Source of the DNA: Candidatus Bathyarchaeota archaeon
GTDB taxonomy: Archaea; Thermoproteota; Bathyarchaeia; Bathyarchaeales; Bathycorpusculaceae
DNA length: 64,000 nt
Direction: 5' to 3'
Assembly: GCA_026014665.1 (NCBI GenBank)
Contig: JAOZHX010000034.1
Span: 1 to 64,000, forward strand
A program made the position numbers and the translations under genes. The notes below the pieces were generated by a model. It had not been told where the DNA came from and did not search any database. It was given only the letters and a program-made list of their open reading frames with translations. Below are positions 1-64,000 of the stretch, one piece after another; within the stretch, counting starts at the first letter, position 1; every line of letters begins with the position of its first letter.

Positions 1-10
1 GTTTACTCTG

Positions 11-166
11 CTAAGAACCAGATCCAACAAAGCCCTCCTTATGCTGGATAGTCTGCCCTCTTAATTTGAACGCTGAGCAGGCTTCACTTGATGCTATACG
101 ATTGACTGATTTCTTGCCCTTCATGGTGGGCTCGCTGCAGCGTCCGCACCAAGAAACGCAGTCCAT
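11..166 (-). CDS. Small cysteine-rich (zinc-ribbon-like) protein, about 51 aa
   Basis: A short open frame on the minus strand translates to a Cys-rich N-terminus (Cys at residues 3, 7 and 10, motif VSWCGRC), then the segment NRIASSEAC with a fourth Cys at residue 30. Four spaced Cys suggest one bound metal ion. From memory, small archaeal zinc proteins share the WCGRC...RIASSEAC pattern; I do not know a function. ATG at 166 is the first ordinary start, but the frame stays open upstream to about 250, so the N-terminus may be longer with a non-standard start. It lies just downstream of the tRNA on the same strand and could be co-transcribed. Confidence 0.5.
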   Translation of the reverse strand: MDCVSWCGRCSEPTMKGKKSVNRIASSEACSAFKLRGQTIQHKEGFVGSGS

Positions 167-288
167 ACAGTAGAAAACTTGATTGCTTGAAAACTCAGAA
201 TGCGCCCAGTCAGGACTTAACCTGTCTGGAGTAGGTTGTCTAGAAAAGAAAAAAGGGGAAGAAGAACAGGATGAATTCGAGTCAAATA

Positions 289-367
289 TGGCGGGCCCGC
301 TGGGATTTGAACCCAGGATTCTCGGCTCCGGAGGCCGATGCCTTAATCCGTGCTAGACTACGAGCCC
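289..367 (-). tRNA. tRNA-Arg (anticodon CCG), CCA encoded
   Basis: The minus strand folds into a full cloverleaf without an intron. The 7-bp acceptor stem is GGGCTCG/CGGGCCC; the D stem is GTCT/AGGC; the anticodon stem TCGGC/GCCGA carries loop CTCCGGA, so anticodon CCG reads codon CGG (Arg). There is a 5-nt variable loop, and T stem CTGGG/CCCAG with loop TTCAAAT. The discriminator base is G and the genome continues with CCA (289-291), so the 3' end is encoded, not only added afterwards. Confidence 0.95.
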
Positions 368-410
368 GTAACTGAGAATCCAAAAACATGCTTGTTAATT
401 TAAAGGTACC

Positions 411-911
411 TTATTCTTGGATTAATTCTTCGTCTAGCCACCATGCTTTTTTCTTGCCTGACCGGTCGCCAGCGTAGTATTCGACGATTGGTTTTCCCGC
501 TTGTTTTTTTGATGTTTTCTCGATTTTTCTAAGCCTGTTTAGGATTAGCCAGCGGTTGGTTTTAAGGTAATCGGCTAATTCAGGGGTTGTTGCGCTCTTA
601 TAATGCAGCAAGTACTCCATTATTTTGTGGTCTAACTCGTCTATGCAGAATTGATGTGGGTTGATTTTCCCATGCTGGAAGGTGAGGATTTCTAGGTCAG
701 CGAGGTACTTGCGGATTTGAGCGAACTCCTCTTCAATTTTGCCCATGCGTTCTTCAAGTGCTAAGATTTTGTCTGCTTTGGGGGTCTTCTGTAGTTTTTC
801 GCTTATGGCTTCCCTGATGAAGATGCTTCGGTCTCCTTCTGGAATGCGCAGCACCAGTTCTTGGTATAGGTTTTCAGGTAGTTTTACTGAGACCATTCGG
901 TTCTCGCTCAT
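411..911 (-). CDS. Ribbon-helix-helix transcriptional regulator with C-terminal helical/winged domain
   Basis: A 166-aa protein. Residues 5-45 (RMVSVKLPENLYQELV... then SIFIREAISEKL) match a CopG/MetJ-type ribbon-helix-helix DNA-binding fold. Residues 50-80 are a probable coiled coil. Residues 95-150 (HKIMEYLLHYKSATTPELAD, LILNRLRKIEK) resemble a winged helix. It is probably a dimeric repressor or activator; the target is unknown. It stands alone between a tRNA and a long intergenic region that holds repeat copy A, which lies upstream of its start. The ATG start is at 911. Two DNA-binding modules in one short protein are mildly unusual. Confidence 0.8.
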   Translation of the reverse strand: MSENRMVSVKLPENLYQELVLRIPEGDRSIFIREAISEKLQKTPKADKILALEERMGKIEEEFAQIRKYLADLEILTFQHGKINPHQFCIDELDHKIMEYLLHYKSATTPELADYLKTNRWLILNRLRKIEKTSKKQAGKPIVEYYAGDRSGKKKAWWLDEELIQE

Positions 912-1060
912 GGTGTGATTCCTCAGTCATGCATATGGTTGCTCTTATTATTTCATGGTTTCTCTAAACCACTTGCTGCAGCTTTGCTCTTTATGGAAAT
1001 TGCGTTTTGGATTCCAGAGAGCCAACCGGGCGGTATGTGGCTTGTTCTCTTTTGCTGTTT

Positions 1061-1232
1061 GTGTGAGTGTGGTATTTTTGTGGTTGCCACAAGATTGTTT
1101 GTGGGGATTGTTGCTTTTTTGGTTTGGGCTGTTTTTGTATGCCTATTTGTGTGTGGGATAAGTGTTTTTTCTTCATATGCCCTGGATGGCTTCATGTTGA
1201 AGATTCCGCGGTGTGCGTGTGGATGCATGTGA
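1061..1232 (+). repeat. GT-rich dispersed intergenic element, copy A
   Basis: First of four related copies (others near 38.1, 44.6 and 57.6 kb). Shared core: GTGTGAGTGTGG at the left end, then GGTTGCCACAAGATTGTTTG, GGGCTGTTTTTGTATGCC, TTTGTGTGTGGGATAAGTG, a T run, GGCTTCATGTTGAAG, and GTGTGCGTGTGGATGCATGT at the right end. Both ends carry a related GTGTGNGTGTGG word in direct orientation. A hairpin TTGTGG-TTG-CCACAA lies near the left end. Copies A and B are close to identical through about 75 bp. The rest of the 912-1470 gap shows no convincing gene. Confidence 0.85.
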
Positions 1233-1427
1233 AGACTGCTTTTTTTCTCATAAGCCACGGCAAAATTCCAGCGTCTGCATTACCCACTAAGCAGCCTCAC
1301 CATCCACAAAATCCTCGACTAACGAAAAAAAACGATGTATTGTCATGCTCTTAACGTTGGAGGCGTTTGGATAAAAAAAGATTTCTCGGGTGACGACTTT
1401 GTTCAAAGCTCTGGGCAATTTACGCTG

Positions 1428-1443
1428 TTGAAAAGAAAAAAGC
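1428..1443 (-). terminator. Probable poly-T terminator of the TrmB-like gene
   Basis: Just past the stop of the minus-strand regulator, the transcript strand reads CTTGCTTTTTTCTTTTC. It follows a weak CAAG/CTTG hairpin. Archaeal terminators are often simple T runs of this kind. No experiment supports it. Confidence 0.4.
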
Positions 1444-1470
1444 AAGGAAACTCTTGTTTCTTTTTCTTTT

Positions 1471-2223
1471 TTAGACTTTTGCTGACGAATCCCATAGGAA
1501 TTGGAAGTATTCGCGTGCAAATCCCACTAAGCCGACATGGTTGCTCCATATGACAAGGGTGGGTTTGTCTTCGCCCAAAAAGAGCATGGCTTCTTTGCCA
1601 TCGGCGATTATGCCGCCGCCAAACATGTGGTCGCGGATACGCAGTTCGCTTAAGCCAGCGTATTTTTTGATGAACACCCAGTCTTCTCTTTTGCCCGCCG
1701 CCATCAACTTAACGTTGACTGTTTTTTTTAAGCCATTACCTATCAAGGGCTCTGCATTGACGATGACGGGTTTGGCAAATTGGGGCGCTGCGATGACGAC
1801 TTCGACTGAGGCTTTTTTAAGGACTTCTTCGAGTTTGTTGAGGACAGCTTGCTGCCCCCGAAGAATCAGCATGTCTGGGCGTTCAACGAGTTCCCGTTTT
1901 TCATACAGCGGCTGAAGCGTTTCAGCCACGGTGTTTTCCCAATTTGCGTATTTATCTTCGAGCCGCAGTTTTGTAGCTCGTGTTGCTTCAAGCGGTGGAA
2001 CAGGGAAGTATTTGGAGGGTCGGCTTTCGCTACTTTTAATCCAGCCCTTCTCTTTTAAGGAGTTGAGGACTTCGTACATTTTGCTGTAGGGCACATTGGC
2101 TGCCTGGCTGATTTCCATAGCGGTCATTTGCCCACATTCAAGCAGCACTATGTAAGCATCGATTTCGTAGGCGTTTAAACCCATTTCACGCAGTGCCGAG
2201 CGGGTTTCTTCGTTTATCGCCAT
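1471..2223 (-). CDS. TrmB-family transcriptional regulator
   Basis: A 250-aa protein with an N-terminal winged helix (about residues 5-75: LNAYEIDAYIVLLECGQMT, then ISQAANVPYSKMYEVLNSL), followed by a linker coiled coil and a C-terminal domain of the TrmB effector-binding type (PDMLILRGQQAVLNKLEEVL onward). TrmB proteins regulate sugar uptake and central carbon genes in archaea. ATG at 2223 has GAGGGG eight bases upstream, so I prefer it to an in-frame TTG at 2238. It is divergent from the Tes-like gene at 2330, so the roughly 100-bp gap likely holds both promoters. The effector cannot be read from sequence. Confidence 0.85.
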   Translation of the reverse strand: MAINEETRSALREMGLNAYEIDAYIVLLECGQMTAMEISQAANVPYSKMYEVLNSLKEKGWIKSSESRPSKYFPVPPLEATRATKLRLEDKYANWENTVAETLQPLYEKRELVERPDMLILRGQQAVLNKLEEVLKKASVEVVIAAPQFAKPVIVNAEPLIGNGLKKTVNVKLMAAGKREDWVFIKKYAGLSELRIRDHMFGGGIIADGKEAMLFLGEDKPTLVIWSNHVGLVGFAREYFQFLWDSSAKV

Positions 2224-2329
2224 CTTCTTTCCCCTCAATCACCTTAGGAAACGTTTGGAAACCTTATTATCGTGATTTTGCTCTTAAGGGCTTCTAAAGT
2301 TACACGCTTACGAGACAGAAGGCAAAAGT

Positions 2330-3820
2330 ATGAAAGACATTAAACCAACAAAGAGTCTTTGTCCTGAATGCCTAAAACCTATAGATGCAACTATCTACGA
2401 GGACGAAGGGAAAGTTTTCATAAAAAAGGCATGTCCTGAGCATGGGCAGTTTCAAGAACTCTACTGGTCGGACTACGACCAATACATGCGCGCTGAAAAA
2501 TTCCGATTTGACGGAGACGGCTTAGAAAACCCTCGTACCGAAAAGAAAAAAGGTTGCCCTTACGACTGCGGTATCTGCCCCGAACATAAATCCCATACTG
2601 CACTGGCAATCATCGATGTTACGAACCGCTGTAACCTCAAATGCCCCGTGTGCTTTGCCAATGCCTCCGCTGCCGGGTATGTGTATGAACCCACCGCAGA
2701 ACAGATTACAAGCATGCTTGAGAACTTGCACAATAACAAGCCTGTGCCAGCAACTGCCCTGCAGTTTTCTGGCGGGGAACCCACTATCCGCAACGAACTC
2801 TTCGATTTCATTCGAAAAGCAAAAGAAATAGGGTTCAAACACGTCGAAGTGAACACGAATGGTGTTCGATTAGCTGCAGATCCCGAATACGCCAAAAAAC
2901 TCAAAGAAGCAGGCGTCAGCACGATTTATTTACAGTTCGACGGCTTAACTCCTGAAGTCTATAAGTTCATTCGCGGCTTGGATCTGCTTGATACCAAGAT
3001 GAAAGCTATTGAAAACCTCCGCAAAGCAGGATATGATAGCATCGTCTTAGTAGTCACGTTGGTTAAAGGCGTCAACGATCAACAGCTAGGCGATATCATA
3101 AAGTTTGCAGCCAAAAACTTCGACGTCATCCGGTGCGTCAACGTGCAGCCCGTATCGCTCTGTGGAAGGCTTCCCCAGCAACAGAGAGAGAACATGCGAA
3201 TCACCATACCCGACTTCATGCGTTTAATCGAGGAACAAACATCAGGCGACATCAAAGTATCCGACTTCTACCCCGTGCCCGTTGTGGTGCCCGTCTCCAA
3301 AGCTGTCGGCGCAATTAAAGATAAACGTTATGTGGAATTTACTGCTCACCCGCATTGTGGCATGGCAACGTTCGCATTTGTTGAAAACGGAAAAATAACG
3401 CCGATAACCCGTTATGGCAACATCGAAAAATTTGTCGGGACGCTCAAAGGTGTTTATGCTGATGCTACAAAGGGGCACAAGAGCAAAGCAAAAATTCGTC
3501 TCGTTGGCTCCGCACGTCACATTCAATTTAATTTCCTGCGAAAATACGTGCTCAAGGTCCTGATGGACGGCGACTACAGCTCGCTTGGAGACTTCGCAAG
3601 ACAAGCGCTCATGGTATCCTCAATGCATTTCATGGATCCCTACAACTTTGACCTTGAACGTGTCCAGCGATGTGTAATCCATTATGCAGTGCCGGATGGC
3701 CGCATCATACCTTTTTGCACCATGAATTCAATCCATCGTGCGGAAGTAGAGAAGAAACTTGGCATCCCAATCAAAGATTGGAAAGACAAACATAAGGTTG
3801 AAATAAGCCAGTCAATCTAG
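2330..3820 (+). CDS. tes: Radical SAM enzyme, tetraether lipid synthase (Tes/MJ0619) family
   Basis: 496 aa, the usual size of MJ0619-type enzymes. An N-terminal zinc-like site (CPEC, CPEHG, residues 11-40) is followed by the family signature CPYDCGICPEHKSHT (about 76-90), the radical SAM CxxxCxxC loop in CNLKCPVCFA (about 101-110), the GGEP motif (about 147) and a late Cys in PFCTMNSIHR (about 461) for an auxiliary cluster. Members join archaeol chains into tetraether (GDGT) membrane lipids; the family was earlier proposed to be pterin methylases. Paralogs exist, so the exact reaction is an inference. S25e follows about 40 bases downstream on the same strand. Confidence 0.82.
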   Translation: MKDIKPTKSLCPECLKPIDATIYEDEGKVFIKKACPEHGQFQELYWSDYDQYMRAEKFRFDGDGLENPRTEKKKGCPYDCGICPEHKSHTALAIIDVTNRCNLKCPVCFANASAAGYVYEPTAEQITSMLENLHNNKPVPATALQFSGGEPTIRNELFDFIRKAKEIGFKHVEVNTNGVRLAADPEYAKKLKEAGVSTIYLQFDGLTPEVYKFIRGLDLLDTKMKAIENLRKAGYDSIVLVVTLVKGVNDQQLGDIIKFAAKNFDVIRCVNVQPVSLCGRLPQQQRENMRITIPDFMRLIEEQTSGDIKVSDFYPVPVVVPVSKAVGAIKDKRYVEFTAHPHCGMATFAFVENGKITPITRYGNIEKFVGTLKGVYADATKGHKSKAKIRLVGSARHIQFNFLRKYVLKVLMDGDYSSLGDFARQALMVSSMHFMDPYNFDLERVQRCVIHYAVPDGRIIPFCTMNSIHRAEVEKKLGIPIKDWKDKHKVEISQSI

Positions 3821-3858
3821 ATGTGCAGAACGAAAAAATAGCAGGTGAAAAAAAGTAC

Positions 3859-4185
3859 ATGGGTGGAAAAAAGAAGCTTGGCTTAAAACAGATGGAGAAG
3901 CAGCAGGTTAAGACCGACGAGGACACGAAAGAAGCTAAGAAGAAAGAGAAGGCAGGACCGCCAAAAGAACGGAAAACTATAGGTATTATGGGTCCAGATC
4001 CGAAGGATGGCAAAGTCATCGCTGAAGTCAAAAAGATGAACGTGCTCACACCATATGCAATCGCATCACGGTACGGAATACGCATCAGCGCAGCCAAAGA
4101 CTTCCTAGAGCAGCTTGAAGCCAACGGCGCCATACAACTTGTCTCAGGCAGCCACAGCATAAAAATCTATAAGCCAGCAGCATAA
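3859..4185 (+). CDS. rps25e: Small-subunit ribosomal protein S25e
   Basis: The C-terminal 70 residues (DGKVIAEVKKMNVLTPYAIA, then YGIRISAAKDFLEQLEANG) are the winged-helix fold of eukaryote-type S25e; the N-terminus is a basic Lys-rich tail that binds rRNA. The protein is 108 aa from ATG 3859, which has GGTGA about ten bases upstream; an in-frame GTG at 3823 would add 12 residues. S25e is restricted to certain archaeal lineages (notably TACK and Asgard) and eukaryotes, so it helps place the organism. It probably shares a transcript with the Tes-like gene. Confidence 0.92.
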   Translation: MGGKKKLGLKQMEKQQVKTDEDTKEAKKKEKAGPPKERKTIGIMGPDPKDGKVIAEVKKMNVLTPYAIASRYGIRISAAKDFLEQLEANGAIQLVSGSHSIKIYKPAA

Positions 4186-4228
4186 CAATTTTTTAGTTAA
4201 TTCAATTCCCTGTTTTGAGGTCGTTTGT

Positions 4229-4708
4229 TTGAGTTTTCCTGAAAGAGTCTACACTGCGGAAGAAGTTGCAGTCGCCAAAACCCTAGTTAGTAGAGGCTAC
4301 AAGCATAATCTAACTGTAGAGGGTGAACCAGCCTTTCAGCGTAAAGTTGGATTGGCGCTTGAACTGGTCAAAACTGCGGGTTACTATGACTTCCTGCAGA
4401 CATACATAAGAAAAATTCAAGAAATCGACGGTATAACCCAGCTTCGGGAAACAGAAGTCGCCATCTGGGCAAACAAGTTCGCCGTGGAAAATGCGGTTGA
4501 TGCAGCCAGTCTGTTCGTGCAAAAAGCTTATCATATGAAAGAATATCTGGAAGGCGAACTCTATTACGGTGGAAACGCAGAAAAACGCTCAGTAGCCAAA
4601 CGCATCGAGTTCTTGGAGGTTCTCAAGGAAAAAAGCAGTGACCCCAACGTGCAACAAGAATGTGAACGGTTGCTACAAATGTGGCGTGAAAGCTCGCTGG
4701 CTTTCTAA
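4229..4708 (+). CDS. Uncharacterised archaeal protein, 159 aa
   Basis: Start TTG at 4229 has GAGGT eight bases upstream. The sequence is soluble and mostly helical: VYTAEEVAVAKTLVSRGYKH near the N-terminus, a central helical block (FLQTYIRKIQEIDGITQLRE) and a C-terminal helix ending QECERLLQMWRES. I do not recognise a catalytic motif or family. It follows S25e and converges with the cyclophilin-like gene, overlapping its 3' end by four bases. Normal codon use, the ribosome-binding site and its fit between neighbours support a real gene. Confidence 0.7.
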   Translation: MSFPERVYTAEEVAVAKTLVSRGYKHNLTVEGEPAFQRKVGLALELVKTAGYYDFLQTYIRKIQEIDGITQLRETEVAIWANKFAVENAVDAASLFVQKAYHMKEYLEGELYYGGNAEKRSVAKRIEFLEVLKEKSSDPNVQQECERLLQMWRESSLAF

Positions 4709-5091
4709 GCGTTTTGCAACTGCACTCTTATGGTTGCTCCACTTTTTACTTGCCTAAAAAGCTCTAGGTTGCTGGTTATTTTTCCAAGAATACTCACTGG
4801 GCTGTAGGGCTGAGATTTCCCATAGAAAATACACAACGCACTACCCATTGGCCAAAAGGCAATGGTGCCTGTTTCAACGGTCGGCTTTGCTTTTTCTTCG
4901 CCCATCTTGATTGGAATCTCAAAGTAGACTTCTTCTTTCCAAAGCGCCGCCCGCCCTTCTACTGGTAGTTTGCGTACTATGGTATCTACTGTTCGGGGTG
5001 CCAAAAACCTTACGAGCTCACCGTCTGCTTCCCCTAAATTTTCAAGGATAAATTTCACCTTTACACGGGAAATATCTGCTTCATTACTCAT
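4705..5091 (-). CDS. Cyclophilin-like-fold protein (DUF369 type)
   Basis: 128 aa of beta-rich sequence. Typical features are an N-terminal VKVKFILENLGEADGELVRF, a central EEVYFEIPIKMGEE, then GTIAFWPMGSALCIFYGK and PYSPVSILGKI. These match archaeal cyclophilin-like proteins (Pfam Cyclophil_like, from memory). The family lacks proven prolyl-isomerase activity and its function is unknown. It is transcribed alone, converging with the unknown gene at 4229. Confidence 0.7.
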   Translation of the reverse strand: MSNEADISRVKVKFILENLGEADGELVRFLAPRTVDTIVRKLPVEGRAALWKEEVYFEIPIKMGEEKAKPTVETGTIAFWPMGSALCIFYGKSQPYSPVSILGKITSNLELFRQVKSGATIRVQLQNA

Positions 5092-5192
5092 TCTTTCAGG
5101 CTCCTAAGAAAATCTCATAACACCTGCTAATCAGTTGGTATAGTAGGTGAAGTTCCATTTAACTTTTGCACTCAACGATGTTAATAAGAGAA

Positions 5193-6296
5193 TTAGATTA
5201 AACTAAGCACTGTTTTTCCGATGAATTCCACCTGCTCGGACGTGACTCCTGGATGAATCGGCAGGGAAAAAACCTGTTTTGCCGCAGTTTGGGTTTCAGG
5301 CAGGTCGGTGCCGCCAAAGTTTTCTCGGTAGAAGGGCATTTGGTGTACAGGGTTCACGTAGTATGCTTCTGCTCCGATTCCAGCTTTCTTGAGTTCTTCA
5401 AGCAGCTTGTTGCGTTGGGTTTCTGTGCTGTCCTTTAGCCGTGCTGTGTAGAGGTACCAGCTGTGTTGTCGGTCGCTTGTTTCGTAAGGTAAAACCAACT
5501 TGTTGCTTTGTTGCAGGATGCTTGTGAGTTGTTGTGCGTTTTGGCGGCGCTTAGCCACAAAAGATGGTAGCTTGTGCAGTTGTATAATGCCTATTGCTGC
5601 TTGGAGTTCGGACATGCGGTAGTTTGTGCCAAGCATAAGCGAGGCGTACTTGGCTTTTTCTCCATGGGTTCTTACCATGCGCAGGGTTTCGGCGATTTGG
5701 TCGTTGTCAGTGGTTACCATGCCGCCTTCGCCTGTGGTCATGTTCTTGCTTGCATACAGACTCCAGCATGCTGCATCTGAAAACGCCCCTGCTGGTTTGC
5801 CCTCGTAAGTTGTTCCATGTGCTTGTGCAGCATCTTCAAGGACGGCTATGCCGTGGTTTTGGGCGATTTCTCGGAGAGGCTTCATGTCAGCTGAAAAACC
5901 GTAGAGGTCCACTGGCAGGATGGCTTTGGTTCTGTTGGTGAGGGCTTTCTTAACTGAGGCTGGAGAAAGATTGTAAGTGTCCGGGTCGATGTCAGCGAAA
6001 ACTGGTGTTGCACCTGCCAACACGACAGCTTCAGCGGTAGCTACAAACGTGAAACTGGGCAAAATGACTTCGTCACCTTGCTTTATCCCGACAGCGGCTA
6101 TGGCTGCGTGGAGAGCAGCGGTGCCGGTGTTCATGGCTATAGCATGTTTTACTCCTGCGAATTTAGCGTAGTTACGTTCAAACTCTACAACTTTTGGTCC
6201 AGCGCCTAACGCGTTGGTCAGAGGGCCTTTACGGATAACGTCTAGAACAGCTTGAGCTTCTTCTTCGCCGATTTGCGGCATGTTAATAGGTATCAA
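5193..6296 (-). CDS. DegT/DnrJ/EryC1/StrS-family sugar aminotransferase
   Basis: A PLP-dependent fold-type I enzyme of 367 aa. The N-terminal PINMPQIGEEEAQAVLDVIR, ALGAGPKVVEFE and MNTGTAALHAAI segments are typical. The Schiff-base lysine lies in SLYASKNMTTGEGG (about residue 187), preceded by EDAAQAHGT. These enzymes aminate keto-sugars on nucleotide carriers, usually for surface glycans. TTG at 6296 has GAGG eight bases upstream; ATG at 6281 is the alternative. No other sugar-nucleotide gene is adjacent, though WecB (40.7 kb) and a GT4 enzyme (34.1 kb) are in the window. The substrate cannot be assigned. Confidence 0.9.
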   Translation of the reverse strand: MIPINMPQIGEEEAQAVLDVIRKGPLTNALGAGPKVVEFERNYAKFAGVKHAIAMNTGTAALHAAIAAVGIKQGDEVILPSFTFVATAEAVVLAGATPVFADIDPDTYNLSPASVKKALTNRTKAILPVDLYGFSADMKPLREIAQNHGIAVLEDAAQAHGTTYEGKPAGAFSDAACWSLYASKNMTTGEGGMVTTDNDQIAETLRMVRTHGEKAKYASLMLGTNYRMSELQAAIGIIQLHKLPSFVAKRRQNAQQLTSILQQSNKLVLPYETSDRQHSWYLYTARLKDSTETQRNKLLEELKKAGIGAEAYYVNPVHQMPFYRENFGGTDLPETQTAAKQVFSLPIHPGVTSEQVEFIGKTVLSLI

Positions 6297-6444
6297 ATCT
6301 TCAGCCTCTCCGTTAGGATACAGCAGTCCTCTATATTTTAGTTGCTAAATCTCCCGGCGTCTGTGGGCTGGTGAGGGTAACAGGGCACAGTCACATACGC
6401 TAAATTAGCCTTAGGCGTTCATTTCCTTGGAGGTCTATGAGTAA

Positions 6445-6831
6445 ATGATAAGCGAGTTAATCGGTGAATTCAAGGGCAAAAACACAGTTTACAGAGTGCT
6501 CTCCGACGGTGAAATGGAGGTTTCAGGACAGGGAACAGGCAAAATTCTTGGAGTGGACGCCTTCTTGGCAACAACCAGCATAGGCATGATGGAGAACGGA
6601 GTGTTCAGCGGCGAAGTCTACTCGTCAATCACAACGATGGATGGGCAAACAATCATGATGAACGCTTACGCAGTCGGCTACCCCTCTGGAAACGGTGGAG
6701 TCAGCAGAGGCGCTTCGGTGCAGACGACCAAATCAGAGAAATTCATGCCGCTAACAAAGGCTATAATTCTACATGAGTACGAAACCGATATGAGCGACAA
6801 CTGGACAGGCAAAATGTGGGTATGGAAATAG
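6445..6831 (+). CDS. Uncharacterised beta-rich protein, 128 aa
   Basis: Start ATG 6445. The chain looks like a small beta-barrel (GKNTVYRVLSDGEMEVSGQG, FSGEVYSSITTMDGQTIMMN, KAIILHEYETDMSDNWTGKM). There are no cysteines, no signal peptide and no catalytic motif that I recognise. It resembles small ligand-binding or lipocalin/cyclase-like barrels only in general character. It sits between the aminotransferase (divergent) and the ATP-NAD kinase (convergent, 10-bp gap). Confidence 0.65.
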   Translation: MISELIGEFKGKNTVYRVLSDGEMEVSGQGTGKILGVDAFLATTSIGMMENGVFSGEVYSSITTMDGQTIMMNAYAVGYPSGNGGVSRGASVQTTKSEKFMPLTKAIILHEYETDMSDNWTGKMWVWK

Positions 6832-6840
6832 CTTAGCAAG

Positions 6841-7980
6841 TTATTCAACAGCGATTTCTTGGGTAACCTTGTAGTCGGTGACGACCCTAATCCTTCGAGC
6901 CCTAAACATGGCATCCAATTCTGCGTCGCCTGTATCAACCCTTAAACTTTGCAAGCGATCAAGTTTACTTTTAGTGGCAACCACGATTATGTTATCTAAG
7001 CCTACTTTACGGATTACTTTGGCGCTTATCTGCTGATTGCCCCTGCCGAAGATGAAACCCTGTCCACCAATCGGCGTAACAATAACCTGTGCCTTTCTTC
7101 CACTTAGCGCCTGCAGAATCTGCTTTTCGTTCACATCGCTCGCGATAATTTTCTTGTCCAAGAATAAGTCCACACCAAGCAGGGTCTTTTTCTGGTCTAA
7201 AAGGTCAGCTATGGTTCGCGTGGTGGTTCCAGGACCAACAATGTAGAGTATGTTGGGCTGCATTTTTTCGATTATGTAGATGGCTATAGCGGCTTGATTT
7301 TCTACTTCGTTCTCCGTCATGGGGCTAGCCATCTTGTTGTCCTGAATCAAATGAGGCTCATAGGGGCTAAGCATATACCCGTAAAGCTCCGCAGAAAGCT
7401 GCCCCTGCCTAAACGCCGCTTCATCCACATCCATAACTTCAGCTTCCCGAAGCGGCAACCCCTCCCACAAGAACCGGATGGCGACTCTTGCGGCGGCTTG
7501 GGGGCTGATGGCGAAGGTGGCGCTGTGCATCTTAACGCCTGTGGGCACGCCGAGCACTGGCAGCTTGAAGTCAACGGCTTTTTGAATGTCGCGTGTTGTG
7601 CCGTCTCCGCCACAGTAAACCAGCAAATCCGCGTGGGCTTCAACGATGGCCAAAGCAATTTTCTGAGTATCGCTGGGAGTTGTTTCTTTTTTGAATTCGC
7701 CGACAATAGTACAAGTAAACCCAAGTTTTTCCGCTTCAATTTGCCCCATTTCTCCTGCTCCAACAACCAGCCTTAGGTATGCTTTAGCGGAAGAAAGCTC
7801 ACTAAGAAAAGTTTCTGCTCTATGCGCAGCCACGGGTTTGGCGCCTAATGCAAGGGCTTGTTTTAAGATTGTTTTGCCGTCGGTTCCTTTCAGCCCGACG
7901 GCGCCGCCCATGCCTGCAATTGGGTTAACTATGAAACCTATGGTTTTCGTTGGGATAGTCGGTTTTGCAGCGTTTGTCAA
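6841..7980 (-). CDS. ATP-NAD kinase family protein (COG3199 type)
   Basis: 379 aa. N-terminal IGFIVNPIAGMGG (about residues 14-26) and the diagnostic GGDGTTRD loop (about 123-130) identify the NAD kinase/diacylglycerol kinase superfamily. A later segment, YIVGPGTTTRTIADLL, is typical of the longer archaeal ATP-NAD kinase-like branch. The likely role is phosphorylation of NAD or a related small molecule. Start TTG 7980 has a weak AAGGT upstream. The C-terminal residues past 300 have no motif that I know. It is a single gene, convergent with the gene at 6445. Confidence 0.82.
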   Translation of the reverse strand: MTNAAKPTIPTKTIGFIVNPIAGMGGAVGLKGTDGKTILKQALALGAKPVAAHRAETFLSELSSAKAYLRLVVGAGEMGQIEAEKLGFTCTIVGEFKKETTPSDTQKIALAIVEAHADLLVYCGGDGTTRDIQKAVDFKLPVLGVPTGVKMHSATFAISPQAAARVAIRFLWEGLPLREAEVMDVDEAAFRQGQLSAELYGYMLSPYEPHLIQDNKMASPMTENEVENQAAIAIYIIEKMQPNILYIVGPGTTTRTIADLLDQKKTLLGVDLFLDKKIIASDVNEKQILQALSGRKAQVIVTPIGGQGFIFGRGNQQISAKVIRKVGLDNIIVVATKSKLDRLQSLRVDTGDAELDAMFRARRIRVVTDYKVTQEIAVE

Positions 7981-8035
7981 AGTGATTTAACCTTGTATCA
8001 ATAAGAGATGTGGTGATTAATAAAAAGAAAAAAGG

Positions 8036-8599
8036 TTAGGTTTTTTTGGATTGGCTTATCCACCAGACTAGGCCTACGATGGCTGGTATTGCAAAGATGG
8101 CAGCTATCCAAAGCAGAATCGTCACCATTGAACCCACCACGTAATCCAGTGTCCACCCCGCGATAGCGGAATTCCAGTTGCCGTCCACATACACTTTAAC
8201 GGCGAACGCAATGAACAGTAGCGGCGAAATTGCTCTTCCTGCCCTTGAACTGCGCGAGCCTTTTCCCGAAAGGTGATATTGGCTTTTTTCTGCTTCAGGC
8301 AGCCGTTTCCACCATTGCCACCCTGCAACGGCACCTATTGCTACGGGGATGCCGATTAAAACCAGCTCCCAGAAAAGTGCATGCAAAATAAAAAGCACTA
8401 TGTGGTTCATGGTCCATAGGTTAAGCGTTTGTGGAACCAGTCCTGTTGACTGCGCATTTCCAGTGAACCAAACGAACACGTAGACGGTACCTGCAACCGC
8501 CAAGACAACTGCTGCCACAAACACTGTGAATATGGCCCAGTGTTTTCTCATAAACCTCTGCCAGTCAGAACCGCTTTCAACTTCAGCTTGTTGTGTCAC
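8036..8599 (-). CDS. Multi-pass membrane protein, 187 aa
   Basis: Hydrophobic stretches at about residues 20-45, 65-95, 120-135 and 150-182 predict four to six membrane helices. The N-terminus is acidic and cytoplasmic-looking and the C-terminus ends SQSKKT. No transporter motif is visible. It lies about 20 bp downstream of the DUF996 gene on the same strand, so the two membrane proteins are probably one transcript. Function unknown. Confidence 0.65.
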   Translation of the reverse strand: MTQQAEVESGSDWQRFMRKHWAIFTVFVAAVVLAVAGTVYVFVWFTGNAQSTGLVPQTLNLWTMNHIVLFILHALFWELVLIGIPVAIGAVAGWQWWKRLPEAEKSQYHLSGKGSRSSRAGRAISPLLFIAFAVKVYVDGNWNSAIAGWTLDYVVGSMVTILLWIAAIFAIPAIVGLVWWISQSKKT

Positions 8600-8619
8600 T
8601 TATTTCTCCTCCAGTATGC

Positions 8620-9285
8620 TTACGGTTGGTTGGTGTAGTTCTGGTTTAAGGTTTGTTCCTGCGCTGCTTGGGGTGGTGGCGGTTGAGAAAAACTGTTTGG
8701 TTGGGGAATGTATTGTTGATATTGTCGTGACTTCATGCTAAAGAAACCAATTGTAGCAAATATCCAAGCAATCAGTATCAGTAGTAAGCCTACGCCGATG
8801 ATAGTGAACACAGAGCCCCACCAAAGCAGACTGCCAGCAGTGGTAAATGATGCTTCTCCTGATTTCTCTGCAAGTGCATCGAAAACTTTTCTTAGGTGTG
8901 TGGCTGCAAGCACGTAGAAAATGAATGCGATAATGAGACCTGCAAAGAAAACACCTAAAGCTACTGCAAAGCCTGCCGTGAACACAAAGTTGCCTGTGAA
9001 CATCGCTGTGGCTGAAGCAGCTCCAGCCACCACTGCCGCAATTGCAACCGCCGCCGCAACTATCGCAACGACATAGTATTTTATGCCGCTGAGAGCGTTT
9101 TTGTAGATGCCTTCGTCCTGATAGTAGTAGGAGAATTCCCGCATACTCTTCATCAACAGGACTATGCCAACTATGGCTAACACCCAACCAACGTATGGAA
9201 TCAAACCGAGCAAAAGCAGTATGGCGCCTTCACCCGCTAAAGTTTTACTATACTCAAAGTTTACGTTCAATTTTTTTGCCTCCAT
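8620..9285 (-). CDS. DUF996 integral membrane protein
   Basis: 221 aa. The N-terminal segment LAGEGAILLLLGLIPYVGWV and the following REFSYYYQDEGIYKNAL are characteristic of the archaeal DUF996 membrane family. About five hydrophobic segments are seen, and the C-terminus is a Gln/Pro/Asn-rich cytoplasmic tail (about residues 190-221). It leads a two-gene membrane operon with the gene at 8036. The family has no known function; DUF4870-like proteins share its general shape. Confidence 0.75.
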   Translation of the reverse strand: MEAKKLNVNFEYSKTLAGEGAILLLLGLIPYVGWVLAIVGIVLLMKSMREFSYYYQDEGIYKNALSGIKYYVVAIVAAAVAIAAVVAGAASATAMFTGNFVFTAGFAVALGVFFAGLIIAFIFYVLAATHLRKVFDALAEKSGEASFTTAGSLLWWGSVFTIIGVGLLLILIAWIFATIGFFSMKSRQYQQYIPQPNSFSQPPPPQAAQEQTLNQNYTNQP

Positions 9286-9471
9286 TTTCTGGTTAGCATA
9301 ATATCGATGGGCGATTATAGCCCTAACATTTAGTAGAAAAACGCCAAAGACGAACTAAGGTTTAGAATCGGGGGCTCTAAGGGTTAGAGTCACAAAATAG
9401 AAAAGCAAGTTAAGGGCTAAAAGCATGCATAAGAGCCTCCCTTCACTTTACAACTTGAGAGCACGGTAAAC

Positions 9472-9948
9472 ATGGCAAAGTCACGTGGGATAAGTGCAGA
9501 TATTCAGTCACCAAGAACCAGACTGCTCTATCTCATCTATTCTGCTCCCAACAGCCGTATAAAAGCTGCACCTGGAACAAAATCAAGCATAAGCACTGCG
9601 TTAGGCTACAAGTCAGACGGGCATTTTCATTACGACTGGAACTACCTAATCAACGCAGGCATGATAGAGGAAAAACAAGGCTACTACCAAGTTACTGACA
9701 CCGGAAAGAAAGAATTCGCTTTGCATTCAACCGCTGCCATGAGCAACTGGATAATGGTGACTATGGGCGCTGCCATGGTTGTTTTTACCGTTGGGCTAAA
9801 CCTAGGCTTTTTGCCAACGGAAAGCGTAGCGCTTTTTGGAGCCGCCCTGATTTTAATCGGCTCTTTATTTTTGGTTTTGAGCCGAAAGAACAAGCCTGTG
9901 CTACCAGCTCAAGCCAGAGCCTTGCTAAGAGAACTCTCTAGGCGCTAA
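9472..9948 (+). CDS. Winged-helix protein with two C-terminal membrane helices
   Basis: 158 aa. Residues 15-85 form a winged helix (RLLYLIYSAPNSRIKAA, DWNYLINAGMIEEKQGYYQV, TDTGKKEF). Residues 92-140 hold two hydrophobic segments (WIMVTMGAAMVVFTVGLNLG and SVALFGAALILIGSLFLVL), followed by a basic tail. This layout is a membrane-anchored DNA-binding regulator, common in archaea and largely unstudied. It is divergent from the DUF996 operon, so it could regulate it; that is inference from position only. Confidence 0.75.
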   Translation: MAKSRGISADIQSPRTRLLYLIYSAPNSRIKAAPGTKSSISTALGYKSDGHFHYDWNYLINAGMIEEKQGYYQVTDTGKKEFALHSTAAMSNWIMVTMGAAMVVFTVGLNLGFLPTESVALFGAALILIGSLFLVLSRKNKPVLPAQARALLRELSRR

Positions 9949-9979
9949 AAGAAAAAGAAAACAAAGAGGAAAAGCGGGT

Positions 9980-11392
9980 TTAGAGTGGCTCGCAGCTAAT
10001 GTATTTCTTGCTGACATCCTTGAGCCACGGGTAAAGCTTGTGCAGTTTCTCCATGGACTCAGTCACCTTCTCAGTCGGGTACTCATACGGCTGAAGTCTA
10101 CCGCTGAAGTACTCGTCGTAGGCTGCCATGTCAAAGAAGCCGTGACCGCATAGCACAAACAGGATAGTTTTCTCTTCGCCCGTCTGCTTGCAGCGTAACG
10201 CCTCGTCAATCGCACCTTTGATGGCGTGCGAGGGCTCAGGCGCTGGAATGATGCCTTCGGTTCGCAGGAACATTTTTGCCGCATCGAAGACCTCTATTTG
10301 ACTGTAGGCTTCGGTTGTCATCTGGTTGGTCGTGGTCAGCACGCTGATGGTTGGTGCGATGCCATGGTAGCGCAAGCCGCCTGCGTGGATTGGGGCTGGG
10401 ATGAAGTCGTGGCCGAGCGTGTGCATGGGAACCAGCGGTGTGATTTTTGCGGTGTCGCCGTGGTCATATTCGTAGTAACCCTTGGTTACTTTGGGGCATG
10501 CAGTAGCTTCTGTGGCGACGAACTTGCATTCCTTAGGTGCTTTCTTGGAAACCTTGTCGTAATAGAAAGGCCACATAAGACCGCTGTAGCTACTTCCACC
10601 GCCGATGCAACCATAAATCACATCTGGGTAGTCATCAACCATCTCAAGCTGTTTCTTAGCTTCTAAACCTTCCACTGTCTGATGGAGACACACATGGTTA
10701 AAAACGCTGCCGATTGCATAATTAGCCTCTGCCTCGTTAACGAGGGCATCTTCGACGGCTTCGCTGATGGCTATCCCGAGGCTACCTTTGTTGTTTGGGT
10801 CTTCGGCTAAGATTTTTCTGCCAGCTTCGGTTCTTGTGCTTGGGCTGGCTATGCATTCTGCGCCGAAAGCGTTCATCATCATCTTGCGGTAGGGTTTTTG
10901 GTCGTAGCTTGCGCGGACCATATACACGGTAGCTTTGAGGCCGAACATCATTGCTGCAAATGCTAATGCACTGCCCCATTGCCCAGCGCCCGTCTCAGTG
11001 CTTAGGCGTTTTGTGCCTTCCTTCATGTTATAGTAAGCCTGTGGCACGGCTGTGTTGGGTTTGTGGCTGCCGGCTGGGCTAACGCCCTCGTACTTGTAGT
11101 AGATTTTTGCTGGGGTTTTAAGGGCTTTTTCAAGGTTGAGGGCTCGGAAGAGCGGGCTAGGTCTCCAGAGGCGGTAAACCTCACGGACTTCTTCAGGGAT
11201 GTTTATCCAGCGTTCTTGGCTGATTTCTTGTCCGATGATTTCTTTAGGGAAGATTCTTGGGACGATGCCGACGCCTGGCTCCTTTGTTGCTACATCAATA
11301 AATGGGGGGAGCGGACGGGGCAGGTCGGGAACTATGTTGTACCATTGTTTTGGTATGTCTTCTTCTTTTAGAAGTATTTTTTTGAGTGGCAT
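9980..11392 (-). CDS. trpB2: TrpB2-type tryptophan synthase beta-like enzyme
   Basis: A PLP fold-type II enzyme of about 470 aa. [13 protein letters not shown] and the PLP-lysine region [17 protein letters not shown] (the usual ENxxxTGAHKxN is SPAGSHKPN here, as in TrpB2) are present. [16 protein letters not shown] and the phosphate loop [11 protein letters not shown] are also seen. TrpB2 condenses indole or an indole donor with serine; many archaea carry it without a trpA partner. ATG 11392 is preferred over an upstream TTG (11473), because the extension is poorly conserved in character and runs into the divergent promoter. The divergent ACT regulator at 11540 may control it. Confidence 0.9.
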
Positions 11393-11497
11393 GCTGTTCG
11401 CCTTTGGTTTAAGGTATGAATCGTACGCTAAGGTTTTATTTAAGGCTTTTGTGAACAGTTTTGTACATGACAAACGCTATCTTCCCTAAACAACACA

Positions 11498-11503
11498 TTT
11501 ATA
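11498..11503 (+). promoter_or_regulatory. TATA box of the ACT-domain regulator
   Basis: TTTATA in the context ACACATTTATACC lies about 40 bases before ATG 11540. That gives a transcription start near 11527 and a short leader. It is a typical archaeal TATA context. Confidence 0.5.
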
Positions 11504-11539
11504 CCAAAAACAGCAAAAACATCCTACAACCGATTCAAA

Positions 11540-12043
11540 ATGTGGAACAAAATAAAAAGCCAACTCGAAGCCTACCCTGAACGCCTCAAAGTAGCACGCG
11601 TCCTAATCGAAAACGGACTATCCGCCAGAGGCGACAAAATCTTCCTTGGCGAAATCGAAATTCCACCCGTCCGCATCGCACGCGTAGCAGGCGTCGACCG
11701 TCGAACAGTCAACGAAACACTCCGCACCATCAAACAAAACCCCGAGCTCCGAATGATTTTCGACGAAATCCGACCTGCTGGAGCCTCGCTTAAGGAAATC
11801 GCAAAACACCTCAACCTCGGCGTCGTAGAAATCTCAGTCGTAAACGCACGCTCGCCAGGTATCCTTTCAAGCGCAGCTGTAATCCTAAACCGTGCGGGAC
11901 TAAGCATACGCCAAGCCATCGTCGATGACCCTGAGTTATCGCCTGAACCCAAGCTGACATTTATCGTTGAAAAAAAAATCCCCGGGGAACTAATCCCTGA
12001 ACTCCTGAAGATAACAGGCGTAGCTAAAGTATCTATCTACTAA
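11540..12043 (+). CDS. HTH-ACT regulator of amino acid metabolism (COG2150 type)
   Basis: 167 aa. The N-terminal two thirds holds a helix-turn-helix (IPPVRIARVAGVDRRTVNET, about residues 40-60). The C-terminal part (about 95-167: VEISVVNARSPGILSSAAVI ... GLSIRQAIVDDPE ... LLKITGVAKVSIY) is an ACT ligand-binding domain. Such proteins sense an amino acid and regulate its synthesis. It is divergent from trpB2, with a gap of about 150 bp and a TATA box at 11498. An aromatic amino acid ligand is a reasonable but unproven guess. Confidence 0.85.
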   Translation: MWNKIKSQLEAYPERLKVARVLIENGLSARGDKIFLGEIEIPPVRIARVAGVDRRTVNETLRTIKQNPELRMIFDEIRPAGASLKEIAKHLNLGVVEISVVNARSPGILSSAAVILNRAGLSIRQAIVDDPELSPEPKLTFIVEKKIPGELIPELLKITGVAKVSIY

Positions 12044-12247
12044 ATCCACGATAAATTTATTCTTCGATAGATTGCCCTCAACGATCAAAGAGACGTTTAG
12101 GCAGCGCTGTAGTACAGTTTTGATGTATGATGTTGGCTTTGCCTTAATCGCCTCATGCAAGCTGGCAGCTAAAGGTTTGGCAAGAACGATTTGAATCCTT
12201 TTATAGGGGGAGGGAGCTCTCAGCTGAGCAACCGTTTCAGAAGACAA
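11990..12247 (-). CDS. Possible small ORF downstream of rpoK (uncertain)
   Basis: An open frame of 85 codons overlaps the end of the ACT regulator by 54 bases in antisense. The N-terminal start (TTG 12247) has no ribosome-binding site. A TATA-like CTATAAAAGG on the minus strand (about 12198-12207) lies inside the frame, so a shorter protein from a later TTG is possible. The sequence (IQIVLAKPLAASLHEAIKAK) looks protein-like, but I do not recognise it. It may equally be non-coding. Confidence 0.25.
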   Translation of the reverse strand: MSSETVAQLRAPSPYKRIQIVLAKPLAASLHEAIKAKPTSYIKTVLQRCLNVSLIVEGNLSKNKFIVDLVDRYFSYACYLQEFRD

Positions 12248-12270
12248 TCCAAGTATATAGAAAGAGTATT

Positions 12271-12300
12271 AGAAAAATAACAGAAAAAACAGAAAAAAGG
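12271..12300 (-). terminator. Poly-T terminator after thermosome-rpoK
   Basis: Immediately past the rpoK stop, the transcript strand carries three T runs (CCTTTTTTC, GTTTTTTC, ATTTTTC) within 30 bases. This is the usual archaeal oligo-T termination pattern. Confidence 0.6.
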
Positions 12301-12307
12301 AACGAAC

Positions 12308-12550
12308 TTAAGATAGCCATTTTAGAGGTATGTCTTGGAAGGTGCCATCTGGCAGCGTTCGCCGAATCGTGATGGGCAAAATGCCTGCTTCAAGCTCAGT
12401 CACCGCAATATCAATCGGGTTTGTATTCTCAGCTGCATCAACCAAAATCGGCGCACCCATCGAAATCTGGAGTGCACGTGCACCAACAATCCTTGCCTTC
12501 TCAAACCGAGTAATCTTTGGGGGACCAACATTTACTTTTTGTTCTTGCAT
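12308..12550 (-). CDS. rpoK: DNA-directed RNA polymerase subunit K (Rpo6)
   Basis: 80 aa. [20 protein letters not shown] and [20 protein letters not shown] are the conserved Rpo6/omega motifs; the subunit clamps the largest polymerase subunit and helps assembly. ATG 12550 begins one base after the thermosome stop, and the SD-like GGCGGAG lies in the last thermosome codons, so the two genes are translationally coupled. The longer frame up to 12595 lies inside the thermosome gene and is not used. Confidence 0.93.
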
Positions 12551-12551
12551 C

Positions 12552-14231
12552 TTAAAACTCTCCGCCTGGATAGCCACCGCCCATGCCCATTCCACCGCCA
12601 GGCATGCCTCCTCCAGGTGGCATAGGAGGAGATTTCATTTTCGCCGAAGAGATGACGTCATCGATTTTAAGTATCATGGAGGCTGCTTCATTGGCTGACT
12701 TGATGATTTGTTTCTTAACCGCGAGCGGCTCATAGACATTATTTTTCGACATGTCTTCGACTTCACCATCAAACACGTTAACACCCGCCCATACCTGCCC
12801 GCTCTCATGAGCAGCGCGTAACTTTGATAAAATCTCCACTGGATCCAACCCTGCATTCTCTGCCAACGTGGTTGCAATCGATTCCAAGGATTCTGCGAAA
12901 ACTGTCACCGCCAACTGCTCCCTGCCTGGTAAGCTCTGAGCATACTTCTTGAGCGTCCCTGCCATTTCCAGTTCAGGTGCACTTCCACCAGCAACAATCT
13001 TGGGCTCTTCGACTAGGTCTTTAACGACGCAGAGTGCATCATGGATTGAACGCTCAGCTTCAGCAATCATCCGCTGAGTACCACCACGGATAAGAAGCGT
13101 CACGGATTTGGGATTTTTACAGCCTTCCACGTAAGTCATCTTATCGTCGCCCGTCCTCCGCTCTTCAACCAAGGCTGCATAACCAAGGTCTGCAGCTGAA
13201 AGTGCGTCTATGTTGCTTACAATCTTAGCGCCTGTGGCTTTGGCGAGTTTTTCCATATCTGATTTCTTGGCTCGCCGAATGGCAACGATGCCTTTTCTAG
13301 CAAGGAAATGCTGAGCCATGTCGTCGATACCTTTTTGGCATATGACTACGTTGGCGCCTGCGGCTAACACCTTATCTACCATACCTCTCAACATGGCCTC
13401 TTCTTGCTTGAGGAATGCCTCGATCTGTTCAGGGCTTTCGATGTTAATTTTTGCGTCAAATTCGGGTTTTTCGTTCTCCAAAGAGGCGTCGAGCAACGCG
13501 ATTTTTGCGTTTTCTACGCGTTTTGGCATGCCTGAGTGGACGATTTCCTTGTCTAATAGAATGCCGTTTATCAGGGTGGTATTCTTAAGGGATTCGCCTG
13601 GTTTTTTCTCGACTTTTACATCATCGACATCGGCTTTATATGTGCCATCAGGTTGTTTTTCGATAACAGCTTGCATGGCTCTGACGGCTAGGTCAGCGAG
13701 GTATTCTTTGTATTCGGCGACGATTTTGCTCCCCATGGATGTGGTTGCAGCTTTGAGGAGAAAGTCTGATTTTTCTATATCTATGGGGATAGCGATTTTT
13801 TCAAGGGTTTGCAGGGCTTTTTCGGCGGCTTTCTTGTATCCATCGATGATAATAGTTGGATGGATGTTCTTGTCAATGAGTTCTTCGGCTCGGTTGAGGA
13901 GTTCGCCAGCGATGATGACTGCGGATGTGGTGCCATCTCCGGTTTCTTTATCCTGCGTTTTGGCAACTTCCACGAGCATTTTTGCGGCTGGGTGTTGGAT
14001 GTCCATTTCGTCGAGAATGGTTCGTCCGTCGCTCGTTATGGTGACGTCTCCGAAGCTATCAACCAGCATTTTGTCCATGCCTTTGGGGCCAAGTGCAGTT
14101 CGGATGCTTTCGGCAACGATTTTAGCGGCTGTTATGTTTCCATGTTGGGCTTCTTTGCCGCGGGTGCGGTTGGAACCCTCTTTGAGGACTAGAACGGGTA
14201 TACCGCTTGCTTGTGTGGGTGCTGTTGACAA
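12552..14231 (-). CDS. thsA: Thermosome subunit (group II chaperonin)
   Basis: 559 aa. [20 protein letters not shown] at the N-terminus, the apical and hinge sequence [20 protein letters not shown], the ATPase motif [15 protein letters not shown] (about residues 92-106) and the Gly/Met-rich C-terminal tail are diagnostic. It folds proteins in an ATP-driven double ring. I place the start at TTG 14231: GGAGGT sits nine bases upstream (14241-14246) and a TATA box lies at 14279-14288, so the frame extending to 14300 begins upstream of the promoter and cannot be the N-terminus. It is in an operon with rpoK. Confidence 0.95.
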
Positions 14232-14278
14232 ATCAAGTAAACCTCCAATTGATGCGAACAACAACATGAGAGTCTTAT

Positions 14279-14288
14279 CCATATAAGT
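14279..14288 (-). promoter_or_regulatory. TATA box of the thermosome-rpoK operon
   Basis: ACTTATATGG on the minus strand predicts transcription starting near 14257. The Shine-Dalgarno GGAGGT (14241-14246) and TTG start (14231) then follow within a 25-base leader. The agreement of the three signals decides the start codon. Confidence 0.6.
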
Positions 14289-14368
14289 TTTTCTAGGCAA
14301 GGCATGTTGATGAAGCCGCTGGTAAGCAGTTTTTGCATCGTTTGGCTGTTATTTGGGTCGAGTGATCG

Positions 14369-14527
14369 ATGTCCGTATTTGAGTGCGACATGACGATGAA
14401 TATTACTGGATTACAGCAACCGCCCAAGTCCAAGGTTACCCTCTATTTTCAGACGACACCTCCTTTTAAGAATGTTGAAAAACTTCAAAATATTGGGCGC
14501 CAACTAAAACGAGACGCGCCTACTTAA
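14369..14527 (+). CDS. Possible 52-aa protein
   Basis: An open frame from ATG 14369 to TAA 14527 encodes a soluble peptide (MSVFECDMTMNITGLQQPPK, later KNVEKLQNIGRQLKRDAPT). It overlaps the end of the Mut7-C gene by eight bases in convergent orientation. The upstream GAGTGAT is a weak ribosome-binding site. It fills an otherwise empty 288-bp gap. No family recognised; it could be chance. Confidence 0.3.
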   Translation: MSVFECDMTMNITGLQQPPKSKVTLYFQTTPPFKNVEKLQNIGRQLKRDAPT

Positions 14528-14993
14528 TTTTTTTCTGTTGTGCTTTAGCTAGTGTGCTTGTGATTTGTTTCCAATGTGCGCCCTGCCAGTAGACCTGCCC
14601 ACAGTTTGGGCACCGCCAGAACTTGTTATAGTATGTGTAGGTGTTCTGTTCTAACATATCTTTAAGCTGTTCTTTTGGGGCAGGTTGGAGTTTGGTGTTG
14701 CATATGGGGCAATGGGATTTGTCCATATCTACTTCAAGAGTTAAACCGAACCGCGAAGAAACCTCAGCTAAACGCGTTGATTCGGTTGAACCTTGGACGT
14801 AGAAGGCATCTAAGCCCCTGGCGATTGCACGTTTATAGAGTTCAAAATCCTTCGTCAGCAAAACACGATTCTCATCCTTTGCCATTTTCAAGAGCTCAGC
14901 ATCTGTGTACTTCGCTGAGTAGGTTACGTCTTGACCCAGCATGCGCAACCAACGCGCAAATTTTCCCAACATACCGTCGGCGAGGAATTTCAT
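14520..14993 (-). CDS. Mut7-C PIN-like ribonuclease with zinc ribbon
   Basis: 157 aa. The start MKFLADGMLGKFARWLRMLG and the acidic motifs YTDAELLKMAKDENRVLLTK, DFELYKRA form the Mut7-C PIN-like nuclease domain (about residues 1-80). A four-Cys zinc ribbon follows (CPIC at about 94, CPNC at about 128, then GQVYWQGAHWKQ). Metal-dependent RNase activity is expected from the family; the target is unknown. The start overlaps the pyrC stop by four bases (ATGA), so it is translated with pyrC. Confidence 0.88.
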   Translation of the reverse strand: MKFLADGMLGKFARWLRMLGQDVTYSAKYTDAELLKMAKDENRVLLTKDFELYKRAIARGLDAFYVQGSTESTRLAEVSSRFGLTLEVDMDKSHCPICNTKLQPAPKEQLKDMLEQNTYTYYNKFWRCPNCGQVYWQGAHWKQITSTLAKAQQKKIK

Positions 14994-16336
14994 CCGCTAT
15001 CTCTCCGGATGATTGATCCACTGCCTGATTTTGCAACAATTTCGCCCTCATCAAAGATGGTTTGCCCGTTGACGATGGTTTTTACGACTTTGCCCCAGAC
15101 GTCCCAGCCGTGGTATGGAGAGAATTTGGCTTTTGACTTGAATTTGGAGACATCCATCTTGTACTGCGTTCTATAATCCACAATGGTGAAGTCTGCGTTT
15201 TTGCCCTCTTGGATGTGTCCGCGGTCGTTAAGGCTGTAGATTTCTACAACGTTTTCAGCTAAAAGTTTGACCATGTTCTGCATGGAGAGGCGGTTTTTCT
15301 TTACAAGGGTAAACATAAGTGGCAAGGTAGTTTCCAGTCCAGGAACACCGACTTTTACCTCCCAGACGTTGCTGGATGCTTTTTCGCTTGCCGCATGGGG
15401 AGCATGGTCAGAGCCTATGGTATCAATTGAACCGTCTTCTATTCCTTGCCATAAAGCGTTAACCTGCATTTTATCCCGCAACGGCGGAGCCATAATCACA
15501 AGTTGCCCGTAACGCTGCAAATCATCGCTTGATAACAAAAGGTGGTTGGGGGTGACTTCACAGGTTATGGTGCGTTGGGCTTTCTTGGCAGCCACTATGG
15601 AGTTTAAGCCTTCTTTGGTGGAGAGGTGACAGAAATGCAACCGCGCCTCGGTGTTCTCGCTGAGTTTTAGCAGGCGCTGGATAGCTTTAACTTCAACCGT
15701 TTCTGTGTGGGCTCTTTGAAAGTCGGCAAGGCCGTTTTTTTGGGCTTGTTTGAGTTTCTCCTCATTAGTGGCCAGCATTCCTCTGTCTTCAGCGTGCACC
15801 GCCAGGGGCACTTTTTGCTCGGCAACTTTTTTTAGTGCTTCCTGCAACGCCGAATCATCATCAAGGTTTAAGCCGCCAATTTGATTGCCCATGAAAAGCT
15901 TGAATGCCACAGCACCCTCTGCGACAATATCAGCTATTTCTTGGGTGCGGCTTGGAAATTCTGAGTAGAACCCTACGTTTACAAGAATTTTCCTCTGAGC
16001 GAGCTGCATTCGTTCTCGAAGAGTCTGGGGGCTTGCGGTGACAGGGTCGTTGTTTGGCATGTCCAAGACGGTGGTGAAACCGCCTGCAGCGGCCGCAGCA
16101 GTTCCAGAACTAAAGTCTTCTTTGTAAGCTTTGCCCTCGTCACGCAGATGCACGTGCTCATCGATTAAACCTGGTAAAACTAAATGTCCCTGAACGTTGA
16201 TCTTTTCATCTGTCTTGGGCATTTGGGTTTCTTTACCGATTTTTGATATTTTTCCTTCTTCTATGGCTATGCTGCATTCTATGATTTTTCCGTTTAAGTA
16301 GGCTTTGGCGTTTGTTAGAATGGAATCAACGATCAC
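14990..16336 (-). CDS. pyrC: Dihydroorotase
   Basis: 448 aa, a class I amidohydrolase. HVHLRDEGKAYKEDF carries the first two metal-binding His. A lysine likely to be carboxylated lies in VAFKLFMGNQ. Further metal ligands are in PLAVHAEDRG and FCHLSTKEG, and SDHAPHAASEK carries the catalytic Asp. It cyclises carbamoyl-aspartate to dihydroorotate in pyrimidine synthesis. The start is GTG 16336. No other pyr gene is adjacent; the downstream Mut7-C nuclease shares its transcript. Confidence 0.93.
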   Translation of the reverse strand: MIVDSILTNAKAYLNGKIIECSIAIEEGKISKIGKETQMPKTDEKINVQGHLVLPGLIDEHVHLRDEGKAYKEDFSSGTAAAAAGGFTTVLDMPNNDPVTASPQTLRERMQLAQRKILVNVGFYSEFPSRTQEIADIVAEGAVAFKLFMGNQIGGLNLDDDSALQEALKKVAEQKVPLAVHAEDRGMLATNEEKLKQAQKNGLADFQRAHTETVEVKAIQRLLKLSENTEARLHFCHLSTKEGLNSIVAAKKAQRTITCEVTPNHLLLSSDDLQRYGQLVIMAPPLRDKMQVNALWQGIEDGSIDTIGSDHAPHAASEKASSNVWEVKVGVPGLETTLPLMFTLVKKNRLSMQNMVKLLAENVVEIYSLNDRGHIQEGKNADFTIVDYRTQYKMDVSKFKSKAKFSPYHGWDVWGKVVKTIVNGQTIFDEGEIVAKSGSGSIIRRDSG

Positions 16337-16427
16337 GGCTTTTCACATTTAGCATTAGCACTTTGATTGCTTAATTAAAGTTTATTTATAGAGGAGGATT
16401 TTTAACTAGTTAGTTTTCTGAGGGGTC

Positions 16428-18392
16428 TTGTTGCCCAGAAGCATTCTAATGAGTAATGGTCAATTTGCCGTTACCCTCGACGAGAGAGCTCAAATTAGAG
16501 ACGTCTATTTTCCATACGTTGGCTTAGAAAACCATGCGGTTGGGCATCCTTTCAGGTTTGGCATCTGGATAAACGGTATGTTCGGTTGGCTTGACCAAAG
16601 CTGGGACATAGTCATGACTTACCTGCCTGAAACATTAACGAGCCGCTATCAAATAAGAAAGCCAGCCTTCGGCGTTGAGTTGGAAGTCAACGACGCTATC
16701 TACCATACCCAAGATGTCTTCCTCCGCAAGATAAAAGCAGCAAACACCTCAGGTCAGATGAAAGAAATCCGTTTGTTCTTCACCCAAGACTTCCACATCT
16801 ACGGTTATGAAGCAGGCGACACAGCTTTTTTTGAACCCAGCATTAGCGCCGTAATCCATTACAAGGGTAGACGCTACTTCTTGGTGGGCGGAGCCAGCGG
16901 CGGCAGGGGCTTTTATCAGTTTGCAGTCGGCTACAAAGAAGTCGAAGGCAAAGAAGGCACGTGGCGTGACTGTGAAGATGGGCAACTAAGCCACAATCCC
17001 GTGGCGCAGGGTGCCGTGGATTCAGCCGTTTCCTTCCAACTGCAGGTTCCACCAGGAGGATATGGCATCGCACATTATTGGGTTGCTGCTGGAATAAGCC
17101 TTCAACAAGTCAGAAAACTGGATGCTATCGTCAAGGATGTGGGTGTTGAGCAGATGCTGTTGGAGGTGGAGAACTATTGGAGCGCTTGGCTAAGCCGCCT
17201 AAACCTTGACTTAAACGTGTTGCCCAAAGACGTTGCTCGCCTCTATAAACGCTCTCTGCTCATGATGCGTGCGCACGTTGATCACGGAGGCGGTTTTTTG
17301 GCTTCGCTTGATTCTGACATAATTGGTATCCATAGAGACACGTACTCGTATGTTTGGCCAAGAGACGGAGCTATGGCTGCTTTAGCTTTTACCAGTGCAG
17401 GTTTCACAGACGTGGCAGAGAGGTTCTTTTGGTTCTGCAACAAGGTAATCGGTGAAGACGGATTCTTTAGGCATAAATATTTGCCTGATGGCTCGTTGGG
17501 TAGCACTTGGCATGCCCTGGTTGATGCTGCTGGAAACTTGCAGTTGCCTATTCAGGAGGACGAAACTGCGAGTGTGCTGTATGCACTGTGGAAGTGCTAT
17601 GAGAAAGCAGGTAATATAGAGTTTATCACTAAAGTCTATGACCGATTGGTGGTGAAAGCAGCGGACTTTATGATGAAGCACCGAGATGCCGACACCTATC
17701 TTCCCAAACCGACCTTTGATGAATGGGAAGAAAAAGTTGGTGTATTCACCTCAACCGTTGCTGGAGTCTGCGCTGCATTGGATGCCGCTGCGAAATTTGC
17801 TAAGGTCTTCTATGATAGCAACAGGCACGAAACCCTCTCAGAAGCCGCCCAGCAAACCAAAAAAGCAATGATCAAACATCTCTACGACAGCGAACTTAAA
17901 CGTTTCATAAAAGGCATATACGCCGATGGACAAAAAGACACAACCATAGACAGCAGCATCTCGACGATCTTCACCCAAGAAGTTCTATCGGCTAAAGATA
18001 CCATGACCAAAAACACAATGGATGCTTTAATTGATAATCTTTGGGTGAAAACACATGTCGGTGGTTTAGCACGCTACCGAAATGACCATTACCGTATGGT
18101 ATCACTGAAAACCCCAGGTAACCCCTGGTTCATAGCCACATTGAGGCTTGCAAGATGGCACATCGCAGCGGCAACTAAGCTTGAAGAACTATCAAGAGGC
18201 ATGGAGTATCTAAGGTGGGCTGCTAAAAACGCTCTGCCTTCAGGAGCATTGCCTGAACAACTTGACCCCTACACTGGCAAGCCTATTTCGGCAACACCAC
18301 TGCTTTGGAGTCACGCCGAATTCGTACTGGCAGTAAATGAGTACATTAGCAAACACAACGAAATAAACTGGTCGCAAGGTGCAGGTGCTTAG
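16428..18392 (+). CDS. GH15-family glycosidase (glucoamylase/trehalase-like)
   Basis: 654 aa. An N-terminal beta-sandwich domain (LSNGQ-like start, RAQIRDVYFPYVGLENHAVG, about residues 1-260) precedes an (alpha/alpha)6 barrel. Active-site landmarks are YSYVWPRDGAMAAL (about 305-318), FDEWEEKVGVFTSTVAG (catalytic Glu region, about 425) and TPLLWSHAEFVLAVNEY (second acid region, about 622). Family members release glucose from glucans or split trehalose; which one cannot be told. There is no signal peptide, so it probably acts on internal glycogen or trehalose. A TATA box lies at 16380-16389. SD GAGGGG fits the second of two tandem TTG codons (16431) better than the first. Confidence 0.88.
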   Translation: MLPRSILMSNGQFAVTLDERAQIRDVYFPYVGLENHAVGHPFRFGIWINGMFGWLDQSWDIVMTYLPETLTSRYQIRKPAFGVELEVNDAIYHTQDVFLRKIKAANTSGQMKEIRLFFTQDFHIYGYEAGDTAFFEPSISAVIHYKGRRYFLVGGASGGRGFYQFAVGYKEVEGKEGTWRDCEDGQLSHNPVAQGAVDSAVSFQLQVPPGGYGIAHYWVAAGISLQQVRKLDAIVKDVGVEQMLLEVENYWSAWLSRLNLDLNVLPKDVARLYKRSLLMMRAHVDHGGGFLASLDSDIIGIHRDTYSYVWPRDGAMAALAFTSAGFTDVAERFFWFCNKVIGEDGFFRHKYLPDGSLGSTWHALVDAAGNLQLPIQEDETASVLYALWKCYEKAGNIEFITKVYDRLVVKAADFMMKHRDADTYLPKPTFDEWEEKVGVFTSTVAGVCAALDAAAKFAKVFYDSNRHETLSEAAQQTKKAMIKHLYDSELKRFIKGIYADGQKDTTIDSSISTIFTQEVLSAKDTMTKNTMDALIDNLWVKTHVGGLARYRNDHYRMVSLKTPGNPWFIATLRLARWHIAAATKLEELSRGMEYLRWAAKNALPSGALPEQLDPYTGKPISATPLLWSHAEFVLAVNEYISKHNEINWSQGAGA

Positions 18393-18395
18393 GGC

Positions 18396-18698
18396 ATGCT
18401 TGCGAAACTATGCGATAAAAAATTTTTACCAGAGGGCGAGTTGCGGTCCTTCAAATTGGGGGAACGCGAAATCTTAGCCATTAATGCAGGCGGCAAAATC
18501 TACTGTTTAGACGGCAGGTGCACGCACGCTGGAGCACCGTTGGCGGAAGGAACGCTTGAAGGTCAAGTTCTTACTTGTCCTTGGCACTATTCCCAATTCA
18601 ACATCTCTGATGGCTCTGTCCTAAGAGGACCCGCATATAAGCCTCTTAAACCTTATGCCGTTGAGGAGAGAGACGGCTTTATCTTTATCGACTTATAA
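18396..18698 (+). CDS. Rieske-type [2Fe-2S] ferredoxin
   Basis: 100 aa. The two Rieske ligand boxes are CTHAGAPL (about residues 41-48) and CPWHYSQF (about 61-68), giving Cys-His pairs for a [2Fe-2S] cluster. It is soluble, like dioxygenase-type ferredoxins and NirD. It starts three bases after the GH15 stop, so the two are co-transcribed. No partner oxygenase or nitrite reductase is present nearby, so its electron partner is unknown. Confidence 0.92.
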   Translation: MLAKLCDKKFLPEGELRSFKLGEREILAINAGGKIYCLDGRCTHAGAPLAEGTLEGQVLTCPWHYSQFNISDGSVLRGPAYKPLKPYAVEERDGFIFIDL

Positions 18699-18800
18699 GG
18701 GTCCTTTATCCATCTTCTCGACTGCATACGCATCAGCCAAGAACCTGCGCTGAAAAGAAACGCCTTTAAGGTCAATCGAACGAAGATTCAATAGAGAAAA

Positions 18801-21062
18801 ATGAAAGTACCCACCGCCATTTGTCTCCTTTCAATAGTATTCCTCTTGGTTTTAGGCATTTTAAGCGCTGTTTCCTCAGGCGCAGAAAATGCCAGTGATT
18901 GGTCTATGTTCCATATGGATCTTGCACATTCAGGCTACTCAAGTTCCAAAGCTCCTAAAACGAACGTAACACTGTGGAAGTTCAATACTGGCGGTCAAAT
19001 GGGTTCCCCAACGGTCGCAGAAGGCATCGTCTATGTTGGTTCCTACGATCACAAGGTTTATGCGTTTAATGCTTCAAACGGCGAGCTTATCTGGGCTTAT
19101 TTGACTGGTGCCGTGGTGATTTCTCGCCCCGTAGTTGTAGGTGGCATAGTGTACGTTGGTTCAGAAGACCACAACCTGTATGCACTCGACGCATCAACTG
19201 GCAAGCTGTTGTGGAATTACACGACAGGTTACTACGTTGACTGTGACCCCGCTGTCGCCGATGGCATGGTTTACTTTGGTTCTGAAGACCAAAGCGTCTA
19301 TGCCTTGAATGCCATCACAGGCGCTTACGTATGGAGCTATGCCACGAGCAACAAAATCATGCTTTCTTCCCCCACCATCAATGATGGTAGACTCTACATC
19401 GGCTCGCAGGACCATAAAATCTATGCGCTTAACGCCACTAACGGCGCCTACCTTTGGAGTTACACCACGGATGGCGAGGTGGTTTCTTCGCCGACATGCC
19501 ATGAAGGCTTAGTTTACGTGGGTTCAGCGGACGGCAACCTCTATGCCATAGATGCTTCCAGCGGCAAACCAATATGGAATTTTACCACTGGAGGACCCGT
19601 ATACTCTTCTCCAACCATTGCTCAAGGTTTAGTTTATATGGGGTCATCAGACGGCAAAATCTATGCCCTAAACGCTTCAAACGGGCAGGGAGCTTGGAAT
19701 TATCCGACGAAAGGAATAGTCGCCTCTGCCCCCACAGTTGCCCACGGCATCGTCTATTTCGGCTCTGAAGACAGTAAACTCTATGCGTTGAATGCTTCAA
19801 GCGGAGAATTACTATGGAACTACGCAACCGGCGATATGGTGATTTGTCGCCCTGCTTTGGCTGGAAGCAATGTTTATTTTGGTTCATGGGACGGCAAACT
19901 TTACGCCCTAAATGCAGCAGACGGCGGATACCTTTGGAGTTTTGCAACTGGAGGCAGAATCGATTCCTCTCCGACTGTATCGAATGGTTTGGTGTTCATG
20001 GGTTCGCATGATGGAAAAATAAACGCTCTAAACGCATCCACAGGCTTGATTAGCAATGAGGAATTGCATGGCAACGTCGTTTGGAGTTACCAAACAGGCG
20101 ACATGATTATGTTTTCTTCGCCCGCAGCCGTCGAAGACATTATTTATGTTGGTTCCTACGACGGCAACGTTTACGCATTCAACGCTACAAACGGCGTCAA
20201 AATGTGGAGCTTCAAGACAGAAAACCCAGTGGTTTCGTCACCCTCCGTAGATAATGGCGTGGTCTATGTAGGTTCAGAAGATCATGCCGTCTATGCGTTG
20301 AATGCCTCCAGCGGCAGTCTTTTGTGGAACTACGATACCGGCGGTCAGATAATGGTGTCTTCTCCTGCAGTTCAAGACGGCAAAGTCTACATAGGCTCAA
20401 ACGACAATAACATCTATTGCTTAAACGCTTCCAACGGTAACCTTGTCTGGAAGTACCCCACTAATGGCTATGTCGTTTCTTCCCCTGCGCTTGCAGATGG
20501 CTTGCTTTTTGTCGGTTCCTATGACTACAAAATTTACGCTCTAAACGCTTCCAGCGGTAAGCTTGTTTGGAGTTATACTACTGGCGGTAGCGTTCCATCA
20601 TCACCTGCAGTGGCGGACGGCCGAGTTTACGTAGGCTCAGACGACAATCGTGTTTATGCGCTAGATGTATCCGACGGCAAACTTTTGTGGAGTTATAAAA
20701 CCGATGGGCAGGTTGCATCCTCACCCGCTGTTGCAGACGGAAGTGTTTATTTTGGGTCTTATGATGGTAAAGTTTATGCAGTTAATGCCGAGACTGGTGT
20801 TTGCGTTTGGAGCTATGCTACTGGAGCTCCTGTCGTTTCTTCGCCTGCCATAGCCAACAACATCCTTTACGTAGGGTCATACGACCATGTACTGTACGCC
20901 TTCGGCTCTTTAAGTAGCGAACAGACGCGTTCTCCCCCATTCCTTTTGTATGCAGGGATAATTTTTATAGCGCTCATAGGGACATTCGCCGTTTGGGTGG
21001 TTCTTGTGCACAAAAAAAGACGATTAAATTCACTGTCTCAAAGTTACAAGAAGGATTCATGA
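18801..21062 (+). CDS. Secreted, membrane-anchored PQQ-like beta-propeller repeat protein
   Basis: 753 aa. A signal peptide (about residues 4-26) is followed by 16 repeats of about 40 aa, each with a YVGSxDxxxYALNASxGxLxW core, then a C-terminal membrane helix (about 720-740) and a basic tail. Sixteen blades suggest two eight-bladed propellers; repeat 9 carries an insert (ISNEELHGNV) that may mark the junction. Almost every blade has an Asn-Ala-Ser/Thr sequon, so the surface is probably heavily N-glycosylated. No catalytic residues are evident. A role in adhesion or ligand binding at the cell surface is inferred. The DNA is a degenerate tandem repeat, prone to recombination. Confidence 0.9.
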   Translation: MKVPTAICLLSIVFLLVLGILSAVSSGAENASDWSMFHMDLAHSGYSSSKAPKTNVTLWKFNTGGQMGSPTVAEGIVYVGSYDHKVYAFNASNGELIWAYLTGAVVISRPVVVGGIVYVGSEDHNLYALDASTGKLLWNYTTGYYVDCDPAVADGMVYFGSEDQSVYALNAITGAYVWSYATSNKIMLSSPTINDGRLYIGSQDHKIYALNATNGAYLWSYTTDGEVVSSPTCHEGLVYVGSADGNLYAIDASSGKPIWNFTTGGPVYSSPTIAQGLVYMGSSDGKIYALNASNGQGAWNYPTKGIVASAPTVAHGIVYFGSEDSKLYALNASSGELLWNYATGDMVICRPALAGSNVYFGSWDGKLYALNAADGGYLWSFATGGRIDSSPTVSNGLVFMGSHDGKINALNASTGLISNEELHGNVVWSYQTGDMIMFSSPAAVEDIIYVGSYDGNVYAFNATNGVKMWSFKTENPVVSSPSVDNGVVYVGSEDHAVYALNASSGSLLWNYDTGGQIMVSSPAVQDGKVYIGSNDNNIYCLNASNGNLVWKYPTNGYVVSSPALADGLLFVGSYDYKIYALNASSGKLVWSYTTGGSVPSSPAVADGRVYVGSDDNRVYALDVSDGKLLWSYKTDGQVASSPAVADGSVYFGSYDGKVYAVNAETGVCVWSYATGAPVVSSPAIANNILYVGSYDHVLYAFGSLSSEQTRSPPFLLYAGIIFIALIGTFAVWVVLVHKKRRLNSLSQSYKKDS

Positions 21063-21095
21063 GTAAGTTATCTTTTAGGGAAAAGAATTGGAGCT

Positions 21096-21674
21096 TTACT
21101 TTTCTTGTTCTAGTTCTATGCGACATTCTTCACAAATGTTTTGTCCATTGCGTTCTTTTAAGCTCTCGGAATAGATGTTGCAGCGGTCGCAGTAGCCTGA
21201 AAGCGGCGTTTCCTCGATTTCGTCAGTTCTCGAAGCCCCTTCTATGCGGGATCGTTCTTGGATGATTTCAATTAACTCGGGCATTACACCTAGGATGTCT
21301 TTGCTTGAAATTATCCCTACTAAGTTACCTTTGTAAATGACGACGAGGCGTCGGATATCTAGCCGGTTCATTCTTCTCGCAGCATCACTTATTGTAGCTT
21401 CAGGTTCAATGGTGACCAAGGGAGTGGTCATGATTTCTTTGGCTTTCACGGTGTCTGGCTTTAGGTTTTTTGCCAAAACACGGATGACTAAATCTCTTTC
21501 AGTTATTATTCCGATTGATTTCCCCGCTTTGTTGGTAACTATAACAGCGCCTAAATCATGCATGTCCATGTTGGCGGCTGCCTTGTTAGAGGTTTCATCC
21601 TCATCGATGGTGACAACTGGGCTACTCATTACGTCTCTTACCAGCATTTTAGTTCTTAACCCTATTTCAGACAT
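21096..21674 (-). CDS. CBS-pair protein with C-terminal zinc ribbon
   Basis: 192 aa. Two CBS motifs (VRDVMSSPVVTIDEDET... GIITERDLV, and KEIMTTPLVTIEPEATI... LVGIISSKDIL) form one Bateman module over residues 10-135. This module usually binds AMP, ATP or SAM. The tail has CDRC (about 168) and CEEC (about 184), a small zinc ribbon that may contact nucleic acid or a protein partner. It is a single gene; the target is not inferable. Confidence 0.88.
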   Translation of the reverse strand: MSEIGLRTKMLVRDVMSSPVVTIDEDETSNKAAANMDMHDLGAVIVTNKAGKSIGIITERDLVIRVLAKNLKPDTVKAKEIMTTPLVTIEPEATISDAARRMNRLDIRRLVVIYKGNLVGIISSKDILGVMPELIEIIQERSRIEGASRTDEIEETPLSGYCDRCNIYSESLKERNGQNICEECRIELEQEK

Positions 21675-21994
21675 TGCTTTGGTCCCTTCTGATAATCTTT
21701 GACAGGCTTAGTTTTCCTTGAACAATAAAAAGAAACGCATAATTTAAGAGTTGCTTAAACCAGACTGGTGGCTCTAAAAGTACATAAAATGACTCTAAGG
21801 ATACCCGCATACCCAACGAGGTATTGTTTATGCAAAAAACAAACGCACGAAAAATCGGGCTCTTTCCAGCGGTAACAGCATCAAAGAGCATTTTAGAGAA
21901 AAACCTCAAAAATTGAAAACATTTATGAGCAAATTTCCAATAACATAATACGTTAATTAAGCTAAAAAGATGATGTTTCTTTGGAGTGAATGAT
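21675..21994. other. Intergenic region, no supported gene
   Basis: Between the CBS gene (minus) and the tautomerase (plus). An 80-codon frame on the minus strand (21667-21909) has no ribosome-binding site, and its sequence looks random. The A+T-rich part near 21920-21975 (AACATTTATGAGC, ACGTTAATTAAG) probably holds promoters for both divergent genes. Confidence 0.4.
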
Positions 21995-22198
21995 ATGCCG
22001 ATTGTTCAGGTTTCAGTTTGGAAGGGAATGACTGCTGAGAATAAGAAGAAAACAGTTGAAGGGATAACTAAGGTTTTTGAAGAAATTGGTGTTCCAAAAG
22101 AGGCAGTTGAGATTGTGATTTATGAATCTCCGAAGGAAAATTGGGCGACAGGCGGTCAGCTGCATTCGGAAAGACTTGCTCATGTCAAGTCGCTATGA
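21995..22198 (+). CDS. 4-oxalocrotonate tautomerase-family protein
   Basis: About 67 aa. The start must be ATG 21995, because the family uses the amino-terminal proline freed by Met removal as catalytic base, and the sequence begins MPIVQVSVWKGMT. GGAGTG seven bases upstream supports this over GTG 21986. The rest (KKTVEGITKVFEEIGVPKEA, VEIVIYESPKENWATGG) follows the family pattern. It isomerises an unknown enol/keto substrate as a hexamer. Monocistronic. Confidence 0.9.
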   Translation: MPIVQVSVWKGMTAENKKKTVEGITKVFEEIGVPKEAVEIVIYESPKENWATGGQLHSERLAHVKSL

Positions 22199-22248
22199 GT
22201 AACCTGTTCTTCAATGAAAAATTTTGCTTAACTGCTTTCTTTCATAGC

Positions 22249-22284
22249 GCTAGCTATATAGCTAAAGCTAGCTACATAGCTAAA
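22249..22284. repeat. Tandem 18-bp duplication
   Basis: Two adjacent 18-bp units, GCTAGCTATATAGCTAAA and GCTAGCTACATAGCTAAA, differ at one base. Each contains a near-palindrome around TAGCTA. It lies in the 193-bp gap between the tautomerase and the ABC permease and has no coding role that I can see. Confidence 0.8.
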
Positions 22285-22391
22285 TGCAATCGTCCAGCGG
22301 TCTTGAACAGAATGTTAGATTAATTACACTTTGTTTTTCCACACTCTTAGATCGCGTAAACGTGGCGTGAGGTCTGCGTTTCCAGATTTAA

Positions 22392-23327
22392 TTATCTTGA
22401 AAGATATCTCCATGACAAAACAATTCCAATGGTAGATAATATTACCGCAAATGCTATCAAGACCGCAAAATCCACGGCTAAGCTAGTCATGCCCGTTGCA
22501 CCTATCATAAGTTGTCTGGTGGCATCGTTAGCATAACTCACCGGGTTAATTCTCACTACATCTTGAAGCCAAGTAGGCATTATAGACGGCGGAAACAGCG
22601 CATTGCTTGCAAACAGCAATGGGAGGTTAAGCAGATTGATTATCGCCATCTGAGTCTGCCAATCAGCCGACCTCAATGCAAGCATAGTGAAAAGCGCTGA
22701 TAGACCTATGCCCATAAGGAAAATGACGACGAATATTCCTGCAATTCCCTGAACGGTGAAATGAGCGGTCTGCATCCCCAGCAGCACTGCGATAACCAAT
22801 ATTATGGCTGCTTGCACCAGCGATCTGCCCACGCTTTGCAGAACCTTACTCATTATGATAGCTCCACGAGCGACAGGTGTACTTAACGCCTTATTAAGAA
22901 AACCAAACCTACGGTCAAAGACGACCGACATTCCGCTAAATGCAGATGTGAAAAGAACTATGAAAGCAAACATTCCGCAGGATAAAAATGAAAAGTAGCT
23001 GGTTGTCCCAAAAAAGCTCTGTAAAATTGCATTTTGCTGAGCTACCGAAGCTCCGGATCCTGCAATGAAGTTACTGAAATTCAATGCTTTACCAAATAGT
23101 CCAAGCCAAATGATAGGCTGTATAATCGAAACCAGAAGCTGAATAGGATTAGTGTACCATTTTCTTAAGTCTCTATTAGTTAGAGCCCATAAACCATGCA
23201 GTGGACTCTTATCCAGCTTCGGTGCAGGTCTAAACTTTCTGTTTTCCCTTGTAGGAACTATGCTGGGCGATTCTTGAGGAGCCAAGTTCTTCGAGTTTAT
23301 TTTTCTTTTTGCCTTATTCTCGTCCAT
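22392..23327 (-). CDS. ABC-2 type transporter permease
   Basis: 311 aa. A cytoplasmic N-terminus of about 60 residues (KSPLHGLWALTNRDLRKWYT) is followed by about six membrane helices. The GMSVVFDRRFGFLNKALSTP region is typical of DrrB/NodJ-like drug or lipid exporters, as is the late WLQDVVRINPVSYANDATRQ. It pairs with the ATPase immediately upstream on the same strand; the permease ATG (23327) lies two bases past the restored ATPase stop. The substrate is unknown. Confidence 0.88.
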   Translation of the reverse strand: MDENKAKRKINSKNLAPQESPSIVPTRENRKFRPAPKLDKSPLHGLWALTNRDLRKWYTNPIQLLVSIIQPIIWLGLFGKALNFSNFIAGSGASVAQQNAILQSFFGTTSYFSFLSCGMFAFIVLFTSAFSGMSVVFDRRFGFLNKALSTPVARGAIIMSKVLQSVGRSLVQAAIILVIAVLLGMQTAHFTVQGIAGIFVVIFLMGIGLSALFTMLALRSADWQTQMAIINLLNLPLLFASNALFPPSIMPTWLQDVVRINPVSYANDATRQLMIGATGMTSLAVDFAVLIAFAVILSTIGIVLSWRYLSR

Positions 23328-23331
23328 ATTC

Positions 23332-23469
23332 CTATGCTCTCGCAGTCCTCATAGTGCGCATTTGGGAGCGCATTTGGTACCTATCAACTTCTTCTTCTCT
23401 CAGATTACGACCTGTAAATTCCAGGTATGCCTCATCCAAGGTTGGCTTTGTTAGAGAAACTTTCGTTAC
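23332..23469 (-). pseudogene. Out-of-frame C-terminal tail of the ABC ATPase
   Basis: Directly after the ATPase stop, a second frame reads VTKVSLTKPTLDEAYLEFTG, then RNLREEEVDRYQMRSQ and so on for 45 codons. It ends with TAG at 23332, two bases before the permease start. LTKPTLDEAYLEFTGR is the usual C-terminal signature of DrrA-type ATPases. The two frames join if one base is added near 23469 (restoring ...GYHVTKVS). So the ATPase has lost its tail by a one-base deletion, by a sequencing error, or by a recoding event. Confidence 0.85.
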
Positions 23470-24368
23470 ATGTAGCCCATGTTTCTAAATAAATCAGTGA
23501 TCAGTGGTGAAGCTTCTTCTCCAAGGTTCGTTTTTATGCGATAGGTGTTTTCACTTTTCCTTACATCCTTAACCAATTCTATCTTCGCGATTTCCGCTGA
23601 AATATCAGGAGCATTCTCTTTTACAACTACGGTAATTACATCTCCTCCGATGCTTTCTTTAAGTTCTTCAGGCGAACCAATTCTCAACAATTTACCATGG
23701 TCGATTATTGCTATCCTATCGCATAGCGTATCTGCCTCCTCGAGGTAGTGAGTGGTCATGAAAAGAGTCATTCCATACTGCTCTTTGAAGGTCTTGATGT
23801 ATTGCCAGATGACAGTTCGAGTTTGAACGTCAAGACCAAGAGTAGGTTCATCCAAAAACAAAAGTCTGGGATAGTTGATTAAACCGCAAGCGAGTTCTAA
23901 CCTTCTGCGCATACCACCTGAGTAAGTGCCAACTTTTCTATTTGTAGAGCTTTCTAGATCAACTAGTTTTAGCAGTTCTTGTGCGTGAGGCTTTGAATCG
24001 CTTCTAGATATTCCATAAAGGTCTGCTATGAGAAGAATGTTCTGAAGTCCTGTCATGTCTTCATCAGCAGTGTACTCTTGAGGCACGACCCCGACGTTTC
24101 TTCGAACCTCGTTAGCTTCTTTGTATATGTCGTAGCCCACGATCTCGGCATACCCAGAAGTTGGTTTAAGTAGGGTCGTAAGCATGCTGATGGTGGTAGT
24201 TTTGCCTGCCCCGTTTGGACCAACGAAGCCAAAGATTTCCCCTTCTTTGACCTCAAAACTAACATTATCCACCGCCTTAAGGTTTCCAAATATTTTTGAG
24301 AGATTCTCAACCTTTACAATCGCAGAATTTAATGACTTTTTTGTTGCAGACATAATAATTACCTTCAT
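23466..24368 (-). CDS. ABC transporter ATP-binding protein (DrrA type), frameshifted near its end
   Basis: 300 aa as read. Walker A GPNGAGKTT (about 53-61), Q-loop VPQEYTADED, signature YSGGMRRRLELA (about 147), Walker B LLFLDEPTLGLD and the switch His in MTTHYLEEAD are all intact, so the nucleotide-binding core should work. The last 45 residues of the family are present in another frame (see 23332-23469). It exports an unknown hydrophobic substrate with the permease at 22392. Start ATG 24368, or ATG 24353 giving MSATKKSL. Confidence 0.88.
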   Translation of the reverse strand: MKVIIMSATKKSLNSAIVKVENLSKIFGNLKAVDNVSFEVKEGEIFGFVGPNGAGKTTTISMLTTLLKPTSGYAEIVGYDIYKEANEVRRNVGVVPQEYTADEDMTGLQNILLIADLYGISRSDSKPHAQELLKLVDLESSTNRKVGTYSGGMRRRLELACGLINYPRLLFLDEPTLGLDVQTRTVIWQYIKTFKEQYGMTLFMTTHYLEEADTLCDRIAIIDHGKLLRIGSPEELKESIGGDVITVVVKENAPDISAEIAKIELVKDVRKSENTYRIKTNLGEEASPLITDLFRNMGYM

Positions 24369-24592
24369 GTGCTTTCAAAACAGAACTGGGTAAATGGTCA
24401 ACCAGATAAGCGCGGTATAACCAAAAAGACATCATATTACAGCATTCAGTTCTATTTATACTTAATTAGAATTTTTCCTCCGATCTATCCAAAAGCTGCT
24501 TGCATCGAAATTGCATTTAAGCATAGATTTCCGTTATTCCGTTTGTTCTGATGGGTCCTCTTATTATTGGAATGCTGGTGTATAGCATCTTT

Positions 24593-24793
24593 TTATTTTA
24601 GATATTCCACAACGCGCTTGTGATATTTTTGACATTTCTTGATGATTTTCTCGGTGAATATCGGTGGAGCAAACATCGCTATGCCTGATAGCAAAACAAG
24701 TTCCGCATTTCGATTCTGGCGTAGTTCAGTATATTCAGGGCATTGACTGCATTGATATGGGAAACCATTGAAGCACTTAAAACGTACTTCCAT
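24593..24793 (-). CDS. Small Cys-containing protein, 66 aa
   Basis: Begins MEVRFKCFNGFPYQCSQCPE, with Cys at 7, 15 and 18, then TELRQNRNAELVLLSGI and a basic C-terminal helix (IIKKCQKYHKRVVEYLK). The Cys spacing suggests metal binding. GGGAT lies just upstream of ATG 24793. No family recognised. It is isolated between the ABC operon and S26e. Confidence 0.5.
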   Translation of the reverse strand: MEVRFKCFNGFPYQCSQCPEYTELRQNRNAELVLLSGIAMFAPPIFTEKIIKKCQKYHKRVVEYLK

Positions 24794-25149
24794 TTTAATC
24801 CCATATACTAATTATACAAAGTTGAATATTTTTATTGTTGCAGTATAATTGATAGGCTCCGTGTTGAGACCTCACACCTGATACGCAAAGAACCAGAAAC
24901 CTACAACTTACAGAAACTTTGCGGTTGGAATCCGCACCAGCATGGGGAACAAGGAGAAGGGAAACAAGGATAACGATGCTCGGACTTTGGACAGGTTAGT
25001 GCAGATTTATCTTTGTGATTTCCTGCGAAGGCAAAATTGTTTCTTGAATAAGTTTGAAAGCAACCATAATTTCTCTGTTAAAGTTACGGGCAGATATATA
25101 AGATAGTTAAATCAATAAATGAAAGAAAAAGGAAAAGAGGTTAAATTTA
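24794..25149. other. Intergenic region before S26e
   Basis: 356 bp. A 54-codon open frame (24942-25106, plus; MGNKEKGNKDNDARTLDRLV...) has no ribosome-binding site and is doubtful. A hairpin TGCGG-TTGGAAT-CCGCA at 24920-24936 mimics a tRNA T-arm, but no cloverleaf can be built around it. A TATA-like GATATATAAG near 25092-25101 is the likely S26e promoter. Confidence 0.4.
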
Positions 25150-25443
25150 TTGCCGTTTAAACGAAAGAGTCGAGGAAGGTCCAAAGGAAGCAAAGGAAGC
25201 AGTACTCTGGTTCAATGCGTCAACTGTGGTTCGATGGTGCCACGTGATAAAGCAAAGAAGTCTACCCGTCGAGTCTCATTTGTTGAACCTCAACTGGCCA
25301 AGGAGCTTCGACAGAAGGGCACGTTCTTAGCTTCGTGGGTTGACACAAAATATTATTGCATTTCATGCGCAGTACACCGTGGCATCGTGAAAGTGCGAGC
25401 TGAAAATGAGCGTCACTCCAAATATCGACGCCCAAGATACTAA
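25150..25443 (+). CDS. rps26e: Small-subunit ribosomal protein S26e
   Basis: 97 aa. The basic N-terminus (PFKRKSRGRSKGSKG), two zinc Cys pairs (CVNC at about 24 and CISC at about 76) and the C-terminal RHSKYRRPRY identify S26e. It sits at the mRNA exit site near the 16S 3' end. TTG 25150 has GAGGT eight bases upstream. Among archaea the protein is limited mainly to TACK and Asgard groups, a useful marker for the organism. Confidence 0.95.
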   Translation: MPFKRKSRGRSKGSKGSSTLVQCVNCGSMVPRDKAKKSTRRVSFVEPQLAKELRQKGTFLASWVDTKYYCISCAVHRGIVKVRAENERHSKYRRPRY

Positions 25444-25451
25444 ACTGCGCT

Positions 25452-26057
25452 TCACTGCTTTTCTTTCTTTAATTCCCTATAAACATGAAGTGCTCTTTGT
25501 ATAACCGTCAAGTTTGAAACAACCGCCAAAACAATTATCCCATAATTTAGGGCTTCAAGCCACCAGAAAGCCACCATGGATGCAACGGCTAAAATCAACA
25601 TGCGCTCTGCACGTTCTGCAAACCCTACTGACTCCATTTTTACGCCTGCAGCCTCTGCTCTGGCTCGACTGTAACTTACAAGCACAGAGCCCGTTAAAGC
25701 CGCTAAGCCCCAGATAGGGTTGCATAAGCCAGCGATTATGATCCCTGTGTACACGACTGCATCAGCGTACCTATCAAGAACTGAATCAAAGAAGCCGCCG
25801 AAAACAGTCGTTTGCTCAAAGGTTCGAGCAACTATGCCGTCAAGAGTGTCACAGAATCCCGAGGTTAAAAGGAAAACAACAGCTAAAATGAGAAGCCAAG
25901 GCTGTTCAGTAGTTGTTAAGGCATAGGTGATTGCGGTGGCTAGGGCTAATGTAAAGCCAACTATGCTTATGCGGTTGGGCGTGAACCGTAATCTATGGGC
26001 GATTTTTGCTACGCCTGTTAATGTTTGCTGAATTTTTTGTTTAAGTTTGGTGAGCAC
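25452..26057 (-). CDS. CDP-alcohol phosphatidyltransferase
   Basis: 201 aa with about five to six membrane helices. The full family motif D-G-x2-A-R-x8-G-x3-D-x3-D is present: DGIVARTFEQTTVFGG, then FFDSVLDRYAD. In archaea such enzymes couple CDP-archaeol to inositol phosphate, serine or glycerol phosphate; the archaetidylinositol-phosphate synthase branch is the most likely by size. GTG start 26057. Convergent with S26e, eight bases apart. Confidence 0.88.
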   Translation of the reverse strand: MLTKLKQKIQQTLTGVAKIAHRLRFTPNRISIVGFTLALATAITYALTTTEQPWLLILAVVFLLTSGFCDTLDGIVARTFEQTTVFGGFFDSVLDRYADAVVYTGIIIAGLCNPIWGLAALTGSVLVSYSRARAEAAGVKMESVGFAERAERMLILAVASMVAFWWLEALNYGIIVLAVVSNLTVIQRALHVYRELKKEKQ

Positions 26058-26174
26058 GGGGATTCTGCCATTTGGAATGTTAAGGGAATTACGGGTTGGC
26101 TGTAGAAAAGGCTTTCTTAGCCATCTGTTTATCGGGCCTATTTTTAAGATGCTTTTTGGTCAATTTTTCAATGA

Positions 26175-26184
26175 ACTTATAAGG
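26175..26184 (+). promoter_or_regulatory. Probable TATA box of alba
   Basis: ACTTATAAGG would place transcription start near 26204, at the left edge of the inverted repeat described next. A second candidate, TCTTATATTT at 26191-26200, would place the start inside it. Confidence 0.45.
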
Positions 26185-26205
26185 AGGTATTCTTATATTT
26201 TGGCA

Positions 26206-26247
26206 GTAACGTTCTGACGCTCAACAGAGCGTAAACAGCAACGTTAC
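26206..26247 (+). promoter_or_regulatory. Nested inverted repeat before alba
   Basis: Outer arms GTAACGTT (26206-26213) and AACGTTAC (26240-26247) are perfect complements. Inside them ACGCTC and GAGCGT pair across AACA. The result is a stable two-tier hairpin at or just after the transcription start of the alba gene, 27 bases before ATG 26275. It could be a 5'-end RNA structure or a protein-binding operator; autoregulation by Alba is a guess. Confidence 0.7.
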
Positions 26248-26274
26248 ACAAGCAACACAAAGGAGTAAAATAGT

Positions 26275-26565
26275 ATGACCGAAAACGCAGATGTTATCTT
26301 CGTCGGAAACAAACCCCCAATGAGCTATGTTCTGGCCATCATAACAAGCCTCTCCTCAGGCAAACTAAACGAAATAACCCTCAAAGCCAGAGGCCAAGCC
26401 ATAACCACCGCTGTCGACGTAGCTGAGATCGCAAGAAACCGCTTCATAAAAGACCTCAAAGTCAGCAAAATCGCAATCGGCACAGCCGAGATGCCACCTC
26501 GAGAGGGAGAGAACAAGTCCAGAATGGTTTCCACGATGGAGATAACGCTGAGCAAGAAAGCATAG
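26275..26565 (+). CDS. alba: Chromatin protein Alba
   Basis: 96 aa. NADVIFVGNKPPMSYVLAII contains the DNA-contacting lysine region and the dimer interface; ITLKARGQAITTAVDVAEIA and IAIGTAEM follow the family pattern. Alba coats DNA and RNA and is regulated by lysine acetylation in some lineages. AAAGGAG lies eight bases before ATG. The leader holds a strong inverted repeat (26206-26247). Monocistronic. Confidence 0.95.
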   Translation: MTENADVIFVGNKPPMSYVLAIITSLSSGKLNEITLKARGQAITTAVDVAEIARNRFIKDLKVSKIAIGTAEMPPREGENKSRMVSTMEITLSKKA

Positions 26566-26723
26566 GCAGACAACATCGTAAAAAACCAACCAATCTTTTC
26601 CTTTTCCATTTTTTAAAATATGTCTTGAAGTCTTTTTGTGTATGTCTAAAATGGCTAACTCGTACGAATGAGTTTAAATAGTAAGATTAGTCGTGTGCCT
26701 CTCGAAAATCGAAGGCGTACCAA

Positions 26724-28022
26724 TTGGCTATCGATGCTGTGCTGACTGCTACAGTGACCATATGTATTCTAGTGTTCTCAGCGAAGGTTCTGGGTGAAGT
26801 CTTTGCTTGGAGAAAGATACCCTCAGTCCTCGGTGAACTGCTTGCTGGGATGTTGCTGGGTCCTGCCGCGTTCGGTTCGTTTATAGCTATAAACGGTACA
26901 CCCTTAATCCAGATAAACAACGATATCGTCCGAGCGTTCGGTGAGATAGGCGGCATCCTTATCCTGTTCGTTGCAGGTTTGGAGATGACGTTTAAGGATT
27001 TCCGTAAGGTTGGCCTAGCAGGCTTTGTCATCGGGGCAGTCGGTGTTATCGTTCCTTTCGTAATGGGTTATGGCGTTTCGCTTGCCCTTGGATACAGCAC
27101 GATAGCAAGCTTGGTGGTTGGAGCAGCACTTGTGGCAACTAGCATTTCCATAACTGCGCTGGTACTGCAGGAGCTCAACAGGACCAGGACTGAAGAATCA
27201 AAAATGATGATCAGCGCCGCCGTGGTTGATGATGTACTCGGGTTGGCGATTCTCGGTGTCATAGTTACATTCATTTCTACCTCAACACCCATCACTCCGA
27301 TAAGCGTCATGCTTGTGATTTCCACATCCCTTGCGTTATGGCTTGCCATGACAGTGTTTGCGGCACTTGTCGTGCCCCGAATAATAAATTGGACATCGAA
27401 GGGTTCCGAAGCAACGGTTGAAGCAGCAGCCACAGCATCCTGTTTTGGCGCCTCAGCACTCGCCGCTTACTTGGGGCTTTCGCCCATCGTTGGAGCCTTC
27501 GCTGCGGGCATGGCCATTGCCAGTTCTAACACGATTGAGAAAATTCGCGATTATACAAAGAAGATCAGCGTTATTTTCTCTCCTGTGTTTTTCGCGTTGG
27601 CTGGTGCACAGTTTGATATTCGCAGTTTCATCACAACTGACTGGTTCTTCTATGTTTTCTTCATAGCCCTAGTTATAGTAGCAGTCACTAGTAAGATGAT
27701 TGGATGTGGGTTACCAGCAGCCTACTTTCTCAAGGACCGCGCGAAGGGCAACAAAGTAGGCATCGGCATGACGTCTCGAGGTGAAGTCGGTCTCATAGTG
27801 GCAGGAGTAGCCATCACAGCAGGCGCCATTTCACAGAGCACCTACGCAGCAATCTTGGGCATGATTATGATAACAACCCTCATTGCACCGCTACTTCTAC
27901 GAAGAGCTTACGATAATGAACCCATTGAAGAGCACGTACCTACTGACGAAGCAGATGCACCCGACTACATACCAACGTACCCCTTAAACCCCTCTGGCTC
28001 CGACAAAGATTCAGCAAGCTAA
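26724..28022 (+). CDS. Kef-type cation/proton antiporter (CPA2)
   Basis: 432 aa with about twelve membrane helices. Landmarks are PSVLGELLAGMLLGPAAFG near the N-terminus, LILFVAGLEMTFKDF, and the ion-site helix VVDDVLGLAILGVIV, whose paired Asp matches the CPA2 proton/ion site. There is no C-terminal RCK/TrkA domain; the tail is short and acidic, so regulation by nucleotide is unlikely. TTG start 26724. A TTTAAATA TATA box is at about 26672-26679. It exchanges Na+ or K+ for protons. Confidence 0.9.
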   Translation: MAIDAVLTATVTICILVFSAKVLGEVFAWRKIPSVLGELLAGMLLGPAAFGSFIAINGTPLIQINNDIVRAFGEIGGILILFVAGLEMTFKDFRKVGLAGFVIGAVGVIVPFVMGYGVSLALGYSTIASLVVGAALVATSISITALVLQELNRTRTEESKMMISAAVVDDVLGLAILGVIVTFISTSTPITPISVMLVISTSLALWLAMTVFAALVVPRIINWTSKGSEATVEAAATASCFGASALAAYLGLSPIVGAFAAGMAIASSNTIEKIRDYTKKISVIFSPVFFALAGAQFDIRSFITTDWFFYVFFIALVIVAVTSKMIGCGLPAAYFLKDRAKGNKVGIGMTSRGEVGLIVAGVAITAGAISQSTYAAILGMIMITTLIAPLLLRRAYDNEPIEEHVPTDEADAPDYIPTYPLNPSGSDKDSAS

Positions 28023-28428
28023 ATTCGCACATTCAGAATACTCCAAATACAACCAACAGGTAACATGAAAGAAGAATCTATCCATAACTCAAGAATTTTC
28101 TGATTGCTGTTTCTCCTTTAGAGTGCAGCCTCAACCAACCTGTCACATGAGGCAGACGCAGAAGCATAACAAAGTAACCTTTAAGTCCGCTGAAAAAAGA
28201 TGCGTAAGGACTGACGTATCCTTCCTCTAAACTAGAAGAACAAAAAACAATGGATTACTGTATAAAAAGTGGGAGGGGGGTCCAGAATAAAAGCAACAGA
28301 CATTTTATCCTGATTAATTTTTAGGAACCAAAGCAATCGTCAACGGAATCGACGGTTGAACCGTTGTTTGCATCGTAAGGTTAAATAGCTCATTTGGTCA
28401 GTTACACATTTACCCCTGTGTGACCCCA
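28023..28428. promoter_or_regulatory. serS upstream region with competing inverted repeats
   Basis: 406 bp without a gene. ACGGTT-G-AACCGT (28352-28364) is a perfect palindrome, and CAACGG (28341-28346) also pairs with CCGTTG (28361-28366), so two exclusive hairpins are possible. They sit just upstream of TATA TTAAATAG (28381-28388), so binding of a regulator to DNA is more likely than RNA attenuation. Nothing else is seen. Confidence 0.45.
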
Positions 28429-29718
28429 ATGTTAGATATCAAGCTTATTCGGGAACAACCAGAACTTGTAAAAGCTAATTTGGCTAAACGCGGCAGCCCA
28501 GAATGTTTAACGATGCTCGATGACCTGATTGCTGTCGACAAGGAATGGCGGCTAAACCTAACCAAACTCAACGAGTTACGTCATGATCGAAAAACAGTGA
28601 CTATAGAAATTGCCAAACTTAAAAAATCAGGCAAAGAAGCTGACAGCGAAGTTTCAAGGGCACAAGACATCGACCAAAAAATTACTCTTTTGGAGAAACA
28701 GGTTGCCGAACAGGAGCAGAAGGTACGCGATTACCTCATGCGTTTGCCAAACCTGCTTGACGAATCGGTACCGCTTGGCAAAGACTCAAATGACAACGTG
28801 CAGGTAAAAACCTGGGGAAAAATCCCGCAGTTTTCTTTTCCGATAAAAAACCACATCGACTTGGCACTTAGCCTTGATCAAATCGACATGGAACGCGCTG
28901 GGAAAGTCTCAGGCGCAAGGTTCTTCTACCTTAAGAACGAGGTCGCTATGCTCGACATGGCATTGATGAGCTTTGCCATCGAGACCCTCACGGGTAAGGG
29001 GTACACTCCGATTCTGCCTCCATACTTGATGAAGCGTGAAGCATACGAAGGCGTGACTGCATTGGCTGACTTTGCTGACGTCCTCTACAAAGCTGAAAAC
29101 GAAGACCTGTATTTAATCGCAACCTCAGAGCACCCAATGGCAGCAATGTTCATGAATGAAACTCTTAAAGAACAGGACATGCCCATAAAACTCGCGGGGA
29201 TAAGCACTTGTTTTCGAAAGGAAGCAGGCGCACATGGAAAAGACACGCGAGGTATATTCCGCACTCACCAATTCAACAAAATCGAGCAGTTCATCTTCTG
29301 CAGGCCCGAAGATTCTGCAAGACTTCACGAAGAACTCCTTCAAAACGCTGAAGAACTTCTGCAGAAAATCGGTTTACCGTATCGCGTTGTAAACGTTTGC
29401 ACAGGAGATATTGGTACAGTGGCAGCTAAAAAATATGATATTGAAGCGTGGATGCCGGCGCAGAATGGTTACCGTGAAGTGGTTTCATGCAGCAACTGCA
29501 CCGACTACCAAGGCAGGCGCTTGGGCATCAAGTACCGAGAAAAAGAGGGTGCTCCTCCCAAAGGTGTCGTGCACACCCTTAACTCAACGGCCATTGCAAC
29601 AGGCAGGACAATCGTAGCTATACTTGAGAATAACCAAAATGCAGATGGAACGATTAATATTCCTCAAGCGCTGAGAAAATACATGGGCAACAGAGAAAAA
29701 ATAATTAGGAAACGGTAA
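28429..29718 (+). CDS. serS: Seryl-tRNA synthetase
   Basis: 429 aa from ATG 28429. The N-terminal long coiled-coil arm (about residues 25-100) binds the tRNA variable arm. Class II motif 2 is in STCFRKEAGAHGKDTRGIFR (about 255-275) and motif 3 near the C-terminus (GRTIVAILEN). It is the common bacterial/eukaryotic-type SerRS, not the rare methanogen type. An in-frame GTG at 28420 is the alternative start. Confidence 0.95.
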   Translation: MLDIKLIREQPELVKANLAKRGSPECLTMLDDLIAVDKEWRLNLTKLNELRHDRKTVTIEIAKLKKSGKEADSEVSRAQDIDQKITLLEKQVAEQEQKVRDYLMRLPNLLDESVPLGKDSNDNVQVKTWGKIPQFSFPIKNHIDLALSLDQIDMERAGKVSGARFFYLKNEVAMLDMALMSFAIETLTGKGYTPILPPYLMKREAYEGVTALADFADVLYKAENEDLYLIATSEHPMAAMFMNETLKEQDMPIKLAGISTCFRKEAGAHGKDTRGIFRTHQFNKIEQFIFCRPEDSARLHEELLQNAEELLQKIGLPYRVVNVCTGDIGTVAAKKYDIEAWMPAQNGYREVVSCSNCTDYQGRRLGIKYREKEGAPPKGVVHTLNSTAIATGRTIVAILENNQNADGTINIPQALRKYMGNREKIIRKR

Positions 29719-29767
29719 AGCTTTTAATATTGCTTTGAGAATGTTGTGAAGGCTTGGAGAAATAAGC

Positions 29768-30391
29768 TTGTCGACAAAACCAGCAAAAACAGCAAAGCAC
29801 ATTCGCGATAAATGGCGCGGAAAATCCTGGTACATGGTTATCGCGCCATCCTTCTTTGGCAACATTGAGTTAGGTTCCATCCCTGCGCAAGAAGAAAAAA
29901 TGTTGATTGGCAGAGTGGTTGAAGCCACACTCTTCGACATAACAGGCGATTTTTCCCATCACTACCTAAAAATGTTCTTCCAGATAAACAGTGTAGAAGG
30001 CAAAACTGCTAAAACCATCTTTAAGGGACATGAGTACTCACGCGACTACCTGAGAAGCCTCGTACGCAGAAGAACCACCAAAGTTGATGGATTATTTAAT
30101 TTAGTCACAAAAGACGGTTACAAGCTCCGCATAGCCGTTTCAGCGCTTACGCTGTCACGCATAAAAACCTCGCAAGAGAAGATTATCCGTGAAATGATGG
30201 AGAAAACCATCAAAGAAAAAGCCGCAGCCCTAACACTCGACCAATTCGTTCAGGAAATGGTTCTGGGCAAAATTGCATCCGACATATACAACCAAGCAAA
30301 ACTCGTTGCGCCCTTAAGACACGTAGGCATCCGCAAATCCAAACTCATCTCTGCTCCCCTACAACAAGCACCGATTGCAGCCACCGCTTAG
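29768..30391 (+). CDS. rps3ae: Small-subunit ribosomal protein S3Ae
   Basis: 207 aa. KHIRDKWRGKSWYMVIAPSF, EATLFDITGDFSHHYLKMFF and RIKTSQEKIIREMMEKTI are typical of S3Ae, an rRNA-binding protein of archaea and eukaryotes. TTG 29768 has GGAG eight bases upstream. It follows serS by about 50 bases on the same strand. Confidence 0.95.
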   Translation: MSTKPAKTAKHIRDKWRGKSWYMVIAPSFFGNIELGSIPAQEEKMLIGRVVEATLFDITGDFSHHYLKMFFQINSVEGKTAKTIFKGHEYSRDYLRSLVRRRTTKVDGLFNLVTKDGYKLRIAVSALTLSRIKTSQEKIIREMMEKTIKEKAAALTLDQFVQEMVLGKIASDIYNQAKLVAPLRHVGIRKSKLISAPLQQAPIAATA

Positions 30392-30465
30392 GTAACCTTT
30401 CTGCTTTTCAGTGCAAAAAGTTTTAGACAGAGCACTCTTCTTTTTTAATCGGGAGAGCGCAAGTT

Positions 30466-30933
30466 TTGATGATTAACGCAGGTGTTCATGCGAAAGGCAC
30501 CTTCACCCTTCAAGATGCCATCAACAACATCAGGAAGGACCCAAACTATCCTAAAGCAGGTGCCATAGCAACCTTTATTGGCGTAGTAAGAGGCGAAACC
30601 TTAGAAAACGAGCGAGTAGAGAAGCTCACTATAGAGGCTTATGAGGAAAAAGCCAACGAAGTCCTCAATCAAATATGCAATGATTTAATGCATAAGCAGG
30701 GCATCATCAACGTACAGATCCATCATCTGCTGGGTGAATTCATGGTTGGCGATGACTTGGTTTATGTTGTGGTTGCCGGTAGCCACCGACAGGATGTTTT
30801 TCCAGTGTTGCAGGAAGCGGTTGAGCGATATAAAAGTGAAGTGCCTGTCTTCAAGAAGGAACATATCAAAACAGAAACGGGCTCCTCCTTGCAGTATTGG
30901 GTTTCAGAAAAAGAACATCGCCACGACCATTAA
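30466..30933 (+). CDS. moaE: Molybdopterin synthase catalytic subunit MoaE
   Basis: 155 aa. ATFIGVVRG, VQIHHLLGEFMVGDD, and the active-site stretch VPVFKKEHIKTETGSSLQYW with its catalytic Lys are diagnostic. It inserts the dithiolene sulfurs into precursor Z. No MoaD is adjacent. It is followed 15 bases later by cofD, so two cofactor genes share a transcript. Start TTG 30466 or ATG 30469. Confidence 0.92.
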   Translation: MMINAGVHAKGTFTLQDAINNIRKDPNYPKAGAIATFIGVVRGETLENERVEKLTIEAYEEKANEVLNQICNDLMHKQGIINVQIHHLLGEFMVGDDLVYVVVAGSHRQDVFPVLQEAVERYKSEVPVFKKEHIKTETGSSLQYWVSEKEHRHDH

Positions 30934-30948
30934 GGAGATGACCGTGGT

Positions 30949-31869
30949 TTGATAACTGCTTTAGCAGGCGGAGTTGGCGCTGCTCGGCTCCTAACCGGCA
31001 TGCTCAGACTCGTAAAGCAAGAGGAGCTTTCTGTTGTTGTTAACACAGGGGATGACATTGAACTGTTTGGTTTACACATCTCGCCTGACCTTGACATCGT
31101 TGCTTACACGTTAGCGGGCATTGTGGATGAAAAGAAGGGCTGGGGAATCAAAGGTGACAGTTTCCACTGCCTCGATATGTTCAGAAAATATGGGCAAGAC
31201 ACGTGGTTTTCTTTGGGCGATAAGGATTTAGCGACGCATATCTACCGGACTCACCGTTTAAGGCAGGGCAAAACTCTCACAGAGGTGACCCGTGAAATAT
31301 GCACATCGCTAGGGCTCAAGGTTAACGTTTTGCCGATGACTGATGATAGGTTTGAAACGCACGTTAGATTGAGAGAGGGTTCAGTGCATTTCGAGGAATA
31401 TTTCGTTAAGAGGCAATGTCAAGGTAATGTTTTAGGCGTCGAATTCGTCGGTTCAGCCACTGCGAAACCTTCACCAGAAGTCATGGACGCTATTTTGGAT
31501 GCGGAAGTGGTTGTTGTTTGCCCAAGCAATCCCATCGTGAGCATCGGCACAATACTCTCCGTGGCTGGAGTCAGGGATGCTTTGAGGCGTGCAAACGCAC
31601 GTGTGGTTGCAGTAAGCCCCATCGTTGCAGGTTTGCCTATTAAGGGTCCAGCGGATAAACTGATGCGTGGGTTGGGCTTGGAGGTTTCTGCCTTTGGAGT
31701 TGCTAAATTGTACTCTGATTTCCTTGATGTATTTGTGATTGATACCCTGGATGCCTCTGAAAAGGAACGAATTGAGAAACTGGGAATAAAAGTGAAAGTA
31801 ACCAACACTTTCATGAGAACGTTAAAGGATAAGGTTGCTTTGGCAAAAGCTGTTCTATCAGAACAATAA
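30949..31869 (+). CDS. cofD: 2-phospho-L-lactate transferase CofD (coenzyme F420 synthesis)
   Basis: 306 aa. ITALAGGVGAARLLTGML at the N-terminus, VNTGDDIELFGLHISPDLD, GWGIKGDSFHC and the CPSNPIVSIGTIL loop match CofD. It transfers the phospholactyl group to Fo to make F420-0. Its presence shows the organism makes F420, which supports reading the FrhB domain at 57.9 kb as F420-active. TTG 30949 has GGAG upstream. Confidence 0.95.
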   Translation: MITALAGGVGAARLLTGMLRLVKQEELSVVVNTGDDIELFGLHISPDLDIVAYTLAGIVDEKKGWGIKGDSFHCLDMFRKYGQDTWFSLGDKDLATHIYRTHRLRQGKTLTEVTREICTSLGLKVNVLPMTDDRFETHVRLREGSVHFEEYFVKRQCQGNVLGVEFVGSATAKPSPEVMDAILDAEVVVVCPSNPIVSIGTILSVAGVRDALRRANARVVAVSPIVAGLPIKGPADKLMRGLGLEVSAFGVAKLYSDFLDVFVIDTLDASEKERIEKLGIKVKVTNTFMRTLKDKVALAKAVLSEQ

Positions 31870-32234
31870 ATCTTCAATATAGCATAAATTGTTCTCTATA
31901 GATTATTGGGACATTCTAAATAGAGCACGATGCATATGCTTAGTCGAGAATACCATGCGAATAAAAAAGAAGAAAAAATTCCCAGCTAAAGTTCAAACAT
32001 CTTGGTATTTCAAGCATGTTTGATGGTTTGAGGGGCAAACCGATGAAGAAAAAATTAGCGATTAGAAAGCAAGCGAAGGCGAAGGATGCTGATCTTTTAG
32101 ATTGGCTCTTGGCGATTGATGTTTGCTTGAAATGAGAAAACAGAAGAACGCCTGAGGATTAACAGTGAAAGCCATATTAAGACAAGGGTTATATCTGCAA
32201 GTTAGAATTAATGCTATAACAACCGGAGTTGGTG
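31870..32234. other. Gap between cofD and the PhoU-like gene, small ORFs
   Basis: Contains the 30-aa ORF at 32043 (listed separately). It also has a 33-codon frame from GTG 32165 with TGAGGA six bases upstream (MKAILRQGLYLQVRINAITT...), which runs into the start of the next gene. A basic 22-codon frame begins at 31955 without a ribosome-binding site. No structured RNA is evident. Confidence 0.35.
32043..32135 (+). CDS. Possible 30-aa peptide with strong ribosome-binding site
   Basis: ATG 32043 to TGA 32135 encodes a peptide with a basic N-terminal half (KKKLAIRKQAKAKDADL) and a hydrophobic C-terminal half (LDWLLAIDVCLK), so it is amphipathic. GAGGGG lies seven bases before the ATG, an optimal distance. 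No homolog known to me. It lies upstream of the PhoU-like gene in the same direction and could be a leader or a small membrane-associated peptide. Confidence 0.4.
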   Translation: MKKKLAIRKQAKAKDADLLDWLLAIDVCLK

Positions 32235-32906
32235 TTGGTGGAGAAAAAAAGTTACGATTGGTTTGAGCAACGCCGAAAAACAAGAGGCTTAGAATTAGCT
32301 CATGATCAAATAACCAAAGCCTTTGATACAGTTACTTGGCTGCATAAGGCAACCAAAAGCTTTGCCGACAGGAACATGAAGGAATCTAAAAAATTCATCG
32401 ATAACCTCTACAAAGCAGAAGAAGAGGTTGACGTCCTTCGCACAGACGTATTCATGGAACTGTCTAAGGGAGCTGCACTTGTCGCTGATTACCGCGAAGA
32501 CCTTTTGCACCTTGTTAAACGGTTGGATACGCTTGCAGATCACACCAAAGATGCCGCTCGGTGTCTTGAAATGCTTGCTGAAGCCGAAATTCCAGATGAA
32601 CTTTCCAAAAAAACTGTTTATATGACGTCTAAGCTCGTTGAAACTGCCCAAACGCTCAGAAGCAGCATTGAAAAAATTTCCTCGAACCCCGCTGAAGCCA
32701 TAAAAGAGGCTAAAGCAGTCGGTGACATCGAGCATGAAATTGATAATGAATATCTAAAAACGAAAAGCTTATTCGTCAAGTACGGTGCACAAGTGAACTG
32801 CGGCGCTATGGTGATTTTTGATGATTTAATCGAATTCATCGAGCAAGCCGCTGACATGTGCGCTGACACAGCAGACTACATCATAGTCTTATCAAGCAGA
32901 GAATAA
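32235..32906 (+). CDS. PhoU-like DUF47 family protein
   Basis: 223 aa, all helical: LELAHDQITKAFDTVTWLHK, KAEEEVDVLRTDVFMELSKG, then DTLADHTKDAARCLEML and FDDLIEFIEQAADMCADTAD. These are the metal-binding E/D-rich helices of DUF47 (PhoU-related) proteins, which usually sit beside Pit phosphate transporters. No transporter is next to it here. TTG 32235 is preferred because GGAG (32225-32228) lies six bases upstream; TTG 32229 would be adjacent to it. Confidence 0.85.
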   Translation: MVEKKSYDWFEQRRKTRGLELAHDQITKAFDTVTWLHKATKSFADRNMKESKKFIDNLYKAEEEVDVLRTDVFMELSKGAALVADYREDLLHLVKRLDTLADHTKDAARCLEMLAEAEIPDELSKKTVYMTSKLVETAQTLRSSIEKISSNPAEAIKEAKAVGDIEHEIDNEYLKTKSLFVKYGAQVNCGAMVIFDDLIEFIEQAADMCADTADYIIVLSSRE

Positions 32907-33011
32907 CCAACCAATATTTTCTTTCTTTTCATCACAACGCAGCAAAACGCAATCTGTTACACAGACCATCGAGGATTGTGTGTGAGAGAATAGGTGTAGC
33001 CAAGTTTATAA

Positions 33012-33407
33012 TTAGTGTAAGCCGCCTTCCCTAAAATAATAATTTTCTTCCTTTTTTGGGCCAAAGCATCGCACACCACCACCTTTAAGCTGACATCGCA
33101 GTTCATCAGCGTACTCTTTGGTAATTTCGCCTCTCTTTTGCAGGTAAGCGATGATTTCTTCAGCTTGCGCTTCGGTGTCACATCGACGTAGAAAATCGAT
33201 GGCTTGAGGGTTGAAATGGCGCAGCTTATCCGGAGTCTTGGCGCTCGATGAAAGCTCTTCTTCGCGCACACATTCTTCGTAAGCTTCCTCTTCCGCTGCC
33301 AACGCATCCTTTCGCACTGCATCTATAGAAATTTTGTTTTCTCCTTCTTCAAGCTCACGGTAGAGGTTCGGGAACATCTTCTTTAAGGACTTCTTATCTA
33401 TCGCCAT
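33012..33407 (-). CDS. DUF2095-like archaeal protein, 131 aa
   Basis: N-terminal MAIDKKSLKKMFPNLYRELE is the likely DUF2095 signature. The middle is acidic and helical, and a winged-helix-like tail (CDTEAQAEEIIAYLQKRGEI) ends with a CQLKGGGVRCFGPKK segment holding two Cys. Function unknown. It converges with the PhoU-like gene and precedes the nucleotidyltransferase on the opposite side. Confidence 0.65.
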   Translation of the reverse strand: MAIDKKSLKKMFPNLYRELEEGENKISIDAVRKDALAAEEEAYEECVREEELSSSAKTPDKLRHFNPQAIDFLRRCDTEAQAEEIIAYLQKRGEITKEYADELRCQLKGGGVRCFGPKKEENYYFREGGLH

Positions 33408-33477
33408 TATTCATCAAATTAAAAATTATAGTTGAGGTTAATCAGCCTTTTTGACAAAAACAAATGTTTTGCCTGAG

Positions 33478-34119
33478 CTACATCGGAAGGAATTGCTTGG
33501 TTGGATCACATTTCAAAGTCTTTTCTAGTTCTTTTAAGGTTAGACCCTTAATTTCGTCGCCAAAAGTTTCACATTTCCTTTTCTTTGTTGCCTCTTCACG
33601 ATTGCGAACCACTATTTCAAGCCCATGCTTAGTAGGGGTGAGTGCATAAATGTGAAAAGACGTAGAAGTGATTCCCCGCTTGTTGACCGTTGCCCATGCT
33701 GTTTTAGAGATTTTTATGCTCCCTGCTTTGAGAACTTCTAAAACTTGTTCAGGCTTATCTGAATAAACAGCTATGTCTATGTCGCTTTCCAACTTGATAG
33801 TGCCTCGCCAGACACTGCCAATCAACACAGGGCAAAACCCGCAGAGAAGCCTCATGACTTCGAATGCTTCTTGACGCATCTTAATTAAGTGGTCCCTTCG
33901 TTTTGCACCTTCCTGTTCCTCTGCGACTTGATTTAGTTCCAAGGCGACCTCACGGTTGGATGGCAAAAAATGGGTGCCCAAAGTAGCGGCAGCACGAATT
34001 TTTGCTTGTTTGTATTCTTTTTCTGCGCCAAAATAAAGCAGGGTTGCAGCCTCACGTGCCACTCGACGTTTTAAATCAGAATCAGCAGTCAATGCTTCAC
34101 CGTTTAACGATTGTTTCAT
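33478..34119 (-). CDS. Polymerase-beta-like nucleotidyltransferase
   Basis: 213 aa. VLIGSVWRGTIKLESDIDIA holds the GS-x-x11-D-x-D motif of this superfamily (about residues 98-117), preceded by a helical domain. The C-terminal part is beta-rich. Its start lies 23 bases inside the end of the GT4 gene, so the two are translationally coupled. Such proteins modify RNA, proteins or small molecules; the substrate is unknown. A sugar or glycan role is suggested only by the neighbour. Confidence 0.8.
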   Translation of the reverse strand: MKQSLNGEALTADSDLKRRVAREAATLLYFGAEKEYKQAKIRAAATLGTHFLPSNREVALELNQVAEEQEGAKRRDHLIKMRQEAFEVMRLLCGFCPVLIGSVWRGTIKLESDIDIAVYSDKPEQVLEVLKAGSIKISKTAWATVNKRGITSTSFHIYALTPTKHGLEIVVRNREEATKKRKCETFGDEIKGLTLKELEKTLKCDPTKQFLPM

Positions 34120-35347
34120 ATAGCTGAATTGTTCTTTCAGCTATTTTGTTCCAGGTGAACTCTGCTAAGACGCGTTTTCTGCCGTTTCTACCCAGCCACT
34201 TGCGTTTCTCAGGGTTTTCCAACGCGTTGACTACACCCCATGCGATATCTGAAGGGTTGTTGGGGTCAATATGGTAGCCACATTGCTCATCTCCACAGCA
34301 GACAACGATTTCGCGCATGCCACTCACGCCAGCGGCCCCAACTATCACAGGTTTCTCCATAGCCATGGCCTCGAGCGCCACGATGCCGAAGGGTTCATAG
34401 AGGCTAGGAAACGCTGCCACATCGCAGGCGGCGTAATGCAAAATTCTTTCTTCTTCGGGGATGAAATCAAAGCAGAACTTGACAAACTCGTCCAAACGGA
34501 TCGTTCGCGTGAGGTTGGTGAGGTACTCCTGCAGGTCCCCTACACCGACAATCACCAGCCTTGCTTTAGGAATCCTCGTAAGTATGTGTGGCATCGCCAT
34601 GATTAATTTATCAATGCCTTTAACGCCTACTAATCGCCCGACAAAAAGAATCATCAACTCATCATCTTTGAGTCCATACTTAGCCCTAATACGTGCAATA
34701 TCCGCTTTGGAAACCGATTCAGGATTGTATTTCTGCGGGTCAACCCCATTGTAGCTAACCTGAATCTTGTCTCGCGGAAAACCAAGCTGAATCAACTCAT
34801 CCTTCATGGCATATGAGACCGTGATAATCAAATCAGCAACTTTGCCTGCTCGCAATTCTATGCTGCTAACAACGCTAGAACCCGTACCCATGGTACGTCC
34901 TTTCTCCGTGGAATGCACGTGAAAAACGAACGGCAACCCCGTTTCCCGCTTCACTGTAATGCCGCCCATAGCCGAGAGCCAATCATGAGCAACCACCACA
35001 TCGTATTTCATGTCTTCTTTTTTAATCAACTCATTAACCAGCTTAGCCGCAGACAGGTAATTGTAAACCATGAGCTTCCCGAACAAATGCAAGCCTCTGC
35101 CCCATTTGCGAATGTCCTCGGCAATCACATCTGGCAAAGAATCGGAAACGTCGAGGTGGAGCGGTCGGTGGATTTCGATGCCGCGCCATATCTCTCTTGT
35201 CGGCAATGAACCAGCGTCATCGTTCATGGTAAAAACGGTTACATCGTGATCGTTAAGTACGAACTTCCGAGTAATTTCAGCTGCGTAGGTTCCTAAGCCA
35301 CCGACAATTTTTGGAGGGTATTCGTATACAAAAACCGCGATCTTCAT
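34097..35347 (-). CDS. GT4-family glycosyltransferase (glycogen-synthase-like)
   Basis: 416 aa, GT-B fold. IAVFVYEYPPKIVGGLGTYA is the acceptor-domain start, VVAHDWLSAMGG and FHVHSTEKGRTMG follow, and YEPFGIVALEAMAMEKPVIV carries the E-x7-E donor motif (about residue 310). Archaeal relatives include glycogen synthases and other hexosyltransferases. Combined with the GH15 enzyme at 16.4 kb, glycogen or trehalose metabolism is plausible. ATG 35347 has GGTGA upstream; the longer frame to 35371 is less likely. Confidence 0.9.
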   Translation of the reverse strand: MKIAVFVYEYPPKIVGGLGTYAAEITRKFVLNDHDVTVFTMNDDAGSLPTREIWRGIEIHRPLHLDVSDSLPDVIAEDIRKWGRGLHLFGKLMVYNYLSAAKLVNELIKKEDMKYDVVVAHDWLSAMGGITVKRETGLPFVFHVHSTEKGRTMGTGSSVVSSIELRAGKVADLIITVSYAMKDELIQLGFPRDKIQVSYNGVDPQKYNPESVSKADIARIRAKYGLKDDELMILFVGRLVGVKGIDKLIMAMPHILTRIPKARLVIVGVGDLQEYLTNLTRTIRLDEFVKFCFDFIPEEERILHYAACDVAAFPSLYEPFGIVALEAMAMEKPVIVGAAGVSGMREIVVCCGDEQCGYHIDPNNPSDIAWGVVNALENPEKRKWLGRNGRKRVLAEFTWNKIAERTIQLYETIVKR

Positions 35348-35503
35348 CTTCTCAAAGTCACCAGTTATCACATAGCATTATGAAACAGCATACTAAAGCT
35401 TTACTTCTCTTCACTTGCCAGCGCCAAAACCATAAAAACGAGTTTAATAGCAGAAAAGTTTGATTACCACGCTCTCCATACAACTACAAGCAAGGTGCAC
35501 ACT

Positions 35504-36067
35504 ATGAGTTTATCACCTCAAAAACAAGAAATACTCCAGCTGTTGCTGCTAAACGATGAGCCACTCAAGGCTGCCGACATCGCTAAAGAAACAAAAAAAG
35601 AATTCCAGCCAACCATGGGACACCTGCTAGGCCTCATCCGAAATGGCTACGTCACTACACCCCAAAAAGGACAATACATAATCACAGCCAAAGGTAAACA
35701 AGCACTCGGCATACCCCAAACCACTAAAGAACAGGCCATCACCATATTGTCATATGCACCTCATGATAAAGCTTTCAACTTCTATGCAGCTGTCGGTAAA
35801 CCACTAAACCTCCATGCGCACAGCCTAAGAGATTTTTGTAACAAACTTGAACGCGCCGATATAGCCTCAATAGAATTCCACGTTAAACGAGGCGATTTCG
35901 AAGCTTGGTTTAAAGGACTAGGCGACGAAGAACTAAGTCATAAAACTGCTCTGATAAGACAAAAAAACATAGTCGGAGAAGACCTGCGTCGGCAACTACG
36001 AGGCATAGTTGAACAACGCTATCTTGAGTTGGCGAAACTGGCTGGTCAACCAATCCCAACTGAATAA
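35504..36067 (+). CDS. Winged-helix DUF5752 protein
   Basis: 187 aa. The N-terminal winged helix (residues 5-70: KQEILQLLLLNDEPLKAADI, GLIRNGYVTT) is followed by a DUF5752-type domain: FNFYAAVGKPLNLHAHSLRD, then ASIEFHVKRGDFEAWFKGLG. I recall the second domain from archaeal proteins near sugar-metabolism and glycosyltransferase genes. AGGTG lies before ATG 35504. It is divergent from the GT4 operon and may regulate it; that is inference. Confidence 0.75.
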   Translation: MSLSPQKQEILQLLLLNDEPLKAADIAKETKKEFQPTMGHLLGLIRNGYVTTPQKGQYIITAKGKQALGIPQTTKEQAITILSYAPHDKAFNFYAAVGKPLNLHAHSLRDFCNKLERADIASIEFHVKRGDFEAWFKGLGDEELSHKTALIRQKNIVGEDLRRQLRGIVEQRYLELAKLAGQPIPTE

Positions 36068-36102
36068 AAAACCTCTTCGCAAAAAAAGGGAAGTTAGTTT
36101 AG

Positions 36103-37086
36103 CTAAGTTATTTGGCTGTATACCGGGTGGCCGCTAAACTTTAAGATGGTTTGTGATCTTTCCAAAGTTCCGCTAGGTAGCCTGGTGCAGATAGAGTTGA
36201 CGATTGCACCTGTGGGTGTAAATCGTACGCCATCGAGCATTTCACCCTTGGTTATGCCTGAAGCAGCAAAAATAAGCTCGTTACCCTTGGCTAATTCTTC
36301 TTCAGTGTAGGTTTTTTCTATATCCACGCCTGCAGCACGTAATCTATTCAAACGGTTTGCATCGTCTTTTTTATCTTTCCACACTTTAACAAGCATCGTT
36401 CCACCCAGACACTTCACCGCAGTAGCCGCTATTGTTGCTTCCGCGCCTGCACCAGCCCCGACGAGTAAATCAATGCCTGAGTCAGGCAAGCAAGTAACGA
36501 TTGAACCCGCTATGTCACCATCGGCGATGAGGATGATTCTCACACCCATCTTTCTTAACCGCAAAAGCAAATCTTGATGTCTCTCACGTTCAAGCATGAT
36601 GACGGTGAAATTAGAAAGCAACAAATCCTTCTCAGAGGCCACAGTTTGCACGATGTCCTCGATCGACATATCAGAAGAGATCTTTCCTTTAGAACGCCCA
36701 TCCGTTGCAATCTTAAAATAGTATCCATCGTCAGGTAAAACTTGCAAGCAACCCGCTGGAGCACACGCCAAAGCTGAGATAGCGTCTTTCTTACCCTTCG
36801 AGGTTGCAGTTGTTCCATCCACTTGATCGACCACAAACTCCACTTTGGGTCCGTTGCCAGTACCGACTTTTTCTCGGTAGCTAAAAGCGGGTGCGTTGTC
36901 TTTGGGTCCTTCGCAGCATATGACTTCGCCGTCAACTTCTGTTTGGTTGAGCACTGCTCTTGAAAAATCCAGGGCTGTTTGATCAACTTTATCTGGGTCA
37001 CCTTTACCTATATGAAGTGCTGCACCAACGGCGGCCGCAGTCGTAATTCTCGTCAAAGACGGAGATAAAGATCTAAGAGATGTCAT
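36103..37086 (-). CDS. glpX: Fructose-1,6-bisphosphatase class II (GlpX)
   Basis: 327 aa. VDQTALDFSRAVLNQ, GEVICCEGPKDNAP, the metal site VDQVDGTTATSKGKKDAISA, and late GGTMLVKVWK and GITKGEMLDGVRF match GlpX/SBPase proteins. Most archaea use the bifunctional FBPA/ase or FBPase IV, so a class II enzyme is notable. ATG 37086 has AGGTGA six bases upstream. It starts five bases after the DUF2090 aldolase stop, giving a phosphatase-aldolase operon. Confidence 0.9.
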   Translation of the reverse strand: MTSLRSLSPSLTRITTAAAVGAALHIGKGDPDKVDQTALDFSRAVLNQTEVDGEVICCEGPKDNAPAFSYREKVGTGNGPKVEFVVDQVDGTTATSKGKKDAISALACAPAGCLQVLPDDGYYFKIATDGRSKGKISSDMSIEDIVQTVASEKDLLLSNFTVIMLERERHQDLLLRLRKMGVRIILIADGDIAGSIVTCLPDSGIDLLVGAGAGAEATIAATAVKCLGGTMLVKVWKDKKDDANRLNRLRAAGVDIEKTYTEEELAKGNELIFAASGITKGEMLDGVRFTPTGAIVNSICTRLPSGTLERSQTILKFSGHPVYSQIT

Positions 37087-37091
37087 GCTAT

Positions 37092-38021
37092 TCACCTTTC
37101 ACGTTCATTTAACCATAACTCAGTAAATTCAACGTAGTTCTGAGCGATTCTCTTAACCGCTTCGTCCCTATTAATTTTGCCCGCTCGAAAATCAACCAGC
37201 GGTTGCCAAAAGATAGTTCTGCCAACAGCAAACCCGATAATGCCTGGTATTTTAGCGCCGACTTTAAGCCATTCCTGCACCTTCTCTTTGGATTCTCCTC
37301 GTCCTAGAGTTATAACTCCTACTTTGCGTCCGCCGATCTGAGCCTGCGCCACCACTGCCTTAGCGCTCGCAGGATCATCAACTCCCTCAAGTTTCCAGAT
37401 TTCGGGTTCCACGCCTGCAGCTTGAATATCTCTCAAACAATCCACCATTAGCTTTGGGCGTAGTTCTTGATCGTACTTTTCTTTTGATCCGCCAAGGTTT
37501 GCCAATTGTGCTGCAGTTGCTGGGACGATGAGTTCAAAGAGGAAGGGTCGATCTTTTTGTTTTAGGTAATTGTTGAGCAGTTTAAGCCTTGTGAGTTGTC
37601 GTTTGTTGAGTGCAACGTCACTGTCTGGGTTATAACGTACAAGGACTTTTACGAATGTGGGATCGAACTCTTCTATGTGCTTAGCAAAGTCTTCGCCGTA
37701 TTCAAAATCAAATTCATCCTGCCCCGACTTCTCCACCGGCATGGCAAAGTTGTAGCCGCCTTTCTTTGCCTCTCGCAGAACTAGCTCTCCGAATTCTTCA
37801 TCCACCAACAAACCCGCAATGTCTTTAGGTACGCCTTTCTTTAGCGCTAAAGTGAAACCTTCAAAAATCATTTGCTTGTACTGTTCAATTTGCCGTTTCT
37901 CTTCAGTGGTCGGTTTGCGGTTCTTGATTTCAAAGAGTTTTTCGATAAAAGATGCTCGATGGTCAAAAGCCAAAATCAACAATTCTTTTTGGGACCAATC
38001 AATCAATACATAGTCACCCAT
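37092..38021 (-). CDS. DUF2090 sugar-phosphate aldolase-like protein (IolC C-domain type)
   Basis: 309 aa. LLILAFDHRASFIEKLFEIK, GLLVDEEFGELVLREAKKGG, FVKVLVRYNPDSD, then FELIVPATAAQL, EIWKLEGVDD and IGFAVGRTIFWQPLVDFRAG match the TIM-barrel DUF2090 domain found at the C-terminus of IolC. That domain cleaves 2-deoxy-5-keto-gluconate 6-phosphate. Lysines in VKVLVRY or WKLEG are candidate Schiff-base residues. It stands alone here, upstream of glpX, suggesting aldol condensation followed by dephosphorylation. Confidence 0.8.
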   Translation of the reverse strand: MGDYVLIDWSQKELLILAFDHRASFIEKLFEIKNRKPTTEEKRQIEQYKQMIFEGFTLALKKGVPKDIAGLLVDEEFGELVLREAKKGGYNFAMPVEKSGQDEFDFEYGEDFAKHIEEFDPTFVKVLVRYNPDSDVALNKRQLTRLKLLNNYLKQKDRPFLFELIVPATAAQLANLGGSKEKYDQELRPKLMVDCLRDIQAAGVEPEIWKLEGVDDPASAKAVVAQAQIGGRKVGVITLGRGESKEKVQEWLKVGAKIPGIIGFAVGRTIFWQPLVDFRAGKINRDEAVKRIAQNYVEFTELWLNERER

Positions 38022-38089
38022 GTTTTACTTAGTTTTTACTCACATAAATGATTATTGCATCCCACGGCTCGATCACTTTACTGCTCACT

Positions 38090-38321
38090 TGATTGTTTTT
38101 CTTAACAGCTTTTCTTCCCATCGCGACGTGACAATCTTAGGTTCCTTCAACATGCCACCACACCCACAACCAGCCGAACACAACATGAAACTATGCAGAG
38201 TATGTGGAGAAAAACACTTATCCCACACACAAATAGGCATACCAAAACAGCCCAAACCAAAAAAGCAACCGCAACCACAAACAATCTTGTGGCACCCCCA
38301 GAACCGCCACATCCACATAAA
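38090..38321 (-). repeat. GT-rich dispersed intergenic element, copy B
   Basis: Read on the minus strand it begins ATGTGGATGTGGCGG, continues GTGCCACAAGATTGTTTGTG, TTGGTTTGGGCTGTTTTGG and TTTGTGTGTGGGATAAGTG, and reaches TTGTGGGTGTGGTGGCATGT. A further 55-bp part (AAGATTGTCACGTCGCGATG, GGGAAGAAAAGCTGTTAAG) is shared with copies C and D. It lies in the 494-bp gap between two divergent genes (aldolase and L44e). No other feature is seen in that gap. Confidence 0.85.
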
Positions 38322-38515
38322 AAGGGAATTAACACACACTACGTCAGCACTCCAAACAGGACTTACTCCAAAAGAACTGATCTAAAGCACCAACTGAGCT
38401 GTCATCACCTTAGCTGTTGTACTAAGGGCGTTCGAAGGTAGCGAGTTTTGACAAGAAAAGCGAAAAAGTATAAGAATGCGTATGTTTCTTTAATCGGAAG
38501 CTGGTCGTGAATTAA

Positions 38516-38791
38516 TTGAATGTTCCTAAAGAAGTTAAAACTTACTGCCCAAAATGTAAGGCTCACCAACTTCATAGTGTAACCCTCTACAAAGCCGGCA
38601 AACGCCGAGCACTCGCTAAAGGTGAACGCCACCATGAACGAGAAAAGAAGGGTTACGGCGGACAAAAATATCCTCTACAAAGAGAATTCGCCAAAACAAC
38701 AAAAAAACAAACGCTCAGACTAAAATGCAAAGTCTGCAACTACATGCGCCACAAAGACGGCATCCGCCTAAGAAAACTAGTCATACAATAG
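38516..38791 (+). CDS. rpl44e: Large-subunit ribosomal protein L44e
   Basis: 91 aa. NVPKEVKTYCPKCKAHQLHS and LRLKCKVCNYMRHKDGIRLR hold the four zinc Cys. It lies at the E-site of the large subunit. TTG start 38516. It opens the conserved archaeal cluster L44e-S27e-aIF2alpha-Nop10-PAC2. Confidence 0.95.
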   Translation: MNVPKEVKTYCPKCKAHQLHSVTLYKAGKRRALAKGERHHEREKKGYGGQKYPLQREFAKTTKKQTLRLKCKVCNYMRHKDGIRLRKLVIQ

Positions 38792-38803
38792 GAGAAAACC
38801 AAA

Positions 38804-39001
38804 ATGTCGGATTGGAACAAACTCATCCCCAAACCCAAAAGCGTTTTCCTCCGCGTAAAATGCCAAAAATGCGGCAATGAACAACTCATATTCAGCAACG
38901 CAGTCAACACAATCACCTGCAACGTATGCGGAGAAACCCTCGCCACACCAACAGGCGGAAGAGCAAAAATCAACGGCGAAGTCCTCAACATCCTCGAATA
39001 A
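38804..39001 (+). CDS. rps27e: Small-subunit ribosomal protein S27e
   Basis: 65 aa. FLRVKCQKCGNEQLIFSNAV and ITCNVCGETLATPTGG give the C4 zinc finger of S27e. ATG 38804 follows AATAGGAGAAAACCAAA, with GGAG nine bases upstream. Cotranscribed with L44e and aIF2alpha. Confidence 0.95.
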   Translation: MSDWNKLIPKPKSVFLRVKCQKCGNEQLIFSNAVNTITCNVCGETLATPTGGRAKINGEVLNILE

Positions 39002-39014
39002 GGAAGCCCACACC

Positions 39015-39800
39015 ATGGCTGAGCGTAAGCCCCAATGGCCAGAAGTCGGCGACCTCGTTATCGCCACCATCGAAACCGTCACCGACTATGGTGCTTACGC
39101 AAAACTCGATGAATACGAAAAACGCGGGCTCTTGCATGTTTCCGAAATTTCATCTTCATGGATAAGAAACATCCGTGACTTTGTCCGCGAAGGACAAAAG
39201 GTAGTTCTCAAAGTTCTACGTGTCGATTTGGAAAAAGGGCACATTGACCTTTCGCTTAGACGGGTCACCAAACGCGAGCGCATCGAAAAAATCCTTTCTT
39301 GGAAGAAAGAGCGCAAAGCCGAATCTCTTCTAAGAGGGGTCGCAGAAAAACTTGGTTTAAGCAGTGAAGAAGTCTACCAAAAAGCCGGCGCACTCATAGA
39401 AGAAAAACTCGGCTTATACGAAGGCTTCGAAAAAGCAGCCATAGAGGGACCAGAAGCCCTAACTGAAATCGGGGTGCCAGCAGACTTCGCCAAAACCTTT
39501 GCTGAAGTTGCCAAAGAACGTATCCACGTGAAGATGGTCAACGTAAAAGGCGTGCTAGAAATCAGAGTCGCAAAACCCAATGGCGTAAAAATAATCAAAG
39601 AAGCATTCAACAAAGCAAAAGCTGAAAAAACCAAAAATGCCAACGTTACCTTCTACGTTATCGCTGCACCCAAATACAGCGTTGAAGTCCAAGCGGAAAA
39701 CTATAAACGCGCGGAAGAAGTCCTGCAAAAAACAGCCCAAGCCGTGGTCACGTACATAACCAAGGCAGGCGGAACAGGAAACTTCAGAAGGGAAAAATAG
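39015..39800 (+). CDS. aif2a: Translation initiation factor aIF2 subunit alpha
   Basis: 261 aa. An S1/OB domain at the N-terminus (WPEVGDLVIATIETVTDYGA, HVSEISSSWIRNIRDFVREG) is followed by the helical domain and the C-terminal alpha-beta domain that contacts aIF2gamma. It delivers initiator tRNA. ATG 39015 is the start; the longer frame from 38877 lies inside S27e. Its TAG overlaps the Nop10 GTG by one base. Confidence 0.95.
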   Translation: MAERKPQWPEVGDLVIATIETVTDYGAYAKLDEYEKRGLLHVSEISSSWIRNIRDFVREGQKVVLKVLRVDLEKGHIDLSLRRVTKRERIEKILSWKKERKAESLLRGVAEKLGLSSEEVYQKAGALIEEKLGLYEGFEKAAIEGPEALTEIGVPADFAKTFAEVAKERIHVKMVNVKGVLEIRVAKPNGVKIIKEAFNKAKAEKTKNANVTFYVIAAPKYSVEVQAENYKRAEEVLQKTAQAVVTYITKAGGTGNFRREK

Positions 39801-39967
39801 TGGTCTATCAATTGCGCAAATGCGTAAATTGCCAAACATACACCCTCAACAAGAAAACCTGCCCAGCATGCGGTGGGCCAGTCAAAATCCCTCATCCAGC
39901 AAAATTTTCCCCAGATGATAAATACCTAAAGTATCGAATGGAAATGAAAAGGAGCCAAGAACGTTGA
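39800..39967 (+). CDS. nop10: H/ACA ribonucleoprotein component Nop10
   Basis: 55 aa, found by reading the gap between aIF2alpha and PAC2. Translation begins VVYQLRKCVNCQTYTLNKKT, has the second zinc pair CPACG, then HPAKFSPDDKYLKYRMEMK, which is the universal Nop10 sequence. It scaffolds Cbf5 for pseudouridylation. GTG 39800 overlaps the aIF2alpha stop, and its TGA overlaps the PAC2 TTG. Gar1 and L7Ae, the other partners, are within 9 kb. Confidence 0.95.
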   Translation: MVYQLRKCVNCQTYTLNKKTCPACGGPVKIPHPAKFSPDDKYLKYRMEMKRSQER

Positions 39968-40734
39968 AAGAAACCTACATCAAAGAATTCACTCAAATCC
40001 AACCCAACAACCCTGTCCTCATCGAAGGCTTACCTGGGCTTGGGTTAGTCGGCAAAATCGCATTACGCTACCTAATAAAACAGCTTAAAGCCAAAAAAAT
40101 CGCCTACCTCTATTCGCCGCATTTCCCCTACTTCGTGCTCGTCAACAAAAAGGGTAACGTACGACTACTTCGTGGCGCTTTCTACTACCACCAAAACCCT
40201 AAAGGCAACGACCTAATCCTCTTCACAGGCGACAGCCAAAGCCAAACTATCGAAGGACAATACGAAATCGCAGACCGCATGCTCGACTTCAGCGAAAAAC
40301 ACGGCGTAAAAACAATCGCAACCATCGGCGGCTACCGAATGGAACCCAAAGAAAAACCCAAAGTCTACATTGCAGCAACCAGCCCCGAAATGGTAAACAA
40401 AGCCCTCCAAGCAGGTGCAACATTAAGCGCTTCAGGTAGTCCCATAGTCGGCACTGCCGGGCTCATCCTTGGCTTAGCTAAATTCAAGAAAATCGAAGCC
40501 CTCTGTTTACTGGGTGAAACACGCGGTTATCTGCCAGATCCCCTTGCCGCAAAAAGTGTGTTAGAGGTGCTAAAATCAGCTTTCAACTTCGATTTGGACC
40601 TCACAGGCTTAAACGAAGAAATCACAAGGGCAGAGACTATGGTTACCCGCCTGCAGCAAATCGAAGCCAAACGTGCCCTGCAAGCTGAAGAAACCCGCAA
40701 GCAAGAGGACAAGAAAACAACTTACATATCCTAA
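39964..40734 (+). CDS. pbaB: PAC2-family proteasome assembly chaperone
   Basis: 256 aa. NPVLIEGLPGLGLVGKIALR, HFPYFVLVNKKGNVRLLRGA, LILFTGDSQSQ and GSPIVGTAGLILGLA match the archaeal PbaB/PAC2 fold. Such proteins assist 20S proteasome assembly, or act as ATP-independent chaperones. The C-terminus is a charged coiled coil (about residues 215-250), longer than needed. TTG 39964 has GGAG nine bases upstream. The last gene of the L44e cluster. Confidence 0.85.
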   Translation: MKETYIKEFTQIQPNNPVLIEGLPGLGLVGKIALRYLIKQLKAKKIAYLYSPHFPYFVLVNKKGNVRLLRGAFYYHQNPKGNDLILFTGDSQSQTIEGQYEIADRMLDFSEKHGVKTIATIGGYRMEPKEKPKVYIAATSPEMVNKALQAGATLSASGSPIVGTAGLILGLAKFKKIEALCLLGETRGYLPDPLAAKSVLEVLKSAFNFDLDLTGLNEEITRAETMVTRLQQIEAKRALQAEETRKQEDKKTTYIS

Positions 40735-41819
40735 GTAAAACTCTTCTTTATTATATCGACAGTTTTCTGTGCGGCAGTGCCATCCCCAAACGGGGAAACA
40801 GACGGCAGTGTAGTTTGGTTTGCGGCAGCTTCTTCCATAGCATCTAAAATTGCTTTACTGTCAGTCCCAACCACCAGAGCGAACCCTGCTTCAACTGCTT
40901 CTTGGCGTTCAGTTGACAAACGAATAACCAAAACACGTTTCTTTATGCCTGGAGCAGTAGCTTCCTCCTGGATACCGCCCGAATCAGTTATTATGAGTTT
41001 GCAGTTTTTCATTAAGACCAAAAAATCCAAATACCCCAAGGGCGGCAAAACCAGCACGTTCTTTAGTGCCTCCATGTCAGCAAGCATGTTATTTTCCTGC
41101 AAACGCTTCCTTGTTCGCGGATGCATCGGATAAACAATCGGCAATGGCGACTTCGAAAAAACCTCCATAAACGACTCAAGGACCTCAACGTTATCGACGT
41201 TTTCAGCACGATGCGCCGTTGCCAGAGCAAAGGTTTGGAAAGGAATTTTTTCCATGATTTGGGAGTTCTTTTCGGCTATGGGCAAATGCTGGTTTACAGC
41301 ATCAATGGCTGTATTGCCTGTGAGAAAGATTTTTCCCCAGACATTCTCTTTAAGTAAATTTGATTTAGCCCGCTCGGTTGGTGCAAACAAAAACTCTGCT
41401 ATATGGTCGGTTAAACGGCGGTTATGTTCCTCTGGCATACGCAAATCAAAGCTCCTCAACCCCGCTTCCACGTGCCCAATAGGAATAAAACGTTTGTTTG
41501 CTGCAAGCGCCGCTGCCAAAACACTGTTAGTATCCCCTTCCACTAAAACGATAGATGGCTCGACCTTTGCTAGCAACTGATCAGTCTTCGCCATGATTTC
41601 CGCCGTTTGCGCTCCTGGAGAAGAAGCATCAATTTTAAGCGAATAGTCGGGTTCGTCAAGCTCTAGGTTCTCGATGAACTGCCGCGCCATGTTATAGTCA
41701 TAGTGCTGGCCGCAATGCACAAACACGTATGGGAGTTGTGCTTCTTTTAGCGCACGGATTATCGGCGCCATTTTTATGATTTCAGGTCTTGTTCCTGCAA
41801 CGACAACAACTGGCTTCAT
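40731..41819 (-). CDS. wecB: UDP-N-acetylglucosamine 2-epimerase
   Basis: 362 aa, GT-B-like fold. VVVAGTRPEIIKMAPIIRAL, VHCGQHYDYNMA, VEGDTNSVLAAALAA, GHVEAGLRSFDLRMPEEHNR and ITDSGGIQEEATAPGIK are all present. It converts UDP-GlcNAc to UDP-ManNAc for glycan or N-glycan synthesis. No WecC is adjacent. Converges with PAC2, overlapping by four bases. Confidence 0.93.
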   Translation of the reverse strand: MKPVVVVAGTRPEIIKMAPIIRALKEAQLPYVFVHCGQHYDYNMARQFIENLELDEPDYSLKIDASSPGAQTAEIMAKTDQLLAKVEPSIVLVEGDTNSVLAAALAANKRFIPIGHVEAGLRSFDLRMPEEHNRRLTDHIAEFLFAPTERAKSNLLKENVWGKIFLTGNTAIDAVNQHLPIAEKNSQIMEKIPFQTFALATAHRAENVDNVEVLESFMEVFSKSPLPIVYPMHPRTRKRLQENNMLADMEALKNVLVLPPLGYLDFLVLMKNCKLIITDSGGIQEEATAPGIKKRVLVIRLSTERQEAVEAGFALVVGTDSKAILDAMEEAAANQTTLPSVSPFGDGTAAQKTVDIIKKSFT

Positions 41820-41832
41820 GGTGCATGTCCTT

Positions 41833-43869
41833 CTAAGTTTTCTTTAGGCATCCTTCGCGTGGCTCATATATGGTGCCTTCACGCAGCATCTGGCTTATCA
41901 TGCGTTCAACTTCGCCACGCGGGATTTTATGCTTAGTTTCCAACTCATTCACCAGTGCTTCTTTCTCAACGATGCCTGTTACTTTCTCCATAGCCATGAG
42001 CGTTGACAGCACCACAGATAAGCGATCTCGGATGCTTTTCGGTCTGCCAGTCATAATCAAATCGATGTCTACTTTATAGGAGGACATATCAATGCCAACT
42101 TCCTCAAGCGAACGCTTCATGATTGCAATGGCTGCTTCAGCATCTTCAGCAGTGACTTCTTTGCGAAGCGCAACTCGAGCTCTGGCTTCAGCAACCCGAA
42201 CAAGCGACTCCAACTGGCGAGCGGTGATTGCTACGGGTGAGCCTTCGGTTTCGCTGGCTGAACGCATAGCTAAATAAAAGTCGCTGAGCCGTTTAAGTGC
42301 TTCATTGCTAAGCTCAGGCTTGATGCCCTTGGCATAGCTAACATACTTACGCAAAAGCTCAGGGCTCACTTGGGCTTCAACGGGACTCATACCTCGACGA
42401 TGAATTTCTAGAATATGACGAGACATTTTCCCGTCAGCTTCCTTGTTTGGGACATCACGCAACACGAAGATTAAGTCGAAACGGGAAAGTATGGTGACTG
42501 GCAAAGGCACGTTTTCTGCTACTGTCCGGTTAGGTTCATACCTGCCTAACGAAGGGTTAGCAGCCGCAAGCACAGCAGTTCGCGCATTAAGCGTCGCAAC
42601 AATGCCTCCTTTTGCCACAGAAACGGTGTGTTGCTCCATGGCTTCGTGGATGGCAACGCGATCTTCAGGACGCATTTTGTCCATTTCGTCGATGCAGGCT
42701 ATTCCCTTATCAGCTAGTACGAGCGCACCTGCTTCGAGCGACATGCTGCCGCCTTTCTCGCGAACGACTGCTGCGGTTAAGCCTGCTGCAGTGGTTCCTC
42801 TACCAGACGTATACAGACCCCTAGGTGCAATTCTTGCCACATACTGCAGCATCTGTGATTTGGCGGTCCCAGGGTCTCCGATCAGTAGTGCGTTCATTTC
42901 GCCTCTAACGTTGACATCTGGGAGGCTTTTGGAGACTCCGCCAAAAAGCAGGTACATTATGGCCTCTTTGATGTGTTCGTAACCAAAGATGGATGGAGCG
43001 ATGGAGCTCATGATTTTGCGGTGTACCCAAGGGTCCCGTGATAGCTCGAGGATTTTTGCTTCTTCCTCGGGAGTCGGCGGTGAGGTTTCGGGTTCTTTGC
43101 CAAGCACCTCTACAGAGTTGGCATCAAGTTGGAGGATGAAGGTTCGGAGTTTCCCCATGCCCATAAGGGACGGGGCAAATGCGCGGACGATACCGACTAT
43201 GGACACATGGTCGCCTGGTCTCGCTAAATCAACTATTTCGTCGCCGACGAGCTTCACGGCTAATGTCCGCGGGAGTTGTCCAGGAGGTAAATCCTCGGGT
43301 TTTTCCTGTAACCGAAGGTCTTGTGAGTCTATGAATGTGGATTCTTCTTGGCTGAATTCGAATGGTCCGTCCCTGCCACAATCTGGCGCCATACATACGG
43401 CTGGAGCTTTGAGGAATTGTCCAGTTTGTTCAACTTGATTTAAGGTGCCGCAACGTTTGCATTTGAAAGCTCCGACTTGAACCATGGGGCGGACTGGAGT
43501 GGCTCGGACGACTATGCCTTCGACCATGACGAGTTTGGTCATTTGCTTGGAGCCGAGTTTACGTAGTTGTTCTTTACCTAGAAGCTTTTGGACTCTGACG
43601 GTGATTTTTTCTATTTTTTGTGCATATTCAGCGTCTTCAATGCGGAGTTGTTCGTATGCCCCTTTGCCAGCGTGTTGGAGGTATTCTTCGGGTTTGTTGA
43701 GCAGAAGTTCGGCGAGGGTTTGGTCAAATCCGTAGAGTTCTTCAAAATCAATGGTTAATGAGGCTTTGCCGCTGATGGCTAACTGGGCGATGCGTTGTCT
43801 ATACTTTTCTTTTTTGAAGAATTCTTGGAACCGCTGCTGGGGGTCGATTGTGAGTGCTTGGTCAGCCAT
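41833..43869 (-). CDS. mcm: Replicative helicase MCM
   Basis: 678 aa. The N-terminal domain has a zinc finger (CKRCG and CMAPDCG, about 137-165) and an OB fold. The AAA+ core has Walker A GDPGTAKSQ (about 333), Walker B ACIDEMDK, and the arginine-finger region SRFDLIFVLRD. The C-terminal winged helix spans about 600-678. It starts one base downstream of the GINS stop region, so helicase and accessory factor are co-expressed. Confidence 0.97.
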   Translation of the reverse strand: MADQALTIDPQQRFQEFFKKEKYRQRIAQLAISGKASLTIDFEELYGFDQTLAELLLNKPEEYLQHAGKGAYEQLRIEDAEYAQKIEKITVRVQKLLGKEQLRKLGSKQMTKLVMVEGIVVRATPVRPMVQVGAFKCKRCGTLNQVEQTGQFLKAPAVCMAPDCGRDGPFEFSQEESTFIDSQDLRLQEKPEDLPPGQLPRTLAVKLVGDEIVDLARPGDHVSIVGIVRAFAPSLMGMGKLRTFILQLDANSVEVLGKEPETSPPTPEEEAKILELSRDPWVHRKIMSSIAPSIFGYEHIKEAIMYLLFGGVSKSLPDVNVRGEMNALLIGDPGTAKSQMLQYVARIAPRGLYTSGRGTTAAGLTAAVVREKGGSMSLEAGALVLADKGIACIDEMDKMRPEDRVAIHEAMEQHTVSVAKGGIVATLNARTAVLAAANPSLGRYEPNRTVAENVPLPVTILSRFDLIFVLRDVPNKEADGKMSRHILEIHRRGMSPVEAQVSPELLRKYVSYAKGIKPELSNEALKRLSDFYLAMRSASETEGSPVAITARQLESLVRVAEARARVALRKEVTAEDAEAAIAIMKRSLEEVGIDMSSYKVDIDLIMTGRPKSIRDRLSVVLSTLMAMEKVTGIVEKEALVNELETKHKIPRGEVERMISQMLREGTIYEPREGCLKKT

Positions 43870-43870
43870 G

Positions 43871-44431
43871 TCACTTTTCGGCTCCGTTCTGTAGAATCTT
43901 TGCTTTCCATTCGGAGATTATTTTTAAAAGTTGCTGGTAGATGAGTTTTTCTTCGTCCGTTAGTCTTTTTAAGACTTGATCAGTTTGCCCGGGGGCTGAG
44001 GAGAGAGCGATGATTTTTTTAAGTCTCGAGTTAACGATGTCTCTGGCAAGTTGCTTAACTCTATCGCACTCTTGAAATTTCTCTGATTGTTGGGTTTGAG
44101 TGGCTTGTTCTTTGAGTTCTAACAGGAACCTGCGGAGTTTGGGGTAAAAATCTTCTGGCAACTCAGAGATTTGTCCGGGGATTTGTACGCCTTCTTTCCA
44201 CTGGGCTTTATAGAGTTTTGTGGCGTCGAGAATGTCTTCTTCTCTGAAATGAACCATGCCTGCTTTGGCTAGTTCTTTTGCAACCCAAAAATATACTTCA
44301 TATTCGTTGCCTTCGTCGAAGGGTCCAACGGTGAGTCCTGCAAGCTTGATTTCGGGACAGTTGCGGTTGGCCACGATTTTCACCATTGAGTTCTCGTAGC
44401 AGAAGTCCAATGTGGAGATTTTCGTTGCCAA
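43871..44431 (-). CDS. gins23: GINS complex subunit (Gins23-like)
   Basis: 186 aa. The N-terminal beta domain (MVKIVANRNCPEIKLAGLTV, GPFDEGNEYEVYFWVAKELA) precedes the helical domain, the order of Psf2/Psf3-type (Gins23) subunits. GINS links MCM to Cdc45/GAN and primase. The position directly upstream of mcm is conserved in TACK archaea. The upstream 529-bp gap holds repeat copy C. Confidence 0.82.
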   Translation of the reverse strand: MATKISTLDFCYENSMVKIVANRNCPEIKLAGLTVGPFDEGNEYEVYFWVAKELAKAGMVHFREEDILDATKLYKAQWKEGVQIPGQISELPEDFYPKLRRFLLELKEQATQTQQSEKFQECDRVKQLARDIVNSRLKKIIALSSAPGQTDQVLKRLTDEEKLIYQQLLKIISEWKAKILQNGAEK

Positions 44432-44602
44432 CGTGTGCCATCCTCTCAGTGTTGTTGTTCTTTACGGGGTTCAAGAGATATGCTGAATAGAGTTTTAAGG
44501 GTTTGCGTTGTAAGGGTTAGCCTTTGCTAAATGATTAGAAAAGCAATTTAGGGTTACTTTGAACTTTTATATTGCTTCAATGGATGCTTGCATCGAAAGC
44601 TT

Positions 44603-44830
44603 TGTGTGGGTGTGGCGGCTTTGTGGTTGCCACAAGATTGTTGGTGAGGGCGGCTGCTTTTTGTGTTTGCGTTGTCTTTCGGGGCTGCAATGGTGTGGTG
44701 TAGGTATCTTTTGCCACATGCGATCCATGATTCTATGCTGGCGGCGTTAGGGTTTGGTTGGGAAGGTATCTGAATGAACCCAAAATTGATACACCAAAAA
44801 AGGAAGGAAAAGTCGTTAAATAAAGCAACA
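44603..44830 (+). repeat. GT-rich dispersed intergenic element, copy C
   Basis: The left half is well kept: TGTGTGGGTGTGGCGGC, TTTGTGGTTGCCACAAGATT, GGCGGCTGCTTTTTGTG. The right half has drifted, but a terminal segment (AAAATTGATACACCAAAAAA, GGAAGGAAAAGTCGTTAAA) matches copies B and D. A 44-codon frame from ATG 44774 runs over this end. The rest of the 44432-44960 gap shows only a TATA-like CTTAAAACTC on the minus strand near 44493-44503 for the GINS-MCM operon. Confidence 0.8.
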
Positions 44831-44960
44831 ATGAATAGTAAAAAATATAGCTTCCTTAAACTAGAACCCTTCAATTTCCAAGCAGACCAAGCCCAGACCC
44901 AGCTTTAAGTATTAAAGCCGCTGAGAAAAGCTGTTCCATCTGAAGAACGCTGATTTCCGA

Positions 44961-45272
44961 TTATATAACGTAGGTTTCTTGGATAGTAACCAAGCCGTCG
45001 TCGCCTATTATCATCTTTAGCTCAGGCAAAAGTGGCTCCAGCTTTTCCTGTGTATCTATAACCTCTATTATTAGGGGCATGTTAACTGAAATCCCCTCAA
45101 TGTGCAGGGTGGATTTGCCTCTTTTCCCAAACCCGTTGACTCCAGTCCAAACCGTTGCACCAGCGATGCCTGCTTTATTGAGGCAGTCCATAATGAGCAC
45201 CTGCAGCCGTTTGCCACCTACTTCATCATTCCTCTTTATCCTGATCGTGAGATCCCACATCTTCATTCTCAC
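44961..45272 (-). CDS. DUF190 PII-like protein
   Basis: 103 aa. WDLTIRIKRNDEVGGKRLQV, AGIAGATVWTGVNGFGKRGK and LPLI-type IEVIDTQEKLEPLLPELK match DUF190, a ferredoxin-like fold related to PII. It is very often next to crcB. Its start overlaps the crcB stop by four bases. It likely senses or helps the fluoride channel; its mechanism is unknown. Confidence 0.9.
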   Translation of the reverse strand: MRMKMWDLTIRIKRNDEVGGKRLQVLIMDCLNKAGIAGATVWTGVNGFGKRGKSTLHIEGISVNMPLIIEVIDTQEKLEPLLPELKMIIGDDGLVTIQETYVI

Positions 45273-45658
45273 CAGAAGATCCTCTCCATTACCGCAGTCC
45301 CTAACAATCTACCACCGATAACTGCTATAAAAGATAAACCCACATTTGCCGCCATATCCAATGCCGCAAGGCCAAGCCGATGACTATCCACAAGATTAAC
45401 AGTTTCGAGCTCGAACGACGACATAGTTGTAAACGAACCACAAAAACCCACAGTCACAAACAACGTGTACTTAGGGTCTAAGTTAAAAGCCAAAGAAATT
45501 ACTGAAAACAACCCCAAAATAAAACTGCCAAGAACATTAACGATCAAAACATTAACCGGCATATTGCCTAACGTAATGGGCGACTCAACAATTCTATATC
45601 GTGAATACGCACCGATTACTGCGCCTATAGCCAAAAGGACGAATTCAAGCCCTTTCAT
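45269..45658 (-). CDS. crcB: Fluoride channel Fluc/CrcB
   Basis: 129 aa with four membrane helices. The conserved Asn region VNVLIVNVLGSFILG (about 36-50) and the sodium/fluoride-site loop GFCGSFTTMSSFELETVNL (about 71-89) are present. The channel forms an inverted dimer and expels F-. A fluoride riboswitch is predicted in its leader (45689-45752). Co-transcribed with DUF190. Confidence 0.95.
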   Translation of the reverse strand: MKGLEFVLLAIGAVIGAYSRYRIVESPITLGNMPVNVLIVNVLGSFILGLFSVISLAFNLDPKYTLFVTVGFCGSFTTMSSFELETVNLVDSHRLGLAALDMAANVGLSFIAVIGGRLLGTAVMERIFW

Positions 45659-45688
45659 CGTAATTCAGTCAGCCTCATTGATTGCTAA

Positions 45689-45752
45689 GCAGGCATTATC
45701 AGCATCCAATTGGCTGCGGTTCGGGTACACGCCAAGGCTAATGCCATAGCCA
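45689..45752 (-). promoter_or_regulatory. Fluoride riboswitch (crcB motif)
   Basis: The crcB leader contains GGCTATGGCATTAGCC, AACCGCAGCC and GCTGATAATGCCTGC in the order and spacing of the crcB/fluoride aptamer. P1 is GGC/GCC; a pseudoknot joins GGCATT (45745-45740) with AATGCC (45697-45692); P3 is CAGC/GCTG around a CCAATTGG loop. The segment GCTGAT-N-CC-TNC is the signature 3' part. The distance to the crcB ATG is about 30 bases, so it probably controls translation or early termination. Confidence 0.82.
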
Positions 45753-45772
45753 CATCCTCCGCTGTAATATAC

Positions 45773-45780
45773 CTTTTAAA
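45773..45780 (-). promoter_or_regulatory. TATA box of the crcB operon
   Basis: TTTAAAAG on the minus strand predicts a transcription start about 25 bases on, near 45752. That is exactly the 5' edge of the aptamer, so the riboswitch forms the very 5' end of the mRNA. Confidence 0.6.
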
Positions 45781-45871
45781 CTTTGCCCGACAAAACATCA
45801 TTTCTCCATGTAAATTAACATCGCATGTAGGAGTTGATGTTTCAAAGCTTTATGCTAAGCAAAAAACAGGG

Positions 45872-46096
45872 TCAAGCTGCCATAACCAATGTCCATTTTA
45901 CAGAACCGCAAGTTCGGCAAGGCGGAAAGGTCTCAGTCCTCGATAAAGGTATGGTTGCTTTTTCACCCTTGCTTTTACAGAAATGCGTCCATAAACCCGA
46001 TTCAGGACATTTTTCGCCCGTGCGGTAAAATTTAGGTTTTTTCTCCTGTGTTTTTTTGGACCTATTTTTTTCTGGGGCTGCTTTCTTAGAAGGCAT
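45872..46096 (-). CDS. YjzC-like small zinc protein, 74 aa
   Basis: A Lys-rich N-terminus (SKKAAPEKNRSKKTQEKKPK) precedes FYRTGEKCPESGLWTHFCKS, IPLSRTETFPPCRTC and GSVKWTLV. The CP-x-SG-x-W ... FPPC-x2-C layout is that of YjzC-type proteins, with Cys for one metal. Function unknown. It lies upstream of the crcB operon on the same strand but has its own promoter. Confidence 0.7.
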   Translation of the reverse strand: MPSKKAAPEKNRSKKTQEKKPKFYRTGEKCPESGLWTHFCKSKGEKATIPLSRTETFPPCRTCGSVKWTLVMAA

Positions 46097-46169
46097 TCAA
46101 ATCAGACAATACACTTGGGGTTATTTAGAATTATAAGCTTTACCTAGCCCTAAGCACATGCTTAAGCGT

Positions 46170-46796
46170 TTAATCGGCGTCTGAAAGCACTTTTACTAGT
46201 GTTTCCATGTTAAAAAGGGTGTTTGCGCAACCGTTCTTAATCAAGGGGATACCTTGCCCAGCCACACCCATCCCGTTCAACAAAGGGCTTAGCATTTTCA
46301 TTTCTTCCCCGCACGCCACTCCCACAATCCCTTCATATTTATGGCTCTTGAGAATTTTAGGTATACAAGAGCCACCTGGCAAGACGTAGATGTCATAGCC
46401 CTTCTTTTTTGCGAATTTATCCGCTTTATGTATCAAGCAATCTTCGCTACAGTGAGCACAGGTATAGGATGGAATTTCTGCATTGAAAGTTGCTTTACAC
46501 CGGTTATCCATATACTTACGCGAGCAATGTGGTAGAAAAAGAGCACGGCTTTTACTTTGCAGAAATTTACTTCTCTCCAAAATGTTGATTGCTTGCAAAT
46601 CAATAAGATCCTCAAGCAAAACCACGGCGTCTGAAAGGTTGAGCCCCGTAGCCTCCTGAATCCGAAACTTTAGAATTAAATCGTTCGCTTTATTTAAGAA
46701 ACTTTTATGCATGCCCTTCTGGTAACTCAGAAGCGTGAGTTCAGTAAAGAAGAATCTAGGTACCTTGGAGAGGTCAAAGGTGAATTTGTAGGGCAT
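46170..46796 (-). CDS. DUF116 family protein
   Basis: 208 aa. A Cys-rich middle (LFLPHCSRKYMDNRC, CAHCSEDCLIHKA, about 89-128) could hold an iron-sulfur cluster. Then DIYVLPGGSCIPKILK, GIVGVACGEEMKML and the C-terminal GVAGQGIPLIKNGCANT follow. This is the DUF116 layout, known from methanogens and anaerobic bacteria; function unknown. N-terminal about 60 residues are helical. Confidence 0.85.
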   Translation of the reverse strand: MPYKFTFDLSKVPRFFFTELTLLSYQKGMHKSFLNKANDLILKFRIQEATGLNLSDAVVLLEDLIDLQAINILERSKFLQSKSRALFLPHCSRKYMDNRCKATFNAEIPSYTCAHCSEDCLIHKADKFAKKKGYDIYVLPGGSCIPKILKSHKYEGIVGVACGEEMKMLSPLLNGMGVAGQGIPLIKNGCANTLFNMETLVKVLSDAD

Positions 46797-46843
46797 GGGT
46801 TAGCATAGCATCGTAGTTACTTAAAAAAATACCTATAACTGAA

Positions 46844-47122
46844 CTATGAATTACCAGCTGAATCCTTTCTCACACTTAAGCCCAAGAGCTCTTTTATGGC
46901 TTGAAGTTCCTCACGCAAAGTTTTAACTTCAGCCTCAAGCTTGTTTGCACGCATTTCAGCCTCTACTCGCGCTCCAGCGATGCTGCTTAGAAACTGAGGC
47001 TTAGAATCAAAAGTTTCAAGTTTTACGTGCAGGTTCGCTAAGTTTTGTTTTAGTCCTAATTGTATCTTCTCAAGCTTAGCAATTGTTTCCGATATCTTTG
47101 GCTTATCTTTAGCTTTTGGGAT
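46844..47122 (-). CDS. Coiled-coil protein with no ordinary start codon
   Basis: Downstream of tfb on the same strand, a frame of 92 codons reads IPKAKDKPKISETIAKLEKI, then QLGLKQNLANLHVKLETFD and EAEMRANKLEAEVKTLREEL, a clear heptad coiled coil ending in KELLGL. It stays open from just after the tfb stop (about 47158), yet has no ATG, GTG or TTG before the internal ATG that would leave 36 aa. I place the start at ATC 47122 only as a guide (GGCGG upstream). It could use a rare start, have lost one, or need a frameshift. Confidence 0.6.
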   Translation of the reverse strand: MPKAKDKPKISETIAKLEKIQLGLKQNLANLHVKLETFDSKPQFLSSIAGARVEAEMRANKLEAEVKTLREELQAIKELLGLSVRKDSAGNS

Positions 47123-47151
47123 ATTAGCCGTTGCAAACCGCCAGTTTACAG

Positions 47152-48126
47152 TTAGATACTAATCTGGAACATAAGGCGTTCAACGAGTTCCTTGTACCTA
47201 TTGCGAATGGTAACCTCGGTGACCTGTGCAATTTCAGCGATTTCCCGCTGTGTTTTACGTTCACCCGTCAAGACTGACGCAACATAACTTGCTGCTGCAG
47301 CAATGCCAGTGGGTCCACGTCCTGAGGTAAGCTTAAGTTCTTTAGCCGCGGCTAGAATTTTATGGGCGATTTCTTCTACTTTACCCTGCATGGTGAGTTG
47401 GTTAGAGAACTTGGTTATGTATTGGCTCGGTCGCAAGGGCGGAATAGAATAGTTTAGTTCTCGAATTAGGAAACGGTAGCTTCTTCCAACTTCTTTCTTG
47501 TTAACAGTTGAGGACTGAGAAATCTCATCGAGCGTCCTGGGCAAACCGCATTGCCGGCAAGCAAGATAAATCGCCGCTGAAGTAACACCCTGGATGGATC
47601 TGCCCCGGATAAGCCGCTCCTTAACTGCTTTACGATAAATGACCGAGGCAGTTTCAAGAATGTTTTTGGGTAAATTCAAGTTATTAGAAATCTTCGTGAT
47701 TTCCGATAGTGCGAACGCCAAATTTCTCTCGGTTGCATCAGAGACTCTAATGCGCCTTTGCCACTTGCGTAATCGGTAAACCTGCGCCTTCTGGCCAGGT
47801 GAAAGACTTTTACCGTAGATATCACGGTCATGCCAATCAATAGTCGTTGATAAGCCTTTATCATGAATCGTGTATGTTAGGGGTGCCCCAACTCGGGTGC
47901 GTTTTGACCTTTGCTCGTCATCAAAAGCTCGCCATTCAGGTCCACGATCGGCGAGTTTTTGCTGCACAACAATCCCGCAATCCATGCAAACAATTTCGGC
48001 GGCTTCAGAATCGTGCATAAGTCTTGTGCTACCGCATTCAGGGCAAACTCGTGCTCTGTAAGGCTCTGCCTGAACTGCAGGTTGATCTTGATCTACTTGT
48101 TCACGTAACTTGCTTTCTCTGCTCAT
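47152..48126 (-). CDS. tfb: Transcription initiation factor TFB
   Basis: 324 aa. The zinc ribbon is [20 protein letters not shown] with a following MDCG (about 28-53), then the B-finger/linker ([19 protein letters not shown]) and two cyclin repeats ([20 protein letters not shown] and [20 protein letters not shown]). It recruits RNA polymerase at TATA/BRE promoters. Its start lies 26 bases inside the gar1 gene. The coiled-coil frame at 46844 follows. Confidence 0.97.
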
Positions 48127-48382
48127 TCTCTCTTCTGCTCCGTTTCGTTTTCGAGAGAAGCAGGTAAAGTGGCTTATTCAACAATCTGACCGGATCTTTG
48201 ACAACTGGTTTAATCACTGCATAAGGCGCTGAGACTGGGCCTATAATATCAAACACTTTACCGATAACAACTAGATTCTCGTCGACGACTTCGGAGCCGA
48301 TTTTCGGGGCATGCTCTGCTTTAACTATGGCGTTTCCTGAAGGAGATACATTTGACACCCTGCCCAATCTTTGCAAACGCAA
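48101..48382 (-). CDS. gar1: H/ACA RNP protein Gar1
   Basis: 93 aa. [40 protein letters not shown] and [12 protein letters not shown] form the six-stranded Gar1 barrel; the C-terminus is basic. It regulates Cbf5 in pseudouridylation. The overlap with tfb is a common archaeal pair. Start TTG 48382 with GAGGGG close upstream. A TATA TTTAAATTT lies at about 48421-48430. Confidence 0.9.
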
Positions 48383-48487
48383 TTCCCCTCTCGAAAAACA
48401 TGTACGTGAGCGTGACTGGAAATTTAAATCTTTCTAAACGATATATAAGCACAAGGTCTCAGTTTGAGTTTTTTAGTCGAAAGATTA

Positions 48488-48496
48488 TTAAATAGG
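48488..48496 (+). promoter_or_regulatory. TATA box of the L7Ae operon
   Basis: TTAAATAGG in context GATTATTAAATAGGAAG, about 50 bases before ATG 48542, predicts a start near 48518. The divergent gar1-tfb promoter lies about 60 bp away. Confidence 0.55.
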
Positions 48497-48541
48497 AAGT
48501 GGGGATAAGACTGTGCCTTAAAAGGGTGAGGCTAAGAAAGT

Positions 48542-48922
48542 ATGTCTAAACCATTCTATGTAAAGTATGAAGTTCCAAAAGAAATCGTAGATGCAGCCTA
48601 TGAAGCCCTAACGATTGCTTCTAAGTCAGGATCAGTTAGGAAAGGAACTAACGAGGCCACAAAGGCCGTTGAACGTAGCCAAGCAAAACTTGTCGTTATA
48701 GCAGAAGATGTTGACCCGCCAGAAGTTATTGCGCACCTACCGCTTCTTTGCGATGAGCGGAAGATCCCGTACGTTTTCGTTCCGAGCAAAGAGCAACTCG
48801 GCAAATCCATCGGCATAGACGTCCCGTGTGCAGCTGCCTGTATTATGAGAGAAGGCGAAGCAGCCGGATTAATCAAAGAAATCATCACGCGCATCGACCA
48901 GGTTAAACGAGGAACTCAGTAA
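48542..48922 (+). CDS. rpl7ae: Ribosomal/RNP protein L7Ae
   Basis: 126 aa. [20 protein letters not shown] holds the kink-turn RNA-binding signature; [20 protein letters not shown] and [20 protein letters not shown] follow. It serves the ribosome, C/D and H/ACA RNPs, and RNase P. It leads L7Ae-S28e-L24e. Confidence 0.96.
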
Positions 48923-49143
48923 TGAGTAGTAAAGAAACAGCAGAAGAACTAATTCCCTCTGAAGTTATTCAAATAATCGGCAGAACAGGTGTCACGGGCG
49001 AAATTACACAAGTCCGCGTTCGCATCATGGAAGGAAAAGATAAGGGCAGAATCATCACACGCAACGTTAAAGGACCAGTACGCATTCAAGACATCCTCAT
49101 GCTACGAGAAACCGAACGAGAAGCAAAGAAGATCACAAGATAA
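48922..49143 (+). CDS. rps28e: Small-subunit ribosomal protein S28e
   Basis: 73 aa. [40 protein letters not shown] and the C-terminal RETEREAK are diagnostic. ATG 48922 overlaps the L7Ae stop by one base (TAATG). Confidence 0.96.
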
Positions 49144-49163
49144 ACTGAAACGGAGAAATTCTC

Positions 49164-49361
49164 ATGCCAAAACCGAGAAAATGTTCGTTCTGTGGGGCTG
49201 ATTTTCCAGCTGGCACAGGCATGATGTACGTTAAAAACGACGGCTCAATACTTTGGTTCGACTCCAGCAAATGTAAGAAAAGCAGCTTAGCATTCAAACG
49301 CGATGCACGCAAGCTAAAGTGGACAAAGTACTTCGGCAAAGAAGAAAAAGGCAAAGGGTAA
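49164..49361 (+). CDS. rpl24e: Large-subunit ribosomal protein L24e
   Basis: 65 aa. PRKCSFCGADFPAGTGMMYV, KNDGSILWFDSSKCKKS give the zinc site (two Cys early, Cys/Ser later) of L24e. The C-terminal lysine-rich tail is KYFGKEEKGKG. GGAG lies before the ATG. End of the ribosomal cluster; the usual nucleoside diphosphate kinase and IF2 genes do not follow. Confidence 0.95.
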   Translation: MPKPRKCSFCGADFPAGTGMMYVKNDGSILWFDSSKCKKSSLAFKRDARKLKWTKYFGKEEKGKG

Positions 49362-49474
49362 AATCAGCAATCGTCTCTACGTTTTTCTCCCCGAAATTTT
49401 TCATTTCCAGTATTCGATTTTAGACTTAACATTTATCTTTTAGTCGTTCACCAATCAAAAGCCAAGGTGACAGA

Positions 49475-49801
49475 GTGCCGCTTCTCCGTACCAAAAAAGA
49501 AGTATTCCAATGGCTCAAACAGGGCAAAAAAACGATTGATATCCGAAAAGGCAAGCCCTATAGAGGTGATGTAGCCATTTTTCAGGCTGGACCACATAGC
49601 TTGAGGCTTCAAATTGTAAAAAGGGAATCGGGGCGACTTGTTGACCTTGTCCGCACAGATAACTTTGTTAAGATTATTCCTTCAGCTTTAACGCTGGAAG
49701 AGGCGCTCGGCTATTTTAGAGAACTTTACGACAATTATGACGGGGTCTTTTGCGCTTATCATGTGGCACCGCCTGAAAAGATGATCGATGCTTATGAATA
49801 A
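49475..49801 (+). CDS. ASCH/PUA-like domain protein, 108 aa
   Basis: KEVFQWLKQGKKTIDIRKGK, YRGDVAIFQAG and LRLQIVKRESGRLVDL, then LTLEEALGYFRELYD resemble the ASCH fold, which binds RNA or modified nucleosides. The domain lacks an obvious catalytic site. GTG start 49475. It follows L24e by 113 bases, probably with its own promoter. Confidence 0.65.
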   Translation: MPLLRTKKEVFQWLKQGKKTIDIRKGKPYRGDVAIFQAGPHSLRLQIVKRESGRLVDLVRTDNFVKIIPSALTLEEALGYFRELYDNYDGVFCAYHVAPPEKMIDAYE

Positions 49802-49832
49802 TTTTTAAACAATATTGTCTAGCTAATAAGCT

Positions 49833-50343
49833 ATGCTAAAAGTGAATAGGCAGTGGGTCAAGAAAATACAGATAAACGAAACATTATGGAAAAAGATAAT
49901 GAATGAAACACTCAAGAACGTCCCAGCTCTTTTAGATTCAGCCGAAATACTTCTAAGCAATGCACTGGGTTATACCTATTTGCTTTTGAGGAGTATGGAA
50001 AATTTTTGTTGTTAAGTCAATCTCCATTAGTCAACGGTGAAGTCATTATTACATATAAAGAAGGATATAGGAAACATCAAACAAAATTTAAAATTGCATC
50101 AGATAACCTGCCATTAGTATGCCAGTGGTTAAATTCGGCAGTTTTTGATGAACCGGTTTTGAGGCGCCAGTATTTGAGGGAGATGAGATAGTTGATTTCG
50201 ATACGAGAAATAACGTTTTTTATACTGATTTTACAATTGACGGTAAAAATGTTAGAGCTGACCCGTCTCTGGATGCTGGGTTTCTTAAACGTGCTATCGA
50301 GACCCTAAAAGGTATAACTAAGGAAACAAAAGCTCCAGAATAA
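49833..50343 (+). pseudogene. AbiV/HEPN-like gene broken by two frameshifts
   Basis: Three frames join end to end. First, 49833 on: NVPALLDSAEILLSNALGYT. After a shift near 49973-49985: FAFEEYGKFLLLSQSPLVNG, EVIITYKEGYRKHQTKFKIA. After a second shift near 50145-50155: APVFEGDEIVDFDTRNNVFY, ending PSLDAGFLKRAIETLKGI and TAA 50343. ALLDSAEILL...FAFEEYGKFLLL and HQTKF are the pattern of AbiV-type HEPN proteins, which act in abortive infection. About 165 aa when joined. Both breaks could be real decay or sequencing errors. Confidence 0.72.
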
Positions 50344-50445
50344 TTCAGATACAAGATTGATACGTTTTTCGTAAAATTATTCTGTAAAGCGCAACAGTTA
50401 AATACTGAATAAACGAATTCACTATTAACAAAGAGGAATTCGGAA

Positions 50446-51480
50446 ATGACAACATTTAGTGGTTGTTACACCGCGTTAATAACTCCCATGAATCGTCATC
50501 GCCAAGTCGATTACGAAGGATTACAACAGCTAATAGACTTCCAGATAAAAAACGGCGTCAAAGGTATACTAGCCGTTGGCACAACAGGTGAAAGCCCCAC
50601 ACTAGATTGGAATGAACACAACTCAGTAATCGAGAAAACTTGTGAATACGCAGGGAAAGCCGTAACCATCGCTGGTACAGGAAGCAACTCTACGCAAGAG
50701 ACTATTGATGCCACTGCCCACGCCCAAAACGTCGGTGTTAGAAACGTACTGCTAGTTGATCCTTATTATAACGGTCCAAGCTCTTTGGAAATTCGCAAAG
50801 AATACATCGAACCCATCGCGCGCAGGTTCACCGACGTCCAAATCATCCCATACGTCATTCCCGGCAGAACTGGGACTCAATTGCTTCCCCAAGACCTCGC
50901 TACTCTGCACCACCAGTTCCCCAATGTGCGTTGCGTGAAGGAAGCCACAGGTGACCTTAAGAACATGGAGTTGACAAGACAACTTTGTGGTCAAGACTTC
51001 GAGATTCTCAGCGGCGACGATGATAAGACGTATACTATGATGGTTTCCCCAGACATTCGGGCCAGCGGAGTTATATCTGTGGTTTCAAACGTTGCTCCCG
51101 CCGCAGTCGTAGATATGGTGCATTACCTGTTGGATGGCAACGAAGAAGTTGCAAGCGTAATTGACCAAGCACTCAGGCAGCTCTTTGGGATAGTCACTGT
51201 AAAAACTCAAGAGCAAACACCTTACGGACCGGTAACGTGCAGAGCTCGCAATCCGCTTGCTTACAAGACGCTGATGAACGTGCTTGGCATGCCTTCTGGA
51301 CCCTGTAGACAGCCTCTGGGCAAAATGACCCGCACAGGCCTAGAAGTTGTGCTCACGAGCGCTCGGAAAGTGTACGAAGCCAACCCGCAGATATTCCAGC
51401 CTATCGCTGAATTCTTCGACGTAGACCTAAACGACCGACTATACAACGATAAGTACTTGGAGGGACTCTACTACGCTTAA
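50446..51480 (+). CDS. dapA: 4-hydroxy-tetrahydrodipicolinate synthase (DapA)
   Basis: 344 aa, TIM barrel. AVGTTGESPTLDWNEH, the Tyr in IPYVIPGRTGTQL, and the Schiff-base Lys in RCVKEATGDLKN (about residue 165) are in place. The protein is about 50 residues longer than usual because of a C-terminal extension (FFDVDLNDRLYNDKYLEGLY). It condenses pyruvate with aspartate semialdehyde. TATA TTAAATACT lies at 50400-50408 and GAGG before the ATG. First gene of the lysine operon. Confidence 0.93.
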   Translation: MTTFSGCYTALITPMNRHRQVDYEGLQQLIDFQIKNGVKGILAVGTTGESPTLDWNEHNSVIEKTCEYAGKAVTIAGTGSNSTQETIDATAHAQNVGVRNVLLVDPYYNGPSSLEIRKEYIEPIARRFTDVQIIPYVIPGRTGTQLLPQDLATLHHQFPNVRCVKEATGDLKNMELTRQLCGQDFEILSGDDDKTYTMMVSPDIRASGVISVVSNVAPAAVVDMVHYLLDGNEEVASVIDQALRQLFGIVTVKTQEQTPYGPVTCRARNPLAYKTLMNVLGMPSGPCRQPLGKMTRTGLEVVLTSARKVYEANPQIFQPIAEFFDVDLNDRLYNDKYLEGLYYA

Positions 51481-51481
51481 G

Positions 51482-52303
51482 ATGCCTGAAATAGATGCAT
51501 CCAAGCCAAAGCTTTGCGTTGCAGGCGCCGCTGGCAGGATGGGTACAAAAATAATCCAGGAAGCTAGACGAAGAGGCATGGCTACCAGTGGAGCCGTCGA
51601 GTGTGCAGGTCACCCGCAGATTGGGCAATCCTTGTCTGAGATGGGCATAAGTCCTCAGGAGACAAGGTTGGTTGGACCTGACCGTTTAGTGGACGCTGTC
51701 ACTGCTGCCGACGTGTATGTTAGCTTTACGATGCCAGCTGCCGAGTTAGCGAACATTCCTACCGTTGCGAGCCTTGGAAAACCCATTGTCCTAGGCACAA
51801 CAGGCTTCACACCAGAACAGAAAAGCCAGATAATCGCTGCTATCCAAGGTAAGTCTCCAGCCATATTCACCTACAACTATTCGATTGGAATAAACATAAT
51901 CTTCAAATTGCTTGAAACAGTGCCATTCAAAGCATTTCCCAACGGATATGACTTTAGCATCAACGAAATCCACCACACAGGCAAAAAGGATGCACCCAGC
52001 GGCACAGCAAAAACACTAAGCGAACTTATCGCAAAAGCTCGTGGATACAACACAACTGTCTACGGTCGGGAAGGATTAAGCCCGCGTGCACCCCAAGAGC
52101 TTGAGGTTACAGCGCTGCGGGCTGGCGGCGTCCCCGGAATCCATGATATAATCATCGCAGGACCAAACGAGATGATACGCATTGAACACACAGCCTTCTC
52201 AAGGGACGTATTCGTGGATGGAGCGGTGACAGCTGCAGAGTGGCTGAGTAAACAGAAAGAACCAAAAATGTACAGCATGGCTGATGTGCTGGGCTTAAAT
52301 TAG
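51482..52303 (+). CDS. dapB: 4-hydroxy-tetrahydrodipicolinate reductase (DapB)
   Basis: 273 aa. The nucleotide loop is VAGAAGRMGTKI; the conserved GTTGFTPEQ and the active-site EIHHTGKKDAPSGTAKTL follow. It uses NAD(P)H to make tetrahydrodipicolinate. It starts one base after dapA. The C-terminal HTAFSRDVFVDGAVTAAEW is typical. Confidence 0.95.
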   Translation: MPEIDASKPKLCVAGAAGRMGTKIIQEARRRGMATSGAVECAGHPQIGQSLSEMGISPQETRLVGPDRLVDAVTAADVYVSFTMPAAELANIPTVASLGKPIVLGTTGFTPEQKSQIIAAIQGKSPAIFTYNYSIGINIIFKLLETVPFKAFPNGYDFSINEIHHTGKKDAPSGTAKTLSELIAKARGYNTTVYGREGLSPRAPQELEVTALRAGGVPGIHDIIIAGPNEMIRIEHTAFSRDVFVDGAVTAAEWLSKQKEPKMYSMADVLGLN

Positions 52304-52362
52304 AACCATTAACTTTTTTATCAAGGAAGAAAATAAGTGAAAGGTCAAAGGAAGAATAAACA

Positions 52363-53421
52363 ATGACAAATAAACGCAAAGTCGCCATTCTCGGCGCAAC
52401 TGGAGCTGTAGGGCAAAGGTACATTCAGCTCCTGCAGGGACACCCGTGGTTTGAAATTTCGGTGCTTGCAGCTTCAGAGCGGTCAGCAGGCAAAAAATAC
52501 AAAGATGCAGCCAACTGGCTGATGGAAACCGAGTTGCCTAAAGAAATTGCTGAAATGCCAGTTGCAAACATCGATGTGGTTTCATGCGAGAAGACAGGCG
52601 ACTTTGACTTAGTGTTCACTTCCCTGCCGGGCGATTTAGCGGGACCAGTGGAGGCAGAATTTGCATCCCTGTACCCAGTTTTCAGCAAGGCAAGTGCGCA
52701 CCGTATGGAAAAGGATGTGCCGCTTATCATTCCTGAAGTCAACGCTGACCATGTTGAGCTCGTCAAGGTTCAGCAGCAACGTCGAGGCTGGAAAGGCTTC
52801 ATTTCAACCGACCCCAACTGCAGCACAATCCAAATGGCGATTACGCTAAAGCCTCTAATGCAGTTCGGACTTAGGCAAGTTGTAGTGACCACGATGCAGG
52901 CTCTCAGCGGCGCAGGATATCCTGGCGTGGCTTCGTTGGACATAATCGATAACGTTGTCCCGTTCATTTCAGGCGAAGAAGAAAAGATGGAAACGGAAGC
53001 CCTGAAGATACTCGGCACTTTCGAGAATGGAGCAATAAAGAACGCTGATTTCAAGCTTAGCGCCAGCTGCAACCGCGTTAACGTCAAAGACGGCCATTTA
53101 GAATCTATATTCGTAAAGCTTGATCAAGACCCGTCAATTGAGCAAATCGAGGCGGCGTTCGAGGATTTCAGGGGCGCTCCGCAACTGCTAAAGCTGCCGT
53201 CTGCTCCAGCCCAGCCAATCGTTGTTCGGCATGAGAAGAATCGTCCTCAGCCACGTTATGACCGCGACACAGGCAAAGGACAAAGCGTCGTGGTGGGAAG
53301 AATCCGCAAGGACCCTATCATGACTTTCAAGTACATGTGCCTTGGACATAACACGGTTCGGGGTGCAGCGGGCGGAGGCATTCTTAGCGCGGAATTGTAC
53401 GTGGCTAACGGTTTAGCCTAA
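52363..53421 (+). CDS. asd: Aspartate-semialdehyde dehydrogenase
   Basis: 352 aa. NADP loop VAILGATGAVGQRYIQLL, catalytic Cys in STDPNCSTIQMAI (about 147), and the substrate His/Arg region SASCNRVNVKDGHLES. This is the archaeal/fungal-like Asd branch. It supplies DapA with substrate. Aspartokinase is not in the window. SD AAGG lies before ATG 52363. Confidence 0.95.
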   Translation: MTNKRKVAILGATGAVGQRYIQLLQGHPWFEISVLAASERSAGKKYKDAANWLMETELPKEIAEMPVANIDVVSCEKTGDFDLVFTSLPGDLAGPVEAEFASLYPVFSKASAHRMEKDVPLIIPEVNADHVELVKVQQQRRGWKGFISTDPNCSTIQMAITLKPLMQFGLRQVVVTTMQALSGAGYPGVASLDIIDNVVPFISGEEEKMETEALKILGTFENGAIKNADFKLSASCNRVNVKDGHLESIFVKLDQDPSIEQIEAAFEDFRGAPQLLKLPSAPAQPIVVRHEKNRPQPRYDRDTGKGQSVVVGRIRKDPIMTFKYMCLGHNTVRGAAGGGILSAELYVANGLA

Positions 53422-53455
53422 ATTACAATGGTTCAGCTACTGTCTGGTGTTTGGC

Positions 53456-54745
53456 ATGGCTAAGAGAAAGCTTCGTGAGCCCTTGGAAGACCGCAAAGGC
53501 AACCTCTACTTCGACGGCATATCAGTCAAGGCTCTGGCTGAAAAGTACGATACGCCGCTGTACGTGCTTAGCGAAAAGCGCATCCGAGACAACTACAACC
53601 GACTCCACACCGCTCTTCTTAACAATTACAAGTATGTGCGTATCTATTATGCAGCTAAAGCCAACACTAACCTTACAGTCTTAAAGATTCTTGAGTCTGA
53701 AGGCGCCTACTTGGACACAGTTAGCCCAGGCGAAGTGTTCATGGGGCTTAGCTGTGGCTTCACTCCTGATCGCTTAATGTTCACTGGTACCAGCGTTCGA
53801 AATGACGAACTCAAGATGCTGGCTGACGCAAACATAACAGTCAACGTTGACTCGATTTCTGAGCTTGAGCGACTGCTAAAGTTTGCGGTGCCACCCATTG
53901 TTTCGGTGCGGGTGAACCCAGAGGTTGGCGCGGGGCACCACAGCCACTGCATCACTGCTGGTCCTGAATCCAAGTTTGGGCTCTGGGAGGACGAAACCAT
54001 CCAAGCGTTCGCGATTGCTCAGAGGGCAAGGGTGGAACGTTTTGGCATTCACATGCACATCGGCTCAGGCATTCTCGAGGTGGAACCATATGTTTTAGCA
54101 GTTGAGAAATTGCTGAAAATCGCCAAGCGAGTGCATGATGAAGTTGGCATAAGCTTTGAGTTCATCGACATCGGAGGCGGAATCGGTGTTCCTTACCAGC
54201 CAGAGGACCAAGAACTGGACTTAGCGGAGTTCTCAAGCAAGGTTGTCACGCTGTTTAAGAACAAGGTCAAGGACTACGGGCTTGGCAAGCCGTTTTTGTG
54301 CGTTGAACCAGGCAGATTTTTAGTCTGTGATGCAAGCATACTGCTCACAACTGTCAACACAGTTAAAACCACGCCATCACGCAAGTTCATCGGCGTCGAC
54401 GCTGGCTTTAACACATTGGCACGCCCCATGATGTACGGGTCTTACCATCCCATTTTAGTAGCCAACAAGTTGGATAAAGCCGACAAGGAAACCTGCGATG
54501 TGGTGGGTCCAATCTGTGAGTCTGGCGACGCCCTTGCCAAAGAGCGAAAACTGCCCAAAATAGAGGAAGGTGATTTACTGGCGATTTTGAACGCTGGAGC
54601 GTACGGTTTTAGCATGAGCTCGCAGTACAACTCAAGGCCGCGTGCAGCTGAGGTTATGATTCGGCAGGGCAAGGATGTGTTGGTTCGCAAACGCGAAGAA
54701 CTTGGGGATTTGATGGCGAGTCAGCGGATGCTTGGTGAGCAATGA
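53456..54745 (+). CDS. lysA: Diaminopimelate decarboxylase
   Basis: 429 aa, fold-type III PLP enzyme. PLP Lys in IYYAAKANTNLTV (about 62), glycine loop in EFIDIGGGIGVPYQPED, EPGRFLVCDAS, and the Cys in VGPICESGDALA are present. It makes lysine from meso-DAP. ATG 53456 with GGTG seven bases upstream is preferred over an in-frame GTG at 53447. It overlaps dapF by four bases. Confidence 0.95.
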   Translation: MAKRKLREPLEDRKGNLYFDGISVKALAEKYDTPLYVLSEKRIRDNYNRLHTALLNNYKYVRIYYAAKANTNLTVLKILESEGAYLDTVSPGEVFMGLSCGFTPDRLMFTGTSVRNDELKMLADANITVNVDSISELERLLKFAVPPIVSVRVNPEVGAGHHSHCITAGPESKFGLWEDETIQAFAIAQRARVERFGIHMHIGSGILEVEPYVLAVEKLLKIAKRVHDEVGISFEFIDIGGGIGVPYQPEDQELDLAEFSSKVVTLFKNKVKDYGLGKPFLCVEPGRFLVCDASILLTTVNTVKTTPSRKFIGVDAGFNTLARPMMYGSYHPILVANKLDKADKETCDVVGPICESGDALAKERKLPKIEEGDLLAILNAGAYGFSMSSQYNSRPRAAEVMIRQGKDVLVRKREELGDLMASQRMLGEQ

Positions 54746-55584
54746 TGCAGTTCTGGAAGATGCACGGCTTAGGTAACGACTACGTGGTTATCGATAATCG
54801 GGACCAAAAAATTCAAGATGTGGAAGTTGGCGAGTTGGCACGTCGGCTCTGCCAAAGGCGCTTCTCGGTTGGCGCTGACGGGCTTCTGCTGGTTTATCCT
54901 TCGCAGGTTGCTGATGTTAAGATGCGGATTTTCAACGCTGACGGCAGCGAAGCGGAAATGTGCGGTAACGGTATACGCTGCTTTGCCAAATACTGCTACG
55001 AAAACGCCATTGTAGCAAAAACTGAGTTCAACGTAGAAACCCTCTCAGGCATAAAGCCCGTCTGGTTAACGGTCAAGAACGGCGAGGTTTCGGCGGTCAA
55101 GGTGGACATGGGCGCTCCGAATTGGCAGCGTTCGTCGCTTCCGATGGCTGGCAAGGGCACATGCATAAACGAGAATCTTGAAGTAGACGGTGAACTCTAC
55201 AAGGTAACTTGTCTTTCGATGGGCAACCCACATTGTGTTACCTTCGTTGAAAACGTTGACGAATTTCCAGTTGATTATGTGGGGCCAATTATCGAAAATC
55301 ACCCTGCTTTCCCAAAGAGAACCAACGTCGGCTTCGCCCAAGTTCTAAACCGAGGCGAACTTAAGGTTCGAGTTTGGGAACGGGGTTGCGGCGAAACGCT
55401 TGCATGTGGAACAGGCACCTGCGCGGCTGTAGCGGCAGCTAACCGTCTGGGCTTGGTCGGCGGCAAAGTAACCGTGCACGTGCTCGGTGGCGATTTGCAG
55501 GTTGAGGTGGATAAGAGCCTCTTTTTGAGCGGTGCCGCCGAAAAAGTTTACCGAGGAACATTATTCAAGGAGACACAAAAATGA
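54742..55584 (+). CDS. dapF: Diaminopimelate epimerase
   Basis: 280 aa. Catalytic Cys pair: EMCGNGIRCFAKYCYE (about residue 76) and CGETLACGTGTCAAVAA (about 219). WKMHGLGNDYVVID is the usual N-terminus. It converts LL-DAP to meso-DAP. It overlaps lysA by four and dapL by four bases, so the operon is translationally coupled. Confidence 0.96.
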   Translation: MMQFWKMHGLGNDYVVIDNRDQKIQDVEVGELARRLCQRRFSVGADGLLLVYPSQVADVKMRIFNADGSEAEMCGNGIRCFAKYCYENAIVAKTEFNVETLSGIKPVWLTVKNGEVSAVKVDMGAPNWQRSSLPMAGKGTCINENLEVDGELYKVTCLSMGNPHCVTFVENVDEFPVDYVGPIIENHPAFPKRTNVGFAQVLNRGELKVRVWERGCGETLACGTGTCAAVAAANRLGLVGGKVTVHVLGGDLQVEVDKSLFLSGAAEKVYRGTLFKETQK

Positions 55585-56744
55585 CTTTTGAGTATGCGGA
55601 AAGAATCAAGCGGCTGCCACCGTACTTGTTTGCTGAACTCGAAAAGCTCATGAGGGAGAAACGATGTTGCGGCGTCGACCTTATTTCGCTCAGCATCGGT
55701 GACCCTGACTTGCCGCCGCCAGACTTTGTGGTTGAAGCCCTAAAAGAAGAAGCTGCCAACCTCAAAAACCACAACTACTCTTTCAGTCAAGGAGAACCTG
55801 ATTTTCGCACGGCGGTCTCGGAGTGGTGCAAGAAGCGTTTTGGCGTTGACTTAGCGCATGAGCAGGTTGTGGCGCTCTTAGGCTCCAAGGAAGGCATTGC
55901 AAACGTTGCACGAGCATTCATTAACCCAGGCGACCGAGTGCTTGTTCCTGACCCTGCTTACCCCGTGTACGCTAACGGCAGCACCCTTCTCTGCGATGGC
56001 ATACCAGTGCTCATGCCGTTGCTAGAAGAGAACGATTTTAGACCTGACTTTGACAAAATCGAGCCCCACGACGCTAAGATGATGTTTCTCAACTACCCAA
56101 ACAACCCCACCGCCGCAACCGTCGACAGAGCCTTCTTAAAGGAAGCTGTGGACTTTGCCAAAGACAACAAGTTGATACTGTGCTATGACAACGCTTATTC
56201 GGAAATCACCTACGACGGCTATGTTGCTCCCAGCATCTTGGAAGTGGACGGCGCCATGGATGTTGCCATCGAATTTCATTCGCTCTCAAAGACGTTTAAC
56301 ATGACGGGCGACCGCATCGGATTTGCAGTGGGCAACAAGGAGCTTGTGGCAGGGTTAACGCAGGTTAAAACCCAAATTGATAGTGGACCACCAGTTTACA
56401 CGCAGAAAGCCGCCATCACAGCCCTTCAATCATACAAAAGCAGCGAACCCCCAGAATTCCTGAGGCAAAACAACCAGATTCTGCAGCAACGCCGCGACCT
56501 GCTGGTGGATACGCTGTGCAAGTACGGCTATGAAGTGGAGAAATCCAAAGCAACGTTTTACGTTTGGGTTAACTGCAAATGTGACTCGATGGTATTTGCC
56601 AAGAAACTGCTGGATGCTGGGGTAGCTGTGACGCCTGGCCTTGGCTTTGGCAGGTTTGGCGAGGGTTACGCACGTATGACCTTCACGCAGCCCCAAGAAC
56701 GTATAGCTGAAGCATGTGACCGAATTGCCAGAGCCTTCAAGTAG
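55581..56744 (+). CDS. dapL: LL-diaminopimelate aminotransferase (DapL)
   Basis: 387 aa, fold-type I PLP. PPYLFAELEKLMREK, LSIGDPDLPPPDFVVEAL, NYPNNPTAATVDRAF, and the PLP Lys in HSLSKTFNMTGDRIG (about 233) are typical of class I/II aminotransferases of the DapL branch. It makes LL-DAP directly from tetrahydrodipicolinate, bypassing acylated intermediates. Last gene of the operon. Substrate assignment rests on the operon. Confidence 0.9.
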   Translation: MTFEYAERIKRLPPYLFAELEKLMREKRCCGVDLISLSIGDPDLPPPDFVVEALKEEAANLKNHNYSFSQGEPDFRTAVSEWCKKRFGVDLAHEQVVALLGSKEGIANVARAFINPGDRVLVPDPAYPVYANGSTLLCDGIPVLMPLLEENDFRPDFDKIEPHDAKMMFLNYPNNPTAATVDRAFLKEAVDFAKDNKLILCYDNAYSEITYDGYVAPSILEVDGAMDVAIEFHSLSKTFNMTGDRIGFAVGNKELVAGLTQVKTQIDSGPPVYTQKAAITALQSYKSSEPPEFLRQNNQILQQRRDLLVDTLCKYGYEVEKSKATFYVWVNCKCDSMVFAKKLLDAGVAVTPGLGFGRFGEGYARMTFTQPQERIAEACDRIARAFK

Positions 56745-56857
56745 CCTTTTTTTGACTGTTGCTTTTTTTCAACAAGCTTATGCTGCTGGAAGCGCCAAAA
56801 GAGACCTCTCATCTTAGTAGATTTGGATTCGCGGTGGCTTACGTTACGTTTCTGCGT

Positions 56858-57484
56858 TTAGTAAGTGTTAAATTTCTTAAACAATCTTTTGAGCCTGTCC
56901 TCTCCGCCTAATTCATTTATCACAATCTCGGTTCCTTTTGGCACTAATGCTTGCCAATCTTCATCCATAATCATTCTGCGCCTTGTTTCTGTTCCGCTTG
57001 CTAAGCGTTCTGCATCGATTGCTTGAACGTTTTCTCCAAGCTCTCGGTACTTCTGGAACTTCCATTTGTCAAACTCGCTCGTCAAGGGAACGTACCAAAC
57101 CCTTTTTTCAGGAATAAAATTTAAGGCTAAATCTAAACGGATGTATGGTCTTTGCAAAGGAATAATATGTATCCTTTCGAGATACTTTGCAAGCGACGAC
57201 CGAATCATCGAATACCGCTCCCAGAAAGTAAAAGGGTTCCTTGCTTCATGGAATTGAGGAAACGCTGGATCTTCAGGAAAGCGGGGATCAGGGTTCATTA
57301 CACCTATAACGAGTTGTTTTTCTTTACTCAAAATACCTGTTACGAGGTTTAGATGGCCGATGTGAAATGGTTGAAACCTACCAGTAAAGATGGCGTAGTT
57401 TTTGGGTTGAGTATCATTTGAATTTGTTTGAGCAACGAGGTTTTTATTCTGCCGCCCAAGCGGTTCGTTACGTCCTGAAAGCAT
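56858..57484 (-). CDS. Nicotinamide-nucleotide adenylyltransferase-like protein
   Basis: 208 aa. The nucleotidyltransferase motif FTGRFQPFHIGHLNLV (about 35-50) carries the HxGH signature; SGTETRRRMIMDEDWQALVP (about 162-181) is the second motif. This fits archaeal NadM (NMN plus ATP to NAD). The N-terminal 30 residues (NEPLGRQNKNLVAQTNSNDT) look disordered, so the start may be later. It converges with dapL. Repeat copy D lies upstream. Confidence 0.78.
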   Translation of the reverse strand: MLSGRNEPLGRQNKNLVAQTNSNDTQPKNYAIFTGRFQPFHIGHLNLVTGILSKEKQLVIGVMNPDPRFPEDPAFPQFHEARNPFTFWERYSMIRSSLAKYLERIHIIPLQRPYIRLDLALNFIPEKRVWYVPLTSEFDKWKFQKYRELGENVQAIDAERLASGTETRRRMIMDEDWQALVPKGTEIVINELGGEDRLKRLFKKFNTY

Positions 57485-57621
57485 TCATCATTACCTCAAA
57501 CAGCAATGTGTTGCGCAAGCTTCCCTTCTAAGACTTTAGCGTCTTTAGTATCATCCTATCCAAGGAAATGAGTGTGTTCACCAAATAAATGTTCCCGAAC
57601 AGTGCTGAATCTCTGTATCTT

Positions 57622-57850
57622 CATGTGAGTGTGGCGGTTTTATGGTTGCCACAAGATGGTTCGTGGGGGCGGTTGCTTTTTGTGGTTGCAACGTTCTTTT
57701 GGGGCTGTTTGTGTGTGGGGCAAGCGTTTTTTTTCACATGCCCTTGCATGGCTTCATGTTAAAAACCTAGTGGTGTGGGTGTGGCAGCATGTTTAGAGAG
57801 TCTAAAATTGGCACATCACGAAAGGGAAGGAAACGCCGTTAAGGAAAGAG
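57622..57850 (+). repeat. GT-rich dispersed intergenic element, copy D
   Basis: Left end ATGTGAGTGTGGCGG, then ATGGTTGCCACAAGATGGTT, GGGGGCGGTTGCTTTTTG, GGGGCTGTTTGTGTGTGGGG, CACATGCCCTTGCATGGC, TTCATGTT, and right end GTGTGGGTGTGGCAGCATGT. The 55-bp terminal part (AAAATTGGCACATCACGAAA, GGGAAGGAAACGCCGTTAAG) matches B and C. The flanking words GTG-GTGTGGC at both ends are direct repeats. It lies in the 451-bp gap between NadM and the FrhB-fusion gene; nothing else is seen there. Confidence 0.85.
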
Positions 57851-57935
57851 CCAGAGCTTGAAATACTGTTGATTGAGTAAGAAAGCGGTACAGCTATCAG
57901 TACCAGACAGTAGGTTACTAAAAAAATAAAAAAAT

Positions 57936-59390
57936 TTAGATTTTTGGGGTCAGTACGGGTGGAGGTTGCTGTACCTGAAGGTCTTTCAGGATTGGGGCAA
58001 AGTTTTTCTTTGCGCGAGACTTCTTTAGAGCTGATAGTTTGGCGATTTCTTCTTTGTTAACGTTGCCTCTTGTCAGGTCGATGTTTTCGGTTAGTTTTTT
58101 GCCTTTTTCTGAGCGCACGATCACGGTTGAGTAGCCATCTTCGCTTCCGACTGAACCGACTGAAACGTCGGCCAGTTTGGCGGTAAAATCATCGCAGTAA
58201 ACGCACCCGTTTTCCACTGCTTTTGTTAAGTCTCTAACGCTGGTTGAGTATTCTTTTCCATCAATCGTTACGATGTATTTCCCTTTATGGATCTGTGTTT
58301 TCTCGGCTTGGTCTAGGTCTATTCCCATTAGTTTTTTGGTTTCCACTTTCAACTTATCATAGTCAAACGATTCAAAGCAGAATAGTCCAATGATTGTAAG
58401 TTCAAGGTCAGGGAACTTTTCAAGCAGGGCTTCTTGAATCTTTCTTGCCGCTCGGACTTCGCAGGAGGTTCCTACCATGGCGATTTTCTTCTTTCCCTTG
58501 TTTAGTAATTCGCCTATCTTTGACATCATTTTGACTCGCAGATACTTTGTTTTCTTGGCTTTAAGTATGTCATCAACGCTTTCCGCTACAACCGCTTCGG
58601 CTCTATATCCTTCGACTCGTTGAACCACGATAGCTGCGTCGAACAAGCCTCTCTGCATCCCTGAAACTAGCAAGGCTGTAGCAACTCCGCCGTCTTGTCC
58701 GCCTATGGAGCTCTTGGCAGCAAATATATCATTGTAAACTCCGAGTTCTTCGTCTTTTATTCCATTGAGGAATCGCTGTTCTATTCTTTCCACGTCTTCG
58801 GGCAAGGTAGGATAATTGTTAATCCTTAGTTTCTTAGATTTTGTTGGGCAAACGATAGCGCAGGCACCGCATCCGATACAATCGTTTGAGAATTCGTGAT
58901 AGGGTGCGGTTACTTCTCTCTCAACCCCTCGCTTTGCAAAGTTGATAGCGGATACACCGATTTTTTCTTCGCATACCCTGCTGCATAAGCCGCAGAGAAT
59001 GCAATCTTCTTGTTCATCGCCTATCCAGAATCTTGTTTTTTCAACTCCGTATTCTCGTGCCATGTCCTGAAGTTTTGTAACGTTGGGGCATCGTGCCAAT
59101 AACAACTCGAGGAGCACTTTGCGGGTCTTTACAACCTTATCAGACTTTGTGTAGACAACGAGACCTTCTTCCACTGGATAGTTGCATGAAGTCACAATTC
59201 GTTTTCGTCCACGTTTATCGACGACTTCTACTGAACATATCCGGCAAGCGCCGAAGGGTTCTAAAGCACTAGAATAGCACAAGGTGGGTATGTTAATTCC
59301 CAATTTTTTAGCGGCGTCAAGAATTGTGGCTCCTTGGTTAGCCTTAACTTCGACGTCATCGATTTTCAGCGTTACTTCTTTTGCTTCCAT
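57936..59390 (-). CDS. HoxU/NuoG-N iron-sulfur protein fused to FrhB (F420 oxidoreductase)
   Basis: 484 aa with three parts. Residues 1-80: plant-type [2Fe-2S] ferredoxin (LCYSSALEPFGACRICSVEV and a later Cys in SCNYPV). Residues 125-190: two [4Fe-4S] motifs, CILCGLCSRVCEEK and CIGCGACAIVCPTK. Residues 225-460: an FrhB domain with GGQDGGVATALLVSGMQRGL, VGTSCEVRAARKIQ, IGLFCFESFDYDKLK and the GCVYCDDFTAKLADVSVGSV cluster site. The His-Cys3 cluster motif of NuoG is missing (LLLARCPN remains). It begins one base after the NuoF stop with GGAGGT inside nuoF. I infer F420H2 exchanging electrons with the NuoEF flavin unit. Confidence 0.88.
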   Translation of the reverse strand: MEAKEVTLKIDDVEVKANQGATILDAAKKLGINIPTLCYSSALEPFGACRICSVEVVDKRGRKRIVTSCNYPVEEGLVVYTKSDKVVKTRKVLLELLLARCPNVTKLQDMAREYGVEKTRFWIGDEQEDCILCGLCSRVCEEKIGVSAINFAKRGVEREVTAPYHEFSNDCIGCGACAIVCPTKSKKLRINNYPTLPEDVERIEQRFLNGIKDEELGVYNDIFAAKSSIGGQDGGVATALLVSGMQRGLFDAAIVVQRVEGYRAEAVVAESVDDILKAKKTKYLRVKMMSKIGELLNKGKKKIAMVGTSCEVRAARKIQEALLEKFPDLELTIIGLFCFESFDYDKLKVETKKLMGIDLDQAEKTQIHKGKYIVTIDGKEYSTSVRDLTKAVENGCVYCDDFTAKLADVSVGSVGSEDGYSTVIVRSEKGKKLTENIDLTRGNVNKEEIAKLSALKKSRAKKNFAPILKDLQVQQPPPVLTPKI

Positions 59391-59391
59391 T

Positions 59392-61314
59392 TTAGTTACC
59401 TCCAGTTTTCTTTATCCATCTCTGTTCCTCAGGAATAGGAGGCGGCACAGGCTCGCCTGATATTTTAGTCACAGCTCTAAATTTGGGTGGGCAAACATCA
59501 AAACAAGAACCGCATTTGATGCATTTGCTCTGGTCAATCAAATGAATCTTATTTAATTCTCCGTTAACTGCTCCGACTGGACAGTTTCGTGAGCAAAGCG
59601 TGCAAGCCCTGCATTTCGTTGGATCGATGTAGTAGGAAATTAAGCTTTTGCAGACCATCGCTGGGCATCTTTTTTCCTTGATGTGTGCTTCGTATTCGTC
59701 TCTGAAGTAACGCAGCGTAGTCAACATTGGATTAGCCGAAGTTTGACCCAGCGCACACAACGCGGCAGCAGCAGTCGTTTCACCTATTTCCTGAAGTTTC
59801 TCGATGTCTCCTTCTTTTCCGTTACCAGTAACTATACCGTCCAAAATTTTTCTAGCCTGTTTGAGCCCTTCGCGACATGGAACACATTTGCCGCATGATT
59901 CGTCACAAAGGAAATTAACGAAGTACCGGGCGACATCAACCATGCAGGTGTCCTCATCCATCACGATCATACCGCCAGAGCCCATAATCGACCCGAGTTT
60001 TGCTAATTCGTCAAAGTCAACGGGTGAATCTAGATATTGCTCTGGAATGACGCCGCCTGAGGGACCGCCTGTTTGAACAGCCTTGAATTTCTTTCCGTTA
60101 CGGATTCCGCCGCCGATCTTAAATATAATGTCTCTTAACGTCATCCCCATTGGAACTTCCACTAGACCAGTATTGTTCACCTTGCCTGCTAACGCAAATA
60201 TTTTTGTGCCTTTGCTACCCGCTGTTCCTATGGATGTGAACCAATCAGCCCCATTGTTAATTATAAGAGGAACATTTGCCCAAGTTTCGACGTTGTTCAA
60301 CGCACTCGGTTTATCCCAAACACCTTTTTCAGAAGTGTGGACATACTTTGGTCGTGGCTCGCCAACCTTTCCTTCTATAGCTGTCATGAGAGCGCTTGAT
60401 TCCCCTGAGACAAAAGCGCCAGCGCCTCGATGGATCTTTACCTTGAAATCAAAGCCGGATCCCAAAATGTTGTTGCCTAACAAGCCATGCGCCGTTGCCG
60501 AATCGATGGCGGCTTGCATGTTCTCGACTGCGAGAGGATATTCTTGCCTCACGTAGACAAAGCCTTCATGCGAACCGATGGCATAAGCTCCTATTATGAG
60601 CCCTTCAAGAATGCTGTGCGGATTGCCCTCCATTAACGCTCGATTCATAAAGGCGCCTGGGTCTCCTTCGTCGCAGTTAACTATGACATATTTGGGTTCG
60701 CCGGGTGCCTTGCGGGTAGATTCCCATTTCCGAAAAGTGGGGAAGCCGCCTCCGCCTCTTCCACGCAAGTTGGCTTTTCTAATTTCGTCAAGCACTTGTT
60801 CTGGCGCCATGCTGGAAAGAACCTTTGCTAAGGCTGAGTAGCCATTTAATGCTATGTAATCTTCAAGGCTTTTAGGGTCAACTCTGGAATTGTTATCCAT
60901 CAGAATTCGGTTTTGGTACTTGTAGAAGGGTATTTCTGCCAGGTTTCTTGCTGTCTCTCCAGAAACAGGATCGGTATAGAGCAGTCGCTCAACAATTTCT
61001 TTTTTGAGAAGAGTTTTTGAAACGATTTCAGGTACATCCGTCGCTTTTACCCTGAAATAATAGATTTCCTCAGGATACACAACGACTCGAGGGCCTTTTT
61101 CACAAAAGCCGATGCAGCCGGTTTCTTTAATTTCCACCTCGTTTTCTAAACCATGCTTTTTAAGTTCTTCCTTGAAGGCTTTGATGACATCTTTGACGCC
61201 GAGAGCTTCGCAACCGGTGCTTATGCACATTGCTATAGCTGGTTTTTTGGGATTCTTTTTTGCAAGGATATCTTTTCTGAGTTTTTCTAAATCAGCCGAA
61301 GATTCTAAACGCAA
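59392..61314 (-). CDS. NuoF/HydB-like flavoprotein with extra ferredoxin domains
   Basis: About 640 aa. Residues 25-100: thioredoxin-like [2Fe-2S] domain (CISTGCEALG, GCIGFCEKGP). Residues 200-500: FMN/NADH fold with LRGRGGGGFPTFRKWE, NCDEGDPGAFMNRALMEG and AGAFVSGESSALMTAIEG. Then the [4Fe-4S] site SCGKCVPCREG and a C-terminal 2x[4Fe-4S] ferredoxin (CRACTLCSRNCP, CIKCGSCFDVCP). The order is that of HydB/HndC subunits. GGGAGTGA sits about eight bases before TTG 61314, so I use it; GTG 61323 is also possible. The 61449 extension lies inside nuoE. Confidence 0.93.
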   Translation of the reverse strand: MRLESSADLEKLRKDILAKKNPKKPAIAMCISTGCEALGVKDVIKAFKEELKKHGLENEVEIKETGCIGFCEKGPRVVVYPEEIYYFRVKATDVPEIVSKTLLKKEIVERLLYTDPVSGETARNLAEIPFYKYQNRILMDNNSRVDPKSLEDYIALNGYSALAKVLSSMAPEQVLDEIRKANLRGRGGGGFPTFRKWESTRKAPGEPKYVIVNCDEGDPGAFMNRALMEGNPHSILEGLIIGAYAIGSHEGFVYVRQEYPLAVENMQAAIDSATAHGLLGNNILGSGFDFKVKIHRGAGAFVSGESSALMTAIEGKVGEPRPKYVHTSEKGVWDKPSALNNVETWANVPLIINNGADWFTSIGTAGSKGTKIFALAGKVNNTGLVEVPMGMTLRDIIFKIGGGIRNGKKFKAVQTGGPSGGVIPEQYLDSPVDFDELAKLGSIMGSGGMIVMDEDTCMVDVARYFVNFLCDESCGKCVPCREGLKQARKILDGIVTGNGKEGDIEKLQEIGETTAAAALCALGQTSANPMLTTLRYFRDEYEAHIKEKRCPAMVCKSLISYYIDPTKCRACTLCSRNCPVGAVNGELNKIHLIDQSKCIKCGSCFDVCPPKFRAVTKISGEPVPPPIPEEQRWIKKTGGN

Positions 61315-61330
61315 ATTTTTCACTCCCTGG

Positions 61331-61786
61331 TTAGGTGTAGCTAGCAAGTAGCTTCCCCACGGTTGTGGTTGTTTGCTTTCCAAAATATTGCCCATCAATT
61401 TCCACGACTGGACCAAGAGCACAACAGCCCAGACAGTTAACGGTTTCAATCGTGAACTTTCCGTCGGTAGTTGTCTCGCCCGCTCTGACGCCTAAGGTTC
61501 GTTCTACTGAATCTAAAATTCGTGGTCCACCGCGCACATAACATGCTGTTCCAGCGCAAACTCTGACAACATGCCGACCTCGGGGTTTAAGACTCAGCGC
61601 CGTGTAAAAGCTTGCTACACGGTAAATTTCGCTTACTGGAATTTTGAGCCTTTTATTTATTCGCATGATTGCTTCTGGCGGGATCCAGTTCAACTCTTTC
61701 TGAATATCCAATAATAGCTGGATTAGAACTCCGGTCTCACATTCGTACTTATCAATAATCTTGTCTATTCTGTCAATAGAGCTCAT
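61331..61786 (-). CDS. NuoE-like [2Fe-2S] subunit
   Basis: 151 aa. SSIDRIDKIIDKYECETGVL and LNWIPPEAIMRINKRLKIPV form the helical N-domain; the thioredoxin-like domain has the cluster ligands in RVCAGTACYVRGG and NCLGCCALGPVVEIDG (C-x4-C and C-x3-C). It passes electrons to NuoF. ATG 61786 is used; the upstream frame to 61825 is short and unlikely. Opens the operon nuoE-nuoF-frhB fusion. Confidence 0.93.
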   Translation of the reverse strand: MSSIDRIDKIIDKYECETGVLIQLLLDIQKELNWIPPEAIMRINKRLKIPVSEIYRVASFYTALSLKPRGRHVVRVCAGTACYVRGGPRILDSVERTLGVRAGETTTDGKFTIETVNCLGCCALGPVVEIDGQYFGKQTTTTVGKLLASYT

Positions 61787-61930
61787 GTTCCCACAGCCTA
61801 ATGGGCTAAAAAAGACACCTATCAACTAAATAAGCCTTGCTTATCCATTATACTCCATCCGTATGATATATATTCAAATAATAGCGTATGTATCAAAGGG
61901 TATATTGGTTACAATTTGGGGAAAAACGCG

Positions 61931-62944
61931 TTGGAAAGAAGAATTATGTCTTTAGGCAGATCATCCTTGGTTATTTCTCTGCCTAAAAATTGGCTACAAT
62001 TGACCGAATTAAACAAAGGCGATGTCGTTTCATTTGCCATTCAACGTGATCGTTCTTTAGTTGTCTATCCAGGTTCAAGGAAAAAGTCAGATAATAAGGA
62101 AATCACCATCCACGTTGCGCAAAATGATGAGCAAGCTCTGATTTCAAGGCGAATAGTCGGGTGCTATTTGAACGGTTACAGCGGGATAAGGCTCATCTCT
62201 CAAAACATCTTCTCCATGCAACAAAGAAAGTGGATCAGAAACATAGCTGGAGTACTGTACATGAGAATCATGGAATCTGACGCAAAATCCATCTACATGC
62301 AGGCGCTTATAGATGAATCCAAAGCATCGCTTGAACAAGCCATCGAAAGAATGCGCTTGATCTCCCTGTCGATGTGTGAAGATGCATTCACAGCCTTAAA
62401 GAACAACAACATCGACTTGGCGAAATCAGTCTTCTCCATGGTTGCCGATGCGGATCACTTCACCTTTTTTATCCTACGATTACTTCGAAACGCCGCACAA
62501 AACTCAGTTCTTGCAAACGAACTCCATGTAGACCCATTAGATTGCATGGACCATGAAACCCTGGTCGACTCCATGGAATACGCCGCTCACAGCGCAGCAG
62601 ACCTGGCAAGGCAAATAACATTACAGGGAGAAGAAGAAAAAATTCCAAACGAAATTTGCGAACTATTGAGTACAGCGGGAGCATTAGCAGTTGACATGTA
62701 TACGAAAGCTATCAATACATTCTTTTCTAAAGATGATCAAACAGCCGTTGAAATCTTAAAAAACCAGCAGAAAATTGAGGCGCTCGACGCAGATATAGCT
62801 TTACAAGCGTTCACAATTAAGCAGAAAAACGCTCGATTAGCAAGAATGATATGTTCGATACGTGAAAATATAAAAAAAATAGCGGATAGCGCGGCTGATA
62901 TCGCGAAGATTTCGATAAACCGCGCCTTTAAGGCTTCTCATTAG
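61931..62944 (+). CDS. AbrB-PhoU transcriptional/phosphate regulator
   Basis: 337 aa. Residues 1-45 are a SpoVT/AbrB swapped-hairpin (RRIMSLGRSSLVISLPKNWL, LNKGDVVSFAIQRDRSLVVY). The rest is two PhoU-type three-helix bundles with E/D-rich helices (HSAADLARQITLQGEEEKIP). TTG 61931 gives MERRIMSLGRSS, matching relatives, and GGGG lies nine bases before; TTG 61916 is the alternative. No phosphate transporter is near. Divergent from nuoE and convergent with the dehydrogenase (17-base overlap), so it may regulate the nuoE operon. Confidence 0.85.
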   Translation: MERRIMSLGRSSLVISLPKNWLQLTELNKGDVVSFAIQRDRSLVVYPGSRKKSDNKEITIHVAQNDEQALISRRIVGCYLNGYSGIRLISQNIFSMQQRKWIRNIAGVLYMRIMESDAKSIYMQALIDESKASLEQAIERMRLISLSMCEDAFTALKNNNIDLAKSVFSMVADADHFTFFILRLLRNAAQNSVLANELHVDPLDCMDHETLVDSMEYAAHSAADLARQITLQGEEEKIPNEICELLSTAGALAVDMYTKAINTFFSKDDQTAVEILKNQQKIEALDADIALQAFTIKQKNARLARMICSIRENIKKIADSAADIAKISINRAFKASH

Positions 62945-63977
62945 AACCTTTGGAAGCGTAGTTTAAGGTCAAAGCCATTTTGGCGGGAAAGAGGTCTTTC
63001 TCTAGCAGTTTTCGGGCAAGCGGCAACGCGACATTGTAGTTGTAAATGTCCTTGCCAGAGCTTTTTGCTTCACGGAGGATTTCCTTTTCCAGTTTATGCT
63101 TTAATTCGCCAACGGCAAGTGCACCGATGGTGAAGATTCCGGGTAGCATTTCTCTCATGTCATCTTTTTGATCGATTCCTTCGACGCCTAGGGGTGGAAC
63201 AGCGTTTATGTCAAGAATCACTTTCATATGTTTGACTTCGTCGAGCATGCTTTTGTCTATGATTCTAACTCCCCTTATGCCCGCACACATGATTACGTCT
63301 GCTTTTTTGAGGACTTCTATTTTGGTTGCTGCGTTGGGAGCAAAGATACCTTGCACTTGCACTCCATGATCCTTGGCGAGAAGTTTTGCGATTCCTTCGA
63401 CGTGTTCTTTCCCATCGACTCGTTTAGGGTTTAAGCTGACAATCATGACTGGGCAGCCCATCTTAGCTAAGAGGACGGCTGCGATTTGTCCGACTGCTCC
63501 TGTTCCCATGATGGCGCAGGTTTTATCTTTCAATTCTCCAAGCTTGTTGGTTAAAAGTGCATTCTCAGCTTTGGCAACCATGGCAGCGGCAGTTGTGTAG
63601 GCTCCTGCTGGGTCAATAATTATATTCCCCTTAAACGGCGGGAACATGACGTTCTTCATGGCTTCTAAGACTTCCTCTGCTCTTTCAGCGTTTTTCCCTC
63701 CGATCATGAAGACTGTGTTTTTGGCGCCTTTTGGTCCTCTGGAAAGTAACGCGTCCAATGCCACTGTTTTGCTGTCTTCAGCCGTAACGTTTTCGTACGG
63801 AATGACGGCGTCATAGCCTGCGTCGTAGGCCATGCAAATGTCGAAGGGGCTGGCTTTTGTGTCTGTATCTAGGTAGAACAGCAAGTACGGCGGGTTTTCC
63901 CCTGCTTTGCCTATGACAGGTTTAACTTGAACCTGGATGGATTGTAACCAGTTATTTAGCTCAGATGCCGATGGCAC
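62928..63977 (-). CDS. mtdB: Methylene-tetrahydromethanopterin dehydrogenase (MtdA/MtdB type), start open to window edge
   Basis: 349 aa as read. YLDTDTKASPFDICMAYDAG, VIPYENVTAED, LLSRGPKGAKNTVFMIGGKN and VMFPPFKGNIIIDPAGAYTT are the N-terminal H4MPT-binding domain; GTGAVGQIAAVLLAKMG is the nucleotide-binding Rossmann loop. The fold belongs to NAD(P)-dependent dehydrogenases, not the F420-dependent Mtd. It oxidises methylene-H4MPT to methenyl-H4MPT. GTG 63977 is the last start in the window, but the frame runs open to 64000, so the true start may lie beyond. Confidence 0.88.
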   Translation of the reverse strand: MPSASELNNWLQSIQVQVKPVIGKAGENPPYLLFYLDTDTKASPFDICMAYDAGYDAVIPYENVTAEDSKTVALDALLSRGPKGAKNTVFMIGGKNAERAEEVLEAMKNVMFPPFKGNIIIDPAGAYTTAAAMVAKAENALLTNKLGELKDKTCAIMGTGAVGQIAAVLLAKMGCPVMIVSLNPKRVDGKEHVEGIAKLLAKDHGVQVQGIFAPNAATKIEVLKKADVIMCAGIRGVRIIDKSMLDEVKHMKVILDINAVPPLGVEGIDQKDDMREMLPGIFTIGALAVGELKHKLEKEILREAKSSGKDIYNYNVALPLARKLLEKDLFPAKMALTLNYASKGSNEKP

Positions 63978-64000
63978 TTCAGCAGTCGCTGATATGACTT

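Follow-up and report, generated by a model that had tools for sequence, protein, structure and literature searches.

The bfuCBA operon, which occupies positions 57,936 to 61,786 of the 64,000 nucleotide stretch of DNA of an uncultured Bathyarchaeon analysed here (the window), probably encodes F420-Bfu, an oxidoreductase of three subunits, presumably soluble, that links F420(H2), NAD(H) and ferredoxin by flavin-based bifurcation. The identification draws on the order of the genes and their domains, on cofactor ligands and the predicted fold, and on relatives and genomic context. The earlier note knew of no characterised enzyme with this layout; the enzyme type had already been predicted by Schut et al. 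in 2022, from two sequences of Methanosaetaceae only, and is classed by them as Type 1 BfuABC with BfuB in clade 45 and proposed to reduce F420 for biosynthesis (PMC9304861). Neither a characterised F420-Bfu nor a measured activity was found in the open-access literature. What is new is the occurrence of F420-Bfu in Bathyarchaeia.

The operon is composed of three genes, all on the reverse strand: the NuoE/HydC-like bfuC (61331..61786, 151 aa from the ATG at 61786; PF01257, 4.8e-48), the HydB-like NuoF gene bfuB (59392..61323, 643 aa from the GTG at 61323) and bfuA (57936..59390, 484 aa), in which a HoxU-like Fe-S part (residues 1-190, 58821..59390) is fused to an FrhB flavoprotein domain (residues 206-484, 57936..58775). 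The TTG at 61449 listed as the start of NuoF overlaps NuoE, and with the GTG at 61323 the protein has 643 aa, inside the 629-672 aa range of unfused full-length F420-Bfu relatives; residues are numbered below on the 164-aa ORF of BfuC and the 685-aa ORF of BfuB. BfuB, with a predicted FMN/NAD site, matches PF01512, SLBB (PF10531), PF10589, part of PF01257 and Fer4 (PF13237/PF00037), and has a 2Fe-2S thioredoxin-like domain at its N-terminus and a two-cluster ferredoxin domain at its C-terminus. BfuA carries, in order, Fer2_4, two 4Fe-4S motifs, PF04422 (6.6e-14) and PF04432 (6.3e-37). The three-gene layout of NuoE, HydB-like NuoF and HoxU-FrhB described earlier thus holds in both domains and coordinates (Pfam), as does the view that the fusion replaces a separate catalytic subunit. 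The fusion is neither a chance join nor an assembly error, as a further 22 named loci have it, complete in 21 and truncated by the end of a contig in one.

Judged by its sequence, the BfuBC core has the B2 histidine and the cluster ligands by which bifurcating Bfu enzymes are recognised. Cluster C1 of BfuC has the ligands Cys90, 95, 131 and 135, which are kept in 23 of 23 aligned BfuC. BfuB has the ligands of B1 (Cys519/522/525/565), B2 (Cys502, His589, Cys595 and Cys600), B3 and B4 (Cys613/616/619/623 and 643/646/649/653) and B5 (Cys75/80/112/116). His589, corresponding to the B2 histidine H525 of A. mobile, and every B1-B4 cysteine are kept in all 25 BfuB rows, i.e. the window, 21 fused loci and L074, L076 and L132, while the first B5 cysteine is a serine in L058, L062, L074 and L132. 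The Bfu domain set for BfuB is complete (51K FMN domain, SLBB, NADH 4Fe-4S and 4Fe-4S ferredoxin) by the Pfam models tested here, the Bfu paper defining these domains by InterPro entries. The three best solved relatives of BfuB are 7t2r_B (1.2e-237), 9mqx_B (9.2e-230) and 8a6t_B, each the B subunit of an enzyme whose title or name calls it electron-bifurcating, and the GESS motif at the NAD site is shared with 9mqx_B, whose structure is titled 'with NADH'. Non-bifurcating homologues are described as having neither B2-B5 nor the B2 histidine (PMC9304861). The B3-B5 cysteines and the four B2 ligands set the window BfuB apart from that of the non-bifurcating NuoEFG/HoxEFU diaphorase type.

The HoxU part of BfuA contains the A1 [2Fe-2S] motif (Cys38/49/52/69) and two [4Fe-4S] motifs (Cys130/133/136/140 and 171/174/177/181), whose cysteines are kept in all 23 fused BfuA except for Cys38, found in 22 of 23 and missing from the truncated L072. 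The A3 (His-Cys) domain is absent from BfuA, the Pfam search giving zero NADH-G_4Fe-4S_3 matches, and the cluster set ahead of FrhB fits A1, A2 and A4 only, where A2 and A4 are named by analogy. The FrhB domain, aligned to FrhB, Fsr and CODH-zeta chains of the PDB, has the [4Fe-4S] ligands Cys310/338/396/399 and predicted FAD and F420 sites. By alignment, GQDGG (residues 231-235, 58686..58700, reverse strand) is the FAD pyrophosphate loop, the role of QDGG being taken from PMC3930138, and IHKGK (residues 367-371, 58278..58292, reverse strand) is the loop beside the F420 site, reading IGKGK in Frh. The role of IGKGK at that site was proposed in PMC3591093, and the F420 density behind it was later ascribed to noise by the same group. 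All the marks of the FrhB family are present in the window: the QDGG loop, the four cluster cysteines and the KGK and DVSVG loops. The AlphaFold model of BfuA (m0b8eb94c36ab; pLDDT 87, pTM 0.84) matches in Foldseek the flavin subunits of Frh, Fsr and F420-CODH, and its HoxU part matches 9mqx_A (rmsd 2.0, with 40% identity where the two align). A pocket for FAD and F420, whose absence the earlier note named as the refutation of its F420 proposal, is suggested by this predicted fold and the intact loops. The complete FrhB site together with the Bfu core ligands also lends support to its suggestion of an F420, NAD(P)H and ferredoxin exchange by flavin-based bifurcation.

The reaction would be 2 F420H2 + NAD+ + 2 Fd(ox) <=> 2 F420 + NADH + 2 Fd(red), with a stoichiometry taken by analogy from other Bfu enzymes and with NAD rather than NADP as the presumed nicotinamide. 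The FAD of the FrhB domain would accept a hydride from F420H2 and hand on single electrons, by way of the [4Fe-4S] cluster of the same domain and of the HoxU part with its two [4Fe-4S] clusters and one [2Fe-2S] cluster, until they reach the FMN of BfuB. BfuBC would then split them, sending one pair to NAD+ and one pair via B2, B3 and B4 to ferredoxin. The potentials given by Schut et al. (under cell conditions about -280 mV for NADH and about -500 mV for ferredoxin, and a standard potential of -360 mV for F420; PMC9304861) are a redox fit that we count in favour of F420-Bfu. Near equilibrium the enzyme could also run in reverse and make F420H2 from NADH and reduced ferredoxin; its role may lie in letting the F420 pool of the H4MPT branch exchange with the NADH and ferredoxin that serve the rest of the Wood-Ljungdahl pathway.

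It is unlikely that the complex is a non-bifurcating NAD(P)H:F420 oxidoreductase, whose NuoEF part would only link nicotinamide and F420 and for which ferredoxin would be no substrate. NuoEF-type diaphorases without bifurcation do exist, the potentials of F420 and NADH are close, and two positions in BfuB deviate. The fifth B2 ligand position (Cys476 or Thr) is Val540 in a gap-free alignment to 7t2r_B, with Thr541 adjoining, and is Val or Ile in 23 of the 25 BfuB rows; this ligand is not considered defining for Bfu in the paper of Schut et al., where about two thirds of the sequences have Thr instead of Cys (PMC9304861). Likewise F182, A202 and M204 near the FMN are called conserved, not defining, in the same paper: Ala266 and Met268 match A202 and M204, positions which vary in 4 and 3, respectively, of the 24 rows reaching them, while the listed Phe is missing, its position being Arg246 by simple offset, the A. 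mobile Phe aligning with a Ser of the window and the numbering of F182 being unsure. Against a non-bifurcating enzyme stand the four B2 ligands, B3-B5 and the histidine of the window, the conservation of the B1-B4 cysteines and the histidine across the 25 rows, and the two ferredoxin-type clusters, which would be without evident use if ferredoxin were excluded.

In Bathyarchaeia F420-Bfu is found in 16 named loci. Its full-length form is patchy, being present in 15 of the 90 genomes of the host's family and in two of the 32 of its own genus. The predicted type is thereby extended beyond a single family of methanogens to a class that is described as abundant, often highly so, in anoxic submarine sediments (PMC8407382). 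For termite-gut members of this class Loh et al. 2021 describe the source of F420H2 for methylene-H4MPT reductase as unclear and report FrhB without hydrogenase subunits (PMC7886697); a partnership of FrhB with HdrABC was suggested there and in a 2023 paper on a user of lignin-derived aromatics (PMC10989822). For part of the class, a complete F420-Bfu would be a testable alternative, in which F420H2 is exchanged reversibly with NADH and reduced ferredoxin.

The C1 dehydrogenase noticed earlier beside the operon is confirmed as an NAD(P)-type methylene-H4MPT dehydrogenase, of which the C-terminal part lies at 62928..63998 on the reverse strand (PF09176, 4.4e-24); the gene, encoding 573 aa, extends beyond the end of the window, and its neighbour on the far side is an F420-dependent Mtd (PF01993, 1.5e-119), on the same strand and 5.4 kb upstream of bfuA. 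By gene content F420-Mtd is without coupling to F420-Bfu in the 90 family genomes, F420-Mtd being present in 4 of the 15 genomes that have Bfu and in 19 of the 75 that do not. A gene for Fno (F420:NADP oxidoreductase) lies within 2.7 kb of bfuA in four of five Methanotrichaceae and two of 16 Bathyarchaeial loci. Only three of the 90 family genomes have Fno over the cut-off, and in two of these, very probably the genomes of L055 and L060, it adjoins F420-Bfu. In 9 of the 15 family genomes that have the full-length fusion, cdhC lies no more than 10 kb away. The proximity of Fno and cdhC and the upstream Mtd were counted for F420-Bfu.

In six of the 16 Bathyarchaeial loci the bfu genes are inside the CODH/ACS operon, and in the same six BfuB continues, immediately after its ferredoxin-type clusters, into a fused CODH epsilon subunit; in two further loci the bfu operon is followed on the same strand by cooC-cdhA. 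The FAD loop is lost in three of the six CODH/ACS-operon loci, and L066, L067 and L069 have a decayed FAD loop with the cluster cysteines still present. We tentatively suggest, at somewhat less than even chances, that the F420-Bfu module was captured by CODH/ACS in Bathyarchaeia and that its F420 site later decayed in one sublineage, the window enzyme representing the free starting form. The BfuABC genes would have moved between cdhA and cdhC, with CODH epsilon fusing to BfuB, and the low-potential electrons bifurcated from F420H2 could pass into CODH to reduce CO2, or out of it, with no need of free ferredoxin. If this is true, decay of the F420 site would have made a new kind of enzyme, working with CO, acetyl-CoA and NAD, out of one that bifurcates with F420, and the CODH-fused series would be a case of a bifurcating core that was built into carbon fixation and afterwards took on another third substrate.

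The supply of F420 is less clear than the earlier note assumed in taking CofD (30949..31869, forward strand; TIGR01819, 356.9 bits against a cut-off of 257.45) as showing that F420 is made. cofD and cofE are both present, but a search of the host genome (94% complete) at E<=1e-20 found neither of the FO synthase genes, cofG and cofH, and at E<=0.001 a single cofH-like match appeared, scoring 22.9 bits where the cut-off is 374.1. As each of the two genes was found in one of the 90 family genomes, both in G317 (E<=1e-20), and neither in the host, CofD alone is no proof of F420 synthesis. The question raised is one of F420 enzymes in organisms where the known genes for the F420 chromophore were not found. 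This result was counted against F420-Bfu, together with the patchy spread, the lack of coupling to Mtd, Val540 and the missing Phe.

We consider it quite improbable that the FrhB domain has left F420 in the host and become a FAD or Fe-S bridge to CODH/ACS, soluble ferredoxin or another partner. The fold of the FrhB domain is shared with the chlorophyll reductase HCAR (5dqr), which is not known to use F420; the decayed loops of L066, L067 and L069 and the failure to find cofG/cofH in 89 of the 90 family genomes, as in the host, point the same way. The FAD and F420 loops of the window BfuA are intact, however, an F420-specific Mtd lies upstream, cofD and cofE are present, and F420 could be supplied by neighbours, a Bathyarchaeon in an enrichment culture being reported without F420 synthesis and thought to depend on co-cultured bacteria (PMC10989822). 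That F420-Bfu is in the host, too, a subunit of a larger CODH/ACS assembly passing low-potential electrons directly and not via ferredoxin is highly improbable, since, for all the epsilon fusions and downstream cooC-cdhA genes of its relatives and the FrhB-like zeta subunit at the alpha/epsilon junction of the F420-reducing CODH (PMC11493965), the window BfuB is without an epsilon domain (Pfam), and contig C2 of the host carries bfuCBA while the sole cdhC found is on C15.

The F420-Bfu of Schut et al. has the same BfuBC core (B1-B5 and C1) and a BfuA that has A1, A2 and A4 and ends in an F420/FAD domain; the differences are the occurrence here in Bathyarchaeia, the C1-pathway and CODH/ACS context, the adjoining Fno in some loci and the CODH-fused forms (PMC9304861). 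The Methanotrichaceae loci L068, L070, L071, L073 and L097 have the bfuB-bfuA order of the window, with bfuC called ahead in four of them and not called by the gene caller in L097. In a quick tree of BfuB the window row and those of Methanotrichaceae F420-Bfu fall in one set of 26 rows (99), whose inner order is not given by the tree and which also holds the Chloroflexota rows L076 and L080 and L021 of the host's class. Wor-Bfu, the electron-bifurcating W aldehyde oxidoreductase type to which 9mqx is assigned from its title, is alike in the structure of the HoxU part, in being the second-best BfuB sequence match and in the GESS motif, whereas its third substrate is an aldehyde taken via extra subunits and its chain A, of 247 aa, is without FrhB. 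The bifurcating hydrogenases HydABC and HydABCSL (7t2r, 8a6t, 7p5h) resemble the window enzyme in BfuB and in the N-terminal stretch of the A subunit, and have an H cluster or NiFe subunits where the window has FrhB. The ANME clusters FrhB8 'NuoF-Trx' and FrhB7 'CODH' (Chadwick et al. 2022, PMC9012536) place FrhB paralogues near NuoF/thioredoxin or CODH alpha/epsilon genes; in the cited part of that work they are gene clusters, with neither a HoxU-FrhB nor a BfuB-epsilon fusion described. The F420-reducing CODH of Ca. Ethanoperedens (8riu) reduces F420 by a flavin subunit of FrhB type that has a ferredoxin domain of its own, while the cited part of its description (PMC11493965) includes no BfuBC core or NAD(H); this enzyme is of relevance to the CODH-fused relatives of F420-Bfu.

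The bfuCBA locus extends on the (-) strand of the window from 61786 to 57936 and is composed of three genes separated by 7 and 1 nt: bfuC (NuoE-like, 151 amino acids), bfuB (HydB-like, 643 amino acids, with a GTG start at 61323) and bfuA (484 amino acids). The host, judging by relatives only an uncultured archaeon of the Bathyarchaeia, is represented by a 94% complete assembly of 2.37 Mb and 36 contigs. The Pfam scan found the expected domains in all three proteins. BfuA consists of a HoxU-like domain and, behind it, the whole of an FrhB domain. In BfuB a 2Fe-2S thioredoxin-like domain at the N-terminus and a ferredoxin domain with two clusters at the C-terminus are added to the FMN domain, the SLBB and the NADH 4Fe-4S region; judged by these domains it is more than a simple NuoF. 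Among solved structures the best three matches of BfuB are the B subunits of 7t2r, 9mqx and 8a6t, all of them enzymes with electron-bifurcating in their name or title.

The window enzyme is probably F420-Bfu, which would perform F420/NAD(H)/ferredoxin bifurcation. This type was predicted from two sequences as a Type 1 Bfu with a BfuB of clade 45 and the clusters A1, A2 and A4 (PMC9304861, partial text). The same text describes it as 'not found in bacteria', as present in some Methanosaetaceae and as uncharacterised. Among the open-access matches listed, the word F420-Bfu occurs in PMC9304861 only and no later work on the enzyme was found. The window carries a real and apparently uncharacterised representative of the predicted kind, and Bathyarchaeia are a new host group for it.

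The core ligands were read from the alignment of BfuB to 7t2r_B, which shows no gaps between residue 72 and the last of the cluster cysteines (residues numbered on the 685 amino acid ORF). The cysteines of clusters B1, B3, B4 and B5 are all present, and the ligands of B2 are Cys502, Cys595, Cys600 and His589, the equivalent of H525; this cluster-B2 histidine is highlighted by Schut et al. and, in the text available, said to be absent from non-bifurcating homologues (PMC9304861). Ala266 and Met268 are the equivalents of A202 and M204. At the position of F182, the third conserved residue in the available part of PMC9304861, the window residue is not Phe, which lowers our confidence in the main F420-Bfu reading very slightly. 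The B1-B4 cysteines and His589 are invariant across 25 aligned BfuB sequences, Ala266 varies in four and Met268 in three of 24, and the first B5 cysteine is replaced by Ser in four loci (L058, L062, L074 and L132). The fifth B2 position, Val540 in the window, is Val or Ile in 23 of the 25 and Thr in two.

A preference of BfuB for NADPH was considered on account of its GESS motif, several bifurcating relatives having GEET, but was rejected because 9mqx_B ('with NADH') also has GESS and 8a6t_B has GEST. The earlier note had named a glutamate-synthase-like or SfnAB-like identity as fatal to its F420 idea; Pfam lists no such domain for any of the three proteins, and the PRK12814 match to BfuA, among the NCBIfam matches listed, spans residues 4-100 only, which is the 2Fe-2S part.

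In Frh the QDGG loop holds the FAD pyrophosphate, four cysteines hold the cluster and conserved residues line the substrate channel (PMC3930138, PMC3591093, both in part). The GKGK turn and the S-V loop were placed beside F420; the F420 density of the earlier of these papers was later ascribed to noise (PMC3591093, PMC3930138). Window BfuA has GQDGG at 231-235, Cys310, Cys338, Cys396 and Cys399, IHKGK at 367-371 and DVSVG at 408-412, and QDGG is kept in 20 of 23 fused BfuA sequences. By sequence, the solved chains nearest to it belong to Fsr-type enzymes, the F420-reducing CODH (subunit 8riu_B) and Frh. An AlphaFold model of BfuA built from 23 sequences (pLDDT 87, pTM 0.84) matches Frh 9r51_B with an rmsd of 2.5 and a TM score by target length of 0.83; for its HoxU part the match to 9mqx_A, a chain of the bifurcating aldehyde oxidoreductase, gives 2.0 and 0.67. 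With the loops present and the model matching Frh, the FAD/F420 pocket on which the earlier note made its F420 reading depend is predicted by motifs and fold matches. F420 as substrate is well supported by the predicted structure and the gene context, and gets no support from F420 supply.

For this supply, cofD and cofE are present in the host genome, and neither cofG nor cofH was found there in the profile search; each was found in one of the 90 genomes of the host's family, both times G317. Since F420 enzymes do occur in the family, the supply is a riddle, to be answered by uptake of F420 or FO, by FO-making enzymes missed by the models or by another deazaflavin. As far as the available text goes, a Bathyarchaeon in enrichment is said to lack F420 synthesis and may depend on bacterial neighbours (PMC10989822), and the Bathyarchaeial phylotypes of PMC7886697 are said to encode F420-synthesis enzymes, which are not named there.

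Taking ligands, predicted fold and gene linkage together, electrons would pass from F420H2 to FAD, the FrhB cluster, the BfuA clusters and the BfuB FMN, where they would be split between NAD+ and, via B2, B3 and B4, ferredoxin; the reaction would be reversible. In methyl-group oxidation F420-Bfu would convert F420H2 to NADH and the reduced ferredoxin needed by CODH; in acetogenesis it could provide F420H2, the source of which is called unclear in the available part of PMC7886697.

Of the 357 loci confirmed in the genome scan, the best 80 include 22 whose match runs across the FrhB part. These are sixteen loci of Bathyarchaeota, five of Methanotrichaceae (L068, L070, L071, L073, L097) and one of Euryarchaeota (L072), which is cut by a contig end and whose FrhB sits on a long branch, grouped elsewhere. 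The full-length HoxU-FrhB fusion is found in 15 of the 90 genomes of the host's family and in 2 of the 32 of its genus; a phylum-wide sample of 300 genomes gave five full-length matches among those listed, host included, all in the host's family. The BfuB and FrhB trees are of the quick kind, with SH-aLRT support only. Locus L074, on a 4006 base contig of a Methanophagales/ANME-1 MAG, has bfuC and bfuB together with a bfuA that is cut by the contig end and whose remaining first part shares 76% identity with the window; its BfuB groups with two Bathyarchaeial sequences (support 100), so that transfer and mis-binning are both possible. Close bacterial relatives of BfuA in Dehalococcoidia (L075:291-2075 and L076:9995-11770) have about 400 amino acids in place of FrhB, in which Pfam names a C-terminal ferredoxin only.

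The npdG/fno gene for the F420:NADP oxidoreductase Fno is no more than 2.7 kb away from bfuA in four of five Methanotrichaceae and two of sixteen Bathyarchaeial loci, some loci having only 1-3 kb per side. Fno scored over the cut-off in 3 of the 90 family genomes, with two more below it; two of the three have it beside F420-Bfu, and very probably these are the genomes of loci L055 and L060. A replacement of missing Fno by Bfu is unsupported as complementation, Fno being rare and, in two of the three genomes over the cut-off, next to Bfu.

Upstream of bfuCBA, also on the (-) strand, the host has two genes for methylene-H4MPT dehydrogenases, one of the NAD(P) type and one, Mtd, of the F420 type; a PhoU-like gene in opposite orientation stands between them and bfuC. 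The C-terminal part of the NAD(P)-type gene lies at 62928-63998 of the window, and the gene and its Mtd neighbour extend over L005:2-649 and L005:769-1644 (-). The NAD(P)-type protein has 573 amino acids, the N-terminal 215 or so without a Pfam name. Both enzymes serve the same step, each with its own carrier, and by coordinates their genes are at most 2 kb apart in 21 of 23 family genomes with F420-Mtd. By gene content there is no association of F420-Mtd with F420-Bfu in the 90 family genomes (4 of 15 with Bfu versus 19 of 75 without); the two are physically linked in three of the four genomes having both (G000, G196 and G329, not G358).

The CODH/ACS gene cdhC is found within 10 kb in 9 of the 15 genomes with the full-length fusion, which, being related, are not independent. 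Half of the sixteen Bathyarchaeial loci have no cdh gene in the flanks at hand, some of them only 1-3 kb long. In L055 and L060 bfuCBA lies ahead of cooC-cdhA on the same strand, and in the other six (L063-L067 and L069) the order is bfuA-bfuC-bfuB, between cdhA and cdhC. BfuB of these six has 813-823 amino acids, its ferredoxin clusters being immediately followed by a fused CODH epsilon subunit, at the place where L055 has a separate cdhB gene. The epsilon part matches the CdhB probe at 41-56% by blastp in all six, and PF02552 was found in both fusions tested, L067 (as L039) and L063. In a further locus, L041, the BfuABC genes are likewise in a CODH/ACS operon with BfuB fused to epsilon, and the seven form one clade (support 100) nested in Bathyarchaeial F420-Bfu in the quick tree.

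Within this series L063-L065 keep QDGG, with a changed KGK loop in L064. QDGG is lost in L066, L067 and L069, whose KGK and DVSVG loops are altered and whose four cluster cysteines are all kept, and also in L041; these four form one clade (support 99 for BfuB, 100 for FrhB). PF04422 is still matched by L065 and no longer by L067. We read the tree nesting as a possible succession from a free form to a CODH-linked form and then to loss of the F420 site, a striking evolutionary sequel in the relatives. A contact between Bfu and CODH is plausible, since the solved F420-reducing CODH has an FrhB-type subunit at its alpha/epsilon junction (PMC11493965, partial text). The bacterial Codh-Bfu of Firmicutes belongs to clade 49 (PMC9304861, partial text), whereas the Bathyarchaeial CODH-fused form is a different lineage.

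The host encodes further FrhB proteins. On contig C15 a 708 amino acid protein (L004:9656-11782, (-)) joins an RnfD/NqrB membrane domain to a ferredoxin with two clusters and to an FrhB domain 64% identical to that of the window; it is possibly a membrane-bound F420H2 oxidoreductase. RnfA/RnfE (PF02508) were not found in the host genome, which speaks against a normal Rnf complex behind it. It is adjoined by a 218 amino acid ORF without Pfam match. The same fusion is present at L047:9371-11020, cut by a contig end, and, as judged solely from frame length and match range, in G329:C24 and G317:C2. Contig C13 of the host carries a second NuoE-NuoF-HoxU set with the small and large subunits of a NiFe hydrogenase (L052:5823-10631, (-)); in two relatives, G066 (L043) and G190 (L040), such a set is directly followed by a separate FrhB gene that falls in the FrhB clade of the window. 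The same contig encodes a 506 amino acid protein in which a ferredoxin motif is combined with FrhB and two CBS domains (L006:4994-6511, (-)).
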